Positions 1 to 64,000 of a stretch of 64,000 nt of DNA are shown one piece after another. Within the stretch, counting starts at the first letter, position 1; the number at the start of each line of letters is the position of its first letter. The stretch is from assembly GCF_024298825.1 (NCBI RefSeq), contig NZ_CP101153.1, positions 2,728,001 through 2,792,000 of the forward strand. The letters are read 5' to 3'. A program made the position numbers and the translations under genes. Source of the stretch: Haloglomus salinum (GTDB taxonomy: Archaea > Halobacteriota > Halobacteria > Halobacteriales > Haloarculaceae). The notes beneath the pieces were generated by a model. The model was given only the letters and a program-made list of their open reading frames with translations, was not told where the DNA came from and searched no databases.

Positions 1-384
1 CGGAAGGCCCGGGCGTTCGCCGTGAGCGTCCCCGTCATCTGGGTGCTCAACCTCGCCCGGAACGTCTTCATCGGCCTCGCGTTCGGCCAGCAGCGGATGC
101 AGTGGTTCGTCCCGCAGGTGATGGACCTGTTCGGCACCACGGACCCCCGGATGGTGTCGTACTTCCTCGCGGACCGCGTGCTCGCACAGTCGCTGTCGGT
201 GGTGGCGCTCGTGGTCGTCACCTACCTCGTCGTCCGCGAACTGCCGGAGGTGTTGACCGTCGTGGAGGACGTGCTGTTCGTGCTGACCGGCAGCGAGTAC
301 GACCTCGGCGCGGCGCTGGACGTGCCCGGCGCCGAGGAGGCCGACCCCGACCCGGCCGCGGTGCGGGCCGACGGCGGCGAGTGA
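1..384 (+). CDS. artA: Archaeosortase A, C-terminal part (5' end outside window)
   Basis: ArtA is a multi-pass membrane transpeptidase-like enzyme that processes PGF-CTERM surface proteins and links them to lipid at the cell surface. The reading frame is open from base 1, so the visible 127 residues are only the C-terminal portion; the GTG at 22 lies inside the gene. The two catalytic-type arginines known from ArtA (Arg214 and Arg253 in Haloferax volcanii, 39 residues apart) fit the Arg in NLARNVF and the Arg in LADRVL, which are also exactly 39 residues apart. Hydrophobic segments surround both. The catalytic Cys lies upstream of the window. A probable substrate with a PGF-CTERM tail is encoded at 13.6-14.7 kb. 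The assignment rests on sequence resemblance and the arginine spacing. Confidence 0.85.
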   Translation, partial: RKARAFAVSVPVIWVLNLARNVFIGLAFGQQRMQWFVPQVMDLFGTTDPRMVSYFLADRVLAQSLSVVALVVVTYLVVRELPEVLTVVEDVLFVLTGSEYDLGAALDVPGAEEADPDPAAVRADGGE

Positions 385-395
385 GGCCGACCGCC

Positions 396-1232
396 CTACG
401 CCAGTCGTTCGTCGGCCAGGTCGGCGGGTGCGTCGGCCAGTTCGACCAGCGCGTCGCGCTCGATGTAGTGCAGCTCGCCAGGGAGCACGAGCAGGTGGAG
501 CGGGTCGCCGAAGTCGCGTTCGGCCAGCGCCGCGAGTCGGTCCGCAGTGACGACGGGGTCGGGACTCCCGGCACGCGCGACCACGACGCCCAGTTCGTCG
601 CCGCGGCCGGCGTCGGTCAGCAACCCGGCGGCGGTGCTCGCGGCCATGTACTCGTCGGTCTCTGCGAGTTCGTGGTCGACCTTGATATCGAGGAAGCAGA
701 GCGTGTGGAGCCCGCGCTCCCGGTTGGCGCCGACGGTATCGAGGACGGAGTCGGGGACGCTCGCGGACTCCGTCCGCTCGCCGGAGGCGTCTTTCGACGC
801 CCGGCCACCGTGCGCGTACGGGAACGGGAGCGTCGTCGCCTTGCCGAAGCGGTAGTTCTGGAGGCCCGTCAGCGAGGCGGCCGCGGCCGCGGCCGTGGTC
901 CCGTGGACGACGCGCGTCTCGATGCCGCGCTCGTGGGCGCGCAGGCGCAGGTCGACGTGCGTGGTCGCGATCATCGTGTCGCCCGCGGTGCAGAAGACGA
1001 CATCACCCGACGCGGCGGCGTCGAGAATCGGGTCGGGCTCCTGCTCGACGCCCTCACGGGACCGGACCTCGACCGTGATGTCGTGGTGGGATTCGATGTC
1101 GTCGAGGGTCGCCCCTGCCAGCTTGCTGGTGTAGAACTCGGCGAAGACCTGGTCCGCCGTGCGGAGGGCGTCACGCCCCTCGACGGTGACCGAGCGCTCG
1201 TCCCAGAGGCCGAGGCCGACGAAGGTGAGCAT
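396..1232 (-). CDS. dphB: Diphthine synthase (DphB/Dph5 methyltransferase)
   Basis: SAM-dependent methyltransferase of the tetrapyrrole-methylase fold that methylates the modified histidine of elongation factor aEF-2 during diphthamide synthesis. The 278-residue length is normal. Family hallmarks are the N-terminus MLTFVGLGLWDE, the SAM-site stretch CTAGDTMIATTHVDLR and the block TTAAAAAASLTGLQNYRFG followed by LPFPY. The ATG at 1232 is chosen because it gives the canonical N-terminus; the frame stays open further upstream without similarity. It converges on artA, with 11 bases between the stop codons. Confidence 0.95.
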   Translation of the reverse strand: MLTFVGLGLWDERSVTVEGRDALRTADQVFAEFYTSKLAGATLDDIESHHDITVEVRSREGVEQEPDPILDAAASGDVVFCTAGDTMIATTHVDLRLRAHERGIETRVVHGTTAAAAAASLTGLQNYRFGKATTLPFPYAHGGRASKDASGERTESASVPDSVLDTVGANRERGLHTLCFLDIKVDHELAETDEYMAASTAAGLLTDAGRGDELGVVVARAGSPDPVVTADRLAALAERDFGDPLHLLVLPGELHYIERDALVELADAPADLADERLA

Positions 1233-1368
1233 ACACGCCCTCTCGGCGGTGTCCGAGCGTAAGCCTGGCGGAGCATGGGTGGCCGGGAGCAGACGGCGGC
1301 CGGAAGGTGGGTGAAGCCGCTGTTTGTGTCTGCCGGAGACGTATGCGTCGGGGGGACCAGGGAGTCGT

Positions 1369-2121
1369 ATGAACCGCAGAACGTACCTCGGCGCGCTTGC
1401 CGCCAGTGGGGCCGGGATGCTCGCCGGCTGTTCGGCACTCGGAGGAGCACAACCGGACCGGACCAGCGGGGAGCGTCGGCTCCAGTACGACGAGAACTCC
1501 GTCGGCTCGAACGCCCGCAACCCCGCGACCGTCGAGGCGTACCTCGACTCGATGGCCAGCACGTACGGTTCGATGGGCGTCTACGGCGAGGCAGGGGCCG
1601 ACCCGGAGGGCGACCTTCCTATCGGTGGCCTCTGGACGCAGCCGCTGGAACACGGGAGCGGGGTCGTCTCGAACCACGCGCTCGTTCTCCATCGGCTCCC
1701 GACGGCTCCGGACGGGACCCCGGCGGCCGCGCTCTGGCTCTGGAGCGCCATCGACCCGAGCGCCGCCGAGGATGCGACGGTCGAACGCATCGAGACCCAC
1801 GTCGACCTCCCCGGGGACGGGGCCGAGATGGGCATCTACGACCCCGGCGGCGACCGGCGGAGCGGCCAGGTCGACGCCTACACCGTCGGGACCGCTCGGA
1901 AGGACGTCGAGGGACTCTCCGCCTCGATGCCGCTGCCGGCCGGTCGGGTCGAACACGACCCGGACCGGACACAGGTGGGGGACGCCGGCGGCTACGCGCC
2001 GCTCTGGCGTGGGAGCCACGACGGCGCCGTCGGGCTTCTGGCGACCTGCGAGGTCAGGTGGCCCCCCTCGACGGACCAGCACCTGACGTGGTCGATGGCG
2101 GCCGAGACGACGGGGACCTGA
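1369..2121 (+). CDS. Tat-exported lipoprotein of unknown function
   Basis: Predicted exported lipoprotein of 250 residues. The N-terminus MNRRTYLGALAASG has a twin-arginine motif (Arg3-Arg4), and a lipobox LAGC places the lipidated Cys at residue 21, the usual haloarchaeal Tat-lipoprotein arrangement. The mature part is acidic and rich in aromatic and Asp residues, with no motif I recognise. The start at 1369 is chosen because it places the Tat motif at the very N-terminus; an in-frame ATG at 1324 would add 15 residues before it. The gene stands alone on the plus strand and converges with the acetyltransferase gene downstream. Confidence 0.85.
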   Translation: MNRRTYLGALAASGAGMLAGCSALGGAQPDRTSGERRLQYDENSVGSNARNPATVEAYLDSMASTYGSMGVYGEAGADPEGDLPIGGLWTQPLEHGSGVVSNHALVLHRLPTAPDGTPAAALWLWSAIDPSAAEDATVERIETHVDLPGDGAEMGIYDPGGDRRSGQVDAYTVGTARKDVEGLSASMPLPAGRVEHDPDRTQVGDAGGYAPLWRGSHDGAVGLLATCEVRWPPSTDQHLTWSMAAETTGT

Positions 2122-2136
2122 CGACGGCCCGGTTGG

Positions 2137-2721
2137 TCACGTTCCGGGTCCGGAGACGAGTGCGGGCGGGGCTGCACCCTCGCGGTCGTCGAGGAACGCA
2201 CGTTCGGCGTCGCTCAGCCCGTCTCGCCCCCGGAACCGGTCCAGCCCCTCGCGGTAACGCTCCCCGTCGGCGTCGGCGGGCCGGTCGGCGGGTCGCGCGA
2301 GGACCAGCTCCGCGAGGCCGCTCGCCTCGCCGGTCCACGCGAACCCGGCCTTGTACAGCGCCTCGTAGGAGAACGCGTTGTTGACGCCGATAGCGACCCG
2401 GTCGAATCCCTCCTCGGCCGCGCGCGCCGCGACGAACGCCGAGAGCCGGGCGCCCAGGCCGCCGCCGCGGGCGTCCTGCCGGACCGTCAGGTAGCGGAGC
2501 TTCAGCGTGTCCGGGTCGGTGCGGTCCGCGTCGAACGCCGCGGCGGCGCGGACCGCCTCGGAGTCGCCCGGGTCGCCACGTTCGGGCGCGTAGGCGACGG
2601 CCTTTCCCGTCGAGGACATCACGAACTTCCCGGCGTAGGCGAACCGCCGGTAGTCGAGCCGCAGCGTGGGGCCCTCGTCGGGCCACCCCAGGACCGTCAG
2701 CTCGACTGCCGGTTCGTCCAT
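2137..2721 (-). CDS. GNAT-family N-acetyltransferase
   Basis: Predicted acetyl-CoA-dependent N-acetyltransferase of 194 residues. The central stretch LRYLTVRQDARGGGLGARL is motif A of the GNAT fold; its R-x-x-G-x-G/A-type loop binds the CoA pyrophosphate. The following segment (VAIGVNNAFSYEALYKAGF) matches the beta5/alpha4 region, where substrates and CoA are held. The substrate cannot be told. The ATG at 2721 is preceded on the minus strand by a T-rich, TATA-like stretch near 2749, fitting a leaderless transcript. The C-terminal 50 residues are Asp/Arg/Pro-rich and probably outside the core fold. Confidence 0.8.
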   Translation of the reverse strand: MDEPAVELTVLGWPDEGPTLRLDYRRFAYAGKFVMSSTGKAVAYAPERGDPGDSEAVRAAAAFDADRTDPDTLKLRYLTVRQDARGGGLGARLSAFVAARAAEEGFDRVAIGVNNAFSYEALYKAGFAWTGEASGLAELVLARPADRPADADGERYREGLDRFRGRDGLSDAERAFLDDREGAAPPALVSGPGT

Positions 2722-2916
2722 GGTATGGCTCGCCCCCGGAAGGTGAAAACGGCAGCGCCCGGCCCCGGCTGTGGGGCGTCGATTATCGTGGTGAGCGCCG
2801 TATATTTCGAGTATTTTTGTCCTATCTCTGTAATCCATCCGAAAAGGGGGTAACGGGCTCCCGGGACGCTCGCCGGGAGCGAGGCGCACAAGTCGTCGGG
2901 TGCCAAAGCAGGTGGT

Positions 2917-3348
2917 ATGAGCACCGCCACCGCTCTCTCGTCCCGGTTCGACCGCTCGGCCACGACCGTCGGCCTCGCGCTGGTCGACCTGGTCCTCATC
3001 ATGGCGTTCTTCGTCCTCGGGGAGATCCAGCACGGGGGCGTCGCAGCCATCCCGAGTGCGCCGGTCGCCGCCGCGCCGTTCCTGCTCGGCTGGGTCGTCT
3101 CGACGGTCGTGCTGGGGCTGTACGGGCCGCCGTGGCGCGCGTCGCTGCAGGACGCCGCTGTCCGCACCGCCGGCGCGTGGACCGGCGCCGTCGCTATCGG
3201 CCAGCTCCTGCGGGACACCTCGTTCCTCCCGGGCAACGCCGACCCCGCGTTCATCCTCGTCTCGCTGGTCGTCGGGATGGTCCTGCTGGTGCCGTGGCGG
3301 CTTGTCGCCTTCCAGCTCGACCTGGCCGGAGTGGAACGGCAGGCTTAG
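2917..3348 (+). CDS. DUF3054 family membrane protein
   Basis: Small integral membrane protein of 143 residues with four hydrophobic segments (about residues 18-37, 48-68, 85-98 and 108-128). The layout and the LLGWVVSTVVLGLYGPPW block resemble DUF3054 proteins of actinobacteria and haloarchaea, whose function is unknown. No catalytic motif is visible. It is followed 25 bp later by trm5 on the same strand and may be co-transcribed with it. An AT-rich patch lies about 90-120 bases upstream. Confidence 0.75.
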   Translation: MSTATALSSRFDRSATTVGLALVDLVLIMAFFVLGEIQHGGVAAIPSAPVAAAPFLLGWVVSTVVLGLYGPPWRASLQDAAVRTAGAWTGAVAIGQLLRDTSFLPGNADPAFILVSLVVGMVLLVPWRLVAFQLDLAGVERQA

Positions 3349-3373
3349 GCCGTCCCATCGACGAGCAGTGGCC

Positions 3374-4387
3374 GTGACCGACGACCGCGACCGCCGGACG
3401 GAGCCCACGCCCTGCGTCCGCGTCCCCCGCGAGGAGGGCGAGGCGACCCGTGCGGCCCTCGCCGAGCGCGATATCATCGACGGCGACCACGAGATTACGG
3501 TCGCCGACGGAGCCCTCTTCATCCCCGTCACTGACCCGATGGCCGTCCCCGACGAGTTCGACGTGGTCTCCCACGAATCGCCCGTCCGCGAGGGGCAGAC
3601 CCTCCCCGAGGACATCCTCGGTTGGGCGCCCACCTACGAGCGCCTCGGGGAGGTCGTCATCCTCGACGAGGACGACCCCGAGCGCGCGCAGGCCGCGGCC
3701 GACGCCGTGATGGAGTCCTCGCTCCCCGCTGAGACGGTCGTCAACCGCGCCTCGAAGGTGAAAGGCGAGACGCGCGTCCGAGACTGGGACGTCCTCGCCG
3801 GCGACGGCACCGAGGCCGTCCACCGCGAGTACGGCTGCGAGTTCCTCGTCGACATCGCGGAGGTGTACTTCTCGCCGCGGCTCGCGACCGAGCGCCACCG
3901 CGTCGTCCAGCAGGTCGATGCCGCCGACCACGTGTTCGACATGTTCGCCGGCGTCGGCCCGTTCGTGATTCCGGCGGCGAAACGCGGGGCACGTTGCGTC
4001 GGCGTCGACCTCAATCCGGACGCGATTCGCTACCTCCGCGAGAACGCCCGCCGTAACGGCGTCGAAGAGCGCGTCACCGCCCACGAGGGTGACGTTCGAG
4101 ACGTAGTCGGCTGCGAGGGCTACGACGGCTGGGCCTCGCGCGTCGTGATGAACCTGCCTCACTCTGCCGACGCGTTCCTCGACACTGCAGTCCGGCTCGC
4201 CAGCGACGAGTGTGTCCTCCACTACTACGACATCCAGCACGAGGACGACCCGTTCGGTCCGGGGGAGAGCGCGATTCGCGATGCGGCCAGCGACGAGTAC
4301 GACGTGACCGTCGAGACGCGCCACGAGGTCCGGTCGTACGCCCCCCACGAACTGAACGTCTGTCTGGATGTGCGGCTCTCGCGCTGA
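3374..4387 (+). CDS. trm5: tRNA (guanine37-N1)-methyltransferase Trm5
   Basis: SAM-dependent enzyme that makes m1G37 next to the anticodon, preventing +1 frameshifting. The C-terminal class I methyltransferase domain shows motif I DMFAGVGPFVIPAAKRGA, the acidic VGVDLNPDAI and the NLP-type catalytic motif in VVMNLPHSADAFLD. The N-terminal part carries the conserved PCVRVPREEGE start and the VVNRASKVKGETRVRDW block typical of archaeal Trm5. Length is 337 residues from the GTG at 3374; another GTG at 3368 is two codons upstream. A tRNA gene follows 62 bp downstream on the same strand. Confidence 0.93.
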   Translation: MTDDRDRRTEPTPCVRVPREEGEATRAALAERDIIDGDHEITVADGALFIPVTDPMAVPDEFDVVSHESPVREGQTLPEDILGWAPTYERLGEVVILDEDDPERAQAAADAVMESSLPAETVVNRASKVKGETRVRDWDVLAGDGTEAVHREYGCEFLVDIAEVYFSPRLATERHRVVQQVDAADHVFDMFAGVGPFVIPAAKRGARCVGVDLNPDAIRYLRENARRNGVEERVTAHEGDVRDVVGCEGYDGWASRVVMNLPHSADAFLDTAVRLASDECVLHYYDIQHEDDPFGPGESAIRDAASDEYDVTVETRHEVRSYAPHELNVCLDVRLSR

Positions 4388-4415
4388 CCCCGATACCGTC
4401 GCACGGCTTCGGAAT

Positions 4416-4422
4416 CCTTATA
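4416..4422 (+). promoter_or_regulatory. TATA box of tRNA-Thr
   Basis: The sequence cttatac is centred about 30 bp before the first base of the tRNA, the normal archaeal TATA-to-start distance, in otherwise GC-rich DNA between the trm5 stop and the tRNA. Confidence 0.6.
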
Positions 4423-4449
4423 CTCCGCACCCGGTTTCCATCGTGTAGC

Positions 4450-4523
4450 GCCGGTGTAGCTCAGACTGGCAGAGCGATTCCTTCGTAAGGAATAGGCCGG
4501 GGGTTCAAATCCCTCCACCGGCT
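4450..4523 (+). tRNA. tRNA-Thr, anticodon CGT
   Basis: A complete cloverleaf can be folded by hand. The acceptor stem is GCCGGTG paired with CACCGGC, followed by discriminator T as expected for archaeal tRNA-Thr. The D-arm is GCTC/GAGC. The anticodon stem ATTCC/GGAAT holds the loop TTCGTAA (anticodon CGT, reading ACG). The variable loop is five bases, and the T-arm is GGGGG-TTCAAAT-CCCTC with one G-U pair. There is no intron and no encoded CCA. Length is 74 nt. Confidence 0.96.
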
Positions 4524-4555
4524 TTCTGCTGCGAACGAACGTGAGCAGCGAAAGC
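4521..4555 (+). terminator. Imperfect hairpin directly after tRNA-Thr
   Basis: The bases gctttctgctgc and gcagcgaaagc form near-complementary arms (one bulged T) around an AT-containing loop, starting in the last bases of the tRNA. Possible roles are 3'-end formation or a remnant of an insertion event; the sequence does not decide. Confidence 0.35.
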
Positions 4556-4601
4556 CGTCGAGGGATTCGAACCAGAGAGTGAAGCGTCGCGGAACGACCG
4601 A

Positions 4602-4625
4602 GGTTCACAGTCCCCTCCACCGGCT
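4602..4625 (+). repeat. Degenerate duplicate of the tRNA-Thr 3' end
   Basis: This stretch repeats the T-arm and acceptor 3' part of the upstream tRNA. The last 13 bases (ccctccaccggct) are identical to tRNA bases 4511-4523, 102 bp away, while the T-loop part is degenerate. Between the copies, 4560-4573 reads as the reverse complement of a canonical T-arm (GGTTCGAATCCCTC). No complete second tRNA can be folded. Duplicated tRNA 3' ends are the usual footprint of integrase-mediated insertion, so this may be a relic attachment site. Confidence 0.55.
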
Positions 4626-4718
4626 CTCGCGTACCTGCGGCGCGCGAGGAATACGAACAGACCGTCGAGGGCGTTTGCATTGTTCTTCCGGTCGGCGGAA
4701 TTCGCCGGTGGTGACCTC

Positions 4719-6173
4719 TCAGGCCTCCATTGTCGATGCGGTGGCGTCCTCGTCGAGGAAGCCGTGGTCGGCCAGCACGTCGTCGATGACGGTGAAGAAG
4801 TCGTGTTCGGGGTCGAGCGTGTTCGCGACGCCGTCGGTGATCGCCATCACGCGCAGTACGAGTACGAGGTCGGGTGGGAGCGTGAACGGCAGCTCGTAGA
4901 ACGCCTCCTCGAGCTCGTCGACGAGGGACTCGAACTCCCGGGCGTCGAACTCGCCGGCGTGCAGGCGCTGGACGAACCGTTCGACGACCTCGCCGAGGGC
5001 GTCGTCGCCGGTCTCGGCGGCAGCCGGGTCGAGCGTCCCCAGTTCGATGAGTGACTCGAGGATGGCGTCGACAGCTCCTCGGTTGATGGCCACGAAGAAG
5101 TCGACGATGCCGGACCGCAGTTCGGGGTCGAGGACGCCGGCCATCCCGAAATCGTAGAGGACGATGGTGCCGTCGGGCTGGACCGCGACGTTCCCGGGGT
5201 GCGGGTCGGCGTGGAAGATGCCGTCGACGAGCGTCATCTGCAGGTAGAGCTCCCGTAGCGTGTTCGCGAGGTCGGCGCGGTCGATGGCCATCGAATCGAG
5301 CGCCTCGTGTTCCGAGACCTTCGTCCCGTCGACGTACTCCATCGTCAGCACGCGCTCGGTGGTGTGTGAGTCGACGGCCGCGGGAATCTTGACCCGGTCG
5401 TCGTTCCCGAAGCGCTCCCGGATGCGCTCCATGATATCGGCCTCGCGTTCGTAGTCCAGTTCCTCACGGAGCGTATCGGCGAACTGGTCGACGATGGTCT
5501 CGAGGGTGAACGCCCGGCCGTCGTCGAGGAACGCGGTGGCGACCGGTACGGCGGACTCGACCAGGCGCAGGTCCCGCTGGACACGCTTCTCGATGTCCGG
5601 GCGCCGAACCTTCACCGCGACCGTCTCGCCGTCGAGTTCGGCGCGGTACACCTGTCCGAGACTCGCGCCCGCCAGCGGCTCCCGCTCGAAGTCGTCGAAC
5701 ACCTCGTCGACGGGGCCGAGTTCCGCCTCGATGACGCCCTCGACGCGGTCCCAGGGTGCCGGCGGCACCTGGTCCTGCAGCTCCTCGAGGGCGCCGACAT
5801 ACTCCTCCGGGACGAGGTCGGGCCGCACCGACAGCGTCTGCCCCAGCTTCACGAACGCCGGGCCGAGGTCGGTGAACGCGTCCCGGAGCTGTTCACCGCG
5901 GCGCGCCCGCTGTTCGCTCGATGTCTCCCGCCGCTGGTCCCGGGCGAGCCCCGTCACGACCGGGGCGGTCGTCAGTGCGATGTCGGTCGCACGCGGCCAC
6001 TCGGTGAGGAGCAACGGGTCCTCGACGAACATGTCGATGCTCCGCTTCGAGGCCTCGTACCCCTGTAGCGTCGTCTCCATCCCCGTCACACCGAGAGCGA
6101 GTCCCCGCGAGGTGACCGCCAGCCCCGACTCGAAGGCGGAGAGCCCCCCTTTGACCGCGTACTGCAGTGGCAT
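4719..6173 (-). CDS. UbiB/ABC1/AarF family atypical kinase-like protein
   Basis: Member of the ABC1/UbiB (ADCK) protein-kinase-like family, associated with isoprenoid-quinone metabolism and lipid binding; direct substrates are poorly known. Visible motifs are the family-specific KxGQ region (AFVKLGQTLSVRPDLVP), the Ala-rich nucleotide loop AGASLGQVY, the invariant Lys in VAVKVRRPDIE, the catalytic block HADPHPGN and the metal-binding YDFGM. Length is 484 residues. The ATG at 6173 gives a sensible N-terminus; the frame is open 11 codons further. A second paralog lies at 34.3-36.0 kb. Both lack an obvious N-terminal export signal. Confidence 0.92.
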   Translation of the reverse strand: MPLQYAVKGGLSAFESGLAVTSRGLALGVTGMETTLQGYEASKRSIDMFVEDPLLLTEWPRATDIALTTAPVVTGLARDQRRETSSEQRARRGEQLRDAFTDLGPAFVKLGQTLSVRPDLVPEEYVGALEELQDQVPPAPWDRVEGVIEAELGPVDEVFDDFEREPLAGASLGQVYRAELDGETVAVKVRRPDIEKRVQRDLRLVESAVPVATAFLDDGRAFTLETIVDQFADTLREELDYEREADIMERIRERFGNDDRVKIPAAVDSHTTERVLTMEYVDGTKVSEHEALDSMAIDRADLANTLRELYLQMTLVDGIFHADPHPGNVAVQPDGTIVLYDFGMAGVLDPELRSGIVDFFVAINRGAVDAILESLIELGTLDPAAAETGDDALGEVVERFVQRLHAGEFDAREFESLVDELEEAFYELPFTLPPDLVLVLRVMAITDGVANTLDPEHDFFTVIDDVLADHGFLDEDATASTMEA

Positions 6174-6442
6174 CGCTGGTTCTGGAGAGGTGTAGGGTCG
6201 CCACACGGCTCAATCTTCGGCAGGTCATCTAAGGGAGTATAAAGACCTGTCCGCCGTCGGGGGCGCTCGGGTCGACCGGTCCAGAGTCGTCCTCGTTGAT
6301 ACCACATGCCGCACCGAGACGGAGCGCTCCCAGGGCGGGACATCGACCACTCGTGCCCCACCTGCCGTCGCCAGCCGTACCGAGGTCCCCCTGAACAGCA
6401 GAACCAAATGGGTCGCCTCGGAATATCGGGTAGACTGCTCAG
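6174..6442. promoter_or_regulatory. Divergent promoter region between UbiB-like and TRAM genes
   Basis: A 269-bp gap between divergently read genes. It contains an AT-rich stretch around 6228-6246 (ctaagggagtataaagac) that could serve as a TATA element for either direction. No convincing gene or palindrome was found in it. Confidence 0.4.
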
Positions 6443-6856
6443 ATGGAGATTCCGGACCAACTACGATGTCTGTTCTCGGCGCAGGTGACTGAAGCGGACG
6501 GGACGTATCGGCTCGAGATTCCCGACCAGGAGGTACAGCTCGGCGAGCTCTCGGAGGGTGAAACGTATCGCGTGGCCCTTCTCGACGCCGCCTCCGACAC
6601 GGGGGATGGGCGAGCGACGACCGAGCCAGCCCGTGAGGGCGACCACCCCGAACCGCCAGTCGAGGAGGGCGAAACGCTGACTGTCGATATCGAAGACATC
6701 GGTGACCAGGGGGACGGCATCACCAGGGTCGAACGCGGGTTCGTTGTCATCGTTCCCGACACCGAACAGGGCGAGCGTGTCAGAATCGAGATCACGGATG
6801 TCCAGCAGACCGTGGCGTTTGCCGATGTCGTCGAGCGACTGAGCTACTACGAATAG
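6443..6856 (+). CDS. TRAM-domain protein (probable RNA-binding)
   Basis: Protein of 137 residues whose second half (about residues 75-135) fits a TRAM domain: VEEGETLTVDIEDIGDQGDG, followed by GFVVIVPDTEQGERVRIEITDV and a final FADVVE. TRAM domains are small beta-barrels that bind RNA, and stand-alone versions are common in archaea, where some act as RNA chaperones. The N-terminal half (MEIPDQLRCLFSAQV, then EIPDQEVQLGELSEGETYRVALL) is short, acidic and of unknown role. The ATG at 6443 is the first plausible start. It is monocistronic. Confidence 0.85.
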   Translation: MEIPDQLRCLFSAQVTEADGTYRLEIPDQEVQLGELSEGETYRVALLDAASDTGDGRATTEPAREGDHPEPPVEEGETLTVDIEDIGDQGDGITRVERGFVVIVPDTEQGERVRIEITDVQQTVAFADVVERLSYYE

Positions 6857-7090
6857 GGCGCGAGCGCCGCTGTTCCTGCCATCGCGTGGCGGTCATCGAG
6901 TGCCGACCGATTCGTCCTCACCAGTCAGCACGCTCGGTGACCGTGGCCCGATGCGAGAAGCCCTAAGTAGTCGGGGAGTCACCCCACAGACGGAATCCTG
7001 ATCCAGTGCGCTACCAGGGTGTTACAGCCCGGGCCGCTCTGGCAGGTAGGATGGCGTAACCCAGTCATCCGCCCACCATTCATCCGGCTT

Positions 7091-7957
7091 TCATATCTCG
7101 ACCGTCTCGACCTCCCGGTTCAGCCCTCGAACCACTCCGTACAGCGTCTCCGGTGTCTCCACCAGTACGCCCTCACCCCGGGAGCGGGATTCGTTCCGAC
7201 GGATGATGTTTCCACAGACGACGTTCCCGTCGCGGACCGGTTCGGTCTGCATCGAGTGGCCGACGACCTGTGGCGGGGCCGACGAGTCGAGGTGCCTGAA
7301 GTCCAGCCAGCAACAGCCGGCACCGGGACTACGGGCGCCCGATTCGCCGAGGCCGAACAGCCGGTCGTACTCCGCCTCGACGCGGTCCTGCACCGCCGGC
7401 TCGTCGTCGGTCCCCAGGGCCGACCGGAGCTCGCTCGCTGCGGCTCGAAGCTCGTCGTTGAGCGTCGCGGCGTCGAACGGCTCGTTGCTACCCGCGTGGG
7501 AGTAGGTGTACGCGTAGCCCTCGAACGCGGCGGTTACGTCGCCGTCGCCGATGCGGTCGAGGAACGCCCGGCGGGCGTCCCGGTCCAGGTCCGTCGAGAA
7601 CGCGCTCGGCCACCGGACCTGCTCGGGAAGGAGGATGGCCTGCTCGTGGTTGCCGAGGTGGTAGCGCACCCGCCCGGGTGGTGCCTCCTCGACGAGCCGC
7701 CACACGAGGTCCAGACACGCCTCGTTCTCGGGGCCGCGGTCGACGAGGTCGCCGTTGACGACGAGCACGTGGTCGTTGCCGGCCCAGTGGAGTCGTCCCT
7801 CGTCGTCCGCGGTGACGACGGGGTCGAACCGGTCGCTCTCGCCGACGGCGAGCAGGGCACTGCGTGCCTCGTCGAGGTAGCCGTGAACGTCGCTGATGTG
7901 GACGATACGTGGCGTTCCGTCGAACGCGTCGACGCTGTGGATACGCGCTTGTCTCAC
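7091..7957 (-). CDS. Calcineurin-like metallophosphoesterase
   Basis: Predicted metal-dependent phosphoesterase of 288 residues, similar in layout to Ser/Thr protein phosphatases and ApaH-like enzymes. The conserved metal-site blocks are present in order: ISDVHG (near residue 21), VNGDLVDRGPEN, and YHLGNHEQAI; a later His lies in YSHAGS. The C-terminal segment with CCWLDFRHLDSS, GHSMQTEPV and GNIIRRN probably supplies the remaining His ligands. No signal peptide is present, so it should be cytoplasmic. The substrate cannot be inferred. It is divergent from the AlaX-like gene downstream, with about 110 bp between starts. Confidence 0.85.
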   Translation of the reverse strand: MRQARIHSVDAFDGTPRIVHISDVHGYLDEARSALLAVGESDRFDPVVTADDEGRLHWAGNDHVLVVNGDLVDRGPENEACLDLVWRLVEEAPPGRVRYHLGNHEQAILLPEQVRWPSAFSTDLDRDARRAFLDRIGDGDVTAAFEGYAYTYSHAGSNEPFDAATLNDELRAAASELRSALGTDDEPAVQDRVEAEYDRLFGLGESGARSPGAGCCWLDFRHLDSSAPPQVVGHSMQTEPVRDGNVVCGNIIRRNESRSRGEGVLVETPETLYGVVRGLNREVETVEI

Positions 7958-8069
7958 GTTCTGCCTCCGGTCGGGAATGGTGCCGCCGGCCTGAACAGTC
8001 CTCCGCTGCCCCGGCGACGCCGACCGGGCTATCGCCAGCGGTTAGCCGGTCGGCCGCGTGGGCCCGGAC

Positions 8070-9299
8070 ATGGCAGCCAACTCGCTCGCGCCCGATGCCC
8101 CGGATGTCACGTCGTTCGACGCATCGGTCACAGCGTACGACGAGTCCGAGCGGCCCACGGTCGTCCTCTCGGAGACGTACTTCTACCCGGAGGGTGGCGG
8201 TCAGCCGGCCGACCGTGGCACCATCGCGGACGTGGCCGTGACCGACGTGCAGTCCGTCGACGGGCGGGTGGTCCACCGGCTGGCCGAACCACTCCCCGCC
8301 GGCGAGGGCGACTCCGTCGCCTGTACCGTCGATTCCGCGTTCCGCACCTACTGCCGGCGGGCGCACACGGCGAGTCACGTACTGTACGGGGCGGGCAGAC
8401 GGCTGTTCGAGGACCTCGGCTACGGCGGCTTCGGTATCACCGCCCCCGACGTGGACGGGGAGACGGCCAGTGGCGGCAAGGTCCGCGTCGACTTCCGAAC
8501 GCCGACCGATATCGACGACGACGCCCTCGTCGAGCTGGAGCGACTGACGAACCGCGCCGTCTGGGACTCACGAGAGGTCTCCTGGGAGCGCGTCCCCGCC
8601 GACGAGGCGCTCGACCGCGAGGACGTGGCGTTCAACACGAAGACCGAGGAGGGCATCACGGGCGACACCGTGCGCCTCGTCACGGTCGACGGCTGGGACA
8701 TCGCCGCGTGTGGCGGTACGCACGTCGCGAACACCCGCGATATCGGGCCGGTGACGGTGCTGGAACGCTCGAACCCGGGCGAGGGGCTCACCCGGGTCGA
8801 GTTCGCCGTCGGGCCGCGGGCAATCGACCGCCGGGCCGACGACCACCGGGCGGCGCTCCGCGCGGCACGAGCGCTCGGCAGTGCCGTCTCGGACCTCCCC
8901 GAGGCCGTGGCCCGGCTGCAGGACGGGCGGGCCGACCTCGAATCCGAGCTGTCGGCCCTGCGCGAACGGTACGTCGACGCGCGGGTGGCCGCGCTCCGGG
9001 AGGACGTGGTCGAGCGCGACGGCCGGCGCTGGCTCGTCGGCACCGTCGAGGGTGTCGACGCGAACGCGCTGGCCGACCGGGCGGGCACACTGGCCGGCGA
9101 CGCCGCGGCCGTCGTCGCGCTCGTCGCCGACGACGCCTCGCTGGCGGTCGCCACGGACGGTGCCGTCGACGCCGGGGATGTCGTCGACGACGTGACCGAC
9201 CGGTTCGGCGGCGGTGGCGGCGGCTCGCCGACGGTCGCGCAGGCCGGCGGGCTGGACGCGGACCCAGAGGCGGTCGTTGGATTCCTCCGCGGGGAGTGA
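8070..9299 (+). CDS. AlaX-type alanyl-tRNA editing protein with DHHA1 domain
   Basis: Free-standing relative of the alanyl-tRNA synthetase editing domain, expected to deacylate Ser- or Gly-mischarged tRNA-Ala. Seen in the sequence: PEGGGQPADRG near the N-terminus, the zinc-site HxxxH in RRAHTASHVLYG, the second zinc motif CGGTH, and a C-terminal DHHA1 region ending in a glycine run followed by SPTVAQAGG. At 409 residues it is the long form that includes the DHHA1 oligomerisation domain. The ATG at 8070 is preferred to a GTG four codons upstream. There is no synthetase body, so it is not AlaRS itself. Confidence 0.9.
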   Translation: MAANSLAPDAPDVTSFDASVTAYDESERPTVVLSETYFYPEGGGQPADRGTIADVAVTDVQSVDGRVVHRLAEPLPAGEGDSVACTVDSAFRTYCRRAHTASHVLYGAGRRLFEDLGYGGFGITAPDVDGETASGGKVRVDFRTPTDIDDDALVELERLTNRAVWDSREVSWERVPADEALDREDVAFNTKTEEGITGDTVRLVTVDGWDIAACGGTHVANTRDIGPVTVLERSNPGEGLTRVEFAVGPRAIDRRADDHRAALRAARALGSAVSDLPEAVARLQDGRADLESELSALRERYVDARVAALREDVVERDGRRWLVGTVEGVDANALADRAGTLAGDAAAVVALVADDASLAVATDGAVDAGDVVDDVTDRFGGGGGGSPTVAQAGGLDADPEAVVGFLRGE

Positions 9300-9471
9300 G
9301 CCGTTGGACGGAGGCATGGGCTCGCCAGTCGGACGCGGTGTATTCTGGCCCAAAGGCTGAAATTTGCGGCAATCTGCGTCTGTTCGCGAGGTATTCTTAT
9401 GCTTATCGGGGTTGTATGTGAACGTGTAGACGGTTCGGCCCCACTGACGGTCGGCCGTCACAGAGCGACCG
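9300..9471 (+). promoter_or_regulatory. Promoter and leader region of halorhodopsin
   Basis: The AT-richer stretch ggtattcttatgcttatc (about 9391-9408) is the best TATA candidate and implies a leader of roughly 45 nt, unlike the leaderless pattern of many neighbours. Within that leader, 9445-9460 holds the inverted repeat tgacgg-tcgg-ccgtca, 11 bp before the start codon. The role of the inverted repeat is unknown. Confidence 0.45.
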
Positions 9472-10308
9472 ATGTCACCACTCTCCCCATCGACCGGTGC
9501 CGCCCTCGTCCCCCTGCAGGCGAGCCAGGCGGCCGTGTTCGACCGTATCGCCGGCGACCCAGTCCTGAGCGCGTCGCTCTGGGTGAACGTCGCCCTCGCG
9601 GGGCTGTCCATCCTGCTGTTCGTGGCGATGGGCCGCGAGCTGGAGACCGACCGCGCCCGCGCCATCTTCGTCGCGACCCTGCTGGTCCCGCTGGTCTCCA
9701 TCGCCAGCTACCTCGGCATGGTCTCCGGGCTCACCGTCGGCCTCCTCGAGATGCCGGCGGGCCACCCGCTCGCCGGAGCGGAGGTGCTCTCGTTCTGGGG
9801 GCGCTACCTGACGTGGACCCTGTCGACGCCGATGATACTCGTCGCTCTGGGCCTGCTCGCGAACACCGACCGCACGAAGCTGTTCACCGTCGTGACGATG
9901 GATATCGGGATGTGCGTAACGGGGCTGGCGGCCGCCCTCATCACGTCGTCGTACCTCCTGCGCTGGGCGTTCTTCCTGCTGAGCTGTGCGTTCTTCGTCG
10001 TGGTGCTGTACGTGCTACTGGCGGAGTGGCCCGCCGACGCGCGGGCCGCCGGCACGAGCGAGATCTTCGGAACCCTCCGGAACCTGACGGTCGTCCTCTG
10101 GCTGGGCTACCCGGTGCTCTGGGCCCTCGGCGTCGAGGGTATCGCCCTGCTGGACGTGGCCGTCACCTCGTGGGGCTACTCCCTGCTGGACGTGCTCGCG
10201 AAGTACGTCTTCGCGTTCCTGCTGCTCCGGTGGGTCGCCGCCAACGAGGGGGTCGTGGCGGACGCGGGCGAACCGTTCGGCAGTGGTGCCGCACCCGCGG
10301 ACGACTGA
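9472..10308 (+). CDS. hop: Halorhodopsin, light-driven chloride pump
   Basis: Seven-helix retinal protein of 278 residues closely resembling haloarchaeal halorhodopsins. The Schiff-base Lys is K244 in helix G (LLDVLAKYVFAF), with the counter-ion Asp240. Helix C reads GRYLTWTLSTPMILVALGLL, giving Thr114, Ser118 and Ala125 at the bacteriorhodopsin positions 85, 89 and 96. This T-S-A pattern marks an inward chloride pump rather than a proton pump (D-T-D) or sensory rhodopsin. Helices D-F carry the typical MDIGMCVTGLAAALITSS, EWPADARAAGT and WLGYPVLWALGVEGI. A CaCA-type exchanger follows 45 bp downstream. No bat- or crtY/blh-like gene is adjacent. Confidence 0.97.
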   Translation: MSPLSPSTGAALVPLQASQAAVFDRIAGDPVLSASLWVNVALAGLSILLFVAMGRELETDRARAIFVATLLVPLVSIASYLGMVSGLTVGLLEMPAGHPLAGAEVLSFWGRYLTWTLSTPMILVALGLLANTDRTKLFTVVTMDIGMCVTGLAAALITSSYLLRWAFFLLSCAFFVVVLYVLLAEWPADARAAGTSEIFGTLRNLTVVLWLGYPVLWALGVEGIALLDVAVTSWGYSLLDVLAKYVFAFLLLRWVAANEGVVADAGEPFGSGAAPADD

Positions 10309-10353
10309 CTCCCCGGAACCGTCCACCCACGCTTATCTTCCGGCCCGGTGTCG

Positions 10354-11349
10354 ATGCAGCCAGTGGCCGTCTCGCTCTCCCTGCTCGGCACGCTCGTTCT
10401 CGGGGCCGTGGCGCTGGGCGTCCTCGTCCGGGCGGCGGGCGTGGTCGTCGACCGGGCGACCCGGCTCGCGACCTCCTTCGACGTGGACGAGGAACTGGTC
10501 GCGATGACGGTCGTTGCACTCGGGACGAGTCTCCCGGAGATCGCGACCGGCGTCATCGCCAGCGCCGGCATCCTCGCGGGGACGCTGGACCCCGTGGTCG
10601 CCTCGGCGACGGTGCTGGGCAGCAACACCGGGAGTTCGACCGTCCAGCAACTGCTCCTGTTCGGCATCTTCCTCGTCGGCTACGGCCGGCTCGACCTGAC
10701 CACATCGTTCGTCCGCGCCCGATACCTCCCGATGCTCGGTTCGCTGGCGCTGTTGCTCGTGCTGTCAGCCGATGGCCACCTCTCCCGACTCGAGGGACTC
10801 GTGCTCGTCGGCGCGTACGGGGCCTACTTCGCCTACAGCTACACCCGACGACAGCGGACACGGGGGCTTCCCGAGGCCAGGAGTGCCACACCGGGCCGCG
10901 ATGCCGCGGTCGGGGCCGCCGCCCTCGTCGCCGTGCTAGTGGCCTCGTTCGTCGTCCTCGACACGGTCGACGTGGTCGTCCAGCGCCTCGCACTCGGCGG
11001 GTCGATGCTCGGGGTCGTCACAATCGGCGTCGCGGCGGCACTCCCCGAGTTGAGTGTGGTCCGGGAGGCCATCCGTCGGCGTACCCCGACGCTGGCACTC
11101 GGGACGCTCGTCGGGAGCAACGTCGTCAACTCGCTCGTCGGCCTCGGCCTCGGCGCGACCATCTCGACCTACCAGGTTCCGCAGTCCGTGATACTCTGGG
11201 ACCTGCCGTTCAAACTCCTCGTCGGCGTCGGGCTGCTGGTGCAGGTCCGCCAGCGGTCGGGCGGGCTCGGGCGCGGCGAGGGGACCACGCTACTGGTGCT
11301 GTATCTGGTCTTCATCGCCGGTCGGCTGCTGCTGTTCGCCGGGCAGTGA
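10354..11349 (+). CDS. Sodium/calcium exchanger (CaCA) family membrane protein
   Basis: Predicted cation exchanger with about ten membrane segments (331 residues). The two inverted alpha-repeats of the family are visible: VALGTSLPEIATG with GSNTGSS in the first half, and AALPELSVVREA with GSNVVNSLVGLG in the second. The acidic residue in each SLPE/ALPE motif is expected to bind the cation. The transported ions (Na+, Ca2+, K+ or H+) cannot be told. The ATG at 10354 is used; a GTG two codons upstream is equally possible. It follows hop closely on the same strand and may be co-transcribed with it. Confidence 0.88.
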   Translation: MQPVAVSLSLLGTLVLGAVALGVLVRAAGVVVDRATRLATSFDVDEELVAMTVVALGTSLPEIATGVIASAGILAGTLDPVVASATVLGSNTGSSTVQQLLLFGIFLVGYGRLDLTTSFVRARYLPMLGSLALLLVLSADGHLSRLEGLVLVGAYGAYFAYSYTRRQRTRGLPEARSATPGRDAAVGAAALVAVLVASFVVLDTVDVVVQRLALGGSMLGVVTIGVAAALPELSVVREAIRRRTPTLALGTLVGSNVVNSLVGLGLGATISTYQVPQSVILWDLPFKLLVGVGLLVQVRQRSGGLGRGEGTTLLVLYLVFIAGRLLLFAGQ

Positions 11350-11409
11350 CCGTGCCCGAGCAGTGACCTGCCCCGGGATTCTTGATGGCCCGTCGCCCAC
11401 GGCAGTACC

Positions 11410-11802
11410 ATGACCGACGACCCGACGGCCAACGACGCTGCGGCGTTCTCGGACCTCATCGGGCTGGAGTTCACCGATATCGAGGAGGGGTACAGCCGCG
11501 GGGAACTGGACGTGACCGACCGCCTCCGAAACCCCCACGGTGTCCTCCACGGGGCGGTCGCGTACGCCATGGCCGATACGGGGATGGGTGCTGCACTCTA
11601 CCCGGGACTCGGTGCCGACGAACTCTGCGCGACCATCGAGGTCAAGATCAGCTATCTGGAGCCGGTCTCCGAGGGAACGCTCGTCTGCGAGACGACGGTC
11701 ACGAAGCGTGGCCGGACGGTTGCGTACCTCGAATCCGACGTGACGGTGGACGGGGAGTCAATCGCCAGAGCGACCGGCTCGTACTCCATCTTCGAGTCCT
11801 GA
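11410..11802 (+). CDS. PaaI-like hotdog-fold thioesterase
   Basis: Protein of 130 residues with the single hotdog domain of PaaI/YdiI-type acyl-CoA thioesterases. The key stretch NPHGVLHGAVAYAMADTGMGAAL covers the active-site loop (HGxxxHGG-like) and the start of the hot-dog helix, followed by the beta strand block TIEVKISYLEPV. Such enzymes hydrolyse aryl- or acyl-CoA; the substrate is not determined by sequence. The ATG at 11410 is the natural start. It lies 60 bp after the exchanger on the same strand. Confidence 0.88.
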   Translation: MTDDPTANDAAAFSDLIGLEFTDIEEGYSRGELDVTDRLRNPHGVLHGAVAYAMADTGMGAALYPGLGADELCATIEVKISYLEPVSEGTLVCETTVTKRGRTVAYLESDVTVDGESIARATGSYSIFES

Positions 11803-11914
11803 CCCGCGGCCGGCAGCGAGGTCCCGGCCGAGGCAGGTATGCGCCGTGTGTCCCGGACACACCTCGAGAATCCGGAGTAGACACCTTCTTGAATCAGGAC
11901 GAGAACCCTCAGAT

Positions 11915-12064
11915 ATGAGCGCCACGGTAGCCTACGCACTCATCGGCATCACCGTCCTGGCCATCTTCGCGGTCGGGGCGGCAGGCTGGTGGATGACCGA
12001 GAAGACGCTCGGGGAGGACGAGGAGGACGACCACGAGCCGCCGACGGGCGGCAGCGCGGTCTGA
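11915..12064 (+). CDS. Small single-pass membrane protein
   Basis: 49-residue protein with one transmembrane helix (about residues 5-28: VAYALIGITVLAIFAVGAAGWW) and a short acidic tail (EDEEDDHEPPTGG). Such tiny acidic-tailed membrane proteins are common in haloarchaea but have no known function. The ATG at 11915 is chosen because the hydrophobic helix starts right after it; the frame extends upstream without similarity. It lies between the thioesterase and MFS genes on the same strand. Confidence 0.65.
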   Translation: MSATVAYALIGITVLAIFAVGAAGWWMTEKTLGEDEEDDHEPPTGGSAV

Positions 12065-12147
12065 CTCGCTGACCGGGCCCGCGCTGCCGGCGCCCGTCGC
12101 CGCGGCGGACCGGGCCGCACAAGTGGCCCCTGTTCCTCGCTCCGATA

Positions 12148-13401
12148 GTGACCGCTGTCGACGAGCGGCCCGGCTACGGCAGGCGGATGCTGGCCATCCT
12201 CCTGCTCGGGTGGGCCGTCCTGCAGGGTGGCCGGTTCATCCTGAGCCCGCTGTTGCCGGCCATCATCGACGACCTCTCGCTGACCTCCGCCACTGCCGGT
12301 CTCGCCCTGACGGTGTTCCAGGCGGTGTACGCCGTCACCCAGTACCCGAGCGGTCGGCTCTCCGACGAGTGGTCGCGCGCGACGCTCATCCTCCCCGGCC
12401 TTGGCGTCCTTGCGGTGGCCTTCCTCGCCATCGGCGCGGCGCCGAACTACCTCGCGTTCGTCGCGGGAGCGGTGCTACTCGGGGTCGGGAAGGGTATCTA
12501 CGTCACCCCGTCGCGCGCGTTGCTGTCGGACCTGTTCGTCGAGCGGCGAGGCCGCGCACTCGGCATCTACACCGCCGGGACCGACCTCGGCGGCCTGGTC
12601 GCGGCGGGCGTCGCGGCGCTCGTCCTCGCGACGACGCTCCCGGCCGTGGGGCTCCCGGCCGACCTTCACGCCGCGCTGGAGGCGGCCGGCTGGCGGACCC
12701 CCTTCCTCCCCATCGCGGGCCTGCTGGCGCTCGCCACGCTGCTGTACGTGTGGTGGAATCGTGAGCCGTACCGGACGGGGCCGGCGTCGCTGGAACTCCG
12801 CGCGACGGTCCGGCGACTGGCGACCACACGCGAGCAGCGCGAGGTCCTGGCCGCGTACGCACTGTTCTACTTCATGGTCGGCGGCTGGATCAACTTCCTG
12901 CCGACCTACCTCAACGTCGCGAAGGGGATCCCCGAAGCGGTCGCGTCGGCCGGATTCGCGCTCGTGTTCCTCACCGGAATCGGGACGAAGCCGGCAGCCG
13001 GGTGGCTCTCGGACCGGTTCCCGCGCCGTGCCGTCTCCGTCGCGGGGCTACTGCTGGCGACCGCGGCGCTGGCAGGCGTGGTCCTTGCCTCGTCGGTAGC
13101 GGCGCTCGCGGCCTGCGTGGTCGTGCTGGCGCTGGGTTACAAGACCCAGTTCCCCATCGTCGACGCTATCCTGCTGGAGGCGGCGCCCGACGAGAACATG
13201 GGTGGGGACCTCGGGGCGGCCCGGGCGCTGTTCCTCGGCGTCGGCAGTCTCGGGCCCGCGTACGTCGGCATCGCCGCCTCCCTGGCGGGCTACGAGGTCG
13301 CGTTCGCGGGACTCGCGGTCTGCCTCCTCGTCGCCGCCGGCATCATCGGTCGCCAGCACCGGCGCCGCCGGGCCGCGACGGCCGCCCCTGCCGGCGACTG
13401 A
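12148..13401 (+). CDS. Major facilitator superfamily transporter
   Basis: Secondary transporter of 417 residues with about 12 hydrophobic segments and a central cytosolic loop (about residues 205-235). The signature loop between helices 2 and 3 reads QYPSGRLSDEWSRA, and the matching loop in the second half reads KPAAGWLSDRFPRRA, both close to the MFS G-x-L-(S/A)-D-R pattern. The substrate is unknown. A GTG at 12148 gives MTAVDERPGYG directly before helix 1; no ATG start fits as well. An A-rich, TATA-like stretch lies about 28 bp upstream. Confidence 0.88.
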   Translation: MTAVDERPGYGRRMLAILLLGWAVLQGGRFILSPLLPAIIDDLSLTSATAGLALTVFQAVYAVTQYPSGRLSDEWSRATLILPGLGVLAVAFLAIGAAPNYLAFVAGAVLLGVGKGIYVTPSRALLSDLFVERRGRALGIYTAGTDLGGLVAAGVAALVLATTLPAVGLPADLHAALEAAGWRTPFLPIAGLLALATLLYVWWNREPYRTGPASLELRATVRRLATTREQREVLAAYALFYFMVGGWINFLPTYLNVAKGIPEAVASAGFALVFLTGIGTKPAAGWLSDRFPRRAVSVAGLLLATAALAGVVLASSVAALAACVVVLALGYKTQFPIVDAILLEAAPDENMGGDLGAARALFLGVGSLGPAYVGIAASLAGYEVAFAGLAVCLLVAAGIIGRQHRRRRAATAAPAGD

Positions 13402-13567
13402 ATAACCGTCGGATGGTACGAGATGGTTCTGTATGGTCGGGTTAATCAAATCGCCGTCTATGTTCTGCAATGGTCTCATGGTGCTGTGGGCAGAGTGTAG
13501 AGTGAACGCCTGGGAATCACTCGGTGGGGACACGGGTGGACTCCGGGTGGATGATACGACAGCCAAC

Positions 13568-14713
13568 ATGAAACTGACACGCACATCTGCCGTCCTCGTG
13601 ACGGCACTGGTGGTGGCCCTCGCAGCAGTGGCCCTCCCTGCGGCCGGTAGTCTCGTAACGCCGGGCGACGCGCCCGAACCGGATACGAAGAACCGCGAGC
13701 CCACTTCCGGGGCGGACTTCCAGGTCCGGCCCGACGACCCCACTCCCGATACCACGACGGCCTACACGATGCTCTCTCGCGGGAAGGGCCCCTGGGACGG
13801 GAGCGAGGGGCTCCAGCAGATCGACTACTACAAGATCACGACCCAGGAGACGCGGTTCAAGGACTGCGCCCCGAGCGACGCGCAGGCGTTCGGTATCGAC
13901 CGTGACAACGACGCCGAGGGGACGAAGACCGACACCGGGCTCCTCCGGCATATGGAGCAGTACTCCGTCAGCGGCCGCATCATCGCGGTGGACATCTACG
14001 ACGATGGTGACCTGGGTGGGTCCCCGACCTACCTCAACGACACCGACGAGACGGTGGCGAAGCTCGCCAACTGCGTCGTCACGCCCTCCGACCCCGGCTG
14101 GTACCAGTTCAAGGGCTACGTGAACGGCACCAACTACCAGGGCAACTTCCAGGAGGTCCTGCTGTACTCGAAGTACTTCTACATCTGTGACTGCTCCTCC
14201 GAGGCTGAAGCAGAGGAGCAGCTCGGGCCGAAGCCGTACAGCGAGAGCGACTCGACCGGCGGCGGTTCGTCGGGTGGGACCTCCGAGACGACTGCGACAC
14301 CCACCGCGACGGCGACCCCGGAGCGTGGCGGCTCGTCGGGTGGTTCGTCGGAGACGACCGCGACGGCCACGGCGACCGCGACACCGACCACGACGGCTAC
14401 GGCGACCGCGACACCGACCACGACGGCTACGGCGACCACGACGCCCGCTCGGAGTGGCGGGGGGTCGTCGGGCGGCTCGTCTGCTTCGACCGCGACGGCC
14501 ACCGCAGCCAGTGGTGGCGCGAACACCGCGACGGCTACGGCCGCACAGAGCGGCGGGGGCGGTGGTGCCTCCGGGCAGCAGGCCGGCGGTGGCGCCCGGA
14601 GCGGAAGCCAGGAGCGCGTGACACCGACAGCCGGGAGCGGTCCCGGGTTCGGCGCGGTCGCGGCGCTGGGCGGGCTGCTCGCACTCGGTCTGTTCGCGCG
14701 CCGGCGGGACTGA
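13568..14713 (+). CDS. Secreted surface protein with PGF-CTERM tail
   Basis: Secreted protein of 381 residues with a Sec signal peptide (about residues 1-26, LVVALAAVALPAAG). The globular part (about 50-215) contains several Cys (KDCAP, NCVV, ICDCSS) and no domain I recognise. It is followed by a long Thr/Ala/Ser/Gly-rich linker, likely O-glycosylated in the S-layer. The C-terminus SGPGFGAVAALGGLLALGLF followed by ARRRD is a PGF-CTERM signal, processed by archaeosortase A, whose gene ends at 384. The linker contains an exact 30-bp tandem duplication. The ATG at 13568 is chosen because the signal peptide follows it directly. Confidence 0.88.
   Translation: MKLTRTSAVLVTALVVALAAVALPAAGSLVTPGDAPEPDTKNREPTSGADFQVRPDDPTPDTTTAYTMLSRGKGPWDGSEGLQQIDYYKITTQETRFKDCAPSDAQAFGIDRDNDAEGTKTDTGLLRHMEQYSVSGRIIAVDIYDDGDLGGSPTYLNDTDETVAKLANCVVTPSDPGWYQFKGYVNGTNYQGNFQEVLLYSKYFYICDCSSEAEAEEQLGPKPYSESDSTGGGSSGGTSETTATPTATATPERGGSSGGSSETTATATATATPTTTATATATPTTTATATTTPARSGGGSSGGSSASTATATAASGGANTATATAAQSGGGGGASGQQAGGGARSGSQERVTPTAGSGPGFGAVAALGGLLALGLFARRRD
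14371..14430 (+). repeat. 30-bp exact tandem duplication in PGF-CTERM protein linker
   Basis: The 30-base unit starting ggcgaccgcgacaccgacca occurs at 14371-14400 and again, identical, at 14401-14430, in frame, encoding Ala/Thr/Pro repeats of the cell-wall-spanning linker. A partial third copy follows. It is probably a slippage-prone site that alters linker length. Confidence 0.9.
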
Positions 14714-14714
14714 G

Positions 14715-15392
14715 TCACTCCCCGCCGCGCTGGTGGTACTCCTCGAGGATCGACGACAACATCGTCGACTCGGCCTTCCGAAGGTGTTCGTCGACGGTGG
14801 AGGGTGCGAGCCCGAGTTCGTCGGCCAGCTCCGTCTGCGTGATGCCTCGCGGGATGCGGTAGTAGCCACGGTCGACGGCGGTCTCGAAGATCTCGCGCTG
14901 GCGGTCGGTCAGGAGCGAGCGGGCGTCCTTGCGGCCGGGCGTGTACCGCCCGACCTCCTCGACGGTCACACGCACGTCGTCGGGAACGGCGGCGAGCGCG
15001 TTCCGGAGGGTGGCGTGCTGGCCGACGATGCGGACCCTGAGACTTCCGTCGCCGCGGAACCGGATGGGAGTCTCGACGATGAGCGCGTGGTCGTACGGCA
15101 GCCCCAGCAGCGTCCCGTCGGGGTCGTTCGAGGCGAGGTGGGCGTAGCAGTAGAACCGGCCCTCGTCGTCGGGGTCGGTCACGTCGTAGTCCAGCAGCCC
15201 CTCGCCCTGGATGGCTGCGACTGCAGCCTCGGGGTCGCCTTTCAGCCGGTAGAGGAGCGCGCCCGTGCCGTCGCTGTACGCGTCGACGTGATGGAGGAGT
15301 TCCCGCGTGACCTCCGGTTCCGAGGCCAGCCGACCGTCTACCGGATGGATACCCTGCTCGCCCGGAGTCAGTACGAGGTCGAAGTAGCGCAT
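14715..15392 (-). CDS. HTH_10 (BAT-type) transcriptional regulator
   Basis: 225-residue regulator of the haloarchaeal BAT family. The C-terminal helix-turn-helix HTH_10 is clear: SLLTDRQREIFETAVDRGYY, then IPRGITQTELADELGLAPST and VDEHLRKAESTMLSSIL. The N-terminal about 150 residues form a GAF-like BAT ligand domain that begins MRYFDLVLTP. Members control processes such as phototrophy, DMSO respiration and stress; this one's target is unknown. It converges with the PGF-CTERM gene (one base between the stop codons) and is divergent from the cupin gene. Its own start at 15392 is an ATG. Confidence 0.9.
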   Translation of the reverse strand: MRYFDLVLTPGEQGIHPVDGRLASEPEVTRELLHHVDAYSDGTGALLYRLKGDPEAAVAAIQGEGLLDYDVTDPDDEGRFYCYAHLASNDPDGTLLGLPYDHALIVETPIRFRGDGSLRVRIVGQHATLRNALAAVPDDVRVTVEEVGRYTPGRKDARSLLTDRQREIFETAVDRGYYRIPRGITQTELADELGLAPSTVDEHLRKAESTMLSSILEEYHQRGGE

Positions 15393-15524
15393 CTCACCAC
15401 CAGTGGCCGACGGGTTCTCGGGGTCGGTACACCGTGTGGACTCGCGCGGGGTGGTTAACGGTTCCGACGCCGAGACCTCCCGCGCCGGTCGGGTACCGGC
15501 GTTCGTCCCCCGCCGACCCCGACT

Positions 15525-15531
15525 GTTTATG
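15525..15531 (+). promoter_or_regulatory. TATA box of the cupin gene
   Basis: The sequence gtttatg is centred 27 bp before the ATG at 15555, the canonical spacing for a leaderless haloarchaeal transcript, and is the only AT-rich patch in this gap. Confidence 0.6.
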
Positions 15532-15554
15532 CGGTCTCCACTCCCTTTCCGGGT

Positions 15555-16094
15555 ATGGAGAAGGTCGCCATCGACGATGTCGAGACCCAGAACAGCCCGC
15601 TCGGCGTTCACAGCCTCCGGAAGCCGGTCTCCTCGGCGCTCGGGACCGAGCATTTCGCGATGAACTACTTCGAACTCCAGCCCGAGGAGTCGTTTTCCGG
15701 CGGGCTCCACACCCACCACGACCAGGAGGAGGTCTTCTACGTGATGGAGGGGAGCGTCGAGTTCGAGGTCCTGGCGTCGCAACGCGACGCCGAACGGTCG
15801 AGCGGGGAGCGGAGCGACCCGCGAGACATCTCGGAGCGCGAGACGGTGCTGGTCGAGGCGGGTGAACTCATCCGGTTCGCGCCCGGTGAGTACCAGACCG
15901 GCTGGAACCACGGTGACGAGACGGTCTCGGGCTGGGCGCTCGGCGCGCCCGGCGCACAGCACGACTGGGACGAACTGGAGTCGGTCGTCGACTGCCGTGA
16001 GTGCGGTGAGGAGACGCCCCACGCGACGACTATCAACGAGGAGGGCCGCTTTGCCTTCACCTGCAACGAGTGCGGGACCTCGTTCTCGATGTAG
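15555..16094 (+). CDS. Cupin-domain protein with C-terminal zinc ribbon
   Basis: 179-residue protein with a cupin barrel in the first two-thirds. GGLHTHHDQEEVFYVMEGSV matches cupin motif 1 with the metal-binding His and Glu, and FAPGEYQTGWNHG matches motif 2. The last about 45 residues hold two Cys pairs (CRECGEE and CNECGTS) that form a zinc ribbon, an addition seen in haloarchaeal cupins. Enzymatic or binding function is unknown. The ATG at 15555 has a TATA element at the right distance. It stands opposite the HTH_10 regulator, which could control it. Confidence 0.87.
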   Translation: MEKVAIDDVETQNSPLGVHSLRKPVSSALGTEHFAMNYFELQPEESFSGGLHTHHDQEEVFYVMEGSVEFEVLASQRDAERSSGERSDPRDISERETVLVEAGELIRFAPGEYQTGWNHGDETVSGWALGAPGAQHDWDELESVVDCRECGEETPHATTINEEGRFAFTCNECGTSFSM

Positions 16095-16186
16095 GGCGGG
16101 TGGGGTTGTTGCTGTGAGTGGACTTGCTTCGAGGCTCTCGCGTTCCCTCACGGTGACGGCAACCACGGCGACGACCGACACCTAGA

Positions 16187-16205
16187 CGAAGCCCTCGCGT
16201 TCTCG
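16187..16205 (-). repeat. Dispersed repeat, left-end motif (copy 1)
   Basis: The 19-mer cgaagccctcgcgttctcg is identical to bases 30892-30910, and similarity continues for several more bases on the right. Both copies lie in gene-free DNA. Related sequences in inverted orientation (right ends) lie near 16736, 16787 and 31114. Confidence 0.75.
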
Positions 16206-16210
16206 ACCTT

Positions 16211-16232
16211 CCGTCAGAGCAAGCTCTGACGG
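16211..16232. repeat. Perfect 10-bp inverted repeat
   Basis: ccgtcagagc and gctctgacgg pair perfectly around a two-base centre (aa). It sits beside the dispersed repeat motif and could form a cruciform or RNA hairpin. Confidence 0.8.
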
Positions 16233-16735
16233 CTTCTCGCTCGCTTCGCTCGCGAGAACTCCGGGACTCGCTGCGCTCCTCGGTCGCTCACTGCGTTCGC
16301 TCCCTGCGGTGCTTGCTTCGTCCGGGATGGGTCGAGAGCGCTCGCCCTTCGAGTCCGCCAGGGACATGGATTGTGTCACGGGGGCGGCGGCCCTGCCCTT
16401 CCCCGGGTCGCGCGGCACTCGCGGGCAAGCCGCTCGGCACGTGCTCCCGGCCGGAGAGCGGTGGATCGGCTGGCCGGTTCCGGAATCAGGAAGCGCGCTC
16501 GCGCCACTGCCGTGGAGGCCGCGAGCGCGAGTGAGCGTGCCGGAACACGCGCGGTGCGAGCGCGGGGAGGTGTGGGGACACTAGCGCTCCGGTGGAACCA
16601 CCACGCGCAGACGCTCGGCCCAACCAGCAACAGGGCGGGACTGAAAGGGGCCGCCCGCTCGACCCAGCCCGGAGGAAGCAAGCACCGCAGCGCGAACGGA
16701 GCGAGCGCGAGGAGCGCAGCGACTCCCGGCCGGTC

Positions 16736-16807
16736 GAGCGGGCGGGGGCTTTCAACAGGTTATGGTGGCGGTCTCCATCGCAGCGAGAGCGGGCGGGGGC
16801 TTTCAAC
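16736..16807. repeat. Pair of identical 21-bp direct repeats (right-end motif)
   Basis: Bases 16736-16756 and 16787-16807 are identical (beginning gagcgggcgggggctttc) and start 51 bp apart. Each is related in inverse orientation to the left-end motif at 16187. A diverged pair with the same arrangement is at 44477 and 44525. Confidence 0.8.
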
Positions 16808-16970
16808 TCCGTCGTCGCCGTGGCTCTGTGAGAAGAGCATCCGGAGAGTCCGGCAACGTCTCAATCAGAGATAAAAAGCCGAATAATTCAGAAATATTCT
16901 GTATAGATATAAAATATCTGCAAAAAGGTCATGATTCAGAGTTGTTCTCCAAAGTGGGTTCGGAAGTTCC

Positions 16971-18836
16971 CTACGCCCGCTTCTGAATCTCCTCGCGCAG
17001 CACGTCGCTCACGACCTCGCCGTCGGCCTTCCCGCGCAGCGCGCCCATCGCCTCGCCCATCAGGGCGGAGAAGGCGCCCATTCCCTGCTCCTCGATCTGT
17101 CCGGTGTTGCGCTCGACGACCTCGACGACGGCCTCCCGAACCTCCTCCTCGTCCACGCCCGACAGCCCGGCCTCCTCGACCGCTGCCTCGGCCGAGAGGT
17201 CGGGCTGTTCGGCCAGCACCGTCAGCACCTCGCCGATGCCCTCCTTGGCGAGGTCACCGGCCTCGACCAGCGCGAGCACGCCCAGCAGGTGGTCGTCGGT
17301 GAGGTTCTCGACGGGGGCGTCGCGCCGGCGGATCTCCGTGACTGTCGACTCCAGCGTGGTCGCCGCGGTCGTCGGGTCGATGCCGCGGTCGACGGCCTCC
17401 TCGAAGGCCGGCATCCGGCGGCCGTAGGCCACCTGCTCGGCCAGTCCCGCACCGAGGCCGTACTCCTCCTGGTAGCGCTCGACCTTCTCGGTGAGGAGTT
17501 CGGGCGGCTCCACCTCGCTCGGGTCGGGTTCGACGGGCGGCACGTCCGTCTCGGGGTACATCCGCGCGGCGCCCGGCAGGGGCCGGAGGTAGCGCGAGGT
17601 GCCGTCCTCGTTGGCGTCGCGGGTCTCCTCCGGGACGTCCTCCAGTGCGGTCTCGGCGCGGTCGGCGACGGCCTCGATGGACTGCTCGGCCACGTCGCGG
17701 TCGGCCGCGACGATGGCGACCGCGTCCTCGTCGCCGGCGCCCACGGCATCGCGCAGGTCGGCGACCTCGGCCTCGGTGACGCCGTACGCCGGCAACTCGT
17801 CGGTGTGGAAGATGCCACCGGCACCGTGGCGCTTCGCGTGGTCGGAGAGCTCGGTCCCGAGGCGGCGGTCGGGCTGTATCTCCGCGCCGACGATGCCGTC
17901 GAAGCCGTACAGCGGCACCGCCATCACGGCCGATGCGCCGGCGATGACGCCCGAATCGGTGTCGGCGAAGGTGTCGGTCACGTCCTGGGTCTCGCCGACG
18001 CTGGCGTCGCGCTCGCGGAGGTCGTCGCGGAGCTCCAGCAGCCGGACCTGCCGGTGAGCTTCGAGGCGAACGATGTCGTCGATGTCGTCGAGCGACTGGA
18101 CGCCCTTCAGCTCGATACGTGCGCCGTCGGCGATGGAGACGTTCACGTCCTGGCGGATGGTGCCGAGGCCGCGCTTGACCTTCCCCGTCGAGCGCAGGAG
18201 CATCCCGATGCGCTCGGCGGCCTCGCGAGCCTGCTCCGGCGAGCGGATGTCGGGCCCGGTGCCGATTTCGACGAGCGGGATGCCCAGCCGGTCGAGGCCG
18301 AAGCGGACGCCCGTGTCCGTCTCCTCGACGCGCTGGGCGGATTCCTCCTCCAGCAACATGTCGGTGATACCGACGGGACCCTCGCTCGTCGATATCTCGC
18401 CGTCGGTCGCGACCAGCGAGGAGCGCTGGAAGCCCGTCGTGTTCGAGCCGTCGACGACGATTTTCCGCATCACCTGCACCGCGTCGACGACGTCCATGTC
18501 GAGCAGTGCGGCGATCTCGAGGGTGACCTCCAGTGCCTCCTCGTCCAGCCGGGCGGGGGGCTCGTCGTCCTCCTCGACGAGGCAGGTCGAATCGAACGCG
18601 AGGTACTCGAACTCGCGGTCGACCTTCGACTCCTCGAGCGCGGCGTCGTCGATCTCTCCCAGCTCCGAGCGCGTCGGGTGGAGATAGCGGGTGAACCGGC
18701 GTGTCGACTCCTCCGGCTCGCGCCGCGCCGTCGGGCACGAGCAGAACAGCTTCGTCGCGGTGTCGAGTTGCTGGTGGATCTCCAGCCCCGCGACGAGCCC
18801 GAGGTCGGCGTAGTCGTAGTCGCGGTCGTGGTCCAT
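16971..18836 (-). CDS. gatE: Glu-tRNA(Gln) amidotransferase subunit E
   Basis: Archaea-specific subunit of the GatDE amidotransferase, which converts Glu-tRNA(Gln) to Gln-tRNA(Gln); GatE recognises the tRNA and carries the kinase/transamidase site. The N-terminal signature YADLGLVAGLEIHQQLDT and the GatB/E cradle blocks (VMRKIVVDGSNTTGFQR, GIPLVEIGTGPDI, GLGTIRQDVNVSI) are present. An inserted AspRS-like region (about residues 270-400) and the C-terminal YqeY-like tail ending REEIQKRA complete a normal 621-residue GatE. The start at 18836 is the ATG before MDHDRDYDYADLG. The partner gatD is not in this window. A T-rich, TATA-like element lies about 27 bp upstream. Confidence 0.96.
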   Translation of the reverse strand: MDHDRDYDYADLGLVAGLEIHQQLDTATKLFCSCPTARREPEESTRRFTRYLHPTRSELGEIDDAALEESKVDREFEYLAFDSTCLVEEDDEPPARLDEEALEVTLEIAALLDMDVVDAVQVMRKIVVDGSNTTGFQRSSLVATDGEISTSEGPVGITDMLLEEESAQRVEETDTGVRFGLDRLGIPLVEIGTGPDIRSPEQAREAAERIGMLLRSTGKVKRGLGTIRQDVNVSIADGARIELKGVQSLDDIDDIVRLEAHRQVRLLELRDDLRERDASVGETQDVTDTFADTDSGVIAGASAVMAVPLYGFDGIVGAEIQPDRRLGTELSDHAKRHGAGGIFHTDELPAYGVTEAEVADLRDAVGAGDEDAVAIVAADRDVAEQSIEAVADRAETALEDVPEETRDANEDGTSRYLRPLPGAARMYPETDVPPVEPDPSEVEPPELLTEKVERYQEEYGLGAGLAEQVAYGRRMPAFEEAVDRGIDPTTAATTLESTVTEIRRRDAPVENLTDDHLLGVLALVEAGDLAKEGIGEVLTVLAEQPDLSAEAAVEEAGLSGVDEEEVREAVVEVVERNTGQIEEQGMGAFSALMGEAMGALRGKADGEVVSDVLREEIQKRA

Positions 18837-19053
18837 GGCGCGGAGTGTGTCGGGCGGGACCAAAAACGGCCCGATGGCGGGGGGCCGGCCGGCGGCCCCG
18901 CGGCCGGACCGAGAGACACCCATCGGTCCTCTCGACGACCCTTCGTTCCGAGACACGTTAGCCGGTCAGAGCCGGTGAATGACCGTTCAATCGTCGCTTC
19001 AGCGGTTGTAGTACCCGGAAGGTTGATACGGTTGTGTCAGACTCATTTGCACA

Positions 19054-22000
19054 ATGAGAACCCGGTCCACGCTGCGCGGGGGGAGGCGGACCCGGGTCGC
19101 CCTCCTCGTGCTGGCACTGAGCGGCTGTCTGCTGGTCGCGGCGTTCGCACCGGCGGCTGCACTGACTGGAACCGTCACGAGCGTCGCCAACGATGGTGGG
19201 AACACCGGCGCTGGAACCGACGCCGGGAACACCGACACCGACAACGGTGGCCCGACCACCGTCTCGGCGTGTCGCACCATCGAGGCCGCGGGTGACTACC
19301 GGCTCGACGCCGACCTCGCGGCCGACAGCGGGGCCTGCATCGAGATCACCGCCAGTGACGTGGGTCTCGACGGCGCCGGCTACGAGGTGACGAGCGGCGC
19401 GGACGGCACAGGAGTCGAGATCCGCGCGGGCTCGGATGGGACCAGCAACGTCACGGTCCGTGACCTGGCCGCGAACGGAACCCGGGACGGTGTCCTCGTG
19501 ACCGGCTCGCAGGACACGTCCGACGTGGTCGGCATCGAACTCGTCGATATCACCGGCCACAACAACTCGCGGGCGGGCATCCGGACGGTGTTCGCGAACG
19601 TCACCGTCCGGGAGAGCACGCTGACCGAGAACGAGGTCGGGCTGGCGGTGCTCGGCGGGGCCGCTGTCGTCGAGGCGACCGACGCCGAACGGAACGACGT
19701 GACGGGGCTGAAGGCCTCGTTCGACCCGATGGCCCTCACGGTGTCCGGCGGCGCGTTCACGGAGAACGGCGCGCGTGGCATCCTCGTCCGCGAGCTTCCG
19801 GGGGCGAACCTCACGGACGTGAACGCCTCGAACAACGGCTTCGACGGCATCCTCATCGCGTCGACCGCGCCGAACGCCACCCTCCGCGATGTCGACGCCT
19901 CTGCGAACGTTCGACACGGACTCGTCGTGCGTGCGCCCGGCGTTCGCGTGCTGGGCGCGACCGCCAGCGGTAACGGTGGCGACGGCTTCCGGCTCCCGGC
20001 GGTCGATGGCTCGCGCGACGCCCGCCGGCTGCTGGCCGGCGAGACGACGCTCGAAGCACGGAACAACGTCGATGCCGGTGCGCGACTCTCGGGGTCGAAC
20101 ACCTCCGTCTCCGGGCTCGTCGCCACCGGGAACGCGGCCGGGGTCAACCTGACCGACGCGACCGGCGTGACGGTCAACGAGACGGACGCGTCCCGGAACG
20201 ACCGGGGCGTCGTCCTCGCGAACACGTCCGGGAGCGTGTTCGACGAGGGGACCGTCGCGAACAACTCCGGGGTGGGGCTCCTCGTCATCGGCTCGGACGA
20301 CAACACCATGGAGGACCTCACCGCGCTCGACAACGCGGTGACCTACCGCGCGCTGGGCAACGGCCGCACCAGCGTCGACCGTCTGACGCTCGCCCGCGGG
20401 ACGATATCGTTCACCGCCAGCGATGTCGAGTTCGAGACGGTCTCGCGCCCCGCCCCCGCTCGCCCCGGGAACCGGACCTTCGGGCCGTATCTCAACGCCA
20501 CGACGACCGAGAGCACGTCGCTCTCCACCGGCCTGACCGGGAACCTGGGCGGGGGGAGCGGCTTCCTCGACCTGACCGTCGGCTACGCGTCAACCGACCT
20601 CCAGCAGCCACCGCTGGAGGAGCCGACGGTTCGCCTCCACGTCCACGACGGTAGCTGGTCGGCCAGCGGTGGCTCGCTGGACCGGGACGCCAACGAGGTC
20701 TCGCTCAACATCTCCGCGCCGAACGGCGTGTACGCGCCGGCGGCGGACCTGGAGAACGCCATCACGGCCTGCCGTGGCGGGTCACCACTCACCGAGGACG
20801 GGGCGACCTACCGGGTCGATACGGACCTCCAGGGCACCGGGTCGCGATGTCTCGCGGTCAGCGCGAACAACGTCACCGTCGTCGGCTTCGGCCACGGCGG
20901 CGAGCAGCCCCGTACCATCACCGGACAGGACAGTGCCGACATCTCCGGTATCGACGTCCGGCCCGCCGACGACCGGACCGGCGTCACCGTCCGGAACCTC
21001 ACCGTCCGGGACTTCGGCGTCGGTGTCAAACTCCGCGGCGCCAACGCCACGCTCCGGCGCGTCACGGCGTTCAGCAACGCCGACGAGGGAATCCTCGTCG
21101 ACGGCGCCACGAACGCGACGCTGTTCAACACCTCCGCCGTCGAGAACGGGGGGACGACGGGCGACGGCATCCTGCTGCGGGACGCCACCGACACGAACCT
21201 GACGAAGGTCCTCGTCCAGGACAACGGCGCGTGGGGCCTCCGGGAGACCGGCGGCACGACGGGCACGACCGCGGCGGACCTGAACGTCTTCGCCGACCCG
21301 GACGACGACGGCGCGGGCCGGAACGTCGTTCTCGGCTTCGAGGCGGCCCAGGATATCGCGCTCGGCTCGGTCGCCGACCCGGCACGACCGGGCGAGAACC
21401 TCACCGACCTGGGCAACTTCGTCGATGTCGAGGGGCAGCAGGACGGTGCGTACGTCGAACTCGACCTGCGCTACAACGACACCGGCGTCGACGAGGGGAA
21501 CCTCTCGCTGTACGACTACGACGAGCGGGTCGGCGAGTACGCCCCGGTCGAGGGGGCTTCCGTCCACCCGGACGCCGACGTGGTCTCCGCCAACCTCACC
21601 TCGTTCAGCACGTTCGCCCCGCTGGTGAACACGTCGACGAGCAGTGGTGGGGGTGACGGTGACACTGGCGACGGTGACACTGGCGATGGCGAAACGGGTG
21701 ACGGCGACACCGGCGATGGAGACACCGGTGACGGTGACACGGGGGATGGTGACACTGGCGGCGGTGACGAGGAGTCACCGCCTGACATCGGTTCCGGCAC
21801 GGGCGACGGCAGCGGTGACGGTTCGGACGGGGGTAGCAGTGGCGGTGGTGGTGGTGGCGGTTCCGCGTCGACCCAGGACAACCCGTCGTTCGCGACGGTC
21901 GCCGCGAGCGTCAACCGGACGGGCGTGCAGGTCGACGGGACGGTCCGCATCAACGCGACCGTCCGGAACAGCGGCGACGGCGGCGGGCGCTACGAGGCCG

Positions 22001-22479
22001 ACCTCTACCGGAACGACCGCTTCGTCCAGAGCCGTTTCGTCGAACTGTCTCCGGGCGAGGCGGCCGAGATCTCCTTCGAGCGCCAGCCGAGCGAGGTCGG
22101 GACCTACACCTTCCGCGTCGAGAACGTCACGGCGGGGACGGTCAACGTGACCGAGACGGCGCCCGACAACGCGTCGACGACGTCCACGGCTACCCCGACA
22201 CCGGCGCCCGATGACTCGAGCGCCGACGGCGGGACCGATAACGGTGGCGGGGACGGGACCGCCACCGGAGACGGGAGCACCGACGGTTCCGATAGCGACG
22301 ACTCCGGCTCCGACGACTCCGCCGACCCGGGGACCGGCGAGAACGCCCGCGAACCAGGGTCCCCCGGCGATTCCGACGGGGGCTTCGGCGGTCTGGGGCC
22401 ACTCGGGATGGTGGTCGGCGGTATCGGCGCACTGGCTGTCGGCGCGGGTACCATCTACCTCGTCGTACTGAAACCCTGA
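19054..22479 (+). CDS. Large secreted right-handed beta-helix surface protein with CARDB-like domain
   Basis: 1141-residue exported protein with a signal peptide (about residues 14-37). Two beta-helix sections (about 60-450 and 580-780) show repeated PbH1/NosD-type turns such as NVTVRDLAANGTRDGVLV and NATLRRVTAFSNADEGILV. A Gly-Asp-Gly-Asp-Thr repeat stalk (about 867-935) is followed by a CARDB-like Ig domain (about 945-1035: VRINATVRNSGDGG) and an acidic Ser/Asp linker. One C-terminal membrane helix (GMVVGGIGALAVGAGTIYLV) ends the protein. The C-terminus lacks a PGF motif, so anchoring is probably by this helix. Proteins of this build are thought to bind or modify polysaccharides; no catalytic site is evident. 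Many N-x-S/T sites suggest N-glycosylation. Confidence 0.82.
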   Translation: MRTRSTLRGGRRTRVALLVLALSGCLLVAAFAPAAALTGTVTSVANDGGNTGAGTDAGNTDTDNGGPTTVSACRTIEAAGDYRLDADLAADSGACIEITASDVGLDGAGYEVTSGADGTGVEIRAGSDGTSNVTVRDLAANGTRDGVLVTGSQDTSDVVGIELVDITGHNNSRAGIRTVFANVTVRESTLTENEVGLAVLGGAAVVEATDAERNDVTGLKASFDPMALTVSGGAFTENGARGILVRELPGANLTDVNASNNGFDGILIASTAPNATLRDVDASANVRHGLVVRAPGVRVLGATASGNGGDGFRLPAVDGSRDARRLLAGETTLEARNNVDAGARLSGSNTSVSGLVATGNAAGVNLTDATGVTVNETDASRNDRGVVLANTSGSVFDEGTVANNSGVGLLVIGSDDNTMEDLTALDNAVTYRALGNGRTSVDRLTLARGTISFTASDVEFETVSRPAPARPGNRTFGPYLNATTTESTSLSTGLTGNLGGGSGFLDLTVGYASTDLQQPPLEEPTVRLHVHDGSWSASGGSLDRDANEVSLNISAPNGVYAPAADLENAITACRGGSPLTEDGATYRVDTDLQGTGSRCLAVSANNVTVVGFGHGGEQPRTITGQDSADISGIDVRPADDRTGVTVRNLTVRDFGVGVKLRGANATLRRVTAFSNADEGILVDGATNATLFNTSAVENGGTTGDGILLRDATDTNLTKVLVQDNGAWGLRETGGTTGTTAADLNVFADPDDDGAGRNVVLGFEAAQDIALGSVADPARPGENLTDLGNFVDVEGQQDGAYVELDLRYNDTGVDEGNLSLYDYDERVGEYAPVEGASVHPDADVVSANLTSFSTFAPLVNTSTSSGGGDGDTGDGDTGDGETGDGDTGDGDTGDGDTGDGDTGGGDEESPPDIGSGTGDGSGDGSDGGSSGGGGGGGSASTQDNPSFATVAASVNRTGVQVDGTVRINATVRNSGDGGGRYEADLYRNDRFVQSRFVELSPGEAAEISFERQPSEVGTYTFRVENVTAGTVNVTETAPDNASTTSTATPTPAPDDSSADGGTDNGGGDGTATGDGSTDGSDSDDSGSDDSADPGTGENAREPGSPGDSDGGFGGLGPLGMVVGGIGALAVGAGTIYLVVLKP
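21652..21770 (+). repeat. 15-bp tandem repeats encoding GDGDT stalk
   Basis: About eight imperfect copies of a 15-base unit of the type ggtgacggtgacact encode a Gly-Asp-Gly-Asp-Thr repeat in the surface protein. Copies vary mostly at third codon positions, so the repeat is under coding selection rather than a recent expansion. Confidence 0.85.
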
Positions 22480-22562
22480 CGCCGGACCGGCACCGCTGGT
22501 CGGTCGCCCGGTTCGGGCCCGTCCGCCGCGCGATTCTTGCCGCCCCGGTTCGTAGCACGAGC

Positions 22563-23525
22563 GTGACCCGAGCGGTCGCGGTGGCGCTCGCCGCGTTGCT
22601 GGTCTTCGCCGGCTGCAGTGCCGTCGGGGAACCCGCCGAGCGTGGGGCCACGCCAACCCTGACGCCGGCGCCGGTTCCGGAGGATGCGGCCGGCGGCGAC
22701 CCCCCTGCCCGCCCCGGATTCCTCCAGCGCCCCATCGAGCCGTGGACCGTCGGCGACGCGCACGCGGCCACGCTCTCGGGACGCAACTACACCTGGGTCC
22801 TCTCGTACAACCGGACCACCCACCGGTTCGACTTCCCCGACTCCGGGCGCGAGACGGTCCGGGTCGTCCGGGTCGCGAACGCGACTACCTACCGCGTCGA
22901 CCGGCGGGTCCGGGTGACGACCGTCACGGGGCCCGGCCCTTGGCGGGCTGCGACGACGGAGTACGCCGCCGGCGGACTGGTAGCGGAGCGGCGGCCGCCG
23001 ACGGACCCGGTCCGGGTCCGGCCGGTCGAGCGCCCGCGTAACGGCGAGGGTGTCGTCGACGACCGTGCCGAATCGCTGGTCGCGCGGTATCTCGACGCCG
23101 GCGAGACCACGGTCGTCCGGTTCCGTGACGATGGGCGGCGACGGTATCTGGTCCGGGGGCGCGGTGCCCCGCCGTCGGTGACGGCACTCACGAACGACAC
23201 GGTGTCGGACTACCGCGTCGCGGCACTCGTCCGTCCCGACGGCCGCGTGGTGACCCTGCAAGCGCGCTGGCTCGCGGGTCCCCGGACGGTCGTGACCGTG
23301 CGGTCCGAGTATCGTGCGGCCGGGAAGACGTCGGTGCCGGCGCCGGCGTGGTTCGGTGACGCGCCGGTCCAGCAGCCCGGGGACCGGAGTGCGGCGGACT
23401 CCCCGGACGACTGGTTCGCCGGTTCGGACCTCCGCGAGGCCGCGGCCTCCCGGAGAGGGGACGAGCCGTCGAGTGACGGCGTCGACGGCTGGGTCGGGTG
23501 GCCCGACTGGGCGAGCGACGACTGA
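22563..23525 (+). CDS. Secreted lipoprotein of unknown function
   Basis: 320-residue protein with a Sec-type lipoprotein signal: hydrophobic N-terminus MTRAVAVALAALLVFAGC with lipobox FAGC (Cys18). The mature part has a Pro-rich linker and then a domain rich in Arg and beta-strand patterns (YTWVLSYNRTTHRFDF, TTYRVDRRVRVTTV). This build is typical of haloarchaeal lipoproteins without assigned function. A GTG at 22563 is the start that gives the signal peptide. It follows the beta-helix gene by 83 bp on the same strand and converges with fumC. Confidence 0.78.
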   Translation: MTRAVAVALAALLVFAGCSAVGEPAERGATPTLTPAPVPEDAAGGDPPARPGFLQRPIEPWTVGDAHAATLSGRNYTWVLSYNRTTHRFDFPDSGRETVRVVRVANATTYRVDRRVRVTTVTGPGPWRAATTEYAAGGLVAERRPPTDPVRVRPVERPRNGEGVVDDRAESLVARYLDAGETTVVRFRDDGRRRYLVRGRGAPPSVTALTNDTVSDYRVAALVRPDGRVVTLQARWLAGPRTVVTVRSEYRAAGKTSVPAPAWFGDAPVQQPGDRSAADSPDDWFAGSDLREAAASRRGDEPSSDGVDGWVGWPDWASDD

Positions 23526-23546
23526 GGCGGCGTGGTGGCCTGGCGC

Positions 23547-24962
23547 TCAGTCGTCGCCGAGGATACCGCGTTCGGTCATCCGCATGGGGTCGAGCACCTC
23601 GTCGGCTTCGTCCTCGGAGAGATAGCCCTCCTCCAGGACGACCTCGCGAACGGTCTTGTCCTCGGCGAGCGCACGCTTCGCGACCTTGCTGGCCTTGTCG
23701 TAGCCGATGGCCGGATTCAGGGCCGTCGCGAGTGCCATCGACTGCTCGACGCGCTCTTCGCAGTACTCCTCGTCGGCCTCCAGTTTGTGGACGAACTTCT
23801 CGCCGAACACCTCGGCGGTGTTCGACAGGAGCTTCGCGGACTGGAGGAAGTTGTGCGCACAGACCGGCTTGTAGAGGTTGAGGTCGATCTGTCCCTCCGC
23901 CGCGCCCGCGGCGACGGCGGCGTCGTTGCCGACGACCTGCTTGTGGACCTGATTGACCGATTCGGCGACGACCGGGTTGATTTTTCCGGGCATGATGGAG
24001 CTGCCGGGCTGGTTCTCCGGCTGGTCGACCTCGTTGAGCCCGTTGCGCGGCCCCGACGCCAGGAGGCGGAGGTCGTTGGCGATCTTGTTGAGGCTCCCTG
24101 CAATCGTGCGGAGCTGGCCGTGTGCCTCGCCCATCGCGTCGTGGGCGGCCTGGGCCTCGAAGTGGTTGTCTGCCTCGCGGAACTCGAGGCCGGTCTCCTC
24201 GCTGATGTACTCGGCGGCGCGGGTGGGGAACTCGGGATGTGTGTTCAGGCCCGTGCCAGTCGCGGTCCCGCCGAGTGCGAGTTCGCCGAGGTGGTCGCGG
24301 GTGCTGTCGGCGCGGCTGATACCCTTCTCGACCTGCGCGCGGTAGCCGCCGAACTCCTGGCCCAGCGTCACCGGCGTCGCGTCCTGCAGGTGCGTGCGGC
24401 CCGTCTTCACGACGTCCGCGAACTCCTCCTCCTTCGCGGCGAGCTCCTCGCGCAGCGTCTCCAGCGCCGGGATGAGGTCGCGCTCGACCGCCTCCAGCGA
24501 GGCCACGTGCATCGCCGTCGGGATGACGTCGTTGCTGGACTGGCCGTAGTTGACGTGGTCGTTGGGGTGGACCTCGCGGGACCCGATTTCCCCGCCGATG
24601 AGCTCGGTCGCGCGGTTGGCGATGACCTCGTTGGCGTTCATGTTCGAGGAGGTGCCGCTCCCGGTCTGGAACACGTCGACCGGGAAGTGCTCGTCGTGCT
24701 CGCCGGCGATGACCTCGTCGGCGGCCCGCACGATGGCCTCGCCCTTCTCCTCGGGGATGAGGTCGAGGTCGAGGTTCGCGCGGGCGGCGGACTTCTTGAC
24801 GATGCCGAGCGCGCGGACGAACCGCCGCCCGAACGTCACGTCCGAGATGGGGAAGTTCTGGAGCGCGCGCTGGGTCTGTGCGCCCCAGTAGGCCTCCGCG
24901 GGCACCTGCATCTCGCCGAGACTGTCGCGTTCGGTCCGGTAGTCACCGTTGTCCTCGCTCAT
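23547..24962 (-). CDS. fumC: Fumarate hydratase class II
   Basis: TCA-cycle enzyme interconverting fumarate and malate, cytoplasmic homotetramer. The 471-residue length is normal. Signature blocks are TGSGTSSNMNANEV, the catalytic region VHPNDHVNYGQSSNDV, GRTHLQDATPVTLGQEF, and the superfamily signature GSSIMPGKINPV containing the flexible catalytic Ser. These distinguish class II fumarase from the aspartase and argininosuccinase branches reasonably well, although aspartase shares GSSxMPxKxN. The start ATG at 24962 has a TATA-like ctaaatcc about 28 bp upstream, suggesting a leaderless mRNA. Confidence 0.95.
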   Translation of the reverse strand: MSEDNGDYRTERDSLGEMQVPAEAYWGAQTQRALQNFPISDVTFGRRFVRALGIVKKSAARANLDLDLIPEEKGEAIVRAADEVIAGEHDEHFPVDVFQTGSGTSSNMNANEVIANRATELIGGEIGSREVHPNDHVNYGQSSNDVIPTAMHVASLEAVERDLIPALETLREELAAKEEEFADVVKTGRTHLQDATPVTLGQEFGGYRAQVEKGISRADSTRDHLGELALGGTATGTGLNTHPEFPTRAAEYISEETGLEFREADNHFEAQAAHDAMGEAHGQLRTIAGSLNKIANDLRLLASGPRNGLNEVDQPENQPGSSIMPGKINPVVAESVNQVHKQVVGNDAAVAAGAAEGQIDLNLYKPVCAHNFLQSAKLLSNTAEVFGEKFVHKLEADEEYCEERVEQSMALATALNPAIGYDKASKVAKRALAEDKTVREVVLEEGYLSEDEADEVLDPMRMTERGILGDD

Positions 24963-25077
24963 ACCTCGGCGGTCACACGGTGGGGGCTAAATCCCGTCGA
25001 AGCCGGCCACGCTGGCCGTCGTCTCCCCCTCGTTCCAGTCCGCCACAGCAAAGCCCACGGCCAACCAACGCCGTTCC

Positions 25078-25386
25078 GTGTACGTCTCCAACGCGGTCAC
25101 GCCGATGGTCGAGGACCCGCCCGACGAGCCCGTGGCGCTCGTTCTTCGGACCGACGACGACACCGACACCGACACCGTCGTCGCCGCCGTCGAGGACATC
25201 GGGGGCGAGCACGAGCGTGACCTCGGGTTCGGCGACGTGCTGGTGACCGTCCCCGGCGACGCGGTCGGCGACGTGCTCGATATCGCCGGGCTGTCGGCCG
25301 TCGAGACGGGCGCACTCGCCGAGATGACCGACGCCGACGGGGCCGGCGAGGACGTGGAGATGGGGGACGGCGACGGTTCTGACTGA
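25078..25386 (+). CDS. Hypothetical acidic protein
   Basis: Possible 102-residue acidic protein of unknown function, beginning at GTG 25078 or at ATG 25105 (MVEDPPDEPVALVLRTDD). The middle has a beta-alpha-beta look (VALVLRTDDDTDTDTVVAAV, then FGDVLVTVPGDAVGDVLDI), reminiscent of small ferredoxin-like folds, and the tail is Asp/Glu-rich. Codon use and acidity match real haloarchaeal genes, and the opposite strand reads a Ser/Thr/Arg-rich frame typical of shadows. It stands between the divergently oriented fumC and the BolA gene. Confidence 0.6.
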   Translation: MYVSNAVTPMVEDPPDEPVALVLRTDDDTDTDTVVAAVEDIGGEHERDLGFGDVLVTVPGDAVGDVLDIAGLSAVETGALAEMTDADGAGEDVEMGDGDGSD

Positions 25387-25455
25387 AGATCGCGACTATA
25401 TCACGAGAACTGCAACTCCCACGATAATGTGGGGTACACGCTACCTGTATATCGA

Positions 25456-25719
25456 TTAATCGAACGTCTCCGGGGCGTCCTCGAACTCCTCGGGTGTGTA
25501 CGTCTTGAGCTCCAGAGCGTGGATATCGGTCGTCATGTGCCCCTCGAGCGCGTCGTATATGATCTGGTGCTGGTTCACGAGCATCTCGTCCTCGAACGCC
25601 GGTGAGACGACCAGCGCGGCGAGGTGGTCGTCGTCGTGTTCGCCGCGGGCCCGGCGCACCCGTACGCGGGCGTCGGGGAGTGCCTCCCGGATGAGGTCCT
25701 CCACGTCGGCAGGGTTCAT
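25456..25719 (-). CDS. BolA family protein
   Basis: 87-residue protein of the BolA/IbaG family. Members bind monothiol glutaredoxins and [2Fe-2S] clusters and are linked to iron-sulfur trafficking and stress. The class II KH-like fold is recognisable from LIREALPDARVRVRR and from HLAALVVSPAFEDEMLVNQH followed by QIIYDALE; the invariant His lies in the final ALELKTYTPEEF area or just before it (TTDIHALEL). The start at 25719 is an ATG with ggatttatcc about 29 bp upstream. It is monocistronic, and AT-rich DNA follows the stop. Confidence 0.88.
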   Translation of the reverse strand: MNPADVEDLIREALPDARVRVRRARGEHDDDHLAALVVSPAFEDEMLVNQHQIIYDALEGHMTTDIHALELKTYTPEEFEDAPETFD

Positions 25720-25807
25720 GTCCGGTCGTGGGACCGGTGCGGGGATAAATCCCGTCGAGACACGCACGACCCGTGGCCCCGGCGGCGCAGTCCCGCGCGG
25801 GCCGTCA

Positions 25808-25817
25808 CTATATAACT
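25808..25817 (+). promoter_or_regulatory. TATA box upstream of the exported phosphoesterase
   Basis: The AT-rich actatataac is the strongest TATA-like sequence in the gap. It lies 53 bp before the ATG at 25870, implying a leader of about 25-30 nt. Confidence 0.5.
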
Positions 25818-25869
25818 CTCCCTACATCAACGGCATCGTACCCATTGTGCGGTAGTCGAACGGTTCCGT

Positions 25870-27972
25870 ATGGAACGACGCACGTTTCTCAGAACGGTGG
25901 GTGCGGGTGCGCTCGCCGGCGCTGGTGGCGCCGGCAGTGCGGCGGCGAACGGTGATAGCGAGGCCGAACGGAACCCGACGCCGGTGGACGGCTCCGAAGT
26001 GTACGTCCCGAAGGTGAACGAGATACGGTCGCCGCTGTCGGGTGTGCCCGAGGTGGTCGAAGCCGGCGATAGCCTGCGCGTGGAACTCGACGCGAACGCG
26101 GACATCCCGTTGCGGACCGTCGAGGCCCGTCTGGAGCCGAGTTTCGGTGGCCCGGCTCGGATTCCGCTGTCGCGGGCCGGCACCGACGGGGACGACCCGA
26201 CGAGTCGCATCTGGAACGCCGGCGCCGAGGTGGACGGCTCCGAGAGCGAGGGCGACGAGGCCTCGTACGGGCAGGTCGTCGTCGCCGAGTTCGACGTGCC
26301 GGCGCTGGACGACCGCCCGACGTTCACGCCCGACCTGTACGACCTCGTCGTGACGTGGGACACCGCCCCGACCGCGCTGACGGGCGGGGAGGACCGGCAG
26401 CCACGCGCGGTGAGCGTCCGTGAGACCATCCCCGACGAGTTGGACATCGCCGTCCTCGCGGACCCGCAGATCGGCGACCCGCGAGCACTCCAGTCCGGGT
26501 TCAACGAGGCCCGGGACGAGGGGAATCCGGACCCGTTCGTCCAGCGGTCGCGCCGTGTCCTCGGCGACCGGCCGGACGAGCGCTGGGCGGCTACCCGCCG
26601 CGCTATCGCCGAGGTGAACGCGCTCGACCCCGACATCGTGCTGGTGGCGGGGGACCTCTGTCTCGGCCAGGACGTGCCCGGGAAGTTCTACGCGGAGTTC
26701 GAGGACGCCTGGACGGTGATGAATCAGGTGCAGGCGCCGACGTTCATGACGCTGGGGAACCACGACGGCTACGTCCAGTCCGGCACCGACGGGAAGGCGC
26801 TCTATCGCGAGACCTTTGGACCGCCGTCCTACAGCGTCGAAATCGGTGACGCCGCACAGGTCGTCGCCGTCGACACGTTCGACTGGTCGTACCTCGACCG
26901 GACTGGGGCCAGCGTCGCTGTCTCGACCTACGGCGGGCAGGTCCGGGACGCGCAGTTCGACTGGCTCCGCGGGGAACTCTCCCGCCTGGCCGATACGGAC
27001 CGCTCGATTCTCGCCGTCGGCCACCACAACCCCTCGTGGGTGCCCGACGCGAAGAACGAGGCGTACGCACAGACCGACGGCCAGCCGGTCGCCGAGCAGG
27101 TCGCGCGTGGGAGCCGTATCGCCCAGAGCGGCCAGCGCTGGACCGGCGAGAACGCCTTCTCGCTCCGGCGGCTGTTCGACGAGGCCGGCGTGGACGCGTT
27201 CTTCTGTGGGCACTCGCACCAGGACCGCGTGGCGCGCTCGATGGCGAACCGGACGGGCGATTCGACCGTCGATGTCGATGGCGACGGTGACACCGATGTC
27301 TACACCGCGGGCGACCCTGCCGACGTGGTGGCGGCCCTCGGGAACCGGTACGCGAGACAGTCGTACGAAGCGACGGACGGCGTCACGACGGGCCGAGTCG
27401 AGAACTATCCCGACCCCACCGTCGAACGCGCCGCCCCCGGAACGGCCGACGCCGAAGGACTCGTGGCCGACCTCCGGAACACCGAGGCGGGTACCCTGTA
27501 CGTCAACGTCGCCTCCACGATGTCCTCGACGGGCGAGTACTGGGGCTGGCGGCAGTTCGACTACGATACCACGTCCGACGGCCTCGACCCCCGCGCGTTC
27601 CGGTATCCCGTGAGCCAGGCGTTCCTCGACGAGCGTACGGTCAGTCCCGGGCCTTCCGACGACCCACGGTGGGTCGCCCAACAGGACGAGGTCGGCTTCT
27701 TCTCCACGCCCTCGTACCTGTTCGACGTGACCGACGAGGGGAGCGCGAACGCGCCGGACGGGCGCACGGTGACGGTCACCAACGACCAGACGCTCGACCG
27801 TTCGGGCGCCGTGACCGTCTCGACTACGGCCGCGAACCCGACTGTCGAGGGCGGCGAGGTCGTCTGGCGACGCGAGGCCGACCCACGGACGGACCTGAAG
27901 GTGGCCTTCGACGTGCCCGCGGGTGGCGAGACGAGCTTCACTGTTACCGGCGACACGCCGGGCCGGAACTGA
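25870..27972 (+). CDS. Tat-exported calcineurin-like phosphoesterase
   Basis: 700-residue exported metallophosphoesterase. A twin-arginine signal (ERRTFLRTVGAGALAG, cleavage near residue 26) is followed by an Ig-like N-terminal region (about 45-190). The phosphoesterase domain carries the metal-binding blocks LADPQIGD, VAGDLCLG, LGNHDGYV, VGHHNPS and CGHSHQDR. A C-terminal beta-rich domain (about 600-700) ends the protein. Such enzymes act outside the cell on phosphoesters or nucleotides, and may serve phosphate scavenging; the substrate is not determined. It converges on the beta-helix lipoprotein gene with 18 bp between. Confidence 0.87.
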   Translation: MERRTFLRTVGAGALAGAGGAGSAAANGDSEAERNPTPVDGSEVYVPKVNEIRSPLSGVPEVVEAGDSLRVELDANADIPLRTVEARLEPSFGGPARIPLSRAGTDGDDPTSRIWNAGAEVDGSESEGDEASYGQVVVAEFDVPALDDRPTFTPDLYDLVVTWDTAPTALTGGEDRQPRAVSVRETIPDELDIAVLADPQIGDPRALQSGFNEARDEGNPDPFVQRSRRVLGDRPDERWAATRRAIAEVNALDPDIVLVAGDLCLGQDVPGKFYAEFEDAWTVMNQVQAPTFMTLGNHDGYVQSGTDGKALYRETFGPPSYSVEIGDAAQVVAVDTFDWSYLDRTGASVAVSTYGGQVRDAQFDWLRGELSRLADTDRSILAVGHHNPSWVPDAKNEAYAQTDGQPVAEQVARGSRIAQSGQRWTGENAFSLRRLFDEAGVDAFFCGHSHQDRVARSMANRTGDSTVDVDGDGDTDVYTAGDPADVVAALGNRYARQSYEATDGVTTGRVENYPDPTVERAAPGTADAEGLVADLRNTEAGTLYVNVASTMSSTGEYWGWRQFDYDTTSDGLDPRAFRYPVSQAFLDERTVSPGPSDDPRWVAQQDEVGFFSTPSYLFDVTDEGSANAPDGRTVTVTNDQTLDRSGAVTVSTTAANPTVEGGEVVWRREADPRTDLKVAFDVPAGGETSFTVTGDTPGRN

Positions 27973-27990
27973 TGCGCCGGCGGCTCACGC

Positions 27991-29739
27991 TCAGGCGGCG
28001 TCGACGAAGACGTCGAACGTCCCGTCCGCCCCGACCACGATGTCGGCACCGACGACGTTCCCAGCCTCGCTGGTCCGGTAGGAGACCTCGCGGACGGCTC
28101 CGCCCCGTCGGCCGAAGCTCAGCCGTGGCGCGCGGGCGTACACCCGGTCGAACGTAACCGAGAGGAGACCGCCCTCCGCCCGGAGCCCGCGGTGGACATC
28201 GAGCGGCGGCGCGTTGTCCCTGGCCCGGGAGGTGGGACTCGTGATGCGCCACGGGGCCTCGCCGTCGGCCCGGTTGGCCTCGTACCGGTTGTCGCCGCCG
28301 TCAGCGCACTCGATGATGCCGGGGCCGCGGTTGCGGTGGATGCTGTTCCCCCGGACCCGGACGCCGTGGTCACAGACGCGGATTGCCGGCGCCCCCCTCG
28401 ATACGCGGCCACCATCGCCGCCTCTGTCGCCGCCTCCGGTATCGCGCAGGTGGTTGCCGACGATGTCGGTGCCCGCGGTATCGGGGCCACCTCGCACGTC
28501 GATTCCCGGGCCGGCGGGAGCACGAATCTGGTTCTCCCCGACCCGGAGGCCGCCGGCGTCCACGAGTCGGATGCCCACCGTCCCGGGTTCGACGACCACG
28601 TTCCCGGTCACGGTGCCACCGTCGACCTGGCGGACCCGGACTCCCGCCCGGGCCGGTTCGACGAGCGCGTTCCCCGCGACGACGGCTTCCCGGACCGCAC
28701 CGTCGATGTTGACACCGGGGCCGCTGTACCCGCGGAAGGTGTTGTTCCGGACCACGAGGGTGTCTCCCCCCACTGCGTCGGCCGCGACGCCCGCGAACCG
28801 CGTCGTCCGGTCGGTCGTCAGCCCCGCCGTCTCCTGGGTGGCGAGGTTGTTGCGGACGGCAACGCTCGCGAACGGCTCCGGGCCGCGGACGTGGCAGAAC
28901 GACTTGTGGGCTCCGTAGCCGACGTTGCCGACGAACGCGATGTGTCCTCGCCCGGGCCCGACGGGTTCGTTGTGGGCCACGCCCGTCAGGCTCCCCTCGG
29001 CGCTGTCGCCGAGTACGTTGCCCGTGACGAGTGCGTGCCGGGCCGTGTGGTTCTCCCCGTCGGGGTACCAGAGGTCGGCGGATATCGCCCGGTCCAGACT
29101 GCCCCGGATGTCGTTCCCTGCGACGAGCAGGCCCGAGCCCGCGACCTGTATCCCCCGGTCGCCCGCGTCGCGGATCCGGTTCCCGACGACCCGGACCGCG
29201 TCGCACCCGGGGGTCACGCTGATACCGCTCCCGCCGTCGCCGTGCCTTCGGGGGTGGGTCCCACGGATATCGTTTCCGGCGAGCGTCACGCCGTCGGCGT
29301 CCCGGACGGCGATGCCGTGACAGCGGGGCGCCCGTGGGCGCTGCGCCGCCCGGTTCCCCTCGAAGCCGAACCCCCGGACGAGGACATTCTCGCAATGGCT
29401 GTGGTGGCCGATGCGGATGCCACCGGCGTCGGCGCCGCGAGCCGGCCGGACGAGACCCGGTATCCCGGGGCCGACCACGGCCACGTCGTCGACGTCCACG
29501 TCGAGCCAATCGCTCGTCCGGTAGGGGCCCCCGGCGGCGGAGATGTGGATGGTGTCGCCGGGGGAGAGGCGCTCGAAGGCGGTCCGGAGCGCCGGCGTGG
29601 AGTCGACCACCCGGTCGGTGATGCGCCCGTCGGTCATCGAGCACCCCGCGAGTGCGGCCGCGAGCCCGGCCGCACCCTGGAGGAGTGGCCGCCGGGAGAG
29701 TCGTTCGCCCAGGCCGTCGGAATCGGGTCGTCGCGACAC
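27991..29739 (-). CDS. Exported beta-helix lipoprotein
   Basis: 582-residue exported lipoprotein. The N-terminus has SRRPLLQGAAGLAAALAGC, combining a Tat-like RR with a lipobox (Cys33). Most of the rest is a right-handed parallel beta-helix of NosD/PbH1 repeats, with a recurring GNxIR/GNxV turn (VAGNDIRGSLD, VTGNVLGD, VRNNTFRG, VRGNSIHR). A short beta-rich C-terminal domain follows. These proteins resemble pectate-lyase-like polysaccharide-binding proteins, but no catalytic triad is obvious. The GTG at 29739 is preferred to GTG 29757, because a TATA-like tact/taagtat lies about 34 bp upstream of it. Confidence 0.8.
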   Translation of the reverse strand: MSRRPDSDGLGERLSRRPLLQGAAGLAAALAGCSMTDGRITDRVVDSTPALRTAFERLSPGDTIHISAAGGPYRTSDWLDVDVDDVAVVGPGIPGLVRPARGADAGGIRIGHHSHCENVLVRGFGFEGNRAAQRPRAPRCHGIAVRDADGVTLAGNDIRGTHPRRHGDGGSGISVTPGCDAVRVVGNRIRDAGDRGIQVAGSGLLVAGNDIRGSLDRAISADLWYPDGENHTARHALVTGNVLGDSAEGSLTGVAHNEPVGPGRGHIAFVGNVGYGAHKSFCHVRGPEPFASVAVRNNLATQETAGLTTDRTTRFAGVAADAVGGDTLVVRNNTFRGYSGPGVNIDGAVREAVVAGNALVEPARAGVRVRQVDGGTVTGNVVVEPGTVGIRLVDAGGLRVGENQIRAPAGPGIDVRGGPDTAGTDIVGNHLRDTGGGDRGGDGGRVSRGAPAIRVCDHGVRVRGNSIHRNRGPGIIECADGGDNRYEANRADGEAPWRITSPTSRARDNAPPLDVHRGLRAEGGLLSVTFDRVYARAPRLSFGRRGGAVREVSYRTSEAGNVVGADIVVGADGTFDVFVDAA

Positions 29740-29825
29740 ACGTACACCCCGGCGCACCCGCCAGGGGGATACTTACTCGGGGGATAACGGCGCCCCGCGG
29801 CAGGAGCCCCGTGGGACCGATGGAC

Positions 29826-30809
29826 TCAGGTCCAGCGGTCCAGGCCGGTCTGCGTGAGCGCCTCCTCGATGCGCTCGAAGCCGCGCTCGACCTCGTCGGC
29901 GGGGACCTCCCACTCGTCGGTGACGTAGGCTTTCGCGGCGGCGATGTCGGGGTCGATGTCCGTGTCGAACCCGACGTCGTCGGTCACGTCCGGGTCGAGG
30001 AACAGCTGCCGGATGGCGTCAGTGTTGTCGACGTAGCAGTCCTCGGCCTCGAAGACCGCCCAGATGTCGCCGTGCTCGTTCAGGAGCTTGACGGCGGTCT
30101 TCGGGCCGATGCCCGAGACGCCCTCGTTGAAGTCGGTCCCCATCAGGATGGCCGCGTCGACCAGTTGCTCCCAGGAGAGGTCGTGCTTCGCGAGCGTGGC
30201 TTCGAAGTCCATCAGCTCGGGGTCGCCCTTGCTGGTGAGCTGCCGCAGCGTGAGCGGCGCCCCGAGCAGCAGCGAGTCGTAGTCCTCGGTGCCGGCGTAG
30301 TCGACAGTTCCCGTGCGCGCCATGTGTGCGGCCTGTGCCTCGCCCTCGGCGGGTGCCTCGATGACGGGCACGTCCAGCAGTTCGAGCAACTCGCGGGTGG
30401 TCCGGCGGATGGTCTCGGTCAGGCGCTGGGTCCGGGATTCCAGCGTGGCGATGGTCTCGGCGGCGGCACCCTCCTCGCGTGCCGTCTCGAGGTCGTCCTC
30501 GTACCGTTCGCGCTGCTCGCGGCGTTCGGCCACCTCATCGGCCTTCAGTTCGGTCGTCCCGCCGTCGAAGACGAAGACCGGCGTCAGGTCGTGTTCGAGG
30601 AACTTCGGCAGGCCCTGCACGGTGCCGATGAGGTTGGCCACCTCCTCGCCGTCGCTCGTGGTGTACGCGCTCGTGCTCGTGAACTTGACCGTCGTCGTCA
30701 GGTACCGGTAGAGCCAGTTGTGCGCGTCGACGGCGACGACACTCCCCTCGAGGTCGTCGAACGACACGTCCTCGATGACCGCCAGTTGCCGGAGGTCCGC
30801 GTTGCCCAT
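29826..30809 (-). CDS. fen: Flap endonuclease 1
   Basis: Structure-specific 5' nuclease that removes flaps during Okazaki-fragment maturation and base-excision repair. The acidic two-metal site is recognisable in [57 protein letters not shown] and [20 protein letters not shown], the last being the H3TH motif. Length 327 is normal. The C-terminal eight residues QTGLDRWT resemble a PCNA-interacting (PIP) box, as expected for FEN1. The start is the ATG at 30809, with a TATA-like element about 26 bp upstream. Confidence 0.96.
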
Positions 30810-31224
30810 TGGCGTCCCCTTGGATGGTGCGTGATTTGGTGTTTGTGTCGCGCGCCTCGTGTTCTTTCGCCACGTCGGAACTGACCTCTGCCGAAGCCCT
30901 CGCGTTCTCGCCCTTCGGAAGTCCGCTAGACCCCCGCGTCCGTCAGTCGGGTCTGTGGGCCTCACGCCGCCCCAGCCGACTGCGGTACTCGCTCCCTGTG
31001 GTCGCTGTGCTCCTCGCCCCTCGCGCGCTGGGCGGCGGCTGGCCGCCGGCACAGCCGCCAGCGCGCGCCCCGTCGACTGACGGCACGCGATTTCCCGCAA
31101 TCCACGGGCCGGTCGAGCGCGCGAGGCCTTCGTGGCCATCTCCGCCTATCCTACAATAGAGATGCTGAATTTAGAATTATGCAGTTTATACGATATCTCG
31201 ATATTTTTGGGTGGATTTGTACTG
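30810..31224. other. Gene-free region carrying an inverted-repeat element
   Basis: No gene is supported in these 415 bp. The part 30892-31132 is bounded by inverted copies of the dispersed repeat motif (left 30892-30910, right 31114-31132, 16 of 19 bases complementary) and contains a GC-rich palindromic core around 31027-31067 (gcgcgctgggcggcggctgg with its imperfect complement). The part 31150-31224 is AT-rich and, read on the minus strand, directly follows the aminotransferase stop, so it probably holds that gene's terminator. Confidence 0.7.
30892..31132. repeat. MITE-like dispersed repeat element with inverted ends
   Basis: The left end cgaagccctcgcgttctcg is identical to the copy at 16187-16205. 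The right end cgagcgcgcgaggccttcg is its near-perfect inverse and is preceded by ggccggt, as at the 16.7-kb and 44.5-kb right ends. There is no coding capacity for a transposase, so it is non-autonomous or structural. Confidence 0.5.
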
Positions 31225-32313
31225 CTATGCGTGCCGTTCGAGCAATCCATCCAGCCGCTCCAGTCCCTCCTCCAGGTGCGCCGTCTCGTCTCCGAAGCCC
31301 AGGCGGAAGTAGTCGGGCTGGTCGAACGCCTCGCCGGGTGCCAGCACCACGCTGCATTCCTCCACGACGCGCTCGCAGAACGATTGCCCGCCGAAGAACC
31401 CGTCCGGGACCTCGATGAACGCGTTCACGCCGGTCTCGGGGTCCGGCCACCCGAGGTCGTGCCGGTCGACGAACGCCCCGACCAGGTCGCGGTTCCGGGC
31501 CGCCAGGTCGCGATTCTCGGCCAGTATCTCGGCCTCCGTCTCGGGGTCGAGCACCTGCTCGGCGACGCGCTGGGAGACGGCGGGCGGGGAGATGGTGGTG
31601 TAGTCCTTCCACTGGGCGGCGGCCTCGACGACCTCGCGGGGGCCGGCGAGCCAGCCGAAGCGCAGGCCCGCGAGCCCGTACCCCTTCGAGAGCCCGCAGG
31701 TCGAGACGCCGTAGGGACCCAGACTCGCCGCGGGGGGCGGCAGCTCGACCGCCCCGTCGTCGGCCCCGGCGAACGGCCGGTACACCTCGTCACAGAGGAG
31801 GTACGCGCCGGCGTCGGCGGCGTGCTCGTACACCGCCCGGACGGTGTCGGCATCGTGGATTCTCCCGGTCGGGTTGTTCGGGTTGTTGAGCACCACCAGC
31901 GCCGTGTCGGGGCGGATGGCCTCGGCGACGGCGTCCGGGTCGAGCCGCCAGCCGTCGGCCGCATCGAGTTCGACGCGGGTCACCTCGCCGAGCGCCTCGG
32001 GAATGGCGTGAAGCGACTGGTAGGTGGGCGTGACGACGACGGCGTGGTCGCCCATGAGCGCCGCGAAGGTGACGAAGTTGGCCTCCTGGGTGCCGCAGGT
32101 CAGGAGCACCTCGTCGGCGGCGCGGTCGTAGCGGTCACCGATACGTCCCCGGAGGTCGGGGTCGCCGCCGGTCGGGATGACGTAGCCGAAATCGTCCGGG
32201 ACGAGGTCGAAGCGGGTCGGGTCCAGCGGCCGGATGCCGGACTCGGCGAGCATCAGGTTGTCCGCCTCGTGGGTGGCGAACCAGCGTTCGAGGGCGAACG
32301 GCTCGATCTGCAT
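31225..32313 (-). CDS. PLP-dependent class I/II aminotransferase
   Basis: 362-residue fold-type I aminotransferase. Visible landmarks are NNPNNPTGRIHD for cofactor and substrate binding, CDEVYRPF with the Asp that contacts the pyridine nitrogen, and GLSKGYGLAGLRFGWLAG with the PLP-binding Lys. The Arg in YFRLGFG near the C-terminus would bind the substrate carboxylate. The N-terminus MQIEPFALERWFATHEADNLMLAESGI resembles a haloarchaeal branch near capreomycidine synthase/aspartate aminotransferase-like enzymes; the amino donor is unknown. The ATG at 32313 is the natural start. It follows 81 bp after the start of the surface-protein gene's downstream end and is read in the same direction. Confidence 0.88.
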   Translation of the reverse strand: MQIEPFALERWFATHEADNLMLAESGIRPLDPTRFDLVPDDFGYVIPTGGDPDLRGRIGDRYDRAADEVLLTCGTQEANFVTFAALMGDHAVVVTPTYQSLHAIPEALGEVTRVELDAADGWRLDPDAVAEAIRPDTALVVLNNPNNPTGRIHDADTVRAVYEHAADAGAYLLCDEVYRPFAGADDGAVELPPPAASLGPYGVSTCGLSKGYGLAGLRFGWLAGPREVVEAAAQWKDYTTISPPAVSQRVAEQVLDPETEAEILAENRDLAARNRDLVGAFVDRHDLGWPDPETGVNAFIEVPDGFFGGQSFCERVVEECSVVLAPGEAFDQPDYFRLGFGDETAHLEEGLERLDGLLERHA

Positions 32314-32394
32314 ACCGGCGTGTCGGCGTGCCAGGAGAAAGTGTCACCGGACCGGTCGCCGATGCGCCCGGCCCTCGTCCGTCAGCTGCGGTCC

Positions 32395-34203
32395 TCAGTT
32401 CGCCTCGACGGTTACTCGACCATGCGCCTGCTCGACAAATACGTTCTCGGCCTTGTCCAGGTTCAGGTCGTCGAACGAGTCGTACGGGTCGCTCTTGCCC
32501 CACGGGTCACTGAACAGGACGCCGTCGTCACCATCCCACTTCGCGGTCTTGTAGTTGTTCGAATCGAGGATGTCCGTCCCGCCGGACCGGAGGATGTCCT
32601 TCGCGGCCCCGCGCTTCAGTTCGCCCCGGAACACCTTGTCGCCCTCCTCGTCGTCGATTCGGATAGTCGCCCCGTCGTGGCCATTGATATTGTCGTCCCC
32701 GTTCTCGTCGAAGAGGTAGTACCGGAGCTGCAGCTCCTTGTTGTTCTGCTTTTCGAGCAGGAGACTCCCCTGGATGGTGCGGAAGGAGTCCTTGTCGCAC
32801 TGGAGGCTGCCGAGCAGTCCGCCGAGCAGTCCGCCACCGGTATCTCCCAGGAGCAGGCAGTCCGTGTCACTGGTGGGAACGGTCCGGCCGCTTGACAGCC
32901 GCAACTCCGAGAACCCGGAGAGGTCCTCGAGCATCTGTCCGGAGGTGTAGATGCTCTTCTGCCCCTTCGTGGTCGTCGGCCGCGTGATGTCCACCTCGAC
33001 GGTCCGGTAACTCCCCGGGCCGCCGCCGATGTCGGCTTCGACAGCGCCGGGAGCCGATCCGCCGCCGGAGAATACGGCCGTCGCTTGGCCGTCCGGCCCA
33101 GTCTGGACCGGATTGGAGAGCGCGTTACCGTCGGTGTCCTCCAGGTTCCCATTGCCCGACACCTGCATGGTCACGTCGGCACCCGGGACCGGATTGCCGT
33201 ACTCGTCACGGACGGTGACCGTGACGGGTTTCGACCCGCTTTCCGGGATCTGGACGGTTCCCGACGGCGCCGTCAGGTACGTCGGCGCCACGCTCGCTGG
33301 CTGCCCGAGCGTCACTCGCGACACCCGGAAGTCGTACTGCTGGCCGTCCTTCAGAGTCAGTTTCACGTAGTCACCGTTCCCGGCCGGGGCAGGGCTGTCC
33401 CCACTGTCCTTCACCTCGGCGCTCACCAGTTCGTCCTGTGCGTCGGCGATGTCGGTCCACTCGTCCTGGTTCAGCTGCGTCGGGAGCCAGATGTGCGGGT
33501 CCTCCTTCGAGGAATCGCCGGAGATGTCCGTCCGCTGAGCGGTGACGGTAAGGCTGCGGCTCGTGGTGCTCACCGGGCTGAACTCGACGCTCTCTCGATG
33601 GGCGGTCCGGTCGTAGTCCCCGCCCAGCAGGGTCAGGGAGATGCGATTCCCGTTGACCGGCGCCGCAGTCAGGTTCCGGGTCTTCCCGTTGGCGTACTTC
33701 TTGACGAGCATCCCCTGTTCGAGGGCGTACTCGTCGCCCGTGATGCGGTTGTACGAGATGGAGTAGTTGAGGTGGCGGGTCGCGTACTGTACCGACCGGC
33801 CGTCCCAGAACCGTTCGTCGGTACTGTAGAGCCCCCGGACATAGACGGGGTGTTCGTCACTCGTGGCGAGACGGCCTGCGGGCTCGGGCGGGTTGACCGC
33901 CACCGCCCGGCCGGGGTAGGAGGGACTGAGCTGCAGAGTCGCGGATGCAGCGCTCTCTGACGTGCTCGCATCCTGCATCGCCGCTCGGAGTTCACCCATC
34001 TCACCCGCCATCGCGCTGTTGTGGTCGAACTCCACCTCCTCGTTCTGGTCGGGGACCACGTCTGCCTGGTACAGCGCGAACGTGGTCATCGTGACCGCGA
34101 ACATCAGGGCGAAGCCCAGAACCTGCGTCGAGCCCCGGTTCTCGAACAACGTCCACGTCGCTCGGCGCTCGTGGTTCCTGCGGCCGGATGGAGGGTCCCG
34201 CAT
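32395..34203 (-). CDS. Membrane-anchored surface protein with pilin-like N-terminus and Big-1 domain
   Basis: 602-residue protein. The N-terminus has a positively charged stretch, then ENRGSTQVLGFALMFAVTMTTFALYQADVVP. One membrane segment (about 27-46) sits in a context typical of haloarchaeal DUF7289/pilin-like surface proteins. The middle holds a Big-1-type Ig domain (about 290-385: KPVTVTVRDEYGNPVPGADVTM), as found in adhesins. The remainder is Asp/Gly/Ser-rich and unrecognised. A Leu-Gly cluster (GGGLLGGLLGSLQC) lies near residue 450. The ATG at 34203 is used. No partner pilus genes are adjacent. Confidence 0.72.
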   Translation of the reverse strand: MRDPPSGRRNHERRATWTLFENRGSTQVLGFALMFAVTMTTFALYQADVVPDQNEEVEFDHNSAMAGEMGELRAAMQDASTSESAASATLQLSPSYPGRAVAVNPPEPAGRLATSDEHPVYVRGLYSTDERFWDGRSVQYATRHLNYSISYNRITGDEYALEQGMLVKKYANGKTRNLTAAPVNGNRISLTLLGGDYDRTAHRESVEFSPVSTTSRSLTVTAQRTDISGDSSKEDPHIWLPTQLNQDEWTDIADAQDELVSAEVKDSGDSPAPAGNGDYVKLTLKDGQQYDFRVSRVTLGQPASVAPTYLTAPSGTVQIPESGSKPVTVTVRDEYGNPVPGADVTMQVSGNGNLEDTDGNALSNPVQTGPDGQATAVFSGGGSAPGAVEADIGGGPGSYRTVEVDITRPTTTKGQKSIYTSGQMLEDLSGFSELRLSSGRTVPTSDTDCLLLGDTGGGLLGGLLGSLQCDKDSFRTIQGSLLLEKQNNKELQLRYYLFDENGDDNINGHDGATIRIDDEEGDKVFRGELKRGAAKDILRSGGTDILDSNNYKTAKWDGDDGVLFSDPWGKSDPYDSFDDLNLDKAENVFVEQAHGRVTVEAN

Positions 34204-34295
34204 GCGTGTAACTCTCTTCGTCAGTCGATGGTGCGGAGATAAATACCAACCGCTCGTTCAACAGCTCGGAATCTCGTCCGAAGATTTATATTCGA

Positions 34296-35984
34296 TTACT
34301 CGTCCTGCCGCTTTCGCATCTCCTGGCGGGTGAACTGTGGCGTCGCGCTGATGCCGCTCTGCTCGCGGAACGAGCGGTACAGGAGCACGAGGACGAGCGC
34401 TGCACCGACACCCGGCGCGATGGCGTCGACGGGCGTCGCGAAGGCGTAGAGGATGGCCGTCGAGAGGACGGTTCCCGTTAACAGGAGCCCCAGCACCAGC
34501 CGCCGGGCCAGCGTGTCGAAGACGGCCTCCTCGTCGTCGATGGTGGCCTCGACCTCGAGGTCGCCACGGTTGATGCGGTCGAGCGCGTCCTCCAGTTTCG
34601 GTGGGGTGCGGACGGCCGACCGGGCCGCGTCGTTGAGCTCCTCGGTGCGCTCCTCGACGAACTCGCGGATGCTTGCCTCGACGTACCCCTCCTGTCGGAG
34701 GTAGTCGGTGGCGACGTCGATGAAGTCGAAGTCCGGGTCCAGCGTCACGCAGACCCCCTCGACGACCGTCGCCACACGCAACACGAGCGCGAGGTTGGGT
34801 GGGAGGCGTAGCGGGAACTCGTAGATGGTGTCCTCGACCTGCTCGACGATCTGCTGGACGCGGTACTGCTCGATGTCCTCGCCGCGCGCGTCAGCGATGG
34901 CCAGTTCCATGACGTCCGCCATCACCTCGCGGTCGGCCTCGGGCGAGAGCGTCCCGAGTTCGATGAGCGTATCGAGGATGGCGTCGATGTCCTGGTCCGC
35001 GACGGCGATGTAGAAGTCGACGATCTTGTCCTGAACGAAGGCGTCGACGCGGCCGGACATCCCGAAGTCGTAGAAGACGAGCCGGCCGTCGTCCTGCACG
35101 GCGAGGTTCCCCGGGTGCGGGTCGGCGTGGAAGGTACCGTCGGTGACGAGCATCTTCAGGTAGGCGCGCTGGAGCGTCTCGGCCAGTTCCGTCCGGTCGA
35201 AGCCCCGCTCGTCGAGCCCCTCCACGTCGGAGATCTTCGTCCCGGGGACGTACTCCATCGTCAGCACGCGGCCCGTCGAGCGCTCGCCATCCACCGCGGG
35301 GATACGGACCGCCGATTCCTCCCGAAAGTTCTCCCGGATCTCCTCCAGCATCCCGCGCTCGCGCTCGTAGTCCATCTCCTCGCGGATGGTCTTCGAGAAC
35401 TCGTCGGCGAGCGTCTGCATCGAGAACGACCGGGCCTGGTCGATGAACCGCATCAGGATGGGCAGCGAGAACTGGATGATGCGGAGGTCGGCCTCGACCA
35501 GCGACTCGATGCCCGGTCGCCGGACCTTCACCGCGACCTCGCGGCGGGCGTCCGGGCTCCCCTCGACCGGTTCCGGGATGGTCGCCGTGTACACCTGCCC
35601 GAGCGACGCGCCGCTGATGGGGTCCGTGTCGAACGACTCGAACGCGTCCTCGACCGGACCCAGGTCCTCCTCGATGACGGGCCGCACGTCCGCCCAGTCC
35701 GCCGGTGGGACGCGGTCCTGCAGTTGCTCGAACTCGTCGATGTACTCCGGGGGGAGGATGTCCGGACGGGTCGAGAGTATCTGCCCGAGTTTGATGAACG
35801 TCGGCCCGAGCGTCAGCAGCGAGTCCAGCAGCTTGCGGGCCCGGCGGCGACGCGTCTCCGCGTCGACACGCCGGGCTCGGCCGAACAGGAGGAACCGCCG
35901 CCGGTCCCGTGCGTAGGCCAGCAGTAGCGGCAGGAACTGGTAGACGACGACGGGGAACCGGCGGTACGCGCGGAGGTTCACCAC
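34296..35984 (-). CDS. UbiB/ABC1/AarF family kinase-like protein with C-terminal membrane helices
   Basis: 562-residue ABC1/UbiB family protein, paralogous to the one at 4.7-6.2 kb. Motifs are TFIKLGQILSTRPDILPP (KxGQ), SGASLGQVYTA (Ala-rich loop), VAVKVRRPGIE, HADPHPGN and YDFGM. Two hydrophobic helices at the C-terminus (about 500-545) would anchor it in the membrane, as in human and yeast relatives. Two adjacent GTG codons (35984 and 35981) are the only sensible starts. Because hsp20 ends only 4 bp upstream, the two genes are almost certainly one transcript. Confidence 0.92.
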   Translation of the reverse strand: MVNLRAYRRFPVVVYQFLPLLLAYARDRRRFLLFGRARRVDAETRRRRARKLLDSLLTLGPTFIKLGQILSTRPDILPPEYIDEFEQLQDRVPPADWADVRPVIEEDLGPVEDAFESFDTDPISGASLGQVYTATIPEPVEGSPDARREVAVKVRRPGIESLVEADLRIIQFSLPILMRFIDQARSFSMQTLADEFSKTIREEMDYERERGMLEEIRENFREESAVRIPAVDGERSTGRVLTMEYVPGTKISDVEGLDERGFDRTELAETLQRAYLKMLVTDGTFHADPHPGNLAVQDDGRLVFYDFGMSGRVDAFVQDKIVDFYIAVADQDIDAILDTLIELGTLSPEADREVMADVMELAIADARGEDIEQYRVQQIVEQVEDTIYEFPLRLPPNLALVLRVATVVEGVCVTLDPDFDFIDVATDYLRQEGYVEASIREFVEERTEELNDAARSAVRTPPKLEDALDRINRGDLEVEATIDDEEAVFDTLARRLVLGLLLTGTVLSTAILYAFATPVDAIAPGVGAALVLVLLYRSFREQSGISATPQFTRQEMRKRQDE

Positions 35985-35988
35985 GCGC

Positions 35989-36345
35989 TCAGGCGTCCTC
36001 GACAGGCACCCGTGTCTCGCCCGCCGCACCCCGCTTGGGGAGCGTCACCGTCAGGACGCCCCGGCTCACGCTCGCGGTGGCGCCCTCGCCCGTCGTGTTC
36101 GGCGGGAGCGGGAGTTCGGCGTCGAGGAACAGCGACCGGTCCTCCGTGACGTACGAGAACTCCGACGGCACGTCCTTCGCGCGCCGGGCCTCGATGCGGA
36201 GGCGCCCGCCGTCGATGGACACGTCGACCGTGTCCGCCGTCGCGCCCGGCAGGTCCATCACGACGCGGTGGGCGTCGTCGCTCTCCAGCAGGTCCGCGAA
36301 CACCGTCTCCGGGAGTTCGCGCAGGGCCTCGCGAAACGCGTTCAT
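35989..36345 (-). CDS. Hsp20/alpha-crystallin small heat-shock protein
   Basis: 118-residue small heat-shock protein, an ATP-independent holdase chaperone. The alpha-crystallin domain spans about residues 20-112 (DAHRVVMDLPGATADTVDVS, LRIEARRAKD, SRGVLTVTLPKR); the C-terminal VPV is close to the I/V-x-I/V oligomerisation motif. The start at 36345 is the first ATG. It is the first gene of a two-gene unit with the UbiB-like gene. A 10-bp inverted repeat flanks the T-rich TATA-like element about 28 bp upstream, suggesting dedicated regulation. Confidence 0.9.
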   Translation of the reverse strand: MNAFREALRELPETVFADLLESDDAHRVVMDLPGATADTVDVSIDGGRLRIEARRAKDVPSEFSYVTEDRSLFLDAELPLPPNTTGEGATASVSRGVLTVTLPKRGAAGETRVPVEDA

Positions 36346-36357
36346 ACCACGCTGTAC

Positions 36358-36387
36358 GGCTCCGGGGGCGAAAAAGGCCCCGGAGCC
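36358..36387 (-). promoter_or_regulatory. Perfect 10-bp inverted repeat flanking the hsp20 TATA-like element
   Basis: ggctccgggg (36358-36367) and ccccggagcc (36378-36387) pair perfectly around the loop gcgaaaaagg. On the minus strand the loop reads cctttttcgc, a T-rich core about 28 bp before the hsp20 start. It could be an operator or the initiation element itself; a stem-loop in RNA is less likely if transcription starts downstream of it. Confidence 0.55.
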
Positions 36388-36560
36388 GGAACCCCGGAGG
36401 CGTCCGTGCGACCGGGGGCCCGCCCGCCACGGCCGCGGCTCGGAGACGGCTCCCGACCGTCCCCAGTCAGGTGCCGATTTCTAGGGTTAGAGTGTGTCTA
36501 ATGTCCGCAGATGGCCAGAAGGTACTTACAAAACCAGCAGTAAATGCCGGTTGAACACAG

Positions 36561-36866
36561 ATGAGTACCTACACCGCGGCGGGCGACCGGATGGCGGCCG
36601 ACGGCCGGGCGGTGGTGCTGGTGCGCAACGGGACGACCGAACCCCGGACGGCGACCGTCGTCATCGACGGCACCGAGTCGGCCCCGCGCCGCGCCGACCT
36701 CTCCCCCGGGGAGGTCGGTGTCGTCGCCGCTCCCGCCGCCGGACAGGTCACCGCCGCGGTCCACACGAACGAGGCCTCCGCCTCCCTCTCGTTCGACCCG
36801 GAGACGGCGTCGGCGCCGCCGCTGTTCGCCCTCCGCCCGGGTCGGGTCCTCGTCTCGCCGGAGTGA
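36561..36866 (+). CDS. Hypothetical beta-rich protein
   Basis: 101-residue protein with alternating beta-strand patterns (AVVLVRNGTTEPRTATVVIDG, TAAVHTNEASASLSFDP) suggestive of a small Ig-like domain; I recognise no family. It has no signal peptide or membrane helix. A TATA-like cttacaaaa lies about 33 bp before the ATG at 36561, and codon use looks like a real gene. It is convergent with the Nudix-like gene, 20 bp apart. Confidence 0.65.
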   Translation: MSTYTAAGDRMAADGRAVVLVRNGTTEPRTATVVIDGTESAPRRADLSPGEVGVVAAPAAGQVTAAVHTNEASASLSFDPETASAPPLFALRPGRVLVSPE

Positions 36867-36886
36867 CACGACGCCGGCCTCTGCCG

Positions 36887-37417
36887 TCAGTCGAGGAACG
36901 CGCGGATATCGGCGACCGTCTCCTCGTTCTCGTCGGTGGTCGGCACCGGCACTTCGTCGTGCCACCCCACCGTCCACTCCGCCACGACCTCGGCGGGCGG
37001 GGCCGGTGTCTGCTCCCCGACCGGGGTAGCGTCGACGAAGACCTGGTACCCCTCGGTCGCCGTCTCGTCGTCCGGACGCCGGTATCGTCGCCGCTTCACG
37101 CGCCGCACCCCATCGACACGGACGACGACGCCGGCGGTCTCGGCCACCGCGTCGCGGGCCCGCTGGGTCCAGTTCTCCCCCGGCGCGACCGTCGCGTGCG
37201 GGAGGGCCGCGAACAGCTCCTCACGACTGACCTGTAACAGGAGCCGGCCGGCCTCGTCCCTCGCCCCGACGACCACCATCCCCTCGATGCCGTCGTACAG
37301 CTGAGCGTGGTGTTCGTGCGGTATCACTGCCGACTCGTCGTCGACGAGTACGTCTTCGCGGTGCAACAGGTCTGCGGGGTCGGTGATTCCGAGCGCGTCA
37401 GGAGGGCCGTTTCGCAT
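36887..37417 (-). CDS. Nudix-like protein with degenerate Nudix box
   Basis: 176-residue protein resembling Nudix hydrolases in overall order: IEGMVVVGARDEAGRLLLQV, then the loop-helix HATVAPGENWTQRARDAV and AETAGVVV, then RVKRRRYRR. The Nudix box (G-x5-E-x7-RE-U-x-EE-x-G-U) keeps the PGE Glu, the final Glu and the Gly, but reads RD and AE where RE and EE are expected, so metal binding may be reduced. It may be a binding or regulatory version. The ATG at 37417 is chosen over the GTG one codon upstream. AT-rich DNA separates it from the NYN gene. Confidence 0.7.
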   Translation of the reverse strand: MRNGPPDALGITDPADLLHREDVLVDDESAVIPHEHHAQLYDGIEGMVVVGARDEAGRLLLQVSREELFAALPHATVAPGENWTQRARDAVAETAGVVVRVDGVRRVKRRRYRRPDDETATEGYQVFVDATPVGEQTPAPPAEVVAEWTVGWHDEVPVPTTDENEETVADIRAFLD

Positions 37418-37554
37418 CACTATCTGGTGCCACCGCTGGCGTGAAAGTGCTATGGGTCATCTCAAATGGCGCAGATTACTCGAAAAATATCTGTATTTGT
37501 ATCTAATCTGGAGAAATACGGGGAAATTGGCGGCTTTGGTGGCTTATCTGGAGG

Positions 37555-38001
37555 TTACTCCCCGAGCGTCACGGCCTCGTGCGCGGCGTTCCGGAGTGCG
37601 TCCGACCGGCCGTGGGTGCCCGGTGCGATGGCCAGCGTCCGGCAGCCACGCCGGGCCGCCAGCTCGAGGACGGGTTTGAAATCGGTGTCCCTGGAGGCCA
37701 CGGCGAGGACGTCGCAGTCGCCGTCGGTGACAGCCGTGGCGGCGTCCACGGCCAGTTTCACGTCCACGTCACCGCTCGTGATGACGACCTCGTAGCCCCG
37801 GGCCTCGGCGGCCTGGATGAGCCCCGAGGAGGCCTGCTCGTCGAGGTAGACGCGGGTGATGACGGGGCGACCCATCGCGGCCGCGGCCGCCCGGACCTCG
37901 TCGAGGTCCGTGTCGAACTCGCTCCGCAGGACGTTCGGTCCGTCGACGAACAGCGCGACGCGGTCCGGGCCGCCGCCGAACAGTCCGTCGAGGAGTCCCA
38001 T
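37555..38001 (-). CDS. NYN/LabA-like putative ribonuclease
   Basis: 148-residue protein with the PIN-related NYN fold. Acidic residues typical of the active site appear in ALFVDGPNVLRSEFD, in VITSGDVDVKLAVDA and in VLAVASRDTDFKPVL. This matches archaeal NYN (LabA/TIGR00288-like) proteins suspected to be RNases. The start MGLLDGLFGGGPDR is the ATG at 38001. It is divergent from the Na+/H+ antiporter gene. The function is inferred from the fold only. Confidence 0.85.
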   Translation of the reverse strand: MGLLDGLFGGGPDRVALFVDGPNVLRSEFDTDLDEVRAAAAAMGRPVITRVYLDEQASSGLIQAAEARGYEVVITSGDVDVKLAVDAATAVTDGDCDVLAVASRDTDFKPVLELAARRGCRTLAIAPGTHGRSDALRNAAHEAVTLGE

Positions 38002-38117
38002 ACGCCCGCCGTCCGGGACGGGCCGTGATAGCGCTGGCGGTCCCTCGGCCCCGACTGCTCGCCAGTGGACTCGGAACGTCGGTCACCCTTATCACGGCGC
38101 CCCGAGCTAGGCCGGTC

Positions 38118-39986
38118 ATGGCTGCCGGATTCGCGGTACCGCCGCTCGTCGGAGGCCTCGACGCCGTCGTCCTCGCCGCCGAGAGCGGCGGCGGGGCTCT
38201 CATCGAGGAGACGCTCATCCAGCTCCTGCCGGTGTTCATCATCGCTGCCGGGGTCGGCATCTTCGTCGCCAAGGTCGGCCGGTTCCCATACACCATCGCG
38301 CTGTTGCTCGCCGGCTTCGGCCTCTCCGTGCTCGCGACCACGACCGGGCAGTTCGGCCGACTCATCGACATCCGGCTCTCCGACGAACTCATCTTCCTGG
38401 TCCTGTTGCCACCGCTCCTGTTCGAGGGCGCGGCGACGACGGACCTCGAACGGCTCAGGCGCAACATCGTCCCCGTCATCGTGCTGGCCGTCGTCGGCCT
38501 CGCCATCGCCGTCGTCCTGCTGGGCGTGGCGGGGACGTACGTCTTCGGCGCGTTCGCCCCCGGGTTCACCCTGCTGCTCGCGCTGCTGTTCGCGTCGATG
38601 GCGCTCCCGACCGACCCGGTGAGCGTGCTGGCGCTGTTCGAGGAACTGGGCGCTCCCGAGCGCCTCTCGGTCCTCGTCGAGGGGGAGAGCCTCATCAACG
38701 ACGGCGTCGGCGTCGTCCTGTTCTCGACGTTCCTCGTCCTCGTCGAGGAGGGTGCGGCCACGAGCCGACTGTTCGACCCCGTCGAACTGGCACGCATCGG
38801 ACTGGACGTGGCCGTCGTCTCGCTGGGCGGCCTGGTGGTCGGCTTCGCCGCGGGGTACGCCGTCTACAGCGTGATGCGCGAACTCGACGAGCACATGACC
38901 GAAATCGTCCTGACGTTCGTCCTCGCGTACGGGTCGTTCGTGCTGGCCGAGCACTACCTCCACGTCTCCGGCGTCATCGCCACGGTCGTCGCGGGCCTGT
39001 TCATCGGGAACCGCGGCGCCGACTACGCGATGAGCCCGCAGACGAAGGTCAGCATCTTCAACTCGCTGGAGACGGCGGCGTTCCTCGTCAACACGTTCAT
39101 CTTCATCATGATCGGCGTGACGACCCCCGTCCATACGCTCGCGACCCACGGCCGACTCATCCTGCTGGCCATCCCGCTCGTCCTCCTCGTCCGCGCGGCC
39201 ATCGTCTACCCCCTCACGACGCTCACCAACCAGTTCGTCGAGCCGAAGGTCTCGACGGCCTACAAGCACGTCCTCGTCTGGGGTGGGCTCCACGGCTCCA
39301 TCCCCATCGCGCTGGTGCTGGGCCTCCCGCGTGAACTCGCCTCCGGCGCGCCGTTCCCGTTGCGCGAGGAGCTGCGCGCGATGGTGTTCGGCGTCGCCGC
39401 GTTCTCGCTGGTCGTCCAGGGGCTGACGATGTCGAACCTGCTCGACCGGCTCGGCGTCGTCACCCGCTCCGAGGCCACCGAACTGTACGAACTCCTCATC
39501 GGGCGCGCCCGCGCGGTGGACGAGGCGCTGGAAGCCGCCGAGCGGCTCCACGCCGCCGGCGAGATTCCCGGTGGCGTGTACGAGGACTTCTCCGCCGAGT
39601 ACGAGCGCGAGAAGGCGGCCCTGAACCGGGCCATCTCGGAGTTGCTGAGCGAGCAACCGGAACTCGCGCGCGAACAGTTGCTCGCAAGCGAGCGGCAGGT
39701 GCTCCAGCGCGAGAAGTCCGCCATCATGGACGCCATGCGCAAGGGTGTCGTCAGCGACGACGTAGGCGAGCGGCTGCTGGAGGAACTCGACCTGAAACTC
39801 GACCGCGTCCGCGACGGCGAGAGCACCGTCGCCGGCTCCGAGGAGGGGTACACGGAGTTCTGGCGCCGGCGCGCCGAGGAGTACGGCCTCGAGGCCGAAC
39901 TGGAGACCGCGGAGGCCGACGACGAGGCCCTCGAGCCGGGGCACGGCGCCGAGGCCGACGAGAAGACCAAGGAGCCAGATGAGTGA
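38118..39986 (+). CDS. CPA1-type Na+/H+ antiporter with long cytoplasmic tail
   Basis: 622-residue cation:proton antiporter with about 12-13 membrane segments in residues 30-440. The CPA1 transport site is recognisable in LLFEGAATTDLERLRRN and in ALPTDPVSVLALFEELG (TDP motif), followed by GESLINDGVGVVLF with the conserved N-D pair. The C-terminal about 180 residues are hydrophilic and helical (LYELLIGRARAVDEALEAAE and following), much like tails that regulate NhaP/NHE exchangers. It probably extrudes Na+ in the high-salt cell. The ATG at 38118 is chosen; the frame is open further upstream without similarity. Confidence 0.92.
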   Translation: MAAGFAVPPLVGGLDAVVLAAESGGGALIEETLIQLLPVFIIAAGVGIFVAKVGRFPYTIALLLAGFGLSVLATTTGQFGRLIDIRLSDELIFLVLLPPLLFEGAATTDLERLRRNIVPVIVLAVVGLAIAVVLLGVAGTYVFGAFAPGFTLLLALLFASMALPTDPVSVLALFEELGAPERLSVLVEGESLINDGVGVVLFSTFLVLVEEGAATSRLFDPVELARIGLDVAVVSLGGLVVGFAAGYAVYSVMRELDEHMTEIVLTFVLAYGSFVLAEHYLHVSGVIATVVAGLFIGNRGADYAMSPQTKVSIFNSLETAAFLVNTFIFIMIGVTTPVHTLATHGRLILLAIPLVLLVRAAIVYPLTTLTNQFVEPKVSTAYKHVLVWGGLHGSIPIALVLGLPRELASGAPFPLREELRAMVFGVAAFSLVVQGLTMSNLLDRLGVVTRSEATELYELLIGRARAVDEALEAAERLHAAGEIPGGVYEDFSAEYEREKAALNRAISELLSEQPELAREQLLASERQVLQREKSAIMDAMRKGVVSDDVGERLLEELDLKLDRVRDGESTVAGSEEGYTEFWRRRAEEYGLEAELETAEADDEALEPGHGAEADEKTKEPDE

Positions 39987-39992
39987 GTCCGC

Positions 39993-40811
39993 CTACGTCG
40001 CCGTGTAGCCGCCGTCGTTGAGGTAGACCGTGCCCGTGCAGTACGCCGAGGCGGGGGAGGCGAGGAACAGTGCCAGCCCCTTCAGGTCCTCCGGGTAGCC
40101 GAGCCGTCCGAGCGCGGTCTCCTGGCGCATCTGGTCCTGGATGGGCTCCATCCCGGGGGCGTCCTCGCGGAGCATCCCGCCGCCGATGCCCGTGTGGATC
40201 CAGCCGGGCGCGATGGCGTTGACGCGGATGTCCGGGCCCAGTTCGACCGCGGCCTGCTTCGTGAACTGGACGACGCCGCCCTTCGAGGCGACGTACGCCG
40301 AGAGGCCGGGCGTCTCCGTCCCCACGAGGCCCAGCACCGACGCCGTCGTGACGATGCGGCCGCCTCCATCCTCCTTCATCGCTGCAGCGGCCTCGCGCGT
40401 GGTGAGGAAGACGCCGTCCAGGTTCACGTTCATGACCTCGCGCCAGTGGTCCAGCGACTGGCTGTGGACCGGGTTGAACATCCGGCCGATGCCGGCGTTC
40501 GCGAAGGCCACGTCGAGGCCGCCGAACGCGTCGACCGTCGCGTCGACGGCCGCGCGCACGTCGTCCTCGTCGGTCACGTCGCACGCGACTGAGCGTACGT
40601 CCCCGGCCGTCGCGTCCGCGAGGTCGGCCGCGACGCTCTCGGCGCCCTCGGCGTCGATATCGGCGAGCATCACGTCGGCGCCGGCCTCAGCGCACGCTTC
40701 GGCGTACGCCGTGCCGATGCCGCTGGCTCCACCCGTGACGAGCACCGCGTCACCGTCGAGCGAGAAGGCCGCCAGTACACCGTCCGCTGCCGGAACGTCG
40801 TCGCGTTCCAT
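39993..40811 (-). CDS. Short-chain dehydrogenase/reductase
   Basis: 272-residue NAD(P)-dependent oxidoreductase of the classical SDR family. The cofactor motif TGGASGIGTAYAEA, the NAG motif in VAFANAGIGRM, the catalytic Ser in VTTASVLGLVG, Tyr and Lys in LSAYVASKGGVVQF, and the C-terminal region ending YLNDGGYTAT are all present. An acidic residue after the second beta strand (MLADIDAEG) suggests NAD rather than NADP. The substrate is unknown. The start ATG at 40811 faces the TetR gene across a 120-bp gap that contains an operator-like palindrome, so it may also be under TetR control. Confidence 0.9.
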   Translation of the reverse strand: MERDDVPAADGVLAAFSLDGDAVLVTGGASGIGTAYAEACAEAGADVMLADIDAEGAESVAADLADATAGDVRSVACDVTDEDDVRAAVDATVDAFGGLDVAFANAGIGRMFNPVHSQSLDHWREVMNVNLDGVFLTTREAAAAMKEDGGGRIVTTASVLGLVGTETPGLSAYVASKGGVVQFTKQAAVELGPDIRVNAIAPGWIHTGIGGGMLREDAPGMEPIQDQMRQETALGRLGYPEDLKGLALFLASPASAYCTGTVYLNDGGYTAT

Positions 40812-40906
40812 GAGGGCGCCTCGACTGCTGGGGCTTTGGTCGTTCGGCCGCGGATGTGTGGTTGGTTGTCGTGGGGTGGCCCAACGAGCGGTCGTCGAAG
40901 GGCTCT

Positions 40907-40924
40907 TTACTAACTGGTTAGTAA
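40907..40924. promoter_or_regulatory. Perfect palindrome, probable TetR operator
   Basis: TTACTAACTGGTTAGTAA has two perfect 8-bp arms (TTACTAAC and GTTAGTAA) around a 2-bp centre. It is 7 bp before the GTG of the TetR gene and overlaps the TATA-like ctctttacta, so a bound dimer would block transcription. It also lies 96 bp from the divergent SDR start. Confidence 0.75.
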
Positions 40925-40931
40925 GTTCGCT

Positions 40932-41513
40932 GTGAACGACGAGACGCAGGTCGCCATCATGGATGCGACCCGGCGTGCCCTCTGTGAACACGGCAACGCT
41001 GGACTGACCATCCAGCGGATCGCCGACGAGTCCTCGCTGTCGACGGCGGCCATCCACTACCACTACGAGACGAAGGAGGAGCTGCTGAACACCTTCCTCG
41101 AGCACCTGTTGGAGTCGTTCGAGGGAAAGCTGGCCTGCGAGGCCACCGACCCCCAGGAGCGGCTGCAGACGCTCCTCGATGCGGTGTTCCCCGACGAGAC
41201 CCGGGACGACCGCTTCGCCGTCGCGCTCATCGAGATCGAGGCGCAGGCACCCTACCACGAGGCGTATCGCGACCGGCTCGCCGCCATGGACCGTCGGGTA
41301 CGCGATGTCGTTGCCGACGCCGTCCGTGACGGTGTCGACGGCGGCCAGTTCCGCGAGGCCGACCCCGAGGCGGTCGCGCGGTTCGTCGCGACGGCGATCA
41401 ACGGGGCCCACGTCAGGGATGTCGCGCTCGGCGAGCCCCCGGACCGGACGCAGACGCTCATCGCGCGGCACCTGGAGCGCGAACTCGGGTGGACCCCGGA
41501 GGTGCCCGCGTGA
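40932..41513 (+). CDS. TetR/AcrR family transcriptional regulator
   Basis: 193-residue TetR-type repressor. The N-terminal helix-turn-helix reads AIMDATRRALCEHGNAGLTIQRIADES, then SLSTAAIHYHYETKEELLN, the family's hallmark. The C-terminal ligand domain (about 65-190) is helical and unassignable. The start is a GTG at 40932, directly downstream of a perfect palindrome. The stop TGA overlaps the GTG start of the MATE gene (GTGA), showing translational coupling. By context it is expected to repress the efflux gene until an effector is bound. Confidence 0.92.
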   Translation: MNDETQVAIMDATRRALCEHGNAGLTIQRIADESSLSTAAIHYHYETKEELLNTFLEHLLESFEGKLACEATDPQERLQTLLDAVFPDETRDDRFAVALIEIEAQAPYHEAYRDRLAAMDRRVRDVVADAVRDGVDGGQFREADPEAVARFVATAINGAHVRDVALGEPPDRTQTLIARHLERELGWTPEVPA

Positions 41514-43030
41514 GCCTTCTCCCGGACCAGGCGGAGCTCGATCTCACCGAGGGCGGCATCCTGAAGCCGCTACTGGTCCTCTCGCTCCCCATCGTTCTCA
41601 CGAACCTGCTGCAGACGGCGTACAACCTCGCCGACACGTTCTGGCTGGGGCAGTACTCCACGGAGGCGCTGGCGGCGATCTCCTTCGCGTTCCCGATGGT
41701 CTTCCTGCTCATCTCGCTCGGGATGGGGCTCTCGGTGGCGGGGAGCGTCCTCGTCGCCCAGCACACCGGCGCGGACGAACCGAAGGAGGCGTCGTACGCC
41801 GCCTCGCAGACGGTCACGTTCGCCTTCCTCGGGTCGGCGCTGCTGGGTGGCCTGGGCTATCCGCTGGTCCGGCCCTTCCTTGGCTTCCTCGGCGCTTCGG
41901 CGGACGTCCTCCCGGGTGCGACGGCGTACATGGAGGTCGTGGCGCTGGGGCTGCCGTTCATGTTCGGCTTCTTCGTGTTCATCTCGCTGATGCGCGGTGC
42001 TGGTGACACCATCACGCCCATGCTGGTCATGTTCGGGACGGTCGTGCTCAACATCCTGCTGGACCCGTTCCTCATCTTCGGCTTCGAGGCCAACCCGCTG
42101 TTCGGGATGCTCGGACTCGCCGGCGTCCAGGCGGACCTGTTCGCCGCGACCGGCTTCACCGGTATCGGCGTCGAGGGGGCCGCCATCGCCACGGTGTTCT
42201 CGCGCAGTCTCGCCATGCTGGTCGGGATGGGCATCATGCTCTCGGGCCGCAAGGGCATCCAGATCCACCTCGCGGACATGCGGCCGGACCTCGGCTACCT
42301 CCGGACCCTGCTCCGCATCGGCGTCCCGGCCAGCATCGAGGGAACCGGCCGAGCGGTGTCCATCAACGCCCTGCTCATCATCGTGGGGCTGTTCTCGACG
42401 CCCGTGGTCGCCGCCTTCGGCATCGGGACGCGTGTGTTCTCGGTCATCTTCCTGCCCGCCGTCGCCGTCGCGCGCGGGGTCGAGACGATGACCGGGCAGA
42501 ACATCGGCGCCGGTAGATACGACCGCGCGAAGCAGGCCAACTACCTCGCCGCGACCGGCCTGTTCGTCGTGCTCGGGCTGGCGGGGGTCGCCATCTTCCT
42601 GTTCCCGCGACCCATCGTCGCCGTCTTCACCGACGACGCCGCGGTCCTCCGCGAGGGGTCGACCTTCCTCCGCTACGTCGCGCTCTCCTTTGGCTTCATG
42701 GGCATCGTCCGGGCGTTCTCCGGGGGGTTCCGGGGCGCGGGGAAGACGATGGTCGCGGCCGCCATCGCGGTCGGGACGCTGGGGGGCATCCGTATCCCCG
42801 TGGCCTACGTCCTCTCGCAGTTCCGGGTCGCGCTGCCGTACGTCCCCGAGGGGATGCTGTTCGGCGTCCGCGGTATCTGGGCGTCGTTCTTCGTCTCGAA
42901 CGTCGTCGGCGCGGTCGTCGCGTGGCTCTGGTTCCGCCGGGGGACGTGGCGCTCGGGCGGCGCCCGCGGGGCTCCGGCCCCGGACACGGGGAGCGATGTC
43001 GACCCCGAGGCGACGATGTCCGACGATTGA
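41510..43030 (+). CDS. MATE family multidrug/metabolite efflux transporter
   Basis: 506-residue MATE transporter with about 12 membrane segments in two pseudo-repeats. Family blocks are LSLPIVLTNLLQTAYNLADTF at the first helix, AAISFAFPMVFL, SLMRGAGDTITPM and RAFSGGFRGAGKTM. It would export organic cations or metabolites using Na+ or H+. The start is GTG 41510, overlapping the TetR stop by 4 nt, so the two genes form one operon. No ATG in frame fits the conserved start LLPDQAELDLTEGGILKPL. Confidence 0.92.
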   Translation: MSLLPDQAELDLTEGGILKPLLVLSLPIVLTNLLQTAYNLADTFWLGQYSTEALAAISFAFPMVFLLISLGMGLSVAGSVLVAQHTGADEPKEASYAASQTVTFAFLGSALLGGLGYPLVRPFLGFLGASADVLPGATAYMEVVALGLPFMFGFFVFISLMRGAGDTITPMLVMFGTVVLNILLDPFLIFGFEANPLFGMLGLAGVQADLFAATGFTGIGVEGAAIATVFSRSLAMLVGMGIMLSGRKGIQIHLADMRPDLGYLRTLLRIGVPASIEGTGRAVSINALLIIVGLFSTPVVAAFGIGTRVFSVIFLPAVAVARGVETMTGQNIGAGRYDRAKQANYLAATGLFVVLGLAGVAIFLFPRPIVAVFTDDAAVLREGSTFLRYVALSFGFMGIVRAFSGGFRGAGKTMVAAAIAVGTLGGIRIPVAYVLSQFRVALPYVPEGMLFGVRGIWASFFVSNVVGAVVAWLWFRRGTWRSGGARGAPAPDTGSDVDPEATMSDD

Positions 43031-43084
43031 ACGGGGGCGTCCGCGAGCGGAACCGATTTCCCCCCGGGCGGTGTCGGCGGCGAT

Positions 43085-44260
43085 ATGCCGCTTCGAACGC
43101 CGCCCCTCCGTGACCTGCACGCCGACCGGGGCGCGAAGTTCACCGAGTTCGGCGGGTGGGACATGCCCGTCGAGTTCGGCTCTATCAGGACCGAACACGA
43201 GGCCGTCCGCGAGGCGGCCGGGCTGTTCGACGTCTCGCATATGGGTGAGATCGTCGTCAGTGGCCCCGACGCCACCGCGCTCACCGACCGCCTCGTCACC
43301 AACGACGTGGCCGCGCTCGACCCCGGCGAGGCCGTCTACGCCGCTATCACCGACGCCGAGGGTATCATGCACGACGACACCGTCGTCTACCGGCTCCCCG
43401 ACGACGAGACCCATCGCGCGGCCGGCGAGCCGCCGGCGTACCTGTTCGTCCCGAACGCCGGCCACGACGAGTGGGCCCACGGGCGCTGGTGTGACCACCG
43501 CGACGAGTGGGGCCTGGACGCCACGGTCGAGAACGTCACCGACGACTGGGCGATGTTCGCCCTCCAGGGACCCGACGCCGAGGCCCATCTCCGGGACGCC
43601 GCGGGCGGCGACTCGCCCGACCTCGGTCGATTCGAGATGGCCGGCGACGCCGTCGCTGGTGTCGACTGTCTGGTCGCACGCACCGGCTACACCGGCGAGG
43701 ACGGCTTCGAACTGCTGGTCCCGTGGGGCGAGGCTGAGACCGTCTGGACCGCGCTGGTCGGACCCATCCCGGATGGCGACGAGGACGCGGTGCCCGGGGA
43801 CGCCGCAGGCGCCGACGCCGGCGTCCAGCCCTGCGGCCTCGGCGCGCGCGACACGCTCCGCATCGAGGCCGGCTTCCTCCTCGCCGGGCAGGACTTCCAC
43901 CCCGAGAACGAGCCGCGAAACCCGTACGAGGCCGGTATCGGCTTCGTGGTGAAACCGGACTCGACGTTCGTCGGGCGGGATGCGCTGGAGCAGGTCGACG
44001 CCGAGGGCGTCGACGAGACGTTCGTCGGCTTCCGACTCGTCGAGCGCGGCGTCCCGCGCAACGGCTACGACATCACCAACACGGACGGGAAGGTCATCGG
44101 CACCGTCACCTCCGGGACGATGAGCCCGTCGCTGGACGAACCGGTCGGGATGGGCTACGTGCCCGTCGACTACGCCGACCCCGGGACGACGGTTCGGGTC
44201 GTGGTGCGTGGCCAGCAGAAGAAGGCGCGCGTGCAGACGTTGCCGTTCCTCGACGACTGA
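43085..44260 (+). CDS. gcvT: Glycine cleavage system T protein (aminomethyltransferase)
   Basis: T-protein of the glycine cleavage system: transfers the methylene from the H-protein-bound aminomethyl group to tetrahydrofolate, giving 5,10-methylene-THF and ammonia. At 391 residues it is full length. Landmarks are LHADRGAKFTEFGGWDMPVE at the N-terminus, LFDVSHMGEIVV, the folate-site region ARTGYTGEDGFELLVPWGEA, and LGARDTLRIEAGF. The C-terminal beta domain has KVIGTVTSGTMSPSL and GYVPVDYA. The ATG at 43085 is the start. It is the first gene of the gcv set; the next recognised gcv gene is 609 bp downstream. Confidence 0.96.
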   Translation: MPLRTPPLRDLHADRGAKFTEFGGWDMPVEFGSIRTEHEAVREAAGLFDVSHMGEIVVSGPDATALTDRLVTNDVAALDPGEAVYAAITDAEGIMHDDTVVYRLPDDETHRAAGEPPAYLFVPNAGHDEWAHGRWCDHRDEWGLDATVENVTDDWAMFALQGPDAEAHLRDAAGGDSPDLGRFEMAGDAVAGVDCLVARTGYTGEDGFELLVPWGEAETVWTALVGPIPDGDEDAVPGDAAGADAGVQPCGLGARDTLRIEAGFLLAGQDFHPENEPRNPYEAGIGFVVKPDSTFVGRDALEQVDAEGVDETFVGFRLVERGVPRNGYDITNTDGKVIGTVTSGTMSPSLDEPVGMGYVPVDYADPGTTVRVVVRGQQKKARVQTLPFLDD

Positions 44261-44649
44261 GTGGCGATTCGGGAGTGAGAAGGCAATCCTGTCGTTATAT
44301 CTCTGCATTTCTGGTATTATATCTGGGTTTGAACTATTATGCGCCAGCCTTTGGATGTCCCGCGTCGATTCACGCCTGTCGTCAGTCGAGCAGGCCCGCG
44401 CTGGCGGCCGTGCCCGGAGGGCCGGCTGTCTCTCCACTGCGCGAGGGCCGAGAAGCGCAACGAGTCCCGGCCGGCCGAGCGGATGAGGGCTTCGGCAGTG
44501 GTTGTGTGATTGCAGTTGTCGTGCGAGCGGGTGAGGGCTTCGCAAGCAGTCTCCCCGAGTCGCACGCACCTGGGGCAGAGCGCGAGCCACAGCGGCCGCC
44601 CGGCTGCCGAAAGATACAGGCGCATCGAACGACGCGGGACCTGATACGG
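44261..44649. other. Gene-free gap between gcvT and the small membrane gene
   Basis: No gene is supported here. Bases 44280-44345 are AT-rich (several tatatct/tattatat stretches) and follow the gcvT stop, fitting a transcription terminator. Bases 44440-44545 hold a diverged copy of the dispersed repeat, with right-end motifs at 44477 and 44525 spaced 48 bp, like the pair at 16736/16787. A TATA-like gaaagatac near 44610 could serve the downstream small gene. Confidence 0.7.
44466..44545. repeat. Dispersed repeat, right-end motif pair (copy 3)
   Basis: gagcggatgagggctt at 44477 and gagcgggtgagggctt at 44525 match the repeat pair at 16736/16787, and the bases before the first (gtcccggccggccgagcgg) match those before 16736. 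No left-end motif was found nearby, so this may be a truncated copy. Confidence 0.6.
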
Positions 44650-44790
44650 ATGCACAGTATCCCGAGCCACCTGCTGGAGTCGTCGGACACGCCATGGTAC
44701 GTCCGGGCCATCCTCGCCGCCCTGCTCGTCGGAGCTGTGGCGGCGTTCCTCCTGTGGCGATATCCCCAACTGTCGTCGCTGGTACTCTGA
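44650..44790 (+). CDS. Tiny single-pass membrane protein
   Basis: 46-residue protein with one clear transmembrane helix ([20 protein letters not shown]) and a short C-terminal tail. It has an N-terminal [15 protein letters not shown]. It lies between gcvT and gcvH, and its role is unknown. The ATG at 44650 is preceded by a TATA-like sequence about 38 bp upstream. The frame stays open upstream into the repeat region, but that part has non-haloarchaeal composition and is not considered coding. Confidence 0.5.
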
Positions 44791-44869
44791 GCAGCTGCGC
44801 TCCTCCGCGCGTGACGGTCCCCGACCCCCGAACCACAGCCTACATGCCTTCTCCACCCAACCCCCGCGT

Positions 44870-45253
44870 ATGAGCTTCGAGGTGCCCGAGGACTGCCGGT
44901 ATCTGGAGACCCACGAGTGGGTCCGGCTGGAGAATGGAACTGCCCGCGTCGGCATCTCCGACTTCGCGCAGGACGAACTCGGCGACGTGGTGTTCGTCGA
45001 ACTCCCGAGCGAGGGCGACACCCTCTCCCAGGAGGCCGACTTCGGCGTCATCGAGTCCATCAAGGCCGTCTCGGACCTGTACGCGCCGGTCTCCGGGACC
45101 GTCGCCACCGTGAACGACCGGCTCGTCGACGAGCCCGAACTCGTCAACGAGGACCCGTTCGGCGACGGCTGGATGCTGGAACTCGAGGATGTCGACGAGA
45201 GCGAACTGGATGGCCTGCTCTCGCCCGACGCGTACCGCCAGCAGATCGAGTAG
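44870..45253 (+). CDS. gcvH: Glycine cleavage system H protein
   Basis: 127-residue lipoyl carrier of the glycine cleavage system. The lipoylation site is the Lys in [19 protein letters not shown], and the surrounding barwin-like beta-barrel ([32 protein letters not shown]) is typical of GcvH, with SYR-like C-terminal helix [10 protein letters not shown]. The ATG at 44870 is preceded by a TATA-like cctacat about 28 bp upstream. It is the second gcv gene. Confidence 0.96.
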
Positions 45254-45302
45254 CGACGGGCCGTCTGACCGCGCGGTCACGTCACCGACCGAACCGAAGG
45301 GG

Positions 45303-45311
45303 TTGTTATCG
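45303..45311 (+). promoter_or_regulatory. TATA-like element ahead of the gcvPA mini-ORF
   Basis: ttgttatcg is centred about 30 bp before the ATG of the 14-codon mini-ORF at 45337, and 71 bp before gcvPA itself, so it points to transcription starting at the mini-ORF. Confidence 0.45.
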
Positions 45312-45336
45312 CCGGACCGTAATCCTGGATAACCCG

Positions 45337-45381
45337 ATGTTCACGCCGCCAATCGACCCGGAGCCGGGGGCCGACCGATGA
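45337..45381 (+). CDS. Leaderless upstream mini-ORF coupled to gcvPA
   Basis: Fourteen codons ([14 protein letters not shown]) run from ATG 45337 to TGA 45379-45381. The stop overlaps the gcvPA start as ATGA, and a TATA-like element lies about 30 bp upstream of the mini-ORF. It could be translated from the very 5' end of a leaderless mRNA and pass ribosomes to gcvPA. No similarity to a known peptide is recognised; coincidence is possible. Confidence 0.4.
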
Positions 45382-46709
45382 GCAGCGACGACCGCGGCAG
45401 TCCGTTCGCGCCACACACCGCCGACGAGACCGCGGCGATGCTCGACGCGGTCGGTGTCGCCGACGAGGAGGCGCTGTTCGACGTGCCCGATGCCGTCCGC
45501 TTCGACGGCGAGTTCGGCATCGAGCCACGGTCGGAACGTGCCGTCCGCGAGGAGGTGGGTGAGATGCTCGCGCGCAACGACGAGGTGACCGAGTTCCTCG
45601 GGCGTGGCCACTACGCCCACTACGTCCCCTCGCTCGTGGGGCATCTCTCGGACCGCTCGGAGTTCCTGACGAGCTACACGCAGTACCAGCCCGAGGTCGC
45701 GCAGGGGTTCCTGCAGGCGCTGTTCGAGTACCAGTCGATGCTGGTCGAGTTGACCGGCCTGCCGGTCGCGAACTGCTCGATGTACGACGCCGCGACCGCG
45801 CTGGGCGAGGCGGCCACGCTCGCGAGCCGCGTCCGCCAGACGACCGGGACACGCGTCCTCGTGCCCGAGCACCTACTGCACGGGCGGCGCGAGGTGCTCG
45901 AGAACTACGTCGCCGGGAGCGACCTGACCGTCGAGTCGTACCCGATGGCCGACGGCAACGCCGACCTGGACGCGCTCGGAGCGCAGATGGACGACGAGGT
46001 CGTGATGCTGTACGCCGAGAACCCGACTGTCCGGGGCTGTATCGAGGAGTCGCTGGCCGACCTCGGCACCCTGGCCGACGAGCACGAGACGCTGTTCACG
46101 CTGGGGTCGGACCCGGTCGCGCTCTCCGTGCTCGAGGAACCGGCGAGCGTCGGCGCGGACGTCGTCGTCGGCGACTGCTCGCTCGGCCTTCCGAGCGCGT
46201 ACGGGATGGGGCTGGGCCTGTTCGCCTGCCGCGAGGAGTTCCTCCGGCAGGTGCCCGGACGCCTCGTCGGTGCCAGCGAGGACGACACCGGGCGCCGGGC
46301 GTACACCCTCACGCTCCAGACCCGCGAACAGCACATCCGCCGCGAGCGCGCGACCTCCAACATCTGTACCAACCAGGCGTGGGTCGCGCTCCGCGCGGCG
46401 ATGCACGTCGCGTCGCTTGGGCCCGACGGCCTGCGTGAGCTGGCCAACGACTGCGTCCGGTACGCGCGCGACCTCGCGGCCGACCTCGACGCCGTCGATG
46501 GCCTGCACGCGCCGGTCCACGACCGCCACTACCTGCGGGAGTTCCCCGTTCGGACCGACCAGCCGGCGGGTGCCGTCGCGGCCGACCTCCGCGACGAGGG
46601 TTTCGCGGTCCACACGCTCGATGACCATCTGCTACAGGTCTGCGTGACCGACGCGAACGCCGACGCGACCGACGACCTCGTCGCGGCGTTCCAGGAGGTG
46701 GCCCGATGA
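45378..46709 (+). CDS. gcvPA: Glycine dehydrogenase (decarboxylating) subunit 1
   Basis: 443-residue alpha subunit of the split P-protein, which with subunit 2 decarboxylates glycine and hands the aminomethyl to GcvH. It shows the conserved start [56 protein letters not shown], and [21 protein letters not shown] near the end. PLP binds in subunit 2, encoded immediately downstream with a 4-bp overlap (ATGA). The start 45378 overlaps a mini-ORF stop, also ATGA. The split arrangement is the archaeal/bacterial-thermophile type. Confidence 0.95.
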
Positions 46710-48154
46710 TTTTCGACCAGGCGCGCTGGACGGACGACGACGGCGAGCGCTACGAACCCCTCCTCTCGGAGAAGCGCTCGCGCGAGGTCGAGCGGGACGA
46801 CGACGACCCGCTCCCCGACGACCTGACACGGGACTCGCTCGAGCTGCCCGACGCCTCGGAGCCGGAACTCGCCCGCCACTACACCCGGCTCTCGGAGATG
46901 AACTACGGGGTCGAGAGCGGCCCCTTCCCGCTCGGGTCGTGCACGATGAAGTACAACCCGAAGTTCACCGAGGATATCGCGGCCGACCCTGCCGGCCACG
47001 TCCACCCGGACCGGCCCGACGAGTCCGTGCAGGGCGTCCTCGAACTGCAGTACCGCTTGCAGGACTACCTGGGACGCATCGGTGGGATGGACGCGGTCAC
47101 CCTCCAGCCGCCCGCGGGCGCTGCGGGCGAGTTCGCCGGCATCCTCGTCGCGAAGGCCTACCACGAGTCCCGCGACGACGAGCGCAGCGAGGTCGTCATC
47201 CCCGACAGCGCGCACGGGACCAACTTCGCGAGCGCCGCGATGGCGGGCTACGACGTGGTGAACCTCCCGTCCGGCGACGACGGCCGCGTCGATCTCGACG
47301 CACTGGAGGCCGCGCTCACCGAGGAGACGGCGGCACTGATGCTGACGAACCCGAACACGCTGGGCCTGTTCGAGCGCGACATCGAGCGCGTCGCCGAGCT
47401 GGTCCACGACGTGGGGGGCCTGCTCTACTACGACGGCGCGAACCTGAACGCGCTGCTGGGGCGGGTCCGCCCGGGCGACATGGGCTTCGACGTGATGCAC
47501 TACAACGTCCACAAGACGTTCGCCACGCCCCACGGGGGCGGTGGTCCCGGCGCGGGGCCGGTCGGCGTCGTCGAGGAACTCCGCGAGTTCCTTCCGGACC
47601 CGCACGTGCGCACGGTTGACGACGGGGACGCCGAGGGCGGGACGCGCTACGAGACCTACACGCCCGCCCAGTCCGTCGGCAAGGTCCACGGCTACCAGGG
47701 CAACTGGCTCGTCCTCGAGAAGGCGTACGCGTACATCGCTCGTCTCGGGGACACGGGCCTCGCGGACGCGAGCGCCAAGGCGGTGCTCAACGCGAACTAC
47801 CTCGCCGAGCAGGTGGCGTACGAGACGCCGTTCGGCCCGTTCCACCACGAGTTCGTCGCGAGCGCCGGCGAACAGGACGCCGCCGACGCCGCCAAACGGA
47901 TGCTCGACTACGGCGTCCACCCGCCGACCACGAAGTGGCCGGAGATCGTCGGTGAGGCGCTGATGACCGAGCCGACGGAGGTCGAGAGCCAGCGCACGCT
48001 GGACCAACTCGCCGACGCGTTCAACGCCGTCCACGCCGAGGACGACGAGACGCTCGAGGCCGCGCCGGAGCGGACCGCGGCACGGCGCATCGACCAGGTG
48101 ACGGCGGCGCGGGAACCGCGGCTGTCGTGGCAGGCGCTGGACCGCGAGGAGTAA
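46706..48154 (+). CDS. gcvPB: Glycine dehydrogenase (decarboxylating) subunit 2
   Basis: 482-residue PLP-carrying subunit of the P-protein. The PLP Lys lies in [21 protein letters not shown]. Other hallmarks are [54 protein letters not shown] and the C-terminal HHEFVASAG block. The ATG start overlaps the gcvPA stop by 4 nt, so translation is coupled. The lipoamide dehydrogenase (L-protein) gene is not in this window. Confidence 0.96.
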
Positions 48155-48335
48155 GCCGACCCTCCGTTTCTGATTCCGCCGATTCCGGTAGTGACAGCAC
48201 CCGAAACGGGTGTCCGTCTGTGTCCGGGCTGTCGGCCCGGACGCCGATTTCGTATCGCCGTTACCGGTTTACGAGTTCCCGTTGCGAATGGCGATTATTT
48301 CAGAAATATGCCAATCCTGACGGAACGTTCGCCGC

Positions 48336-49352
48336 TCAGGGCTCCAGCACGACCCGGAACCGGGCCTCGTTCTCGAGCATCCGCTCGTAGGCCTCGCTCG
48401 CGTCCGCGAGGTCGTAGGTCTCGATCTCGGGTGTCACGTCTCGCAGGACGGAGAACTCCATCGTGTCCTGTGAGTCGCGCGCGTGGCCGGAACTCCACGC
48501 ACCGACGGAGGCGCGCTTGCCAACCAGTCCCTGCACGTCGACGCTCACCTCCTCCCCGGGGACGCCGACGGCGACGAACTCCCCGTCCCGACCCAGTCCG
48601 CCGACGACCGATTCGACGGCCGCCGCCGACGGTGCCGTGCCGAGAATTACCCGCGCACCACCCAGCGCCTGCAGGCGCTCGGCCGGGTCCTCGCTGCTCG
48701 CGTCGACGAAGTGGTCCGCGCCCAACTCGAGGGCCAGCTCACGCTTGTCCGGCGACCGCGAGAGCGCGACCGTCTCGAACCCCATCCGGTGGGCGTACTG
48801 CACGCCGAGGTGGCCCAGGCCGCCGACACCCTGGACGGCGACGAGGTCCCCCGGGCCCGCGCCGGTGTTCCGGAGCGCGTTGAACGTCGTGATTCCGGCA
48901 CAGAGGAGGGGTGCGGCGTCGACGGCGTCCAGGTCGTCGGGCACGGCCGCGAGTGCCTCCGCCGGGACCGTGGCGTACTCGGCGTACCCGCCGTCGAAGG
49001 TGAGGCCCGTGATGTCGCCGTGCTCGCAGCCCTGGAAGTCGCCGCGCCGGCAGGGCTCGCACTCGAAGCAGTGGCCGCCGTGCCAGCCCGCGCCGACGCG
49101 GTCGCCCGCTGCCCAGCCCGTGACGCGCTCACCGACGGCGTCGACACGGCCGGCGATCTCGTGGCCGGGAACCCGGGGGTAGGAGACGCCGGGGTAGGTC
49201 CCCTCCTTGACGAAGGCGTCGCTGTGGCAGATGCCACAGGCATCGACCGCGACCCGGACCTCTCCGGGCCCGGGGTTGGGACGCTCGCGCTCGACCATCT
49301 CGAAGTCGGCGCCCGCCTCGGGCACCTGAACCGCACGCATTGTGTCGGACAT
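48336..49352 (-). CDS. Zinc-dependent alcohol dehydrogenase
   Basis: 338-residue medium-chain dehydrogenase. The catalytic zinc Cys and neighbours are in DACGICHSDAF, the His/Glu in PGHEIAG; four structural zinc cysteines are in CFECEPCRRGDFQGC. The NAD(P) Rossmann motif is GVGGLGHLGVQYA. It resembles bacterial AdhA/AdhP-type enzymes. The substrate alcohol or aldehyde is not determined. The start ATG is 49352 or 49340 (both just before RAVQVPEAGADF). It is read alone; AT-rich DNA follows its stop. Confidence 0.9.
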   Translation of the reverse strand: MSDTMRAVQVPEAGADFEMVERERPNPGPGEVRVAVDACGICHSDAFVKEGTYPGVSYPRVPGHEIAGRVDAVGERVTGWAAGDRVGAGWHGGHCFECEPCRRGDFQGCEHGDITGLTFDGGYAEYATVPAEALAAVPDDLDAVDAAPLLCAGITTFNALRNTGAGPGDLVAVQGVGGLGHLGVQYAHRMGFETVALSRSPDKRELALELGADHFVDASSEDPAERLQALGGARVILGTAPSAAAVESVVGGLGRDGEFVAVGVPGEEVSVDVQGLVGKRASVGAWSSGHARDSQDTMEFSVLRDVTPEIETYDLADASEAYERMLENEARFRVVLEP

Positions 49353-49436
49353 CACTTCGACACTGCGCGCGCCGGAGGTGTCGGTGTGTGGCTCCCGGCG
49401 AAGTGCGGAGGCTACCGAAGGAGAATGCTGGTCGTC

Positions 49437-49607
49437 TCAGGCGTCGACGCCGGTGTCGACCGCGTCACCGATGCGGACGAACCCGTAGTCGCACTCCTCG
49501 CAGTGCCACTTGACCTTCTCGCCGAGGTGGAGCTCCGTGCTCGCTGCGCGCCAGAACGTCTGCTCCTCGCCGCAGTCGGGACAGTACCGCGTCGTGTCGA
49601 GGCTCAT
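49437..49607 (-). CDS. Small zinc-ribbon protein
   Basis: 56-residue acidic protein with two CxxC pairs (YCPDCGEEQTFW and HCEECDYGFVR), a classic zinc ribbon, followed by RIGDAVDTGVDA. The family is widely present in haloarchaea (DUF7838-like, from memory) and its function is unknown. The ATG at 49607 gives the start MSLDTTRYC. It faces the histidine kinase across 225 bp. Confidence 0.8.
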   Translation of the reverse strand: MSLDTTRYCPDCGEEQTFWRAASTELHLGEKVKWHCEECDYGFVRIGDAVDTGVDA

Positions 49608-49832
49608 ACGCCGTGTTCCGGCCGCATCGCTGTTGAAGCTACTGGTCCGCCAGCCGCCCCGGTTCCCCCCGATAAATCGTATAGCACGATACCGAATCCC
49701 CGGCTCGTCGACCAGCGTTCCGCCACCGAGATGGCGCGGCCCTGGCGAGAGCGACCGGTGAGCGGCCGTTCGTGGCACTTCGAGTTCCGAGTCGGTCACT
49801 AGCGCTATACCTGCAAGCTCCCCGTGTCCCCT

Positions 49833-51314
49833 ATGGCGCGTAACGAATCGCTCTCGGTGCTCGTCGTCGACGACAGCGAGTTCTTCTCTACGCTGCTCGC
49901 CGACAAACTCGAGTCCGACTACGGGATGACCACCCGGACCGTGACGGACGCGACGAGGGCGGTGTCCGCGGTCGATTACGAGGCGGTCGACTGCGTCGTG
50001 AGTGATTACGAGATGCCCGGGCGCTCCGGGCTGGAGCTGTATCGGGCGGTCGAGCAGCACCACGACGTGCCGTTCATCCTGCTCACCAGCGAGGGTGACG
50101 AGGAGGTCGCAAGCCGGGCTATCAGGATGGGTATCGACGAGTACCTCCTCAAGAAGGCCGTGAGCGAGGAGCGGTCGCTCGACCTGCTGGTCAACCGCAT
50201 CCGGAACGTGGTCGACCAGCGGCGGACCCAGCGCAAGTACGAGCAGCTGGTGGATAACTCGCCCGACGAGATCAGCCAGGTGAGCCTCGACGGCGAGATA
50301 CTCGCCGCGAACGCGGCGATGGCGACGGCGTTCGGAACGACCCAGCCGGAGCTGGTCGGCGAGCAGCTGTCGTCGTTCCTGCCGGACCCGGTCGCGAACG
50401 GGCGGCTCGAGGAGGCCCGGCGGGCCGTCACCGCCGACTGTGCGGTGACGTTCCAGGACAGTATCGGCATCCGCCACTTCCACAACATCGCAGTCCCGCT
50501 GACGACGCCCGGCGACGGCGAGTCGGTCCAGCTCGTGACGCGGGAGATGACGCTCCAGAAACGCAATGAGCGGGAGCTCGAGCGGAAGAGCGAGAAGCTC
50601 ACGCTCATCAACCGTATCGTCCGCCACGACATCAACAACGACGTCCAGATGCTCATCGGCTGGGCGGACCTCCTCGACGAGCACGTCGACGAGGCGGGGC
50701 GCGACCTCGTGGAGCGCATCGGCGAGCGGAGCAGTCATATCGCCGAGCTCACGGCCATCGCACGGGACTTCGTCGAGTCGCTCGAGGGTGACACGACGGT
50801 CGACCTGGAACCCGTCGACGTCGACCGCGTCCTCGAGACGGAGGTCGAGAAGCGCCGCTCGAAGCTCGAGGGCGTGACCTTCGAGGTGGACAGCGAGGCG
50901 GGCGCCGTCGTGCGTGCGAACGAGCTGCTCTCGTCGGTCGTTGGGAACCTCCTCGGGAACGCGGTCCGACACAACGACGCGCCGGACCCGGAGGTCCGTG
51001 TCGAGGTCCGGACGCGCGGGACGGAGGTCGCCATCCGCGTCGCCGACAACGGGCCGGGCGTGCCGGACGCCCGCAAAGAGGAGATATTCGGCAAGGGTAC
51101 CATGGGACCGGAGAGTCCGGGCACCGGCGTCGGCCTCTACCTCGTCCACACGCTGGTCGAGCAGTTCGGCGGCGGCGTCCGGGTCGAGGACAACGAGCCG
51201 ACGGGCGCGGTGTTCGTCGTCGAGCTGCCGAAGCATCCCGGGCCGGTCGGCGGCTGCGACGAGCGACAGCGGGCCGGTAGCGGGTCCAGCGGTGTCTCGC
51301 TGGAGAACACCTGA
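49833..51314 (+). CDS. Soluble response-receiver/PAS/histidine kinase protein
   Basis: 493-residue signalling protein without membrane helices. Residues 1-125 form a receiver domain with acidic VVDDSE and phosphoacceptor Asp58 in VVSDYEMPG; K near LLKKAVSE completes the site. A PAS domain (about 135-255) starts KYEQLVDNSPDEI. The kinase core has the H-box His265 in RIVRHDINNDVQMLIG, a DxGxGxP-type N/G1 box (ADNGPGVPD) and G2 GTGVGLYLVHTL. This REC-PAS-HK order is common in haloarchaea; the sensed signal is unknown. The ATG at 49833 is preferred to GTG 49824. Confidence 0.9.
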   Translation: MARNESLSVLVVDDSEFFSTLLADKLESDYGMTTRTVTDATRAVSAVDYEAVDCVVSDYEMPGRSGLELYRAVEQHHDVPFILLTSEGDEEVASRAIRMGIDEYLLKKAVSEERSLDLLVNRIRNVVDQRRTQRKYEQLVDNSPDEISQVSLDGEILAANAAMATAFGTTQPELVGEQLSSFLPDPVANGRLEEARRAVTADCAVTFQDSIGIRHFHNIAVPLTTPGDGESVQLVTREMTLQKRNERELERKSEKLTLINRIVRHDINNDVQMLIGWADLLDEHVDEAGRDLVERIGERSSHIAELTAIARDFVESLEGDTTVDLEPVDVDRVLETEVEKRRSKLEGVTFEVDSEAGAVVRANELLSSVVGNLLGNAVRHNDAPDPEVRVEVRTRGTEVAIRVADNGPGVPDARKEEIFGKGTMGPESPGTGVGLYLVHTLVEQFGGGVRVEDNEPTGAVFVVELPKHPGPVGGCDERQRAGSGSSGVSLENT

Positions 51315-51465
51315 CCTGGACCTGGCGTGTCGCCCACCGGCTGACGCCGCGTCGACGCCGCCGGCGGTTCCGGGCTCCACCCGCAAACTCCAGCTCCGTG
51401 GCTGTGAGTGTACGCCACGCCACACCACAACACACAAGTCGGAGCTTACCAACGTTAAGTGCACA

Positions 51466-52617
51466 ATGCAAGATGCGTACATCGTAGACGCAGTCCGGAC
51501 ACCGTTCGGCAAGCAGGGCGGGTCGTTCCGCGACACCCATCCGCAGGACCTGGCCGCCGAGCCGCTGCTGGCGCTGGAAGAGCGCAACGGCTTCACCGGC
51601 AGCGAGGACATCGAGGATGTCATCTACGGCTGTGTCACCCCGACGGACGAGCAGGCCAACAACATCGCGCGCCTCGCGCCGATGGTGGCCGGCTGGGACG
51701 ACACGGTTCCGGGTGTCCAGCTGGACCGGATGTGTGGCTCCGGCCAGCAGGCCATCAACTTCGCCGCCGCGCAGACGGCTGCGGGCGCACACGACGTCAT
51801 CATCGGGGGCGGCATCGAGCACATGTCCCGCGTCCCGATGGGCTCGGCCGGCAGCTCCATCACGGACACCTACTTCGAGCACTTCGACGAGCTGACCACG
51901 CAGGGCGAGGGCGCCGAGCGAATCGCCGAGCAGTGGGGTTTCTCGCGCGACGACGTGGACCAGATCGCCGCCGACTCGCAGTCACGCTGGGGCGAGGCCG
52001 CCGAGGCCGGCCACTACGACACGCACGTCACGCCGGTCGAGACCGAACTCGACGACGAGACCGTCGTCGTCGAAGAGGACGAGCACCCGCGTCCGGGCAC
52101 GGACACGGACACGCTCGCGAACCTCCCGCTCGCGTTCCGCGGCGAGGGGGACGGCGTCATCCACGCCGGTAACTCCTCGGGCATCGTCGACGGCTCGGCC
52201 GCCGCGCTCATCGCCAGCGAGGACGGCATGGACGAGCACGGCTGGGAGCCGATGGCCCGCATCGTCGACACGCACGTCGTCGGCGTCGACCCGGTCACGA
52301 TGCTGACCGGCCCCATCCCCGCGACGAACGAGATCCTCGAGCAGAACGACATGTCCATCGACGACATCGACCGCTTCGAGGTCAACGAGGCGTTCGCCTC
52401 CGTCATCACGGCGTGGCTCGAGGAGACCGGCGCGGACTGGGACCGCACCAACACCTGGGGCGGCGCCATCGCCCACGGCCACCCGCTGGGCGCGACCGGG
52501 GCCGCGCTCCTGCCGAAGCTGGCCTACCAGCTCGAGGAGTACGACGAGCAGTACGGCCTCTGTACGATGTGTATCGGCTTCGGGCAGGGCGTCGCGACGA
52601 TCATCGAGCGGGTCTAG
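51466..52617 (+). CDS. Thiolase (acetyl-CoA acetyltransferase family)
   Basis: 383-residue thiolase that either joins two acyl-CoA units or cleaves beta-ketoacyl-CoA. The nucleophile Cys is in LDRMCGSGQQAINF, the catalytic His in AHGHPLGATGAAL, and the second Cys in CTMCIGFGQGVATII; the loop VNEAFASV is also present. This is the acetyl-CoA acetyltransferase/ketothiolase type, not the SCP2-like archaeal HMG-branch thiolase. The ATG at 51466 lies 26 bp after a TATA-like stretch near 51440, indicating a leaderless mRNA. It may act with the 3-hydroxyacyl-CoA dehydrogenase at 59.0 kb. Confidence 0.93.
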   Translation: MQDAYIVDAVRTPFGKQGGSFRDTHPQDLAAEPLLALEERNGFTGSEDIEDVIYGCVTPTDEQANNIARLAPMVAGWDDTVPGVQLDRMCGSGQQAINFAAAQTAAGAHDVIIGGGIEHMSRVPMGSAGSSITDTYFEHFDELTTQGEGAERIAEQWGFSRDDVDQIAADSQSRWGEAAEAGHYDTHVTPVETELDDETVVVEEDEHPRPGTDTDTLANLPLAFRGEGDGVIHAGNSSGIVDGSAAALIASEDGMDEHGWEPMARIVDTHVVGVDPVTMLTGPIPATNEILEQNDMSIDDIDRFEVNEAFASVITAWLEETGADWDRTNTWGGAIAHGHPLGATGAALLPKLAYQLEEYDEQYGLCTMCIGFGQGVATIIERV

Positions 52618-52862
52618 AGACGGCTCGGTAGTCCCTCCGATTCTTCCCTTCTTTCACCGACTGTCAGTGGTGACGCCGTGGACCGGTTTCATCGTGGGTC
52701 GTGCCGTTCCGTGCGATGACGGCAGAATCACCTACGAGGGCTTCGACTCTGTTCCTATTTGGGTCAAATCTATCGGAATAACACCGGAGGTAGAACTGAG
52801 TCCCAATATGTCTAGAAATACATAAAATAATTACGTTATAATGCGAATAGGCTTGATGAATG

Positions 52863-54137
52863 TCATTCTTCTTCGAAACGCCGCTCGACACTCGCCGCGT
52901 GCGCCTCCAGTCCCTCGGCCCCGGCTAGCGTCGTCACCGTCTCCCGGATAGCCGCCAGCGCGTCCTCGTCGAGCCGCTGCACGGTCGTCGAGCGGAGGAA
53001 GTGGTCGACGGAGAGGCCGCCGAAACGCCGCGCCGCGCCGCCCGTCGGCAGGACGTGGTTCGGGCCGCTGGCGTAGTCGCCCGCCGCGACCGGGGAGAAA
53101 TCGCCCAGGAACACGCTTCCGGCGGAGTCGATGCGGTCCAGCAGTTCCTCGTCGTCCTCGGCCATGATGGCCAGGTGCTCGGCGGCGTACTCCTCCGTGA
53201 ACAGCACCGCCTCGGACATCGAGCGGGCGAGCAGGACGCCACTGGCGTCGTTGGCGAGGGTTTCGCGGATGGTCCCCGCACGCTCGCGCTCGGGGACCTG
53301 CTCGTCGACGGCCGCGACGACCGCCTCGGCCAGGTCCGCGTCCGCGGTCACGGCCACGCAGCTCGCGTTCGGGTCGTGTTCGGCCTGTGTGATCAGCTCC
53401 GCCGCCACCAGGTCCGGGTCGGCGGTCCCATCGGCGAGGACGGCCACCTCGGAGGGGCCCGCGAGGAGGTCGATCTCGACGTCGCCGCGGACCTCGGCCT
53501 TCGCGGCCGTCACGAAGGCGTTGCCCGGGCCGACCACCTTGTGGACGGCGTTGACCGTCTCGGTGCCGTAGGCGAGCGCGGCGACGGCCTGGGCGCCGCC
53601 GATCTGGTAGACGGCGTCCGCGCCCGCGACGTGGGCGGCCGCGAGCGTCGCATCCGGCAGGTCGTCGGCGGGCGGGGTACTGACCGCGACGTGTTCGACG
53701 CCCGCGACCTTGGCGGGGACGACGCCCATCAGCACGCTCGAGGGGTAGGCGGCGGTGCCGCCGGGGGCGTAGACGCCGACACGTTCCAGCGGCCGGTAGC
53801 GCCGGCCGAGTTCGCGCCCGTCGAAGTCCGCACGCCAGTCCTCGGGCGCCGACTCCGCGTGGAACGTCTCGATGTTCTCGGCCGCGGTCTCGATGGCGTC
53901 GCGCAGGTCCTCGTCGAGGCGGTCGTAGGCGCGCTCGGCCTCGTCGGTCACCTCGAGATTGCCGACCGACACCTCGTCGAACTTCTCGGCGAACTCGCGC
54001 ACCGCCACGTCGCCCTCCGTGCGCACGCGGTCGACGATGTCGCGGGCGGCGTCCCGGGCGTCGGCGACCCCGGCGTCCCGGTCGAACAGGGCGGCCCGCT
54101 CGTCGGTGGAGAGGTCCGGTAGCCGGCGTACGTTCAT
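52863..54137 (-). CDS. hisD: Histidinol dehydrogenase
   Basis: Last enzyme of histidine biosynthesis, oxidising L-histidinol twice to L-histidine with NAD. The 424-residue length is standard. Family blocks include GRRYRPLERVGVYAPGGTAA, GPGNAFVTAAKAEV, DLLAGPSEVAVLADG, LITQAEHDPNASCVAVTAD with the zinc-binding Gln/His, EHLAIMAED, and SGPNHVLPTGGAARRFGGLS. The ATG at 54137 is the start. It stands alone, with AT-rich DNA behind the stop; the 190 bp before it also holds the divergent promoter of the metal cassette. Confidence 0.96.
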   Translation of the reverse strand: MNVRRLPDLSTDERAALFDRDAGVADARDAARDIVDRVRTEGDVAVREFAEKFDEVSVGNLEVTDEAERAYDRLDEDLRDAIETAAENIETFHAESAPEDWRADFDGRELGRRYRPLERVGVYAPGGTAAYPSSVLMGVVPAKVAGVEHVAVSTPPADDLPDATLAAAHVAGADAVYQIGGAQAVAALAYGTETVNAVHKVVGPGNAFVTAAKAEVRGDVEIDLLAGPSEVAVLADGTADPDLVAAELITQAEHDPNASCVAVTADADLAEAVVAAVDEQVPERERAGTIRETLANDASGVLLARSMSEAVLFTEEYAAEHLAIMAEDDEELLDRIDSAGSVFLGDFSPVAAGDYASGPNHVLPTGGAARRFGGLSVDHFLRSTTVQRLDEDALAAIRETVTTLAGAEGLEAHAASVERRFEEE

Positions 54138-54252
54138 AATCGTCGTTCGGCGTGGCGGCGAAAAACGGTTTCCATCGGGCCCCCCGCTCGGCTCCGTGAC
54201 CCCGGCCGACGACGGTGATGCGAACAGACTACAACCTCGGTGTCAAGGGCCA

Positions 54253-54260
54253 CATTTATA
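54253..54260 (+). promoter_or_regulatory. TATA box of the metal cassette
   Basis: catttata is 24-31 bp before ATG 54284 (the mini-ORF), consistent with a leaderless transcript beginning there. It directly abuts the operator-like palindrome. Confidence 0.65.
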
Positions 54261-54278
54261 GATTAGACTAATCTAATC
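54261..54278. promoter_or_regulatory. DtxR/MntR-type operator-like palindrome
   Basis: GATTAGACTAATCTAATC has perfect 7-bp arms (GATTAGA and TCTAATC) around a 4-bp centre. It resembles the TTAGGyTArsCTAACCTAA class of DtxR operators (TTAG...CTAA). It occupies the gap between TATA box and start, where a bound regulator would block the polymerase. A DtxR-type gene is at the end of this cassette. Confidence 0.6.
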
Positions 54279-54283
54279 CTGGT

Positions 54284-54331
54284 ATGCACACCGCCGAACT
54301 TTCGGCAACGCAGTGGAGGGATCGACCGTGA
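54284..54331 (+). CDS. Leaderless upstream mini-ORF coupled to the multicopper oxidase
   Basis: Fifteen codons (MHTAELSATQWRDRP) from ATG 54284 to TGA 54329-54331. The TGA overlaps the GTG start of the oxidase gene (GTGA). The TATA box lies about 27 bp upstream, so the mini-ORF would be the first thing translated from the transcript. It may couple translation or act as a regulatory leader. No similarity is recognised. Confidence 0.45.
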   Translation: MHTAELSATQWRDRP

Positions 54332-55587
54332 GCCCCTCGCTGGACTACGAGCGGGCACGTGAGTACACCGAGGCCCTCGAGGGGCGACTCGTCGACGCGC
54401 TCGACGGGGACGCCGGCGTCAGCCGCCGGGCGGTTCTCGGGAGTCTCGGGCTGGCTGGCAGCGCCGCGCTGATGGGTACCGGCGGCGCCGACGACGGGCA
54501 CGACGGCGGCGGCGAGGAACACGGCAACTTCGGCGCCCGCGGGGAGTTCGACGAGGGCGAACTCGACCCGCACGAGTTCCTCCGGACGTTCAACACCGGC
54601 TTCGACGGCCAGGACAACCTCACGCAGGACGTCTTCGAGGAGGACGGCGAGCGGATCCGCTACTTCGAGATGACGGCCACCGACACGACCATCGAGGTCG
54701 CGCCGGGCGTCGAGTTCTCGGCGTGGGCCTACCAGGGACAGGTCCCCGGCCCCACGCTCCGCGTGACCGAGGGCGACCGCATCCGGGTGAAGTTCACCAA
54801 CGGGAGCCGGCACGCTCACACCATCCACCCGCACCTGAAGAACCTCAACCCGAAGATGGACGGCATCCCGCAGAACGGGCCCGGCGTGCTCGAGCAGGGG
54901 GAGTCGTTCACCTACGAGTGGAAGGCACAGCCGGCCGGCGTCCACTTCTATCACTGCCACTCCCTGCCGCTGAAGGCCCACATCCACCGCGGCCTGTACG
55001 GGAGCATCATCGTCGACCCGGACCCCGAACGGGTCCGCGAGAAGCCCGAGGAGTACTGTGACTTCCACGAGTCACAGGTCACGCCCGAGCTGACCGAGGA
55101 GCTCGTCGCCCGCGCGAAGTCGCGCAACCACGAGTACGACGAGAACGACGAGGTCCAGGAGCTCGTGATGATAATGAACGGGTTCGACACGAACTTCGAC
55201 GGCGGCAACGAGGTGTACGCCGCCAACACCCGCGCGTTCGCCTACGGCGTCGGCGAAACCGACGGGAAGGGTAACTGGAAGCCCGGCGAGACGAAGCGCC
55301 CAATCCAGATTGACGGGCAGAAACCCGTCCGGGTGTACCTGGTCAACGCCATCGAGTTCGACCTCATCAACTCGTTCCACACCCACTCGCAGTTCTTCGA
55401 CTACTACGACCACGGGACGACGCTGCTCCCGACCCACCAGACGGTGGACACCATCATGCAGTGTCAGGCACAGCGCGGCATCATCGAACTGGACTACTCC
55501 GACCACGAGCCGGGACTGTACATGTTCCACGCGCACCAGTCGGAGTTCGCAGAGCTGGGCTGGATGAGCTTCTTCGAGGTGGTCTGA
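54328..55587 (+). CDS. Tat-exported multicopper oxidase/cupredoxin protein
   Basis: 419-residue exported copper protein of the multicopper-oxidase superfamily with two cupredoxin domains. A Tat signal sits in an unusual position: GVSRRAVLGSLGLAGSAALM with Arg33-Arg34 after a 30-residue N-terminal lead. Copper ligands are visible: HTIHPH (164-169), HFYHCH with Cys210, NSFHTHSQFF, and the C-terminal MFHAHQSEFAELGWM. Members oxidise metals, phenolics or nitrite; the substrate is unproven here. The start is GTG 54328, overlapping a mini-ORF stop. It is first in a three-gene set with a ZIP transporter and a DtxR-type regulator. Confidence 0.85.
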   Translation: MSPSLDYERAREYTEALEGRLVDALDGDAGVSRRAVLGSLGLAGSAALMGTGGADDGHDGGGEEHGNFGARGEFDEGELDPHEFLRTFNTGFDGQDNLTQDVFEEDGERIRYFEMTATDTTIEVAPGVEFSAWAYQGQVPGPTLRVTEGDRIRVKFTNGSRHAHTIHPHLKNLNPKMDGIPQNGPGVLEQGESFTYEWKAQPAGVHFYHCHSLPLKAHIHRGLYGSIIVDPDPERVREKPEEYCDFHESQVTPELTEELVARAKSRNHEYDENDEVQELVMIMNGFDTNFDGGNEVYAANTRAFAYGVGETDGKGNWKPGETKRPIQIDGQKPVRVYLVNAIEFDLINSFHTHSQFFDYYDHGTTLLPTHQTVDTIMQCQAQRGIIELDYSDHEPGLYMFHAHQSEFAELGWMSFFEVV

Positions 55588-55589
55588 AT

Positions 55590-56822
55590 ATGGACGACAC
55601 TGATACGGAACGACGGTCCGACGGCGGCGTGACGGTGCAGGAACAGCCCTTCGGCCTCCCGCGATGGGTGGTCGCCATCGTCCCGCTCGTGTTGCTGGCC
55701 GCGGTGCTGGCGTACCTGTTCTTCGGGTCGCCGTTCGCCGCGCTCGCGACTGGCGGGAGCGCGCTTCCCGACGTGACCGTCTCCTACACGACGCTGCCGA
55801 ACGAGGAGACGGTCCTCGTGCACGTGACCAACAACGGACCACGCACGGTGACCGTCGAGCAGGTGCTCGTCGACGAGGCGTACTGGTCGTTCCAGATGAG
55901 TGGCGGGGACCGAACCCTTGAGCCACTCGAGAGTTCGACCATCAGTATCCCGTACCACTGGGAGCCCGGCTGGGACCTGAACGTCGCGATGGTCCTGTCC
56001 GACGGCGCGGTCATCCACCACACCATCGTCGCGCCAGCGATGAGTCCGGGTGTGACCGGTGAGATAATCGGGACGCTGGCGGTCGTCGGCCTGTTCGTCG
56101 GCGTCATCCCGGTCGTGCTGGGGATGCTGTGGCTGCCGTACCTGCGCTCGGTGTCCGACCGCGCGCTCCACGCCGTCCTCGTGTTCGCGGTCGGTGTGCT
56201 CGCCTTCCTCGGCTTCGACGCGCTGGTCGACGTCGAGGAGTTCATGGAGTCGGTTCCGGGCGGGTACGAGGGGCCCTTCCTCTTCGCGCTCGGCGTGGCC
56301 GGCTCCGTGCTGGTCATCCAGGGCATCAGCGCCTGGCAGGAGTCCCGGACCGAGGGCGAGACAAGCCGGCTCCGAACGGCGTATCTGGTGGCGGTCTCCA
56401 TCGGGTTGCACAACCTCGCGGAGGGGCTGGCCATCGGGACCGCGTTCGCGCTGGGTCGTGTCGAACTCGGCGCGTTCCTCGTGGTCGGGTTCCTCGTCCA
56501 CAACGTGACCGAGGGGCCCGCCATCGTCGGCCCGCTCGCGCGGGGTCGTCGCCCCGGCATCGAGCACTTCGCCGCGCTCGGGCTCATCGGTGGCGCGCCG
56601 GTCATCGTGGGTGCGTGGATCGGGAGCTACGCGTTCTCCCCCACGCTCGGCGTGTTCTTCCTCGCCATCGGGCTGGGCGCCATCCTCCAGGTAGTCTGGG
56701 AGATGGCCGACCTCGTCCGGGGTGACGACTCGCTCGCCAGTATCGGGACGCCCGTCAACGCGGGGGCGTTCCTGTTCGGCGCCGTGTTCATGTACGTGAC
56801 CGGGCTCTTCATCGCACTCTAG
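55590..56822 (+). CDS. ZIP family divalent-metal transporter with exported N-terminal domain
   Basis: 410-residue ZIP transporter. Metal-site helices are recognised by SIGLHNLAEGLAIGTAF (His274) and LVHNVTEGPAIVGPL (His304), with about eight helices after residue 150. Unlike a normal ZIP, the first about 130 residues form a membrane anchor (about 25-45) and an extracytoplasmic beta-rich domain (about 55-130: VLVHVTNNGPRTVTVEQVLV, TISIPYHWEPGW, VIHHTIVAP). ZIP proteins move Zn2+, Mn2+ or Fe2+ into the cytosol. It starts at ATG 55590, 2 bp after the oxidase stop. Confidence 0.88.
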   Translation: MDDTDTERRSDGGVTVQEQPFGLPRWVVAIVPLVLLAAVLAYLFFGSPFAALATGGSALPDVTVSYTTLPNEETVLVHVTNNGPRTVTVEQVLVDEAYWSFQMSGGDRTLEPLESSTISIPYHWEPGWDLNVAMVLSDGAVIHHTIVAPAMSPGVTGEIIGTLAVVGLFVGVIPVVLGMLWLPYLRSVSDRALHAVLVFAVGVLAFLGFDALVDVEEFMESVPGGYEGPFLFALGVAGSVLVIQGISAWQESRTEGETSRLRTAYLVAVSIGLHNLAEGLAIGTAFALGRVELGAFLVVGFLVHNVTEGPAIVGPLARGRRPGIEHFAALGLIGGAPVIVGAWIGSYAFSPTLGVFFLAIGLGAILQVVWEMADLVRGDDSLASIGTPVNAGAFLFGAVFMYVTGLFIAL

Positions 56823-56868
56823 TGAGGGACAAGGTTCTATGCACGTCGGCCGGAAACGTGAGCCAACG

Positions 56869-57549
56869 ATGCTGAGCGCCGTCATGGAGGACTACATCAA
56901 GGCCATCTACGCCATCGGCGGCGACGGCGAGGAGCGGGTCTCCACGTCCGAACTCGCCGACTACCTCGATGTGACCTCCCCCACCGTCTCCTCGATGGTG
57001 AAGAAGCTGGAGGAGCGCGGGCTGGTCGACCGCGAGGAGTACAAGGGCGTCACGCTGACCGAGGAGGGCGAACTGGTGGCGCTGGAGATTCTCCGGCACC
57101 ACCGGCTGCTGGAGGCGTTCCTCACCGAGCAGCTGGACTACGACTGGGCCGACGTCCACGACGAGGCCGACCGCCTCGAACACCACGTCTCCGACGAGCT
57201 GACCGACCGCATCGCGGAGGCGCTGGGCAACCCACCGGTCGACCCGCACGGCGACCCGATTCCGGACGCGGACCTCTCGCTCCCGGACGCCGGCGAGACC
57301 ACCCGACTGGCGGAGGCCGGCGAGGGCGAGCGCGTCGTCGTCCGGCGCATCCGCCACCAGGGTGACGAGGAACTGCGCTACCTCGCCGATGCGGGTATCC
57401 GCCCGGATATCGAGGTTCGAGTCATCGACGTGGCGCCGTTCGGGATGGTGACCGTCGAGACGCCCGGCGGCGAGCAGAGCCTGCCGGAGGAGATCGCCCG
57501 GCTCATCGAGGTCGTCCCGGCCGCCGAGGCGGACGGGGTCGAGGCCTGA
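56869..57549 (+). CDS. DtxR/MntR-family metal-dependent transcriptional regulator
   Basis: 226-residue metal-sensing repressor. The N-terminal winged helix (VSTSELADYLDVTSPTVSSM, VKKLEERGLV) is followed by the dimerisation/metal domain and a C-terminal FeoA/SH3-like domain (about 145-215). Metal-site residues: Asp8 in VMEDYIKAIY, His78 and Glu82 in RHHRLLEAF, and His97, Asp101, Glu104, His105 in VHDEADRLEHH. Carboxylates at positions 8 and 101 replace the Met and Cys of iron-sensing DtxR/IdeR and match the Mn2+-sensing MntR pattern. An in-frame ATG at 56839 would add ten residues; 56869 gives the conserved start. It is 46 bp behind the ZIP gene. Confidence 0.9.
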   Translation: MLSAVMEDYIKAIYAIGGDGEERVSTSELADYLDVTSPTVSSMVKKLEERGLVDREEYKGVTLTEEGELVALEILRHHRLLEAFLTEQLDYDWADVHDEADRLEHHVSDELTDRIAEALGNPPVDPHGDPIPDADLSLPDAGETTRLAEAGEGERVVVRRIRHQGDEELRYLADAGIRPDIEVRVIDVAPFGMVTVETPGGEQSLPEEIARLIEVVPAAEADGVEA

Positions 57550-57558
57550 GACGGGTGG

Positions 57559-58179
57559 CTATCGTTCCGCCAGATACCAGAAGGCGGCCACGCCACAGAT
57601 AGCGACCAGTCCGCCGAGGAAGAACACGACCGTCGGGTCCAGTCCTGCGGCTCCGCCGCTCGCAGCTGCATCGCCGACCCGTTCGACGGTCGGCTGGGCG
57701 GTGTCGGCGGCGTACCCGCTGGCCTGTCCGCGCGGCTCGCTGACGAGCCACTGACGGAGGTAGTAGAAGGCGATTGTCGCGAGTGCGAGGACGAAGTAGA
57801 GTCCCAGCACCCGCCCGACCAGACGTTCCAGTCGCGAGCGCTCGTGGTCGCTGCCCGCGAACAGGACAACCGCCTCGCTGGCGGGCGCGTAGACGGTCAT
57901 CTCGTTGCCCTTCTCCGAGTAGCCCACTCCGGCCGCCTTGACGAGGTCGGCGTCCTCCAGCTTGTCGAGATGATAGTGGACGTTCTGGAGGGAGGTGCCG
58001 ACCTCCTCGCGGATCTCGACGGGCGTCCGCGGTTGCTCGTAGACGGCCGCCATGATGCGGCGGGCCGTCTCGGAGCCGAGCGCGTCGAAGGTCGCCGAGG
58101 CCTCCTCGCCGCTCACGTCCAGCACCTTCGCGGCGTCCGGTCGCTCCTCGGGTTCCGCGCGACGCGGTAACAGTCCCAT
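57559..58179 (-). CDS. Winged-helix protein with membrane helices (ArsR-like HTH)
   Basis: 206-residue protein. Residues 25-95 form an ArsR-type helix-turn-helix (FDALGSETARRIMAAVYEQP, EEVGTSLQNVHYHLDKLEDA). Two hydrophobic segments follow (about 124-141 and 185-202), so the DNA-binding domain would be tethered to the membrane. Haloarchaeal proteins of this build are known but unstudied. The ATG at 58179 is the start. It converges on the DtxR-type gene (9 bp between stops). An 18-bp perfect palindrome lies 43-60 bp upstream of its start. Confidence 0.8.
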   Translation of the reverse strand: MGLLPRRAEPEERPDAAKVLDVSGEEASATFDALGSETARRIMAAVYEQPRTPVEIREEVGTSLQNVHYHLDKLEDADLVKAAGVGYSEKGNEMTVYAPASEAVVLFAGSDHERSRLERLVGRVLGLYFVLALATIAFYYLRQWLVSEPRGQASGYAADTAQPTVERVGDAAASGGAAGLDPTVVFFLGGLVAICGVAAFWYLAER

Positions 58180-58221
58180 CGGTACCGCCTACCGTCGCCG
58201 GTGGGTTGCCTGTTGCGGTAG

Positions 58222-58239
58222 GTCAAATCGCGATTTGAC
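58222..58239. promoter_or_regulatory. 18-bp perfect palindrome upstream of the membrane winged-helix gene
   Basis: GTCAAATCGCGATTTGAC is a perfect, spacer-free palindrome with 9-bp arms, AT-richer than its surroundings. It is a good candidate operator, possibly for the adjacent ArsR-like protein itself. Confidence 0.6.
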
Positions 58240-58333
58240 TGTCGTCGCCGGGCGACGCGGGCTCCGGCGACGAACGCGACGGCCGCGGCTCATGACGCGG
58301 CGGCGCGAAGAAAAATCCGCTATCGAGGCTCCC

Positions 58334-58588
58334 TTAGAGGTAGCCCTGCTCCTCGAGGCCGTCCATGATGTCGTCGACGAGGTCGTCGACGTTGTCGTAG
58401 GGGAACTCCTGGCTCCCCCCGCCCTTCGTGTTGAGCTCCATGGCGGTCATGGAGAAGTCACCCGACTCGAACGTCGTGCCCGGGCCGTTCGGCAGTGCGG
58501 GGACGAGGTCCATCGGGGAGTTGACTGGGAAGTCGGCGCCTTCGAACGCCTCGGTGAACTGCTGTCGCAGGTCTTCTTTGTCGACCAT
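58334..58588 (-). CDS. MTH865-family small protein
   Basis: 84-residue helical protein matching the MTH865-like family (a conserved archaeal family of unknown function). The telling block is LRQQFTEAFEGADFPVNSPM, then LVPALPNGPGTTFESGDFSM, with a C-terminal LVDDIMDGLEEQGYL. The ATG at 58588 is the start; a TATA-like gttcaattgg lies about 28 bp upstream on the minus strand. It has no clear operon partner. Confidence 0.8.
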   Translation of the reverse strand: MVDKEDLRQQFTEAFEGADFPVNSPMDLVPALPNGPGTTFESGDFSMTAMELNTKGGGSQEFPYDNVDDLVDDIMDGLEEQGYL

Positions 58589-58716
58589 TACACCTCTTGC
58601 GTGACACACACAACCAATTGAACGTTTCGGGACGCACCCACGATGGGCGTCGAGTCGGTGGGGGCGCCACGGCTCGTCGGGGCCGTCGCTGACGTTCCGA
58701 CACAAAAAATGAAATA

Positions 58717-58736
58717 GTGGTGGTGGTGGTGGTGGG
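58717..58736 (+). repeat. GTG trinucleotide run
   Basis: Six gtg/tgg units in a row in non-coding DNA, directly after an A-rich stretch (cacaaaaaatgaaata). Confidence 0.85.
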
Positions 58737-58831
58737 ACCGTGCCGACACGGGGGTGCCGACGACGGGGCCCGGTCGGAAGCACGTTTCCGAATCTGGGAC
58801 AGGTGTGGCAGCCAGCCCCGGGCCGGTTGAT

Positions 58832-58845
58832 ACTGAACGTTCAGT
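58832..58845. promoter_or_regulatory. 14-bp perfect palindrome upstream of 3-hydroxyacyl-CoA dehydrogenase
   Basis: ACTGAACGTTCAGT overlaps the start of the A-rich TATA candidate. Its core TGAACGTT also occurs in the MTH865 promoter (58618-58625). Perfect 14-mers are expected a few times by chance in a window this size, so only its position suggests function. Confidence 0.4.
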
Positions 58846-59015
58846 CTACAAAAAACCTTCCGACTGTTCGGCGGTGAGGGGTGGACTGCTCCGACGAACG
58901 GGCGTGTGCTGGAATACCGGCCGTGGCCCGGCAGTCGGCCGTTCAGGCGCCCGTCGGACGAGCGTCCCCGTATGCACCGCCGAAGGTTCATGTGCCGTCC
59001 GTGACCCCCTCCGCT

Positions 59016-60152
59016 ATGACAGTGCAGACAACAGGGGTCGTGGGAGCCGGACTGATGGGTGCCGACATCGCCGCCATGCTCGCCAGCGGTGGCTACGAGG
59101 TCGTGCTGGTGGACGTGGACCCGGACGCGCTGGCGGCGGCGCGCGAGCGACACGCCGTGGGTGCACCGGGTGCACTGGTCGCGGCCGGTCTCCGGGCCGA
59201 GGATGCCGACGCTCTCGATGCGCGCATCACCTACACCGACGACCTCGCCGCCCTCGCCGACTGCGAGTTCGTCGTCGAGGCCGTCAGCGAGGACCTCGAC
59301 CTGAAACGCGGCCTGCTGGCAGACATCGAAGACGTGGTCGCCGCGGACACCGTCCTCGCCACCAACACCTCCTCGCTCACGCCCAGCGACGTGGCGGCCG
59401 ACCTCGACCATCCCGAGCGGGTCACCTTCTTCCACTTCGCGAACCCGCCTATCGAACGTGACGTGGTCGAGGTCGGCGGCGTGAACGCGACCGACGACGC
59501 CTACCGGACCACGGTCGCGGTGGGTGAGGGGATGGGCAAGTGGGTGGCCGAACTCACCGGCGAGGGCCGAGCGCACTGTCTCTCGCGCATCTCCGCGGCC
59601 ATCAAGTGCGCCGGGACGTGGGAACTCCCCGCGGCCGATTCCCCGGCGGCCATCAACGTCGCCGCCGACAACCTCGGGTTCCCCCGCGGCCCGCTGGAGC
59701 TCGTCGACCTCATCGGCATCGACGTCCACCTTGCCACCGTCGATAACCTCCACGACGCGCACGAGGGCCGCTTCGACCCGCCCGCCGACCTCCGCGACCG
59801 GATGGAGCGGATGGTCGCGGAGGACCGCATGGGCAAGAAGAGCGGCGAGGGGTTCTACGCGTGGGAGGGCGACGAGCCCGTCGTTCCCGAGATCGAGAGC
59901 GGCCACGACATCGCGCCAATCGTCGGCGCGATGGTGAGCGAGGCCCACCGCATCGTCGCGGACGGCATCACGGACGCCGAGACGCTGGACGAGATTCTCC
60001 AGCGTGGGGGCGGGGGCGACCTCGGCCCGTTCGGGGCGCAGGAACTGCTGGGGGCGGGCTACCTCGTCGACGTACTCGAGGCGCGATACGAGGCGACGGG
60101 CGCGGCCATCTACGAGCCCGCGCCGGGGCTCCGGGAGGCTGCCGGGGAGTGA
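59016..60152 (+). CDS. 3-hydroxyacyl-CoA dehydrogenase
   Basis: 378-residue NAD-dependent dehydrogenase that oxidises L-3-hydroxyacyl-CoA to 3-ketoacyl-CoA (beta-oxidation) or works in hydroxybutyrate metabolism. The Rossmann motif is GVVGAGLMGADIAAMLASGG; NTSSLTPSDVA, FFHFANPPIERDVVEVGG and the C-terminal helical domain with GFPRGPLELVDLIGIDV follow. No enoyl-CoA hydratase domain is fused. The start at 59016 places the Rossmann motif at the N-terminus; a GTG at 58881 would add 45 residues of unlikely composition. It may pair with the thiolase at 51.5 kb. Confidence 0.92.
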   Translation: MTVQTTGVVGAGLMGADIAAMLASGGYEVVLVDVDPDALAAARERHAVGAPGALVAAGLRAEDADALDARITYTDDLAALADCEFVVEAVSEDLDLKRGLLADIEDVVAADTVLATNTSSLTPSDVAADLDHPERVTFFHFANPPIERDVVEVGGVNATDDAYRTTVAVGEGMGKWVAELTGEGRAHCLSRISAAIKCAGTWELPAADSPAAINVAADNLGFPRGPLELVDLIGIDVHLATVDNLHDAHEGRFDPPADLRDRMERMVAEDRMGKKSGEGFYAWEGDEPVVPEIESGHDIAPIVGAMVSEAHRIVADGITDAETLDEILQRGGGGDLGPFGAQELLGAGYLVDVLEARYEATGAAIYEPAPGLREAAGE

Positions 60153-60248
60153 GATGAGTGGAGCGGTTCGGGACGGGGACGTCTCCGTCGTCGGCTGCCC
60201 TGGGAACCGGCCTCGTGAACTATGCCCCTCCGTGTCAGAGACACCCAC

Positions 60249-61979
60249 ATGGACCAGTCGGACACCGACACCGGCGTTCCACCGGACATCGACATCGCGC
60301 GGAACGCGTCGTTACGACCCATCGCGGACGTGGCCGAGGAACTGGGGCTCGACGAGGCGGACCTCGACCACCGTGGCCCGGGCATCGCGAAGCTGACCCG
60401 GGACTGCATCCGCCGGGTGCGGGACGCGCCGGCGGACGGGAACCTGGTGCTCGTGACGGCGATGACACCGACACGCCGGGGAGCCGGCAAGACCGTCACC
60501 ACCGTCGGACTCGGGCAGGCGCTCGCGCGACTGGGGGAGTCGAGCGTCGTCGCCGTCCGGGAACCGTCGCAGGGCCCGGTGTTCGGCATCAAGGGCGGCG
60601 CGGCGGGTGGTGGCTACAGCCAGGTCCTCCCGATGGAGGACATCAACCTGCACTTCACCGGCGACATCCACGCCGTCACGGCGGCGCACAACCTCCTCGC
60701 GGCGATGGTCGACGCCGAGCGGACCCACGGCAACGAACTCGACATCGAACCCGATAGCGTCGTCTGGGGCCGCGCGCTCGACGTCAACGACCGCGCGCTG
60801 CGCGAGACCGTCGTCGGCCTCGGTGGTCGGAAGAACGGGCCACCGCGAGAGGACTCCGTCCTCATCACCGCCGCCTCCGAACTGATGGCCATCCTCTGTC
60901 TGTCGACCGACCTCGCGGACCTCAAGCAGCGGGTCGCTCGCATCATCGTCGCCTACGACACCGACGGCGACCCGGTCACCGCCGCGGACCTCGACTGTGT
61001 CGGGGCCGTGACCGCCCTGCTGAAGGACGCGCTGCGGCCGAACCTCGTCCAGACGCTCGAGGGGACGCCCGCGTTCGTCCACGGCGGGCCGTTCGCGAAC
61101 ATCGCCATCGGCACGAACTCGATACTCGCCGACCACCTCGGCCTACGTCTGGGGGACTACCTCGTCACGGAGGCCGGCTTCGGCGCCGACCTCGGCGCGG
61201 AGAAGTTCGTCAACATCGTCGCGCGTGAGGGGCTCGCGCCCGACGTCGCCGTCGTCGTCGCGACGGTCGACGCGCTGGTGAAACACGGCGAAGCGATGCT
61301 GGAACGACAGCGAGGGGCCTCCCGAGACGGGGGCGCCGACGCCGACTGGGACGCCGCCACGGCGGTTCGCAAGGGCTGTGCCAACCTCGACCACCACGTC
61401 GACAACCTCCGGGCGATGGGGCTTCCGGTCGTCGTCGCGGTCAACCGCTTCCCGGACGACACCGACGCCGAGGTCGAGGCGGTCCTCGACCACTGCGACC
61501 AGCGGGAGGTCCCGGCCGCCGTCTCGACGGTCCACCCCGACGGCGGCGAGGGCGGCCTCGACCTGGCCGAACACGTGCGCCACGCGGCCGAATCCGGGAC
61601 GGCGTCGCTGGAGCACTCCTACGACCTGTCGATGGGGCTCGACGAGAAGGTCCGCGCGGTCGCCACGCAGGTGTACGGCGCCGACGACGTCGAGTTCACG
61701 CCGGAGGCGCGAGCCGACATCGAGGAGCTGACCGACCTCGGGCTGGGTGACCTGCCGGTCTGCCTCTCGAAGACGCCCGCGTCACTCTCCGACGACCCCG
61801 ACGAGGCCGGGGTCCCGTTCGGCTGGGAGCTGACGGTACGGGAGCTCTACCCCTCGGCCGGCGCGGGGTTCGTCGTCGCCCTCACCGGCGACGTGCTCAC
61901 GATGCCCGGACTGCCCCGTGAGCCCGCCGCGAAACGCATCGAGGTCGACGACGACGGGACCGTCCACGGCCTCTACTGA
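60249..61979 (+). CDS. fhs: Formate--tetrahydrofolate ligase
   Basis: ATP-dependent synthesis of 10-formyl-THF from formate and THF (576 residues). The ATP site is in TPTRRGAGKTVTTVGLGQAL; other hallmarks are EPSQGPVFGIKGGAAGGGYS, NLHFTGDIHAVTAAHNLLAA, FVHGGPFANIAIGTNSI and LVTEAGFGADLGAEKFVNI. An ATG at 60249 lies about 27 bp after the TATA-like aactatgc; an upstream ATG at 60222 is less likely. Together with the glycine cleavage genes it suggests active folate-type one-carbon metabolism. Confidence 0.95.
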   Translation: MDQSDTDTGVPPDIDIARNASLRPIADVAEELGLDEADLDHRGPGIAKLTRDCIRRVRDAPADGNLVLVTAMTPTRRGAGKTVTTVGLGQALARLGESSVVAVREPSQGPVFGIKGGAAGGGYSQVLPMEDINLHFTGDIHAVTAAHNLLAAMVDAERTHGNELDIEPDSVVWGRALDVNDRALRETVVGLGGRKNGPPREDSVLITAASELMAILCLSTDLADLKQRVARIIVAYDTDGDPVTAADLDCVGAVTALLKDALRPNLVQTLEGTPAFVHGGPFANIAIGTNSILADHLGLRLGDYLVTEAGFGADLGAEKFVNIVAREGLAPDVAVVVATVDALVKHGEAMLERQRGASRDGGADADWDAATAVRKGCANLDHHVDNLRAMGLPVVVAVNRFPDDTDAEVEAVLDHCDQREVPAAVSTVHPDGGEGGLDLAEHVRHAAESGTASLEHSYDLSMGLDEKVRAVATQVYGADDVEFTPEARADIEELTDLGLGDLPVCLSKTPASLSDDPDEAGVPFGWELTVRELYPSAGAGFVVALTGDVLTMPGLPREPAAKRIEVDDDGTVHGLY

Positions 61980-61991
61980 GCGGGTGGCCCG

Positions 61992-63644
61992 CTAGACCAG
62001 CACCGGCGGCGTTGCGTACAGTTCGACCCGCACGTCCAGCACGGTCGGGTGGTCCGAGGCGACGGCCTCGGCCATCGCGTCGGGCAGTTCGTCGGGGTCC
62101 TCGATGACCTGTCCGTCGCAGCCGAAGCCCTCGGCGACCGCGGCGTAGTTCGTCCCCGGGTCGAGGTCGGTGGAGTTGTCGACGTTGCTGGTCGCCATCT
62201 GGCTCATCTTCGAGGAGCCGAACGCCTGGTTGTTGACGACGACGAGCGTGATGGGGAGGTCCTCGCGGACGGCGGTCTCCAGTTCGGCGATGTGGTAGCC
62301 GATGGCGCCGTCGCCGGAGGCGGCGACGACCGGCACGTCCGGCCGCGCGGCCTGCACGCCGAGTGCCTGCGGCAGACAGTAGTTGATGCCGTCGCTGCCG
62401 CGGGCCTGGATGTAGCCGACGCCGGGTTCGCGGACGCGGTAGAACGCGCCCGTGAAGAAGCCCGTGAACGAGGTGGCCGAGACGAGGACGCCCTCGGGCG
62501 GGAGCGCGTTCTCGATCTCGTGGAAGACCCGCTGGGGCTTGATGGGCACGTCGTCGCTCGTCAGCGCGTCCATGTGGCCCTCGTACCACGCCTCGCGCTC
62601 GCGGGCGATGCGCTCGATGCGCTCGGCGCGGGCCTCGGTCGTGCTCACGCGCTCGGCGAGCGCGCTGGCGCCCGCGCGCACGTCGGCCTGGATGGGGATG
62701 TCCACCGCCTGGGTCTTGCCCAGCCACTCGGGGTCGAGGTCGACGTGGACGATGGTCGCGTCCTCGGGGTAGAGCGTCCAGTCGACGGTCGAGAGTTCGC
62801 CCATCCGCGCGCCGAGGACGAGGATGGTGTCGGCCTCCTCGACGGCGTCGTTGGCGACCTGGCAGAACCCCCAGCGCCCCGCGACGCCGGCGGCGTAGTC
62901 GCTCGTCTCGTCGACGATACCCTTGCCGTTCATCGAGGTGACGACGGGCGCCTCGAGGGTGCGCGCGAGGTCGTCGACCGCGTCGAACGCCTTCGACCGG
63001 AGCGACCCCTCGCCCGAGACGATGACCGGCCGCTCGCTATCGTCGAGTGCGTCGGCGGCCGCCGCGAGCGCGTCGGCGTCGGGCGCCGGGCGGCCCGTCG
63101 GGAACGCGCGGTCGAACGCCGGCATCGATGGGGCCTCCCCGTCCTCGAACTCGTGGGCGATGAGGTCGCCCGTGAGGTTCAGGTGGGTCGGCGCGGGGAC
63201 GCCCGCGAGCGCCTCGCGGATGGCGGCGGCGGCGTCCTCGACGGCCCGCTCGGGCGTCGCCGGGTCGTAGCTCGATTTCACGTACGGGTCGAGGATGGCC
63301 CCGTTGTCGCCGTCCTGGATGACCTCGTTGCCGCGGGTGTCACGCGGGTTGTCGCCGGTGATGGCCAGCACCGGCGAGCTGGCGCCGTCGGCCTCGACGA
63401 GCCCGATGCCGAGTTGCGAGGCGCCGGGGCCGCCGACGCCGTCGGCGACGCCGAGGCCGCCGCTGGCGCGGGCATACCCGTCGGCCATGATGGCCGCGCT
63501 CGCCTCGCTCCGTGCGAGGATGTGGCGCACGTCGCTCTCGTCGAGGGCGGCGTAGTACGGGTCCATCTGCTCGCAGGGCAGTCCGAACACGGTGTCGACG
63601 CCGGCGTCCTCGATGGCGCCGACGATGGTGTCGGTCAGGCGCAT
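61992..63644 (-). CDS. Thiamine-pyrophosphate-dependent enzyme (acetolactate synthase-like)
   Basis: 550-residue TPP enzyme of the acetolactate synthase/benzoylformate decarboxylase superfamily. The N-terminal Pyr domain has the conserved Glu in ILARSEASAAIMADGYARAS, and GVGGPGASQLGIGLVEA. The central domain binds the cofactor fold, and the C-terminal PP domain has GDGAIGYHIAELETAV and TLVVVNNQAFGSSK (GDG...NN motif for Mg-TPP). The substrate is uncertain; it is not an obvious ilvB, since no ilvN partner is adjacent and the N-terminus FGLPCEQMDPYY is divergent. The ATG at 63644 is the start. It converges with fhs. Confidence 0.85.
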   Translation of the reverse strand: MRLTDTIVGAIEDAGVDTVFGLPCEQMDPYYAALDESDVRHILARSEASAAIMADGYARASGGLGVADGVGGPGASQLGIGLVEADGASSPVLAITGDNPRDTRGNEVIQDGDNGAILDPYVKSSYDPATPERAVEDAAAAIREALAGVPAPTHLNLTGDLIAHEFEDGEAPSMPAFDRAFPTGRPAPDADALAAAADALDDSERPVIVSGEGSLRSKAFDAVDDLARTLEAPVVTSMNGKGIVDETSDYAAGVAGRWGFCQVANDAVEEADTILVLGARMGELSTVDWTLYPEDATIVHVDLDPEWLGKTQAVDIPIQADVRAGASALAERVSTTEARAERIERIAREREAWYEGHMDALTSDDVPIKPQRVFHEIENALPPEGVLVSATSFTGFFTGAFYRVREPGVGYIQARGSDGINYCLPQALGVQAARPDVPVVAASGDGAIGYHIAELETAVREDLPITLVVVNNQAFGSSKMSQMATSNVDNSTDLDPGTNYAAVAEGFGCDGQVIEDPDELPDAMAEAVASDHPTVLDVRVELYATPPVLV

Positions 63645-63765
63645 GGGGTCGCCTCCACGGGGTGTCGTGCCATGGCCGTCCATCCGGTGACGGTGTGATA
63701 AACGTCCCGCCGGTCATCCGGGGCGGGGAGCGGGCGACCGTCGGCTGTTCGGCGTGTCCGTCAGC

Positions 63766-64000
63766 TCACAGCCGGAGCGTCCCGGTCACGAACGCGATGA
63801 TCGGGACGGCCACGACCGCGTGGAACACGGCGAGGACGGCCTGTCCGAGGGGGGTCACGCCCAGGGTCGGCGCGAACATGACGACCGGGACCAGCATCAG
63901 CGTGAAGACGGCCACCGCGAGCGCGGTGAAGGTCCGCGCCGGGCGGTCGGTCACCCGGTCGAGCACCGCGTAGGCGATGGCCGCGCCCGCGCCGGCGACG
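63766..64000 (-). CDS. DUF6069-like membrane protein, C-terminal part (5' end outside window)
   Basis: Reading frame open to the end of the window. The visible 77 residues contain two and a half hydrophobic segments (ALAVAVFTLMLVPVVMFAPT, AVLAVFHAVVAVPIIAFVTG) with the loop VLDRVTDRPARTF, resembling small four-helix DUF6069 membrane proteins. No function is known. The GTG at 63966 lies inside the frame and is not taken as start. Confidence 0.6.
   Translation of the reverse strand, partial: VAGAGAAIAYAVLDRVTDRPARTFTALAVAVFTLMLVPVVMFAPTLGVTPLGQAVLAVFHAVVAVPIIAFVTGTLRL

Follow-up and report, generated by a model that had tools for sequence, protein, structure and literature searches.

Leaderless small open reading frames (ORFs) coupled to the gene that follows have been described in mycobacteria, where they begin with a leaderless RTG, run for 5-50 codons and are fused to the next gene by RTGA (Shell et al. 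2015, PMC4633059). Their peptides are free to vary while the leaderless start and the coupling are kept, and delivery of ribosomes has been proposed as their role (PMC4633059). In Mycobacterium tuberculosis, PPE2 is likewise preceded by a short landing-pad ORF, uPPE2, with an AUGA overlap, and downstream expression depends on the upstream ORF via termination-reinitiation (PMC11260477). Haloarchaeal ribosomes have been studied at overlapping gene pairs of Haloferax volcanii, which show the same kinds of contact as the locus described here, namely ATGA/GTGA and TGATG overlaps with a Shine-Dalgarno (SD) motif inside the upstream gene (PMC6728339, PMC10666635). Termination-reinitiation coupling was strict at 9/9 such pairs, and an SD motif was not essential for reinitiation, usually helpful and variable in its effect (PMC6728339); an overlap of -4 nt is commonest, overlaps of more than 8 nt are rare, and coupling is abolished at gaps of about 20 nt (PMC10666635). 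At the 5'-UTRs of this species SD motifs do not drive initiation (PMC3986360; also PMC6728339), and 72% of its transcripts are leaderless (PMC4983044). Because the SD is inactive at 5'-UTRs and coupling is strict, a first gene that bears an SD motif behind a leader of 26-118 nt is hard to account for unless ribosomes are brought to it.

Such a gene is the multicopper oxidase that opens a metal cassette in the window, by which we mean the whole 64,000-nt stretch of DNA analysed. The host genome is haloarchaeal (4.19 Mb), and its nearest named relative is Haloglomus halophilum, with an oxidase 96% identical. The cassette runs from the oxidase through a ZIP/ZupT-like transporter to a DtxR/MntR-family regulator, with hisD upstream and divergent (Table 1). 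The first-pass annotation of this DNA had placed an ATG at 54284 about 27 bp behind the TATA box, at the head of a 15-codon frame whose TGA overlaps the oxidase GTG, and this is exact in the sequence: ATG 54284-54286 lies 29 nt from where the TATA box begins (about 26.5 nt from its centre), and TGA 54329-54331 shares bases with GTG 54328-54330. It had also made conservation of the overlap in close relatives a check on its reading; the overlap is not lost, and both congeners (L125 and L126) have the ATG, a frame of 15 codons and the GTGA.

Table 1. Features of the promoter, mini-ORF and metal cassette, in window coordinates.
Feature	Position	Strand	Remarks
TATA box TTTATA	54255..54260	+	29 nt before ATG 54284; 27-33 nt in relatives
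Operator-like palindrome TTAGACTAATCTAA, DtxR/MntR type	54263..54276	.	adjoins the TATA box on its 3' side
Mini-ORF MHTAELSATQWRDRP, 15 sense codons and TGA	54284..54331	+	position and coupling kept in relatives
SD-like motif GGAGGGATC within the mini-ORF	54315..54323	+	GGAGG ends 8 nt before GTG
GTGA, oxidase start overlapping mini-ORF stop (4-nt overlap)	54328..54331	+	shared with L125 and L126
Multicopper oxidase, twin-arginine-like signal; opens the cassette as its first full gene	54328..55587	+	Pfam Cu-oxidase_3 and Cu-oxidase_2; PDB 7rab, E 4e-107
ZIP/ZupT-like metal transporter	55590..56822	+	start 2 nt past oxidase stop
DtxR/MntR-family regulator with FeoA domain	56839..57549	+	start 56839 or 56869

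The mini-ORF lies in a different frame from the oxidase and therefore is not an N-terminal extension of it. The assignment of the oxidase start to GTG 54328 is supported by the closest relative, L125 (96% identical), and by RefSeq annotation of plasmid orthologues, in which the start is at the corresponding codon and the mini-ORF is left unannotated. We rejected an alternative in-frame start at GTG 54313: L125 has an in-frame stop just ahead of the GTG equivalent to 54328, which excludes any start further upstream there. From the TATA spacing we infer a leaderless transcript starting at or next to 54284. A scan for bacterial-type promoters gave no match, as expected for an archaeon. The sequence TTAGACNNNTCTAA has a single exact occurrence in the 4.19 Mb genome, at the palindrome site (54263-54276), and relatives have similar palindromic sites beside TATA. 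Haloglomus has one copy of the palindrome directly after TATA; Halorubrum-type relatives (L041 type) have two in tandem, the second in contact with the upstream side of the TATA box. Among relatives the DtxR-family gene shifts position, being upstream, downstream or not found, and in the window its start is ambiguous between ATG 56839 and ATG 56869 (MLSAVMEDY), the latter typical for the family. The cassette is frequently located on plasmids, and many plasmid copies (L169, L170, L173, L174, L175) have a gene of the plastocyanin/azurin family next after the ZIP gene.

We consider it very probable that the mini-ORF is a landing pad, on which ribosomes load leaderlessly before passing by termination-reinitiation to the oxidase and then to the ZIP gene, and which stands in for a co-transcribed upstream gene. 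The 5' end of the cassette mRNA would coincide with ATG 54284 or lie a few bases from it, and ribosomes would then load leaderlessly on the mini-ORF. Its 15 codons would be translated, their amino-acid content being irrelevant, and the TGA would leave ribosomes resting on the oxidase GTG, where they would reinitiate, the SD inside the mini-ORF helping to hold them there. The same hand-over would be repeated at the ZIP start. Contact between oxidase stop and ZIP start is present in nearly all loci, so the oxidase-ZIP pair would depend on one leaderless ATG. A leaderless mini-ORF followed by termination-reinitiation was also the proposal of the first-pass annotation, whose reading as a whole finds partial support here; this part of it is well backed by conservation and by published haloarchaeal experiments on other gene pairs. 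The transcription start, the translation of the mini-ORF and the reinitiation are steps that we infer from sequence.

To place the window among its relatives we looked for oxidase loci in genome contigs and in searches across the family, the order and the class, and reduced the 119 loci obtained to 81 distinct ones. The position of an upstream stop codon is that of its final base, counted from the oxidase start codon (first base 0), which puts GTGA at +3 and TGATG at 0. At 18/81 distinct loci (class D) the oxidase follows dtxR, whose stop ends at -4 to +3. The remaining 63 (class M) lack a directly joined dtxR; the gene is downstream, not found in the stretch examined, or ends at least about 90 nt upstream with an intervening promoter. 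A start codon at the leaderless position with a stop at the oxidase start is present at 61/63 class M loci (59 ATG, 2 GTG), and when class M leaders are grouped at 60% identity into 27 leader types the mini-ORF stop falls at -5 to +12 in 26 of them, both counts being made with starts picked when the stop was already known. These 26 types divide into 4-nt overlaps (6), 1-nt overlaps (2), stops just before the start (5), a stop at +7 (1) and 13-nt overlaps (12). Mini-ORF length ranges from 9 to 38 codons over the leader types, and the sequences are unrelated between most of them. The two class M loci lacking a mini-ORF, L105 and L106, lack an SD motif as well (computed for L105: -1.9 kcal/mol) and carry TATA about 40 nt ahead of the oxidase ATG, as would be expected after a switch to near-leaderless initiation. 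On the oxidase tree classes D and M are interleaved, and its well-supported branches require no fewer than 4 changes between them. A co-transcribed dtxR appears to play the mini-ORF's part in other lineages, its stop falling in the same place. Comparison by eye showed no likeness of the mini-ORF to the 3' end of dtxR, of which it might have been a remnant. The L124 oxidase, matched at residues 3-256 only and on a very long branch, probably has a disrupted or fused reading frame.

A stricter test, in which shuffled leaders had equal freedom in choosing starts, demanded a TATA-like hexamer (at least 5/6) followed at 27-32 nt by an ATG, with the stop between -6 and +12. It was passed by 17/27 leader types, compared with 0.42 in dinucleotide shuffles of the same leaders; the nominal P of about 2e-26 is not literal, since leader types share ancestry and independence is overstated. 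With the stop limited to -6 to +3, 11 types passed as against 0.24 in shuffles. Under the triplet control ATG scored 17, the next-best triplet 8 and the median triplet 2. The TATA match is weak (<5/6) in several leader types. The effect is very large despite common descent, and the arrangement is not due to chance. We also wrote down a prediction before inspecting new loci, and 7/8 distinct new loci fit it, provided that weak TATA matches are allowed. The eight comprise two of class D, five with a mini-ORF (one with a GTG start; three with weak TATA) and one misfit, L185, whose only frame starts with GTG and ends 8 nt before the oxidase, beyond the stated limit. For a base rate we scanned 864 kb of genome (802 genes by a crude gene finder) for a perfect TATA hexamer, an ATG 27-32 nt on and a 4-nt or 1-nt overlap. 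This strict pattern occurs at 2/802 genes, with a mean of 0.15 for other triplets in place of ATG; a loose TATA definition gave 4 for ATG versus a mean of 2.4 for other triplets and had no power, so the strict version was used. The architecture is rare in the genome and not a general haloarchaeal leader, bearing in mind that many genuine promoters, too, are passed over by so strict a definition of TATA. The second gene with the strict pattern lies in L148 on the minus strand (gene start 17667 on the reverse complement); it has TATA, a leaderless 22-codon mini-ORF (MNTVRCWRPLAPIERKSSITLR) and a GTGA overlap, and its product, named by eye from the N-terminus, looks TnpB-type.

These numbers bear on an explanation that we regard as improbable, in which the mini-ORF is a coincidental start-site ATG and the oxidase initiates alone via the SD in a short 5'-UTR. 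The SD is a good one and well placed before the GTG: its duplex with the 16S 3' end reaches -10.8 kcal/mol in the window versus -6.7 in shuffles, the anti-SD GGCTGGATCACCTCCT is found in the genome, and any one start-like triplet close to a promoter start would be unremarkable by itself. SD motifs are, however, reported inactive at Haloferax 5'-UTRs (PMC3986360, PMC6728339), and coincidence does not account for the excess of leader types passing the strict test or for dtxR stop codons that occupy the same position in other loci. The frame is also mostly kept across leader lengths of 26 to 80 nt. Over the full range of 26 to 118 nt one frame is common to 10/14 distinct lengths, a retention that is partly a property of the oxidase, since its early codons give a backstop in that frame (ATGA, or TAG in ATAGAT).

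About equally improbable is a regulatory leader peptide or attenuator, whose translation or stalling would sense a metal or an amino acid and tune the cassette. The location at the head of a metal cassette would suit such a device, and similar-looking peptides occur within the Halorubrum-type cluster (MGIRRLDQRRRSCHR). The peptide itself argues otherwise. The largest cluster holds 26 distinct sequences with 35-nt leaders and a 13-nt overlap; the ATG is present in 26/26, there are no indels, and the SD is near-invariant with an invariant core at -9 to -6, while the mini-ORF frame has a substitution ratio of about 1.0. Codon statistics gave no sign of purifying selection on the peptide. Among three Haloglomus genomes, differences in the mini-ORF fall on all codon positions and those in the oxidase almost only on third positions. 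No residue pattern common to the leader types was found in the peptides, which contain 21% Arg, 7% Asp+Glu, 3% His and 3% Cys; typical haloarchaeal proteins are acidic, unlike these peptides. The leader RNA has no unusual structure (fold z -0.18), and an Rfam search of the leader matched no family. It appears that the act of translation is kept and the product is not. Comparison of the loci brings out a conserved start, frame and stop position, an unconstrained peptide and an alternation with dtxR. The suggestion that the mini-ORF could be a translational control element for the cassette finds only half support, in what looks like constitutive ribosome delivery, with the oxidase and ZIP starts linked by contact; regulation mediated by the peptide is not supported, with the peptide free to vary, no unusual structure in the leader and no Rfam match. 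The regulation that is visible is transcriptional, with a DtxR/MntR-type palindrome at TATA and a DtxR-family gene in the operon, and metal control would more plausibly act through that palindrome.

Slightly less probable still is an inhibitory uORF, in which the mini-ORF occupies the leader and lowers oxidase expression, most of all in lineages with a 13-nt overlap, where its stop lies beyond the oxidase start. Where the stop begins 10 nt after the first base of the oxidase start codon, the geometry is suboptimal for reinitiation, judging by Haloferax overlap frequencies. Against this, the 4- or 1-nt overlaps that are most prone to coupling recur in 8 leader types, including that of the window, and the near-invariant SD of the largest cluster accompanies a 13-nt overlap. 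In many relatives with the 13-nt overlap the stop is supplied by oxidase codons anyway. Coupling at this overlap, found in nearly half of the leader types and not favoured in Haloferax, is less certain than at the 4-nt overlap of the window. That the mini-ORF encodes a small functional protein is hardly credible, for all its open frame and a start placed for leaderless translation, given a substitution ratio of about 1, congener differences on all codon positions, an Arg-rich composition, and lengths of 9-38 codons with unrelated sequences.

Returning to the landing pad, we lean slightly towards a broader proposal: haloarchaea may use dedicated mini-ORFs, selected for translation and not for product, as 5' pads that turn leaderless initiation into SD-assisted reinitiation. 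Mini-ORF and regulator gene would be interchangeable upstream partners of the oxidase, swapped several times during evolution, with the result that an oxidase start is almost always in contact with a stop. This suggests why a haloarchaeal first gene can bear a strong SD motif though such motifs are reportedly inactive at 5'-UTRs. It also carries a warning that haloarchaeal leaders of 25-120 nt may be translated, and it would offer a compact natural substrate for studying reinitiation by a leaderless-loaded ribosome. In the open literature searched, leaderless coupled mini-ORFs did not turn up for any archaeon, which is no proof of absence.

The nearest known systems include two kinds of upstream ORF. 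E. coli uORFs with a 5'-terminal uAUG likewise place an AUG at the very beginning of an mRNA, ahead of a gene with an SD, but their effects are variable, and the accessible part of the source describes no conserved stop/start coupling (PMC4965119). The uORFs of long Haloferax volcanii 5'-UTRs, of 15-31 codons, also lie upstream of haloarchaeal genes; they were sought in leaders of 150-250 nt and have low isoelectric points, and coupling is not described in the portion of that report available (PMC4983044). The uPPE2 ORF sits in a riboswitch-controlled leader (PMC11260477), whereas no structured RNA was found here. The Haloferax reinitiation pairs correspond in their -4 nt overlap, present in the window, and in an SD inside the upstream ORF, but in them an ordinary gene comes first, whereas the present loci have in its place a mini-ORF (9-38 codons) without protein constraint, situated where the transcript is predicted to begin. 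The mycobacterial class agrees in several features: the window has 15 codons, within the range of 5-50, its GTGA is an RTGA, and the architecture is conserved without the peptide. That class is bacterial, whereas the present case is archaeal, concerns one operon over many genera, uses several stop/start geometries and has dtxR as a substitute in other lineages. If our reading is correct, archaea have in this mini-ORF a natural equivalent of the leaderless coupled small ORFs of mycobacteria, kept at one operon in many genera.
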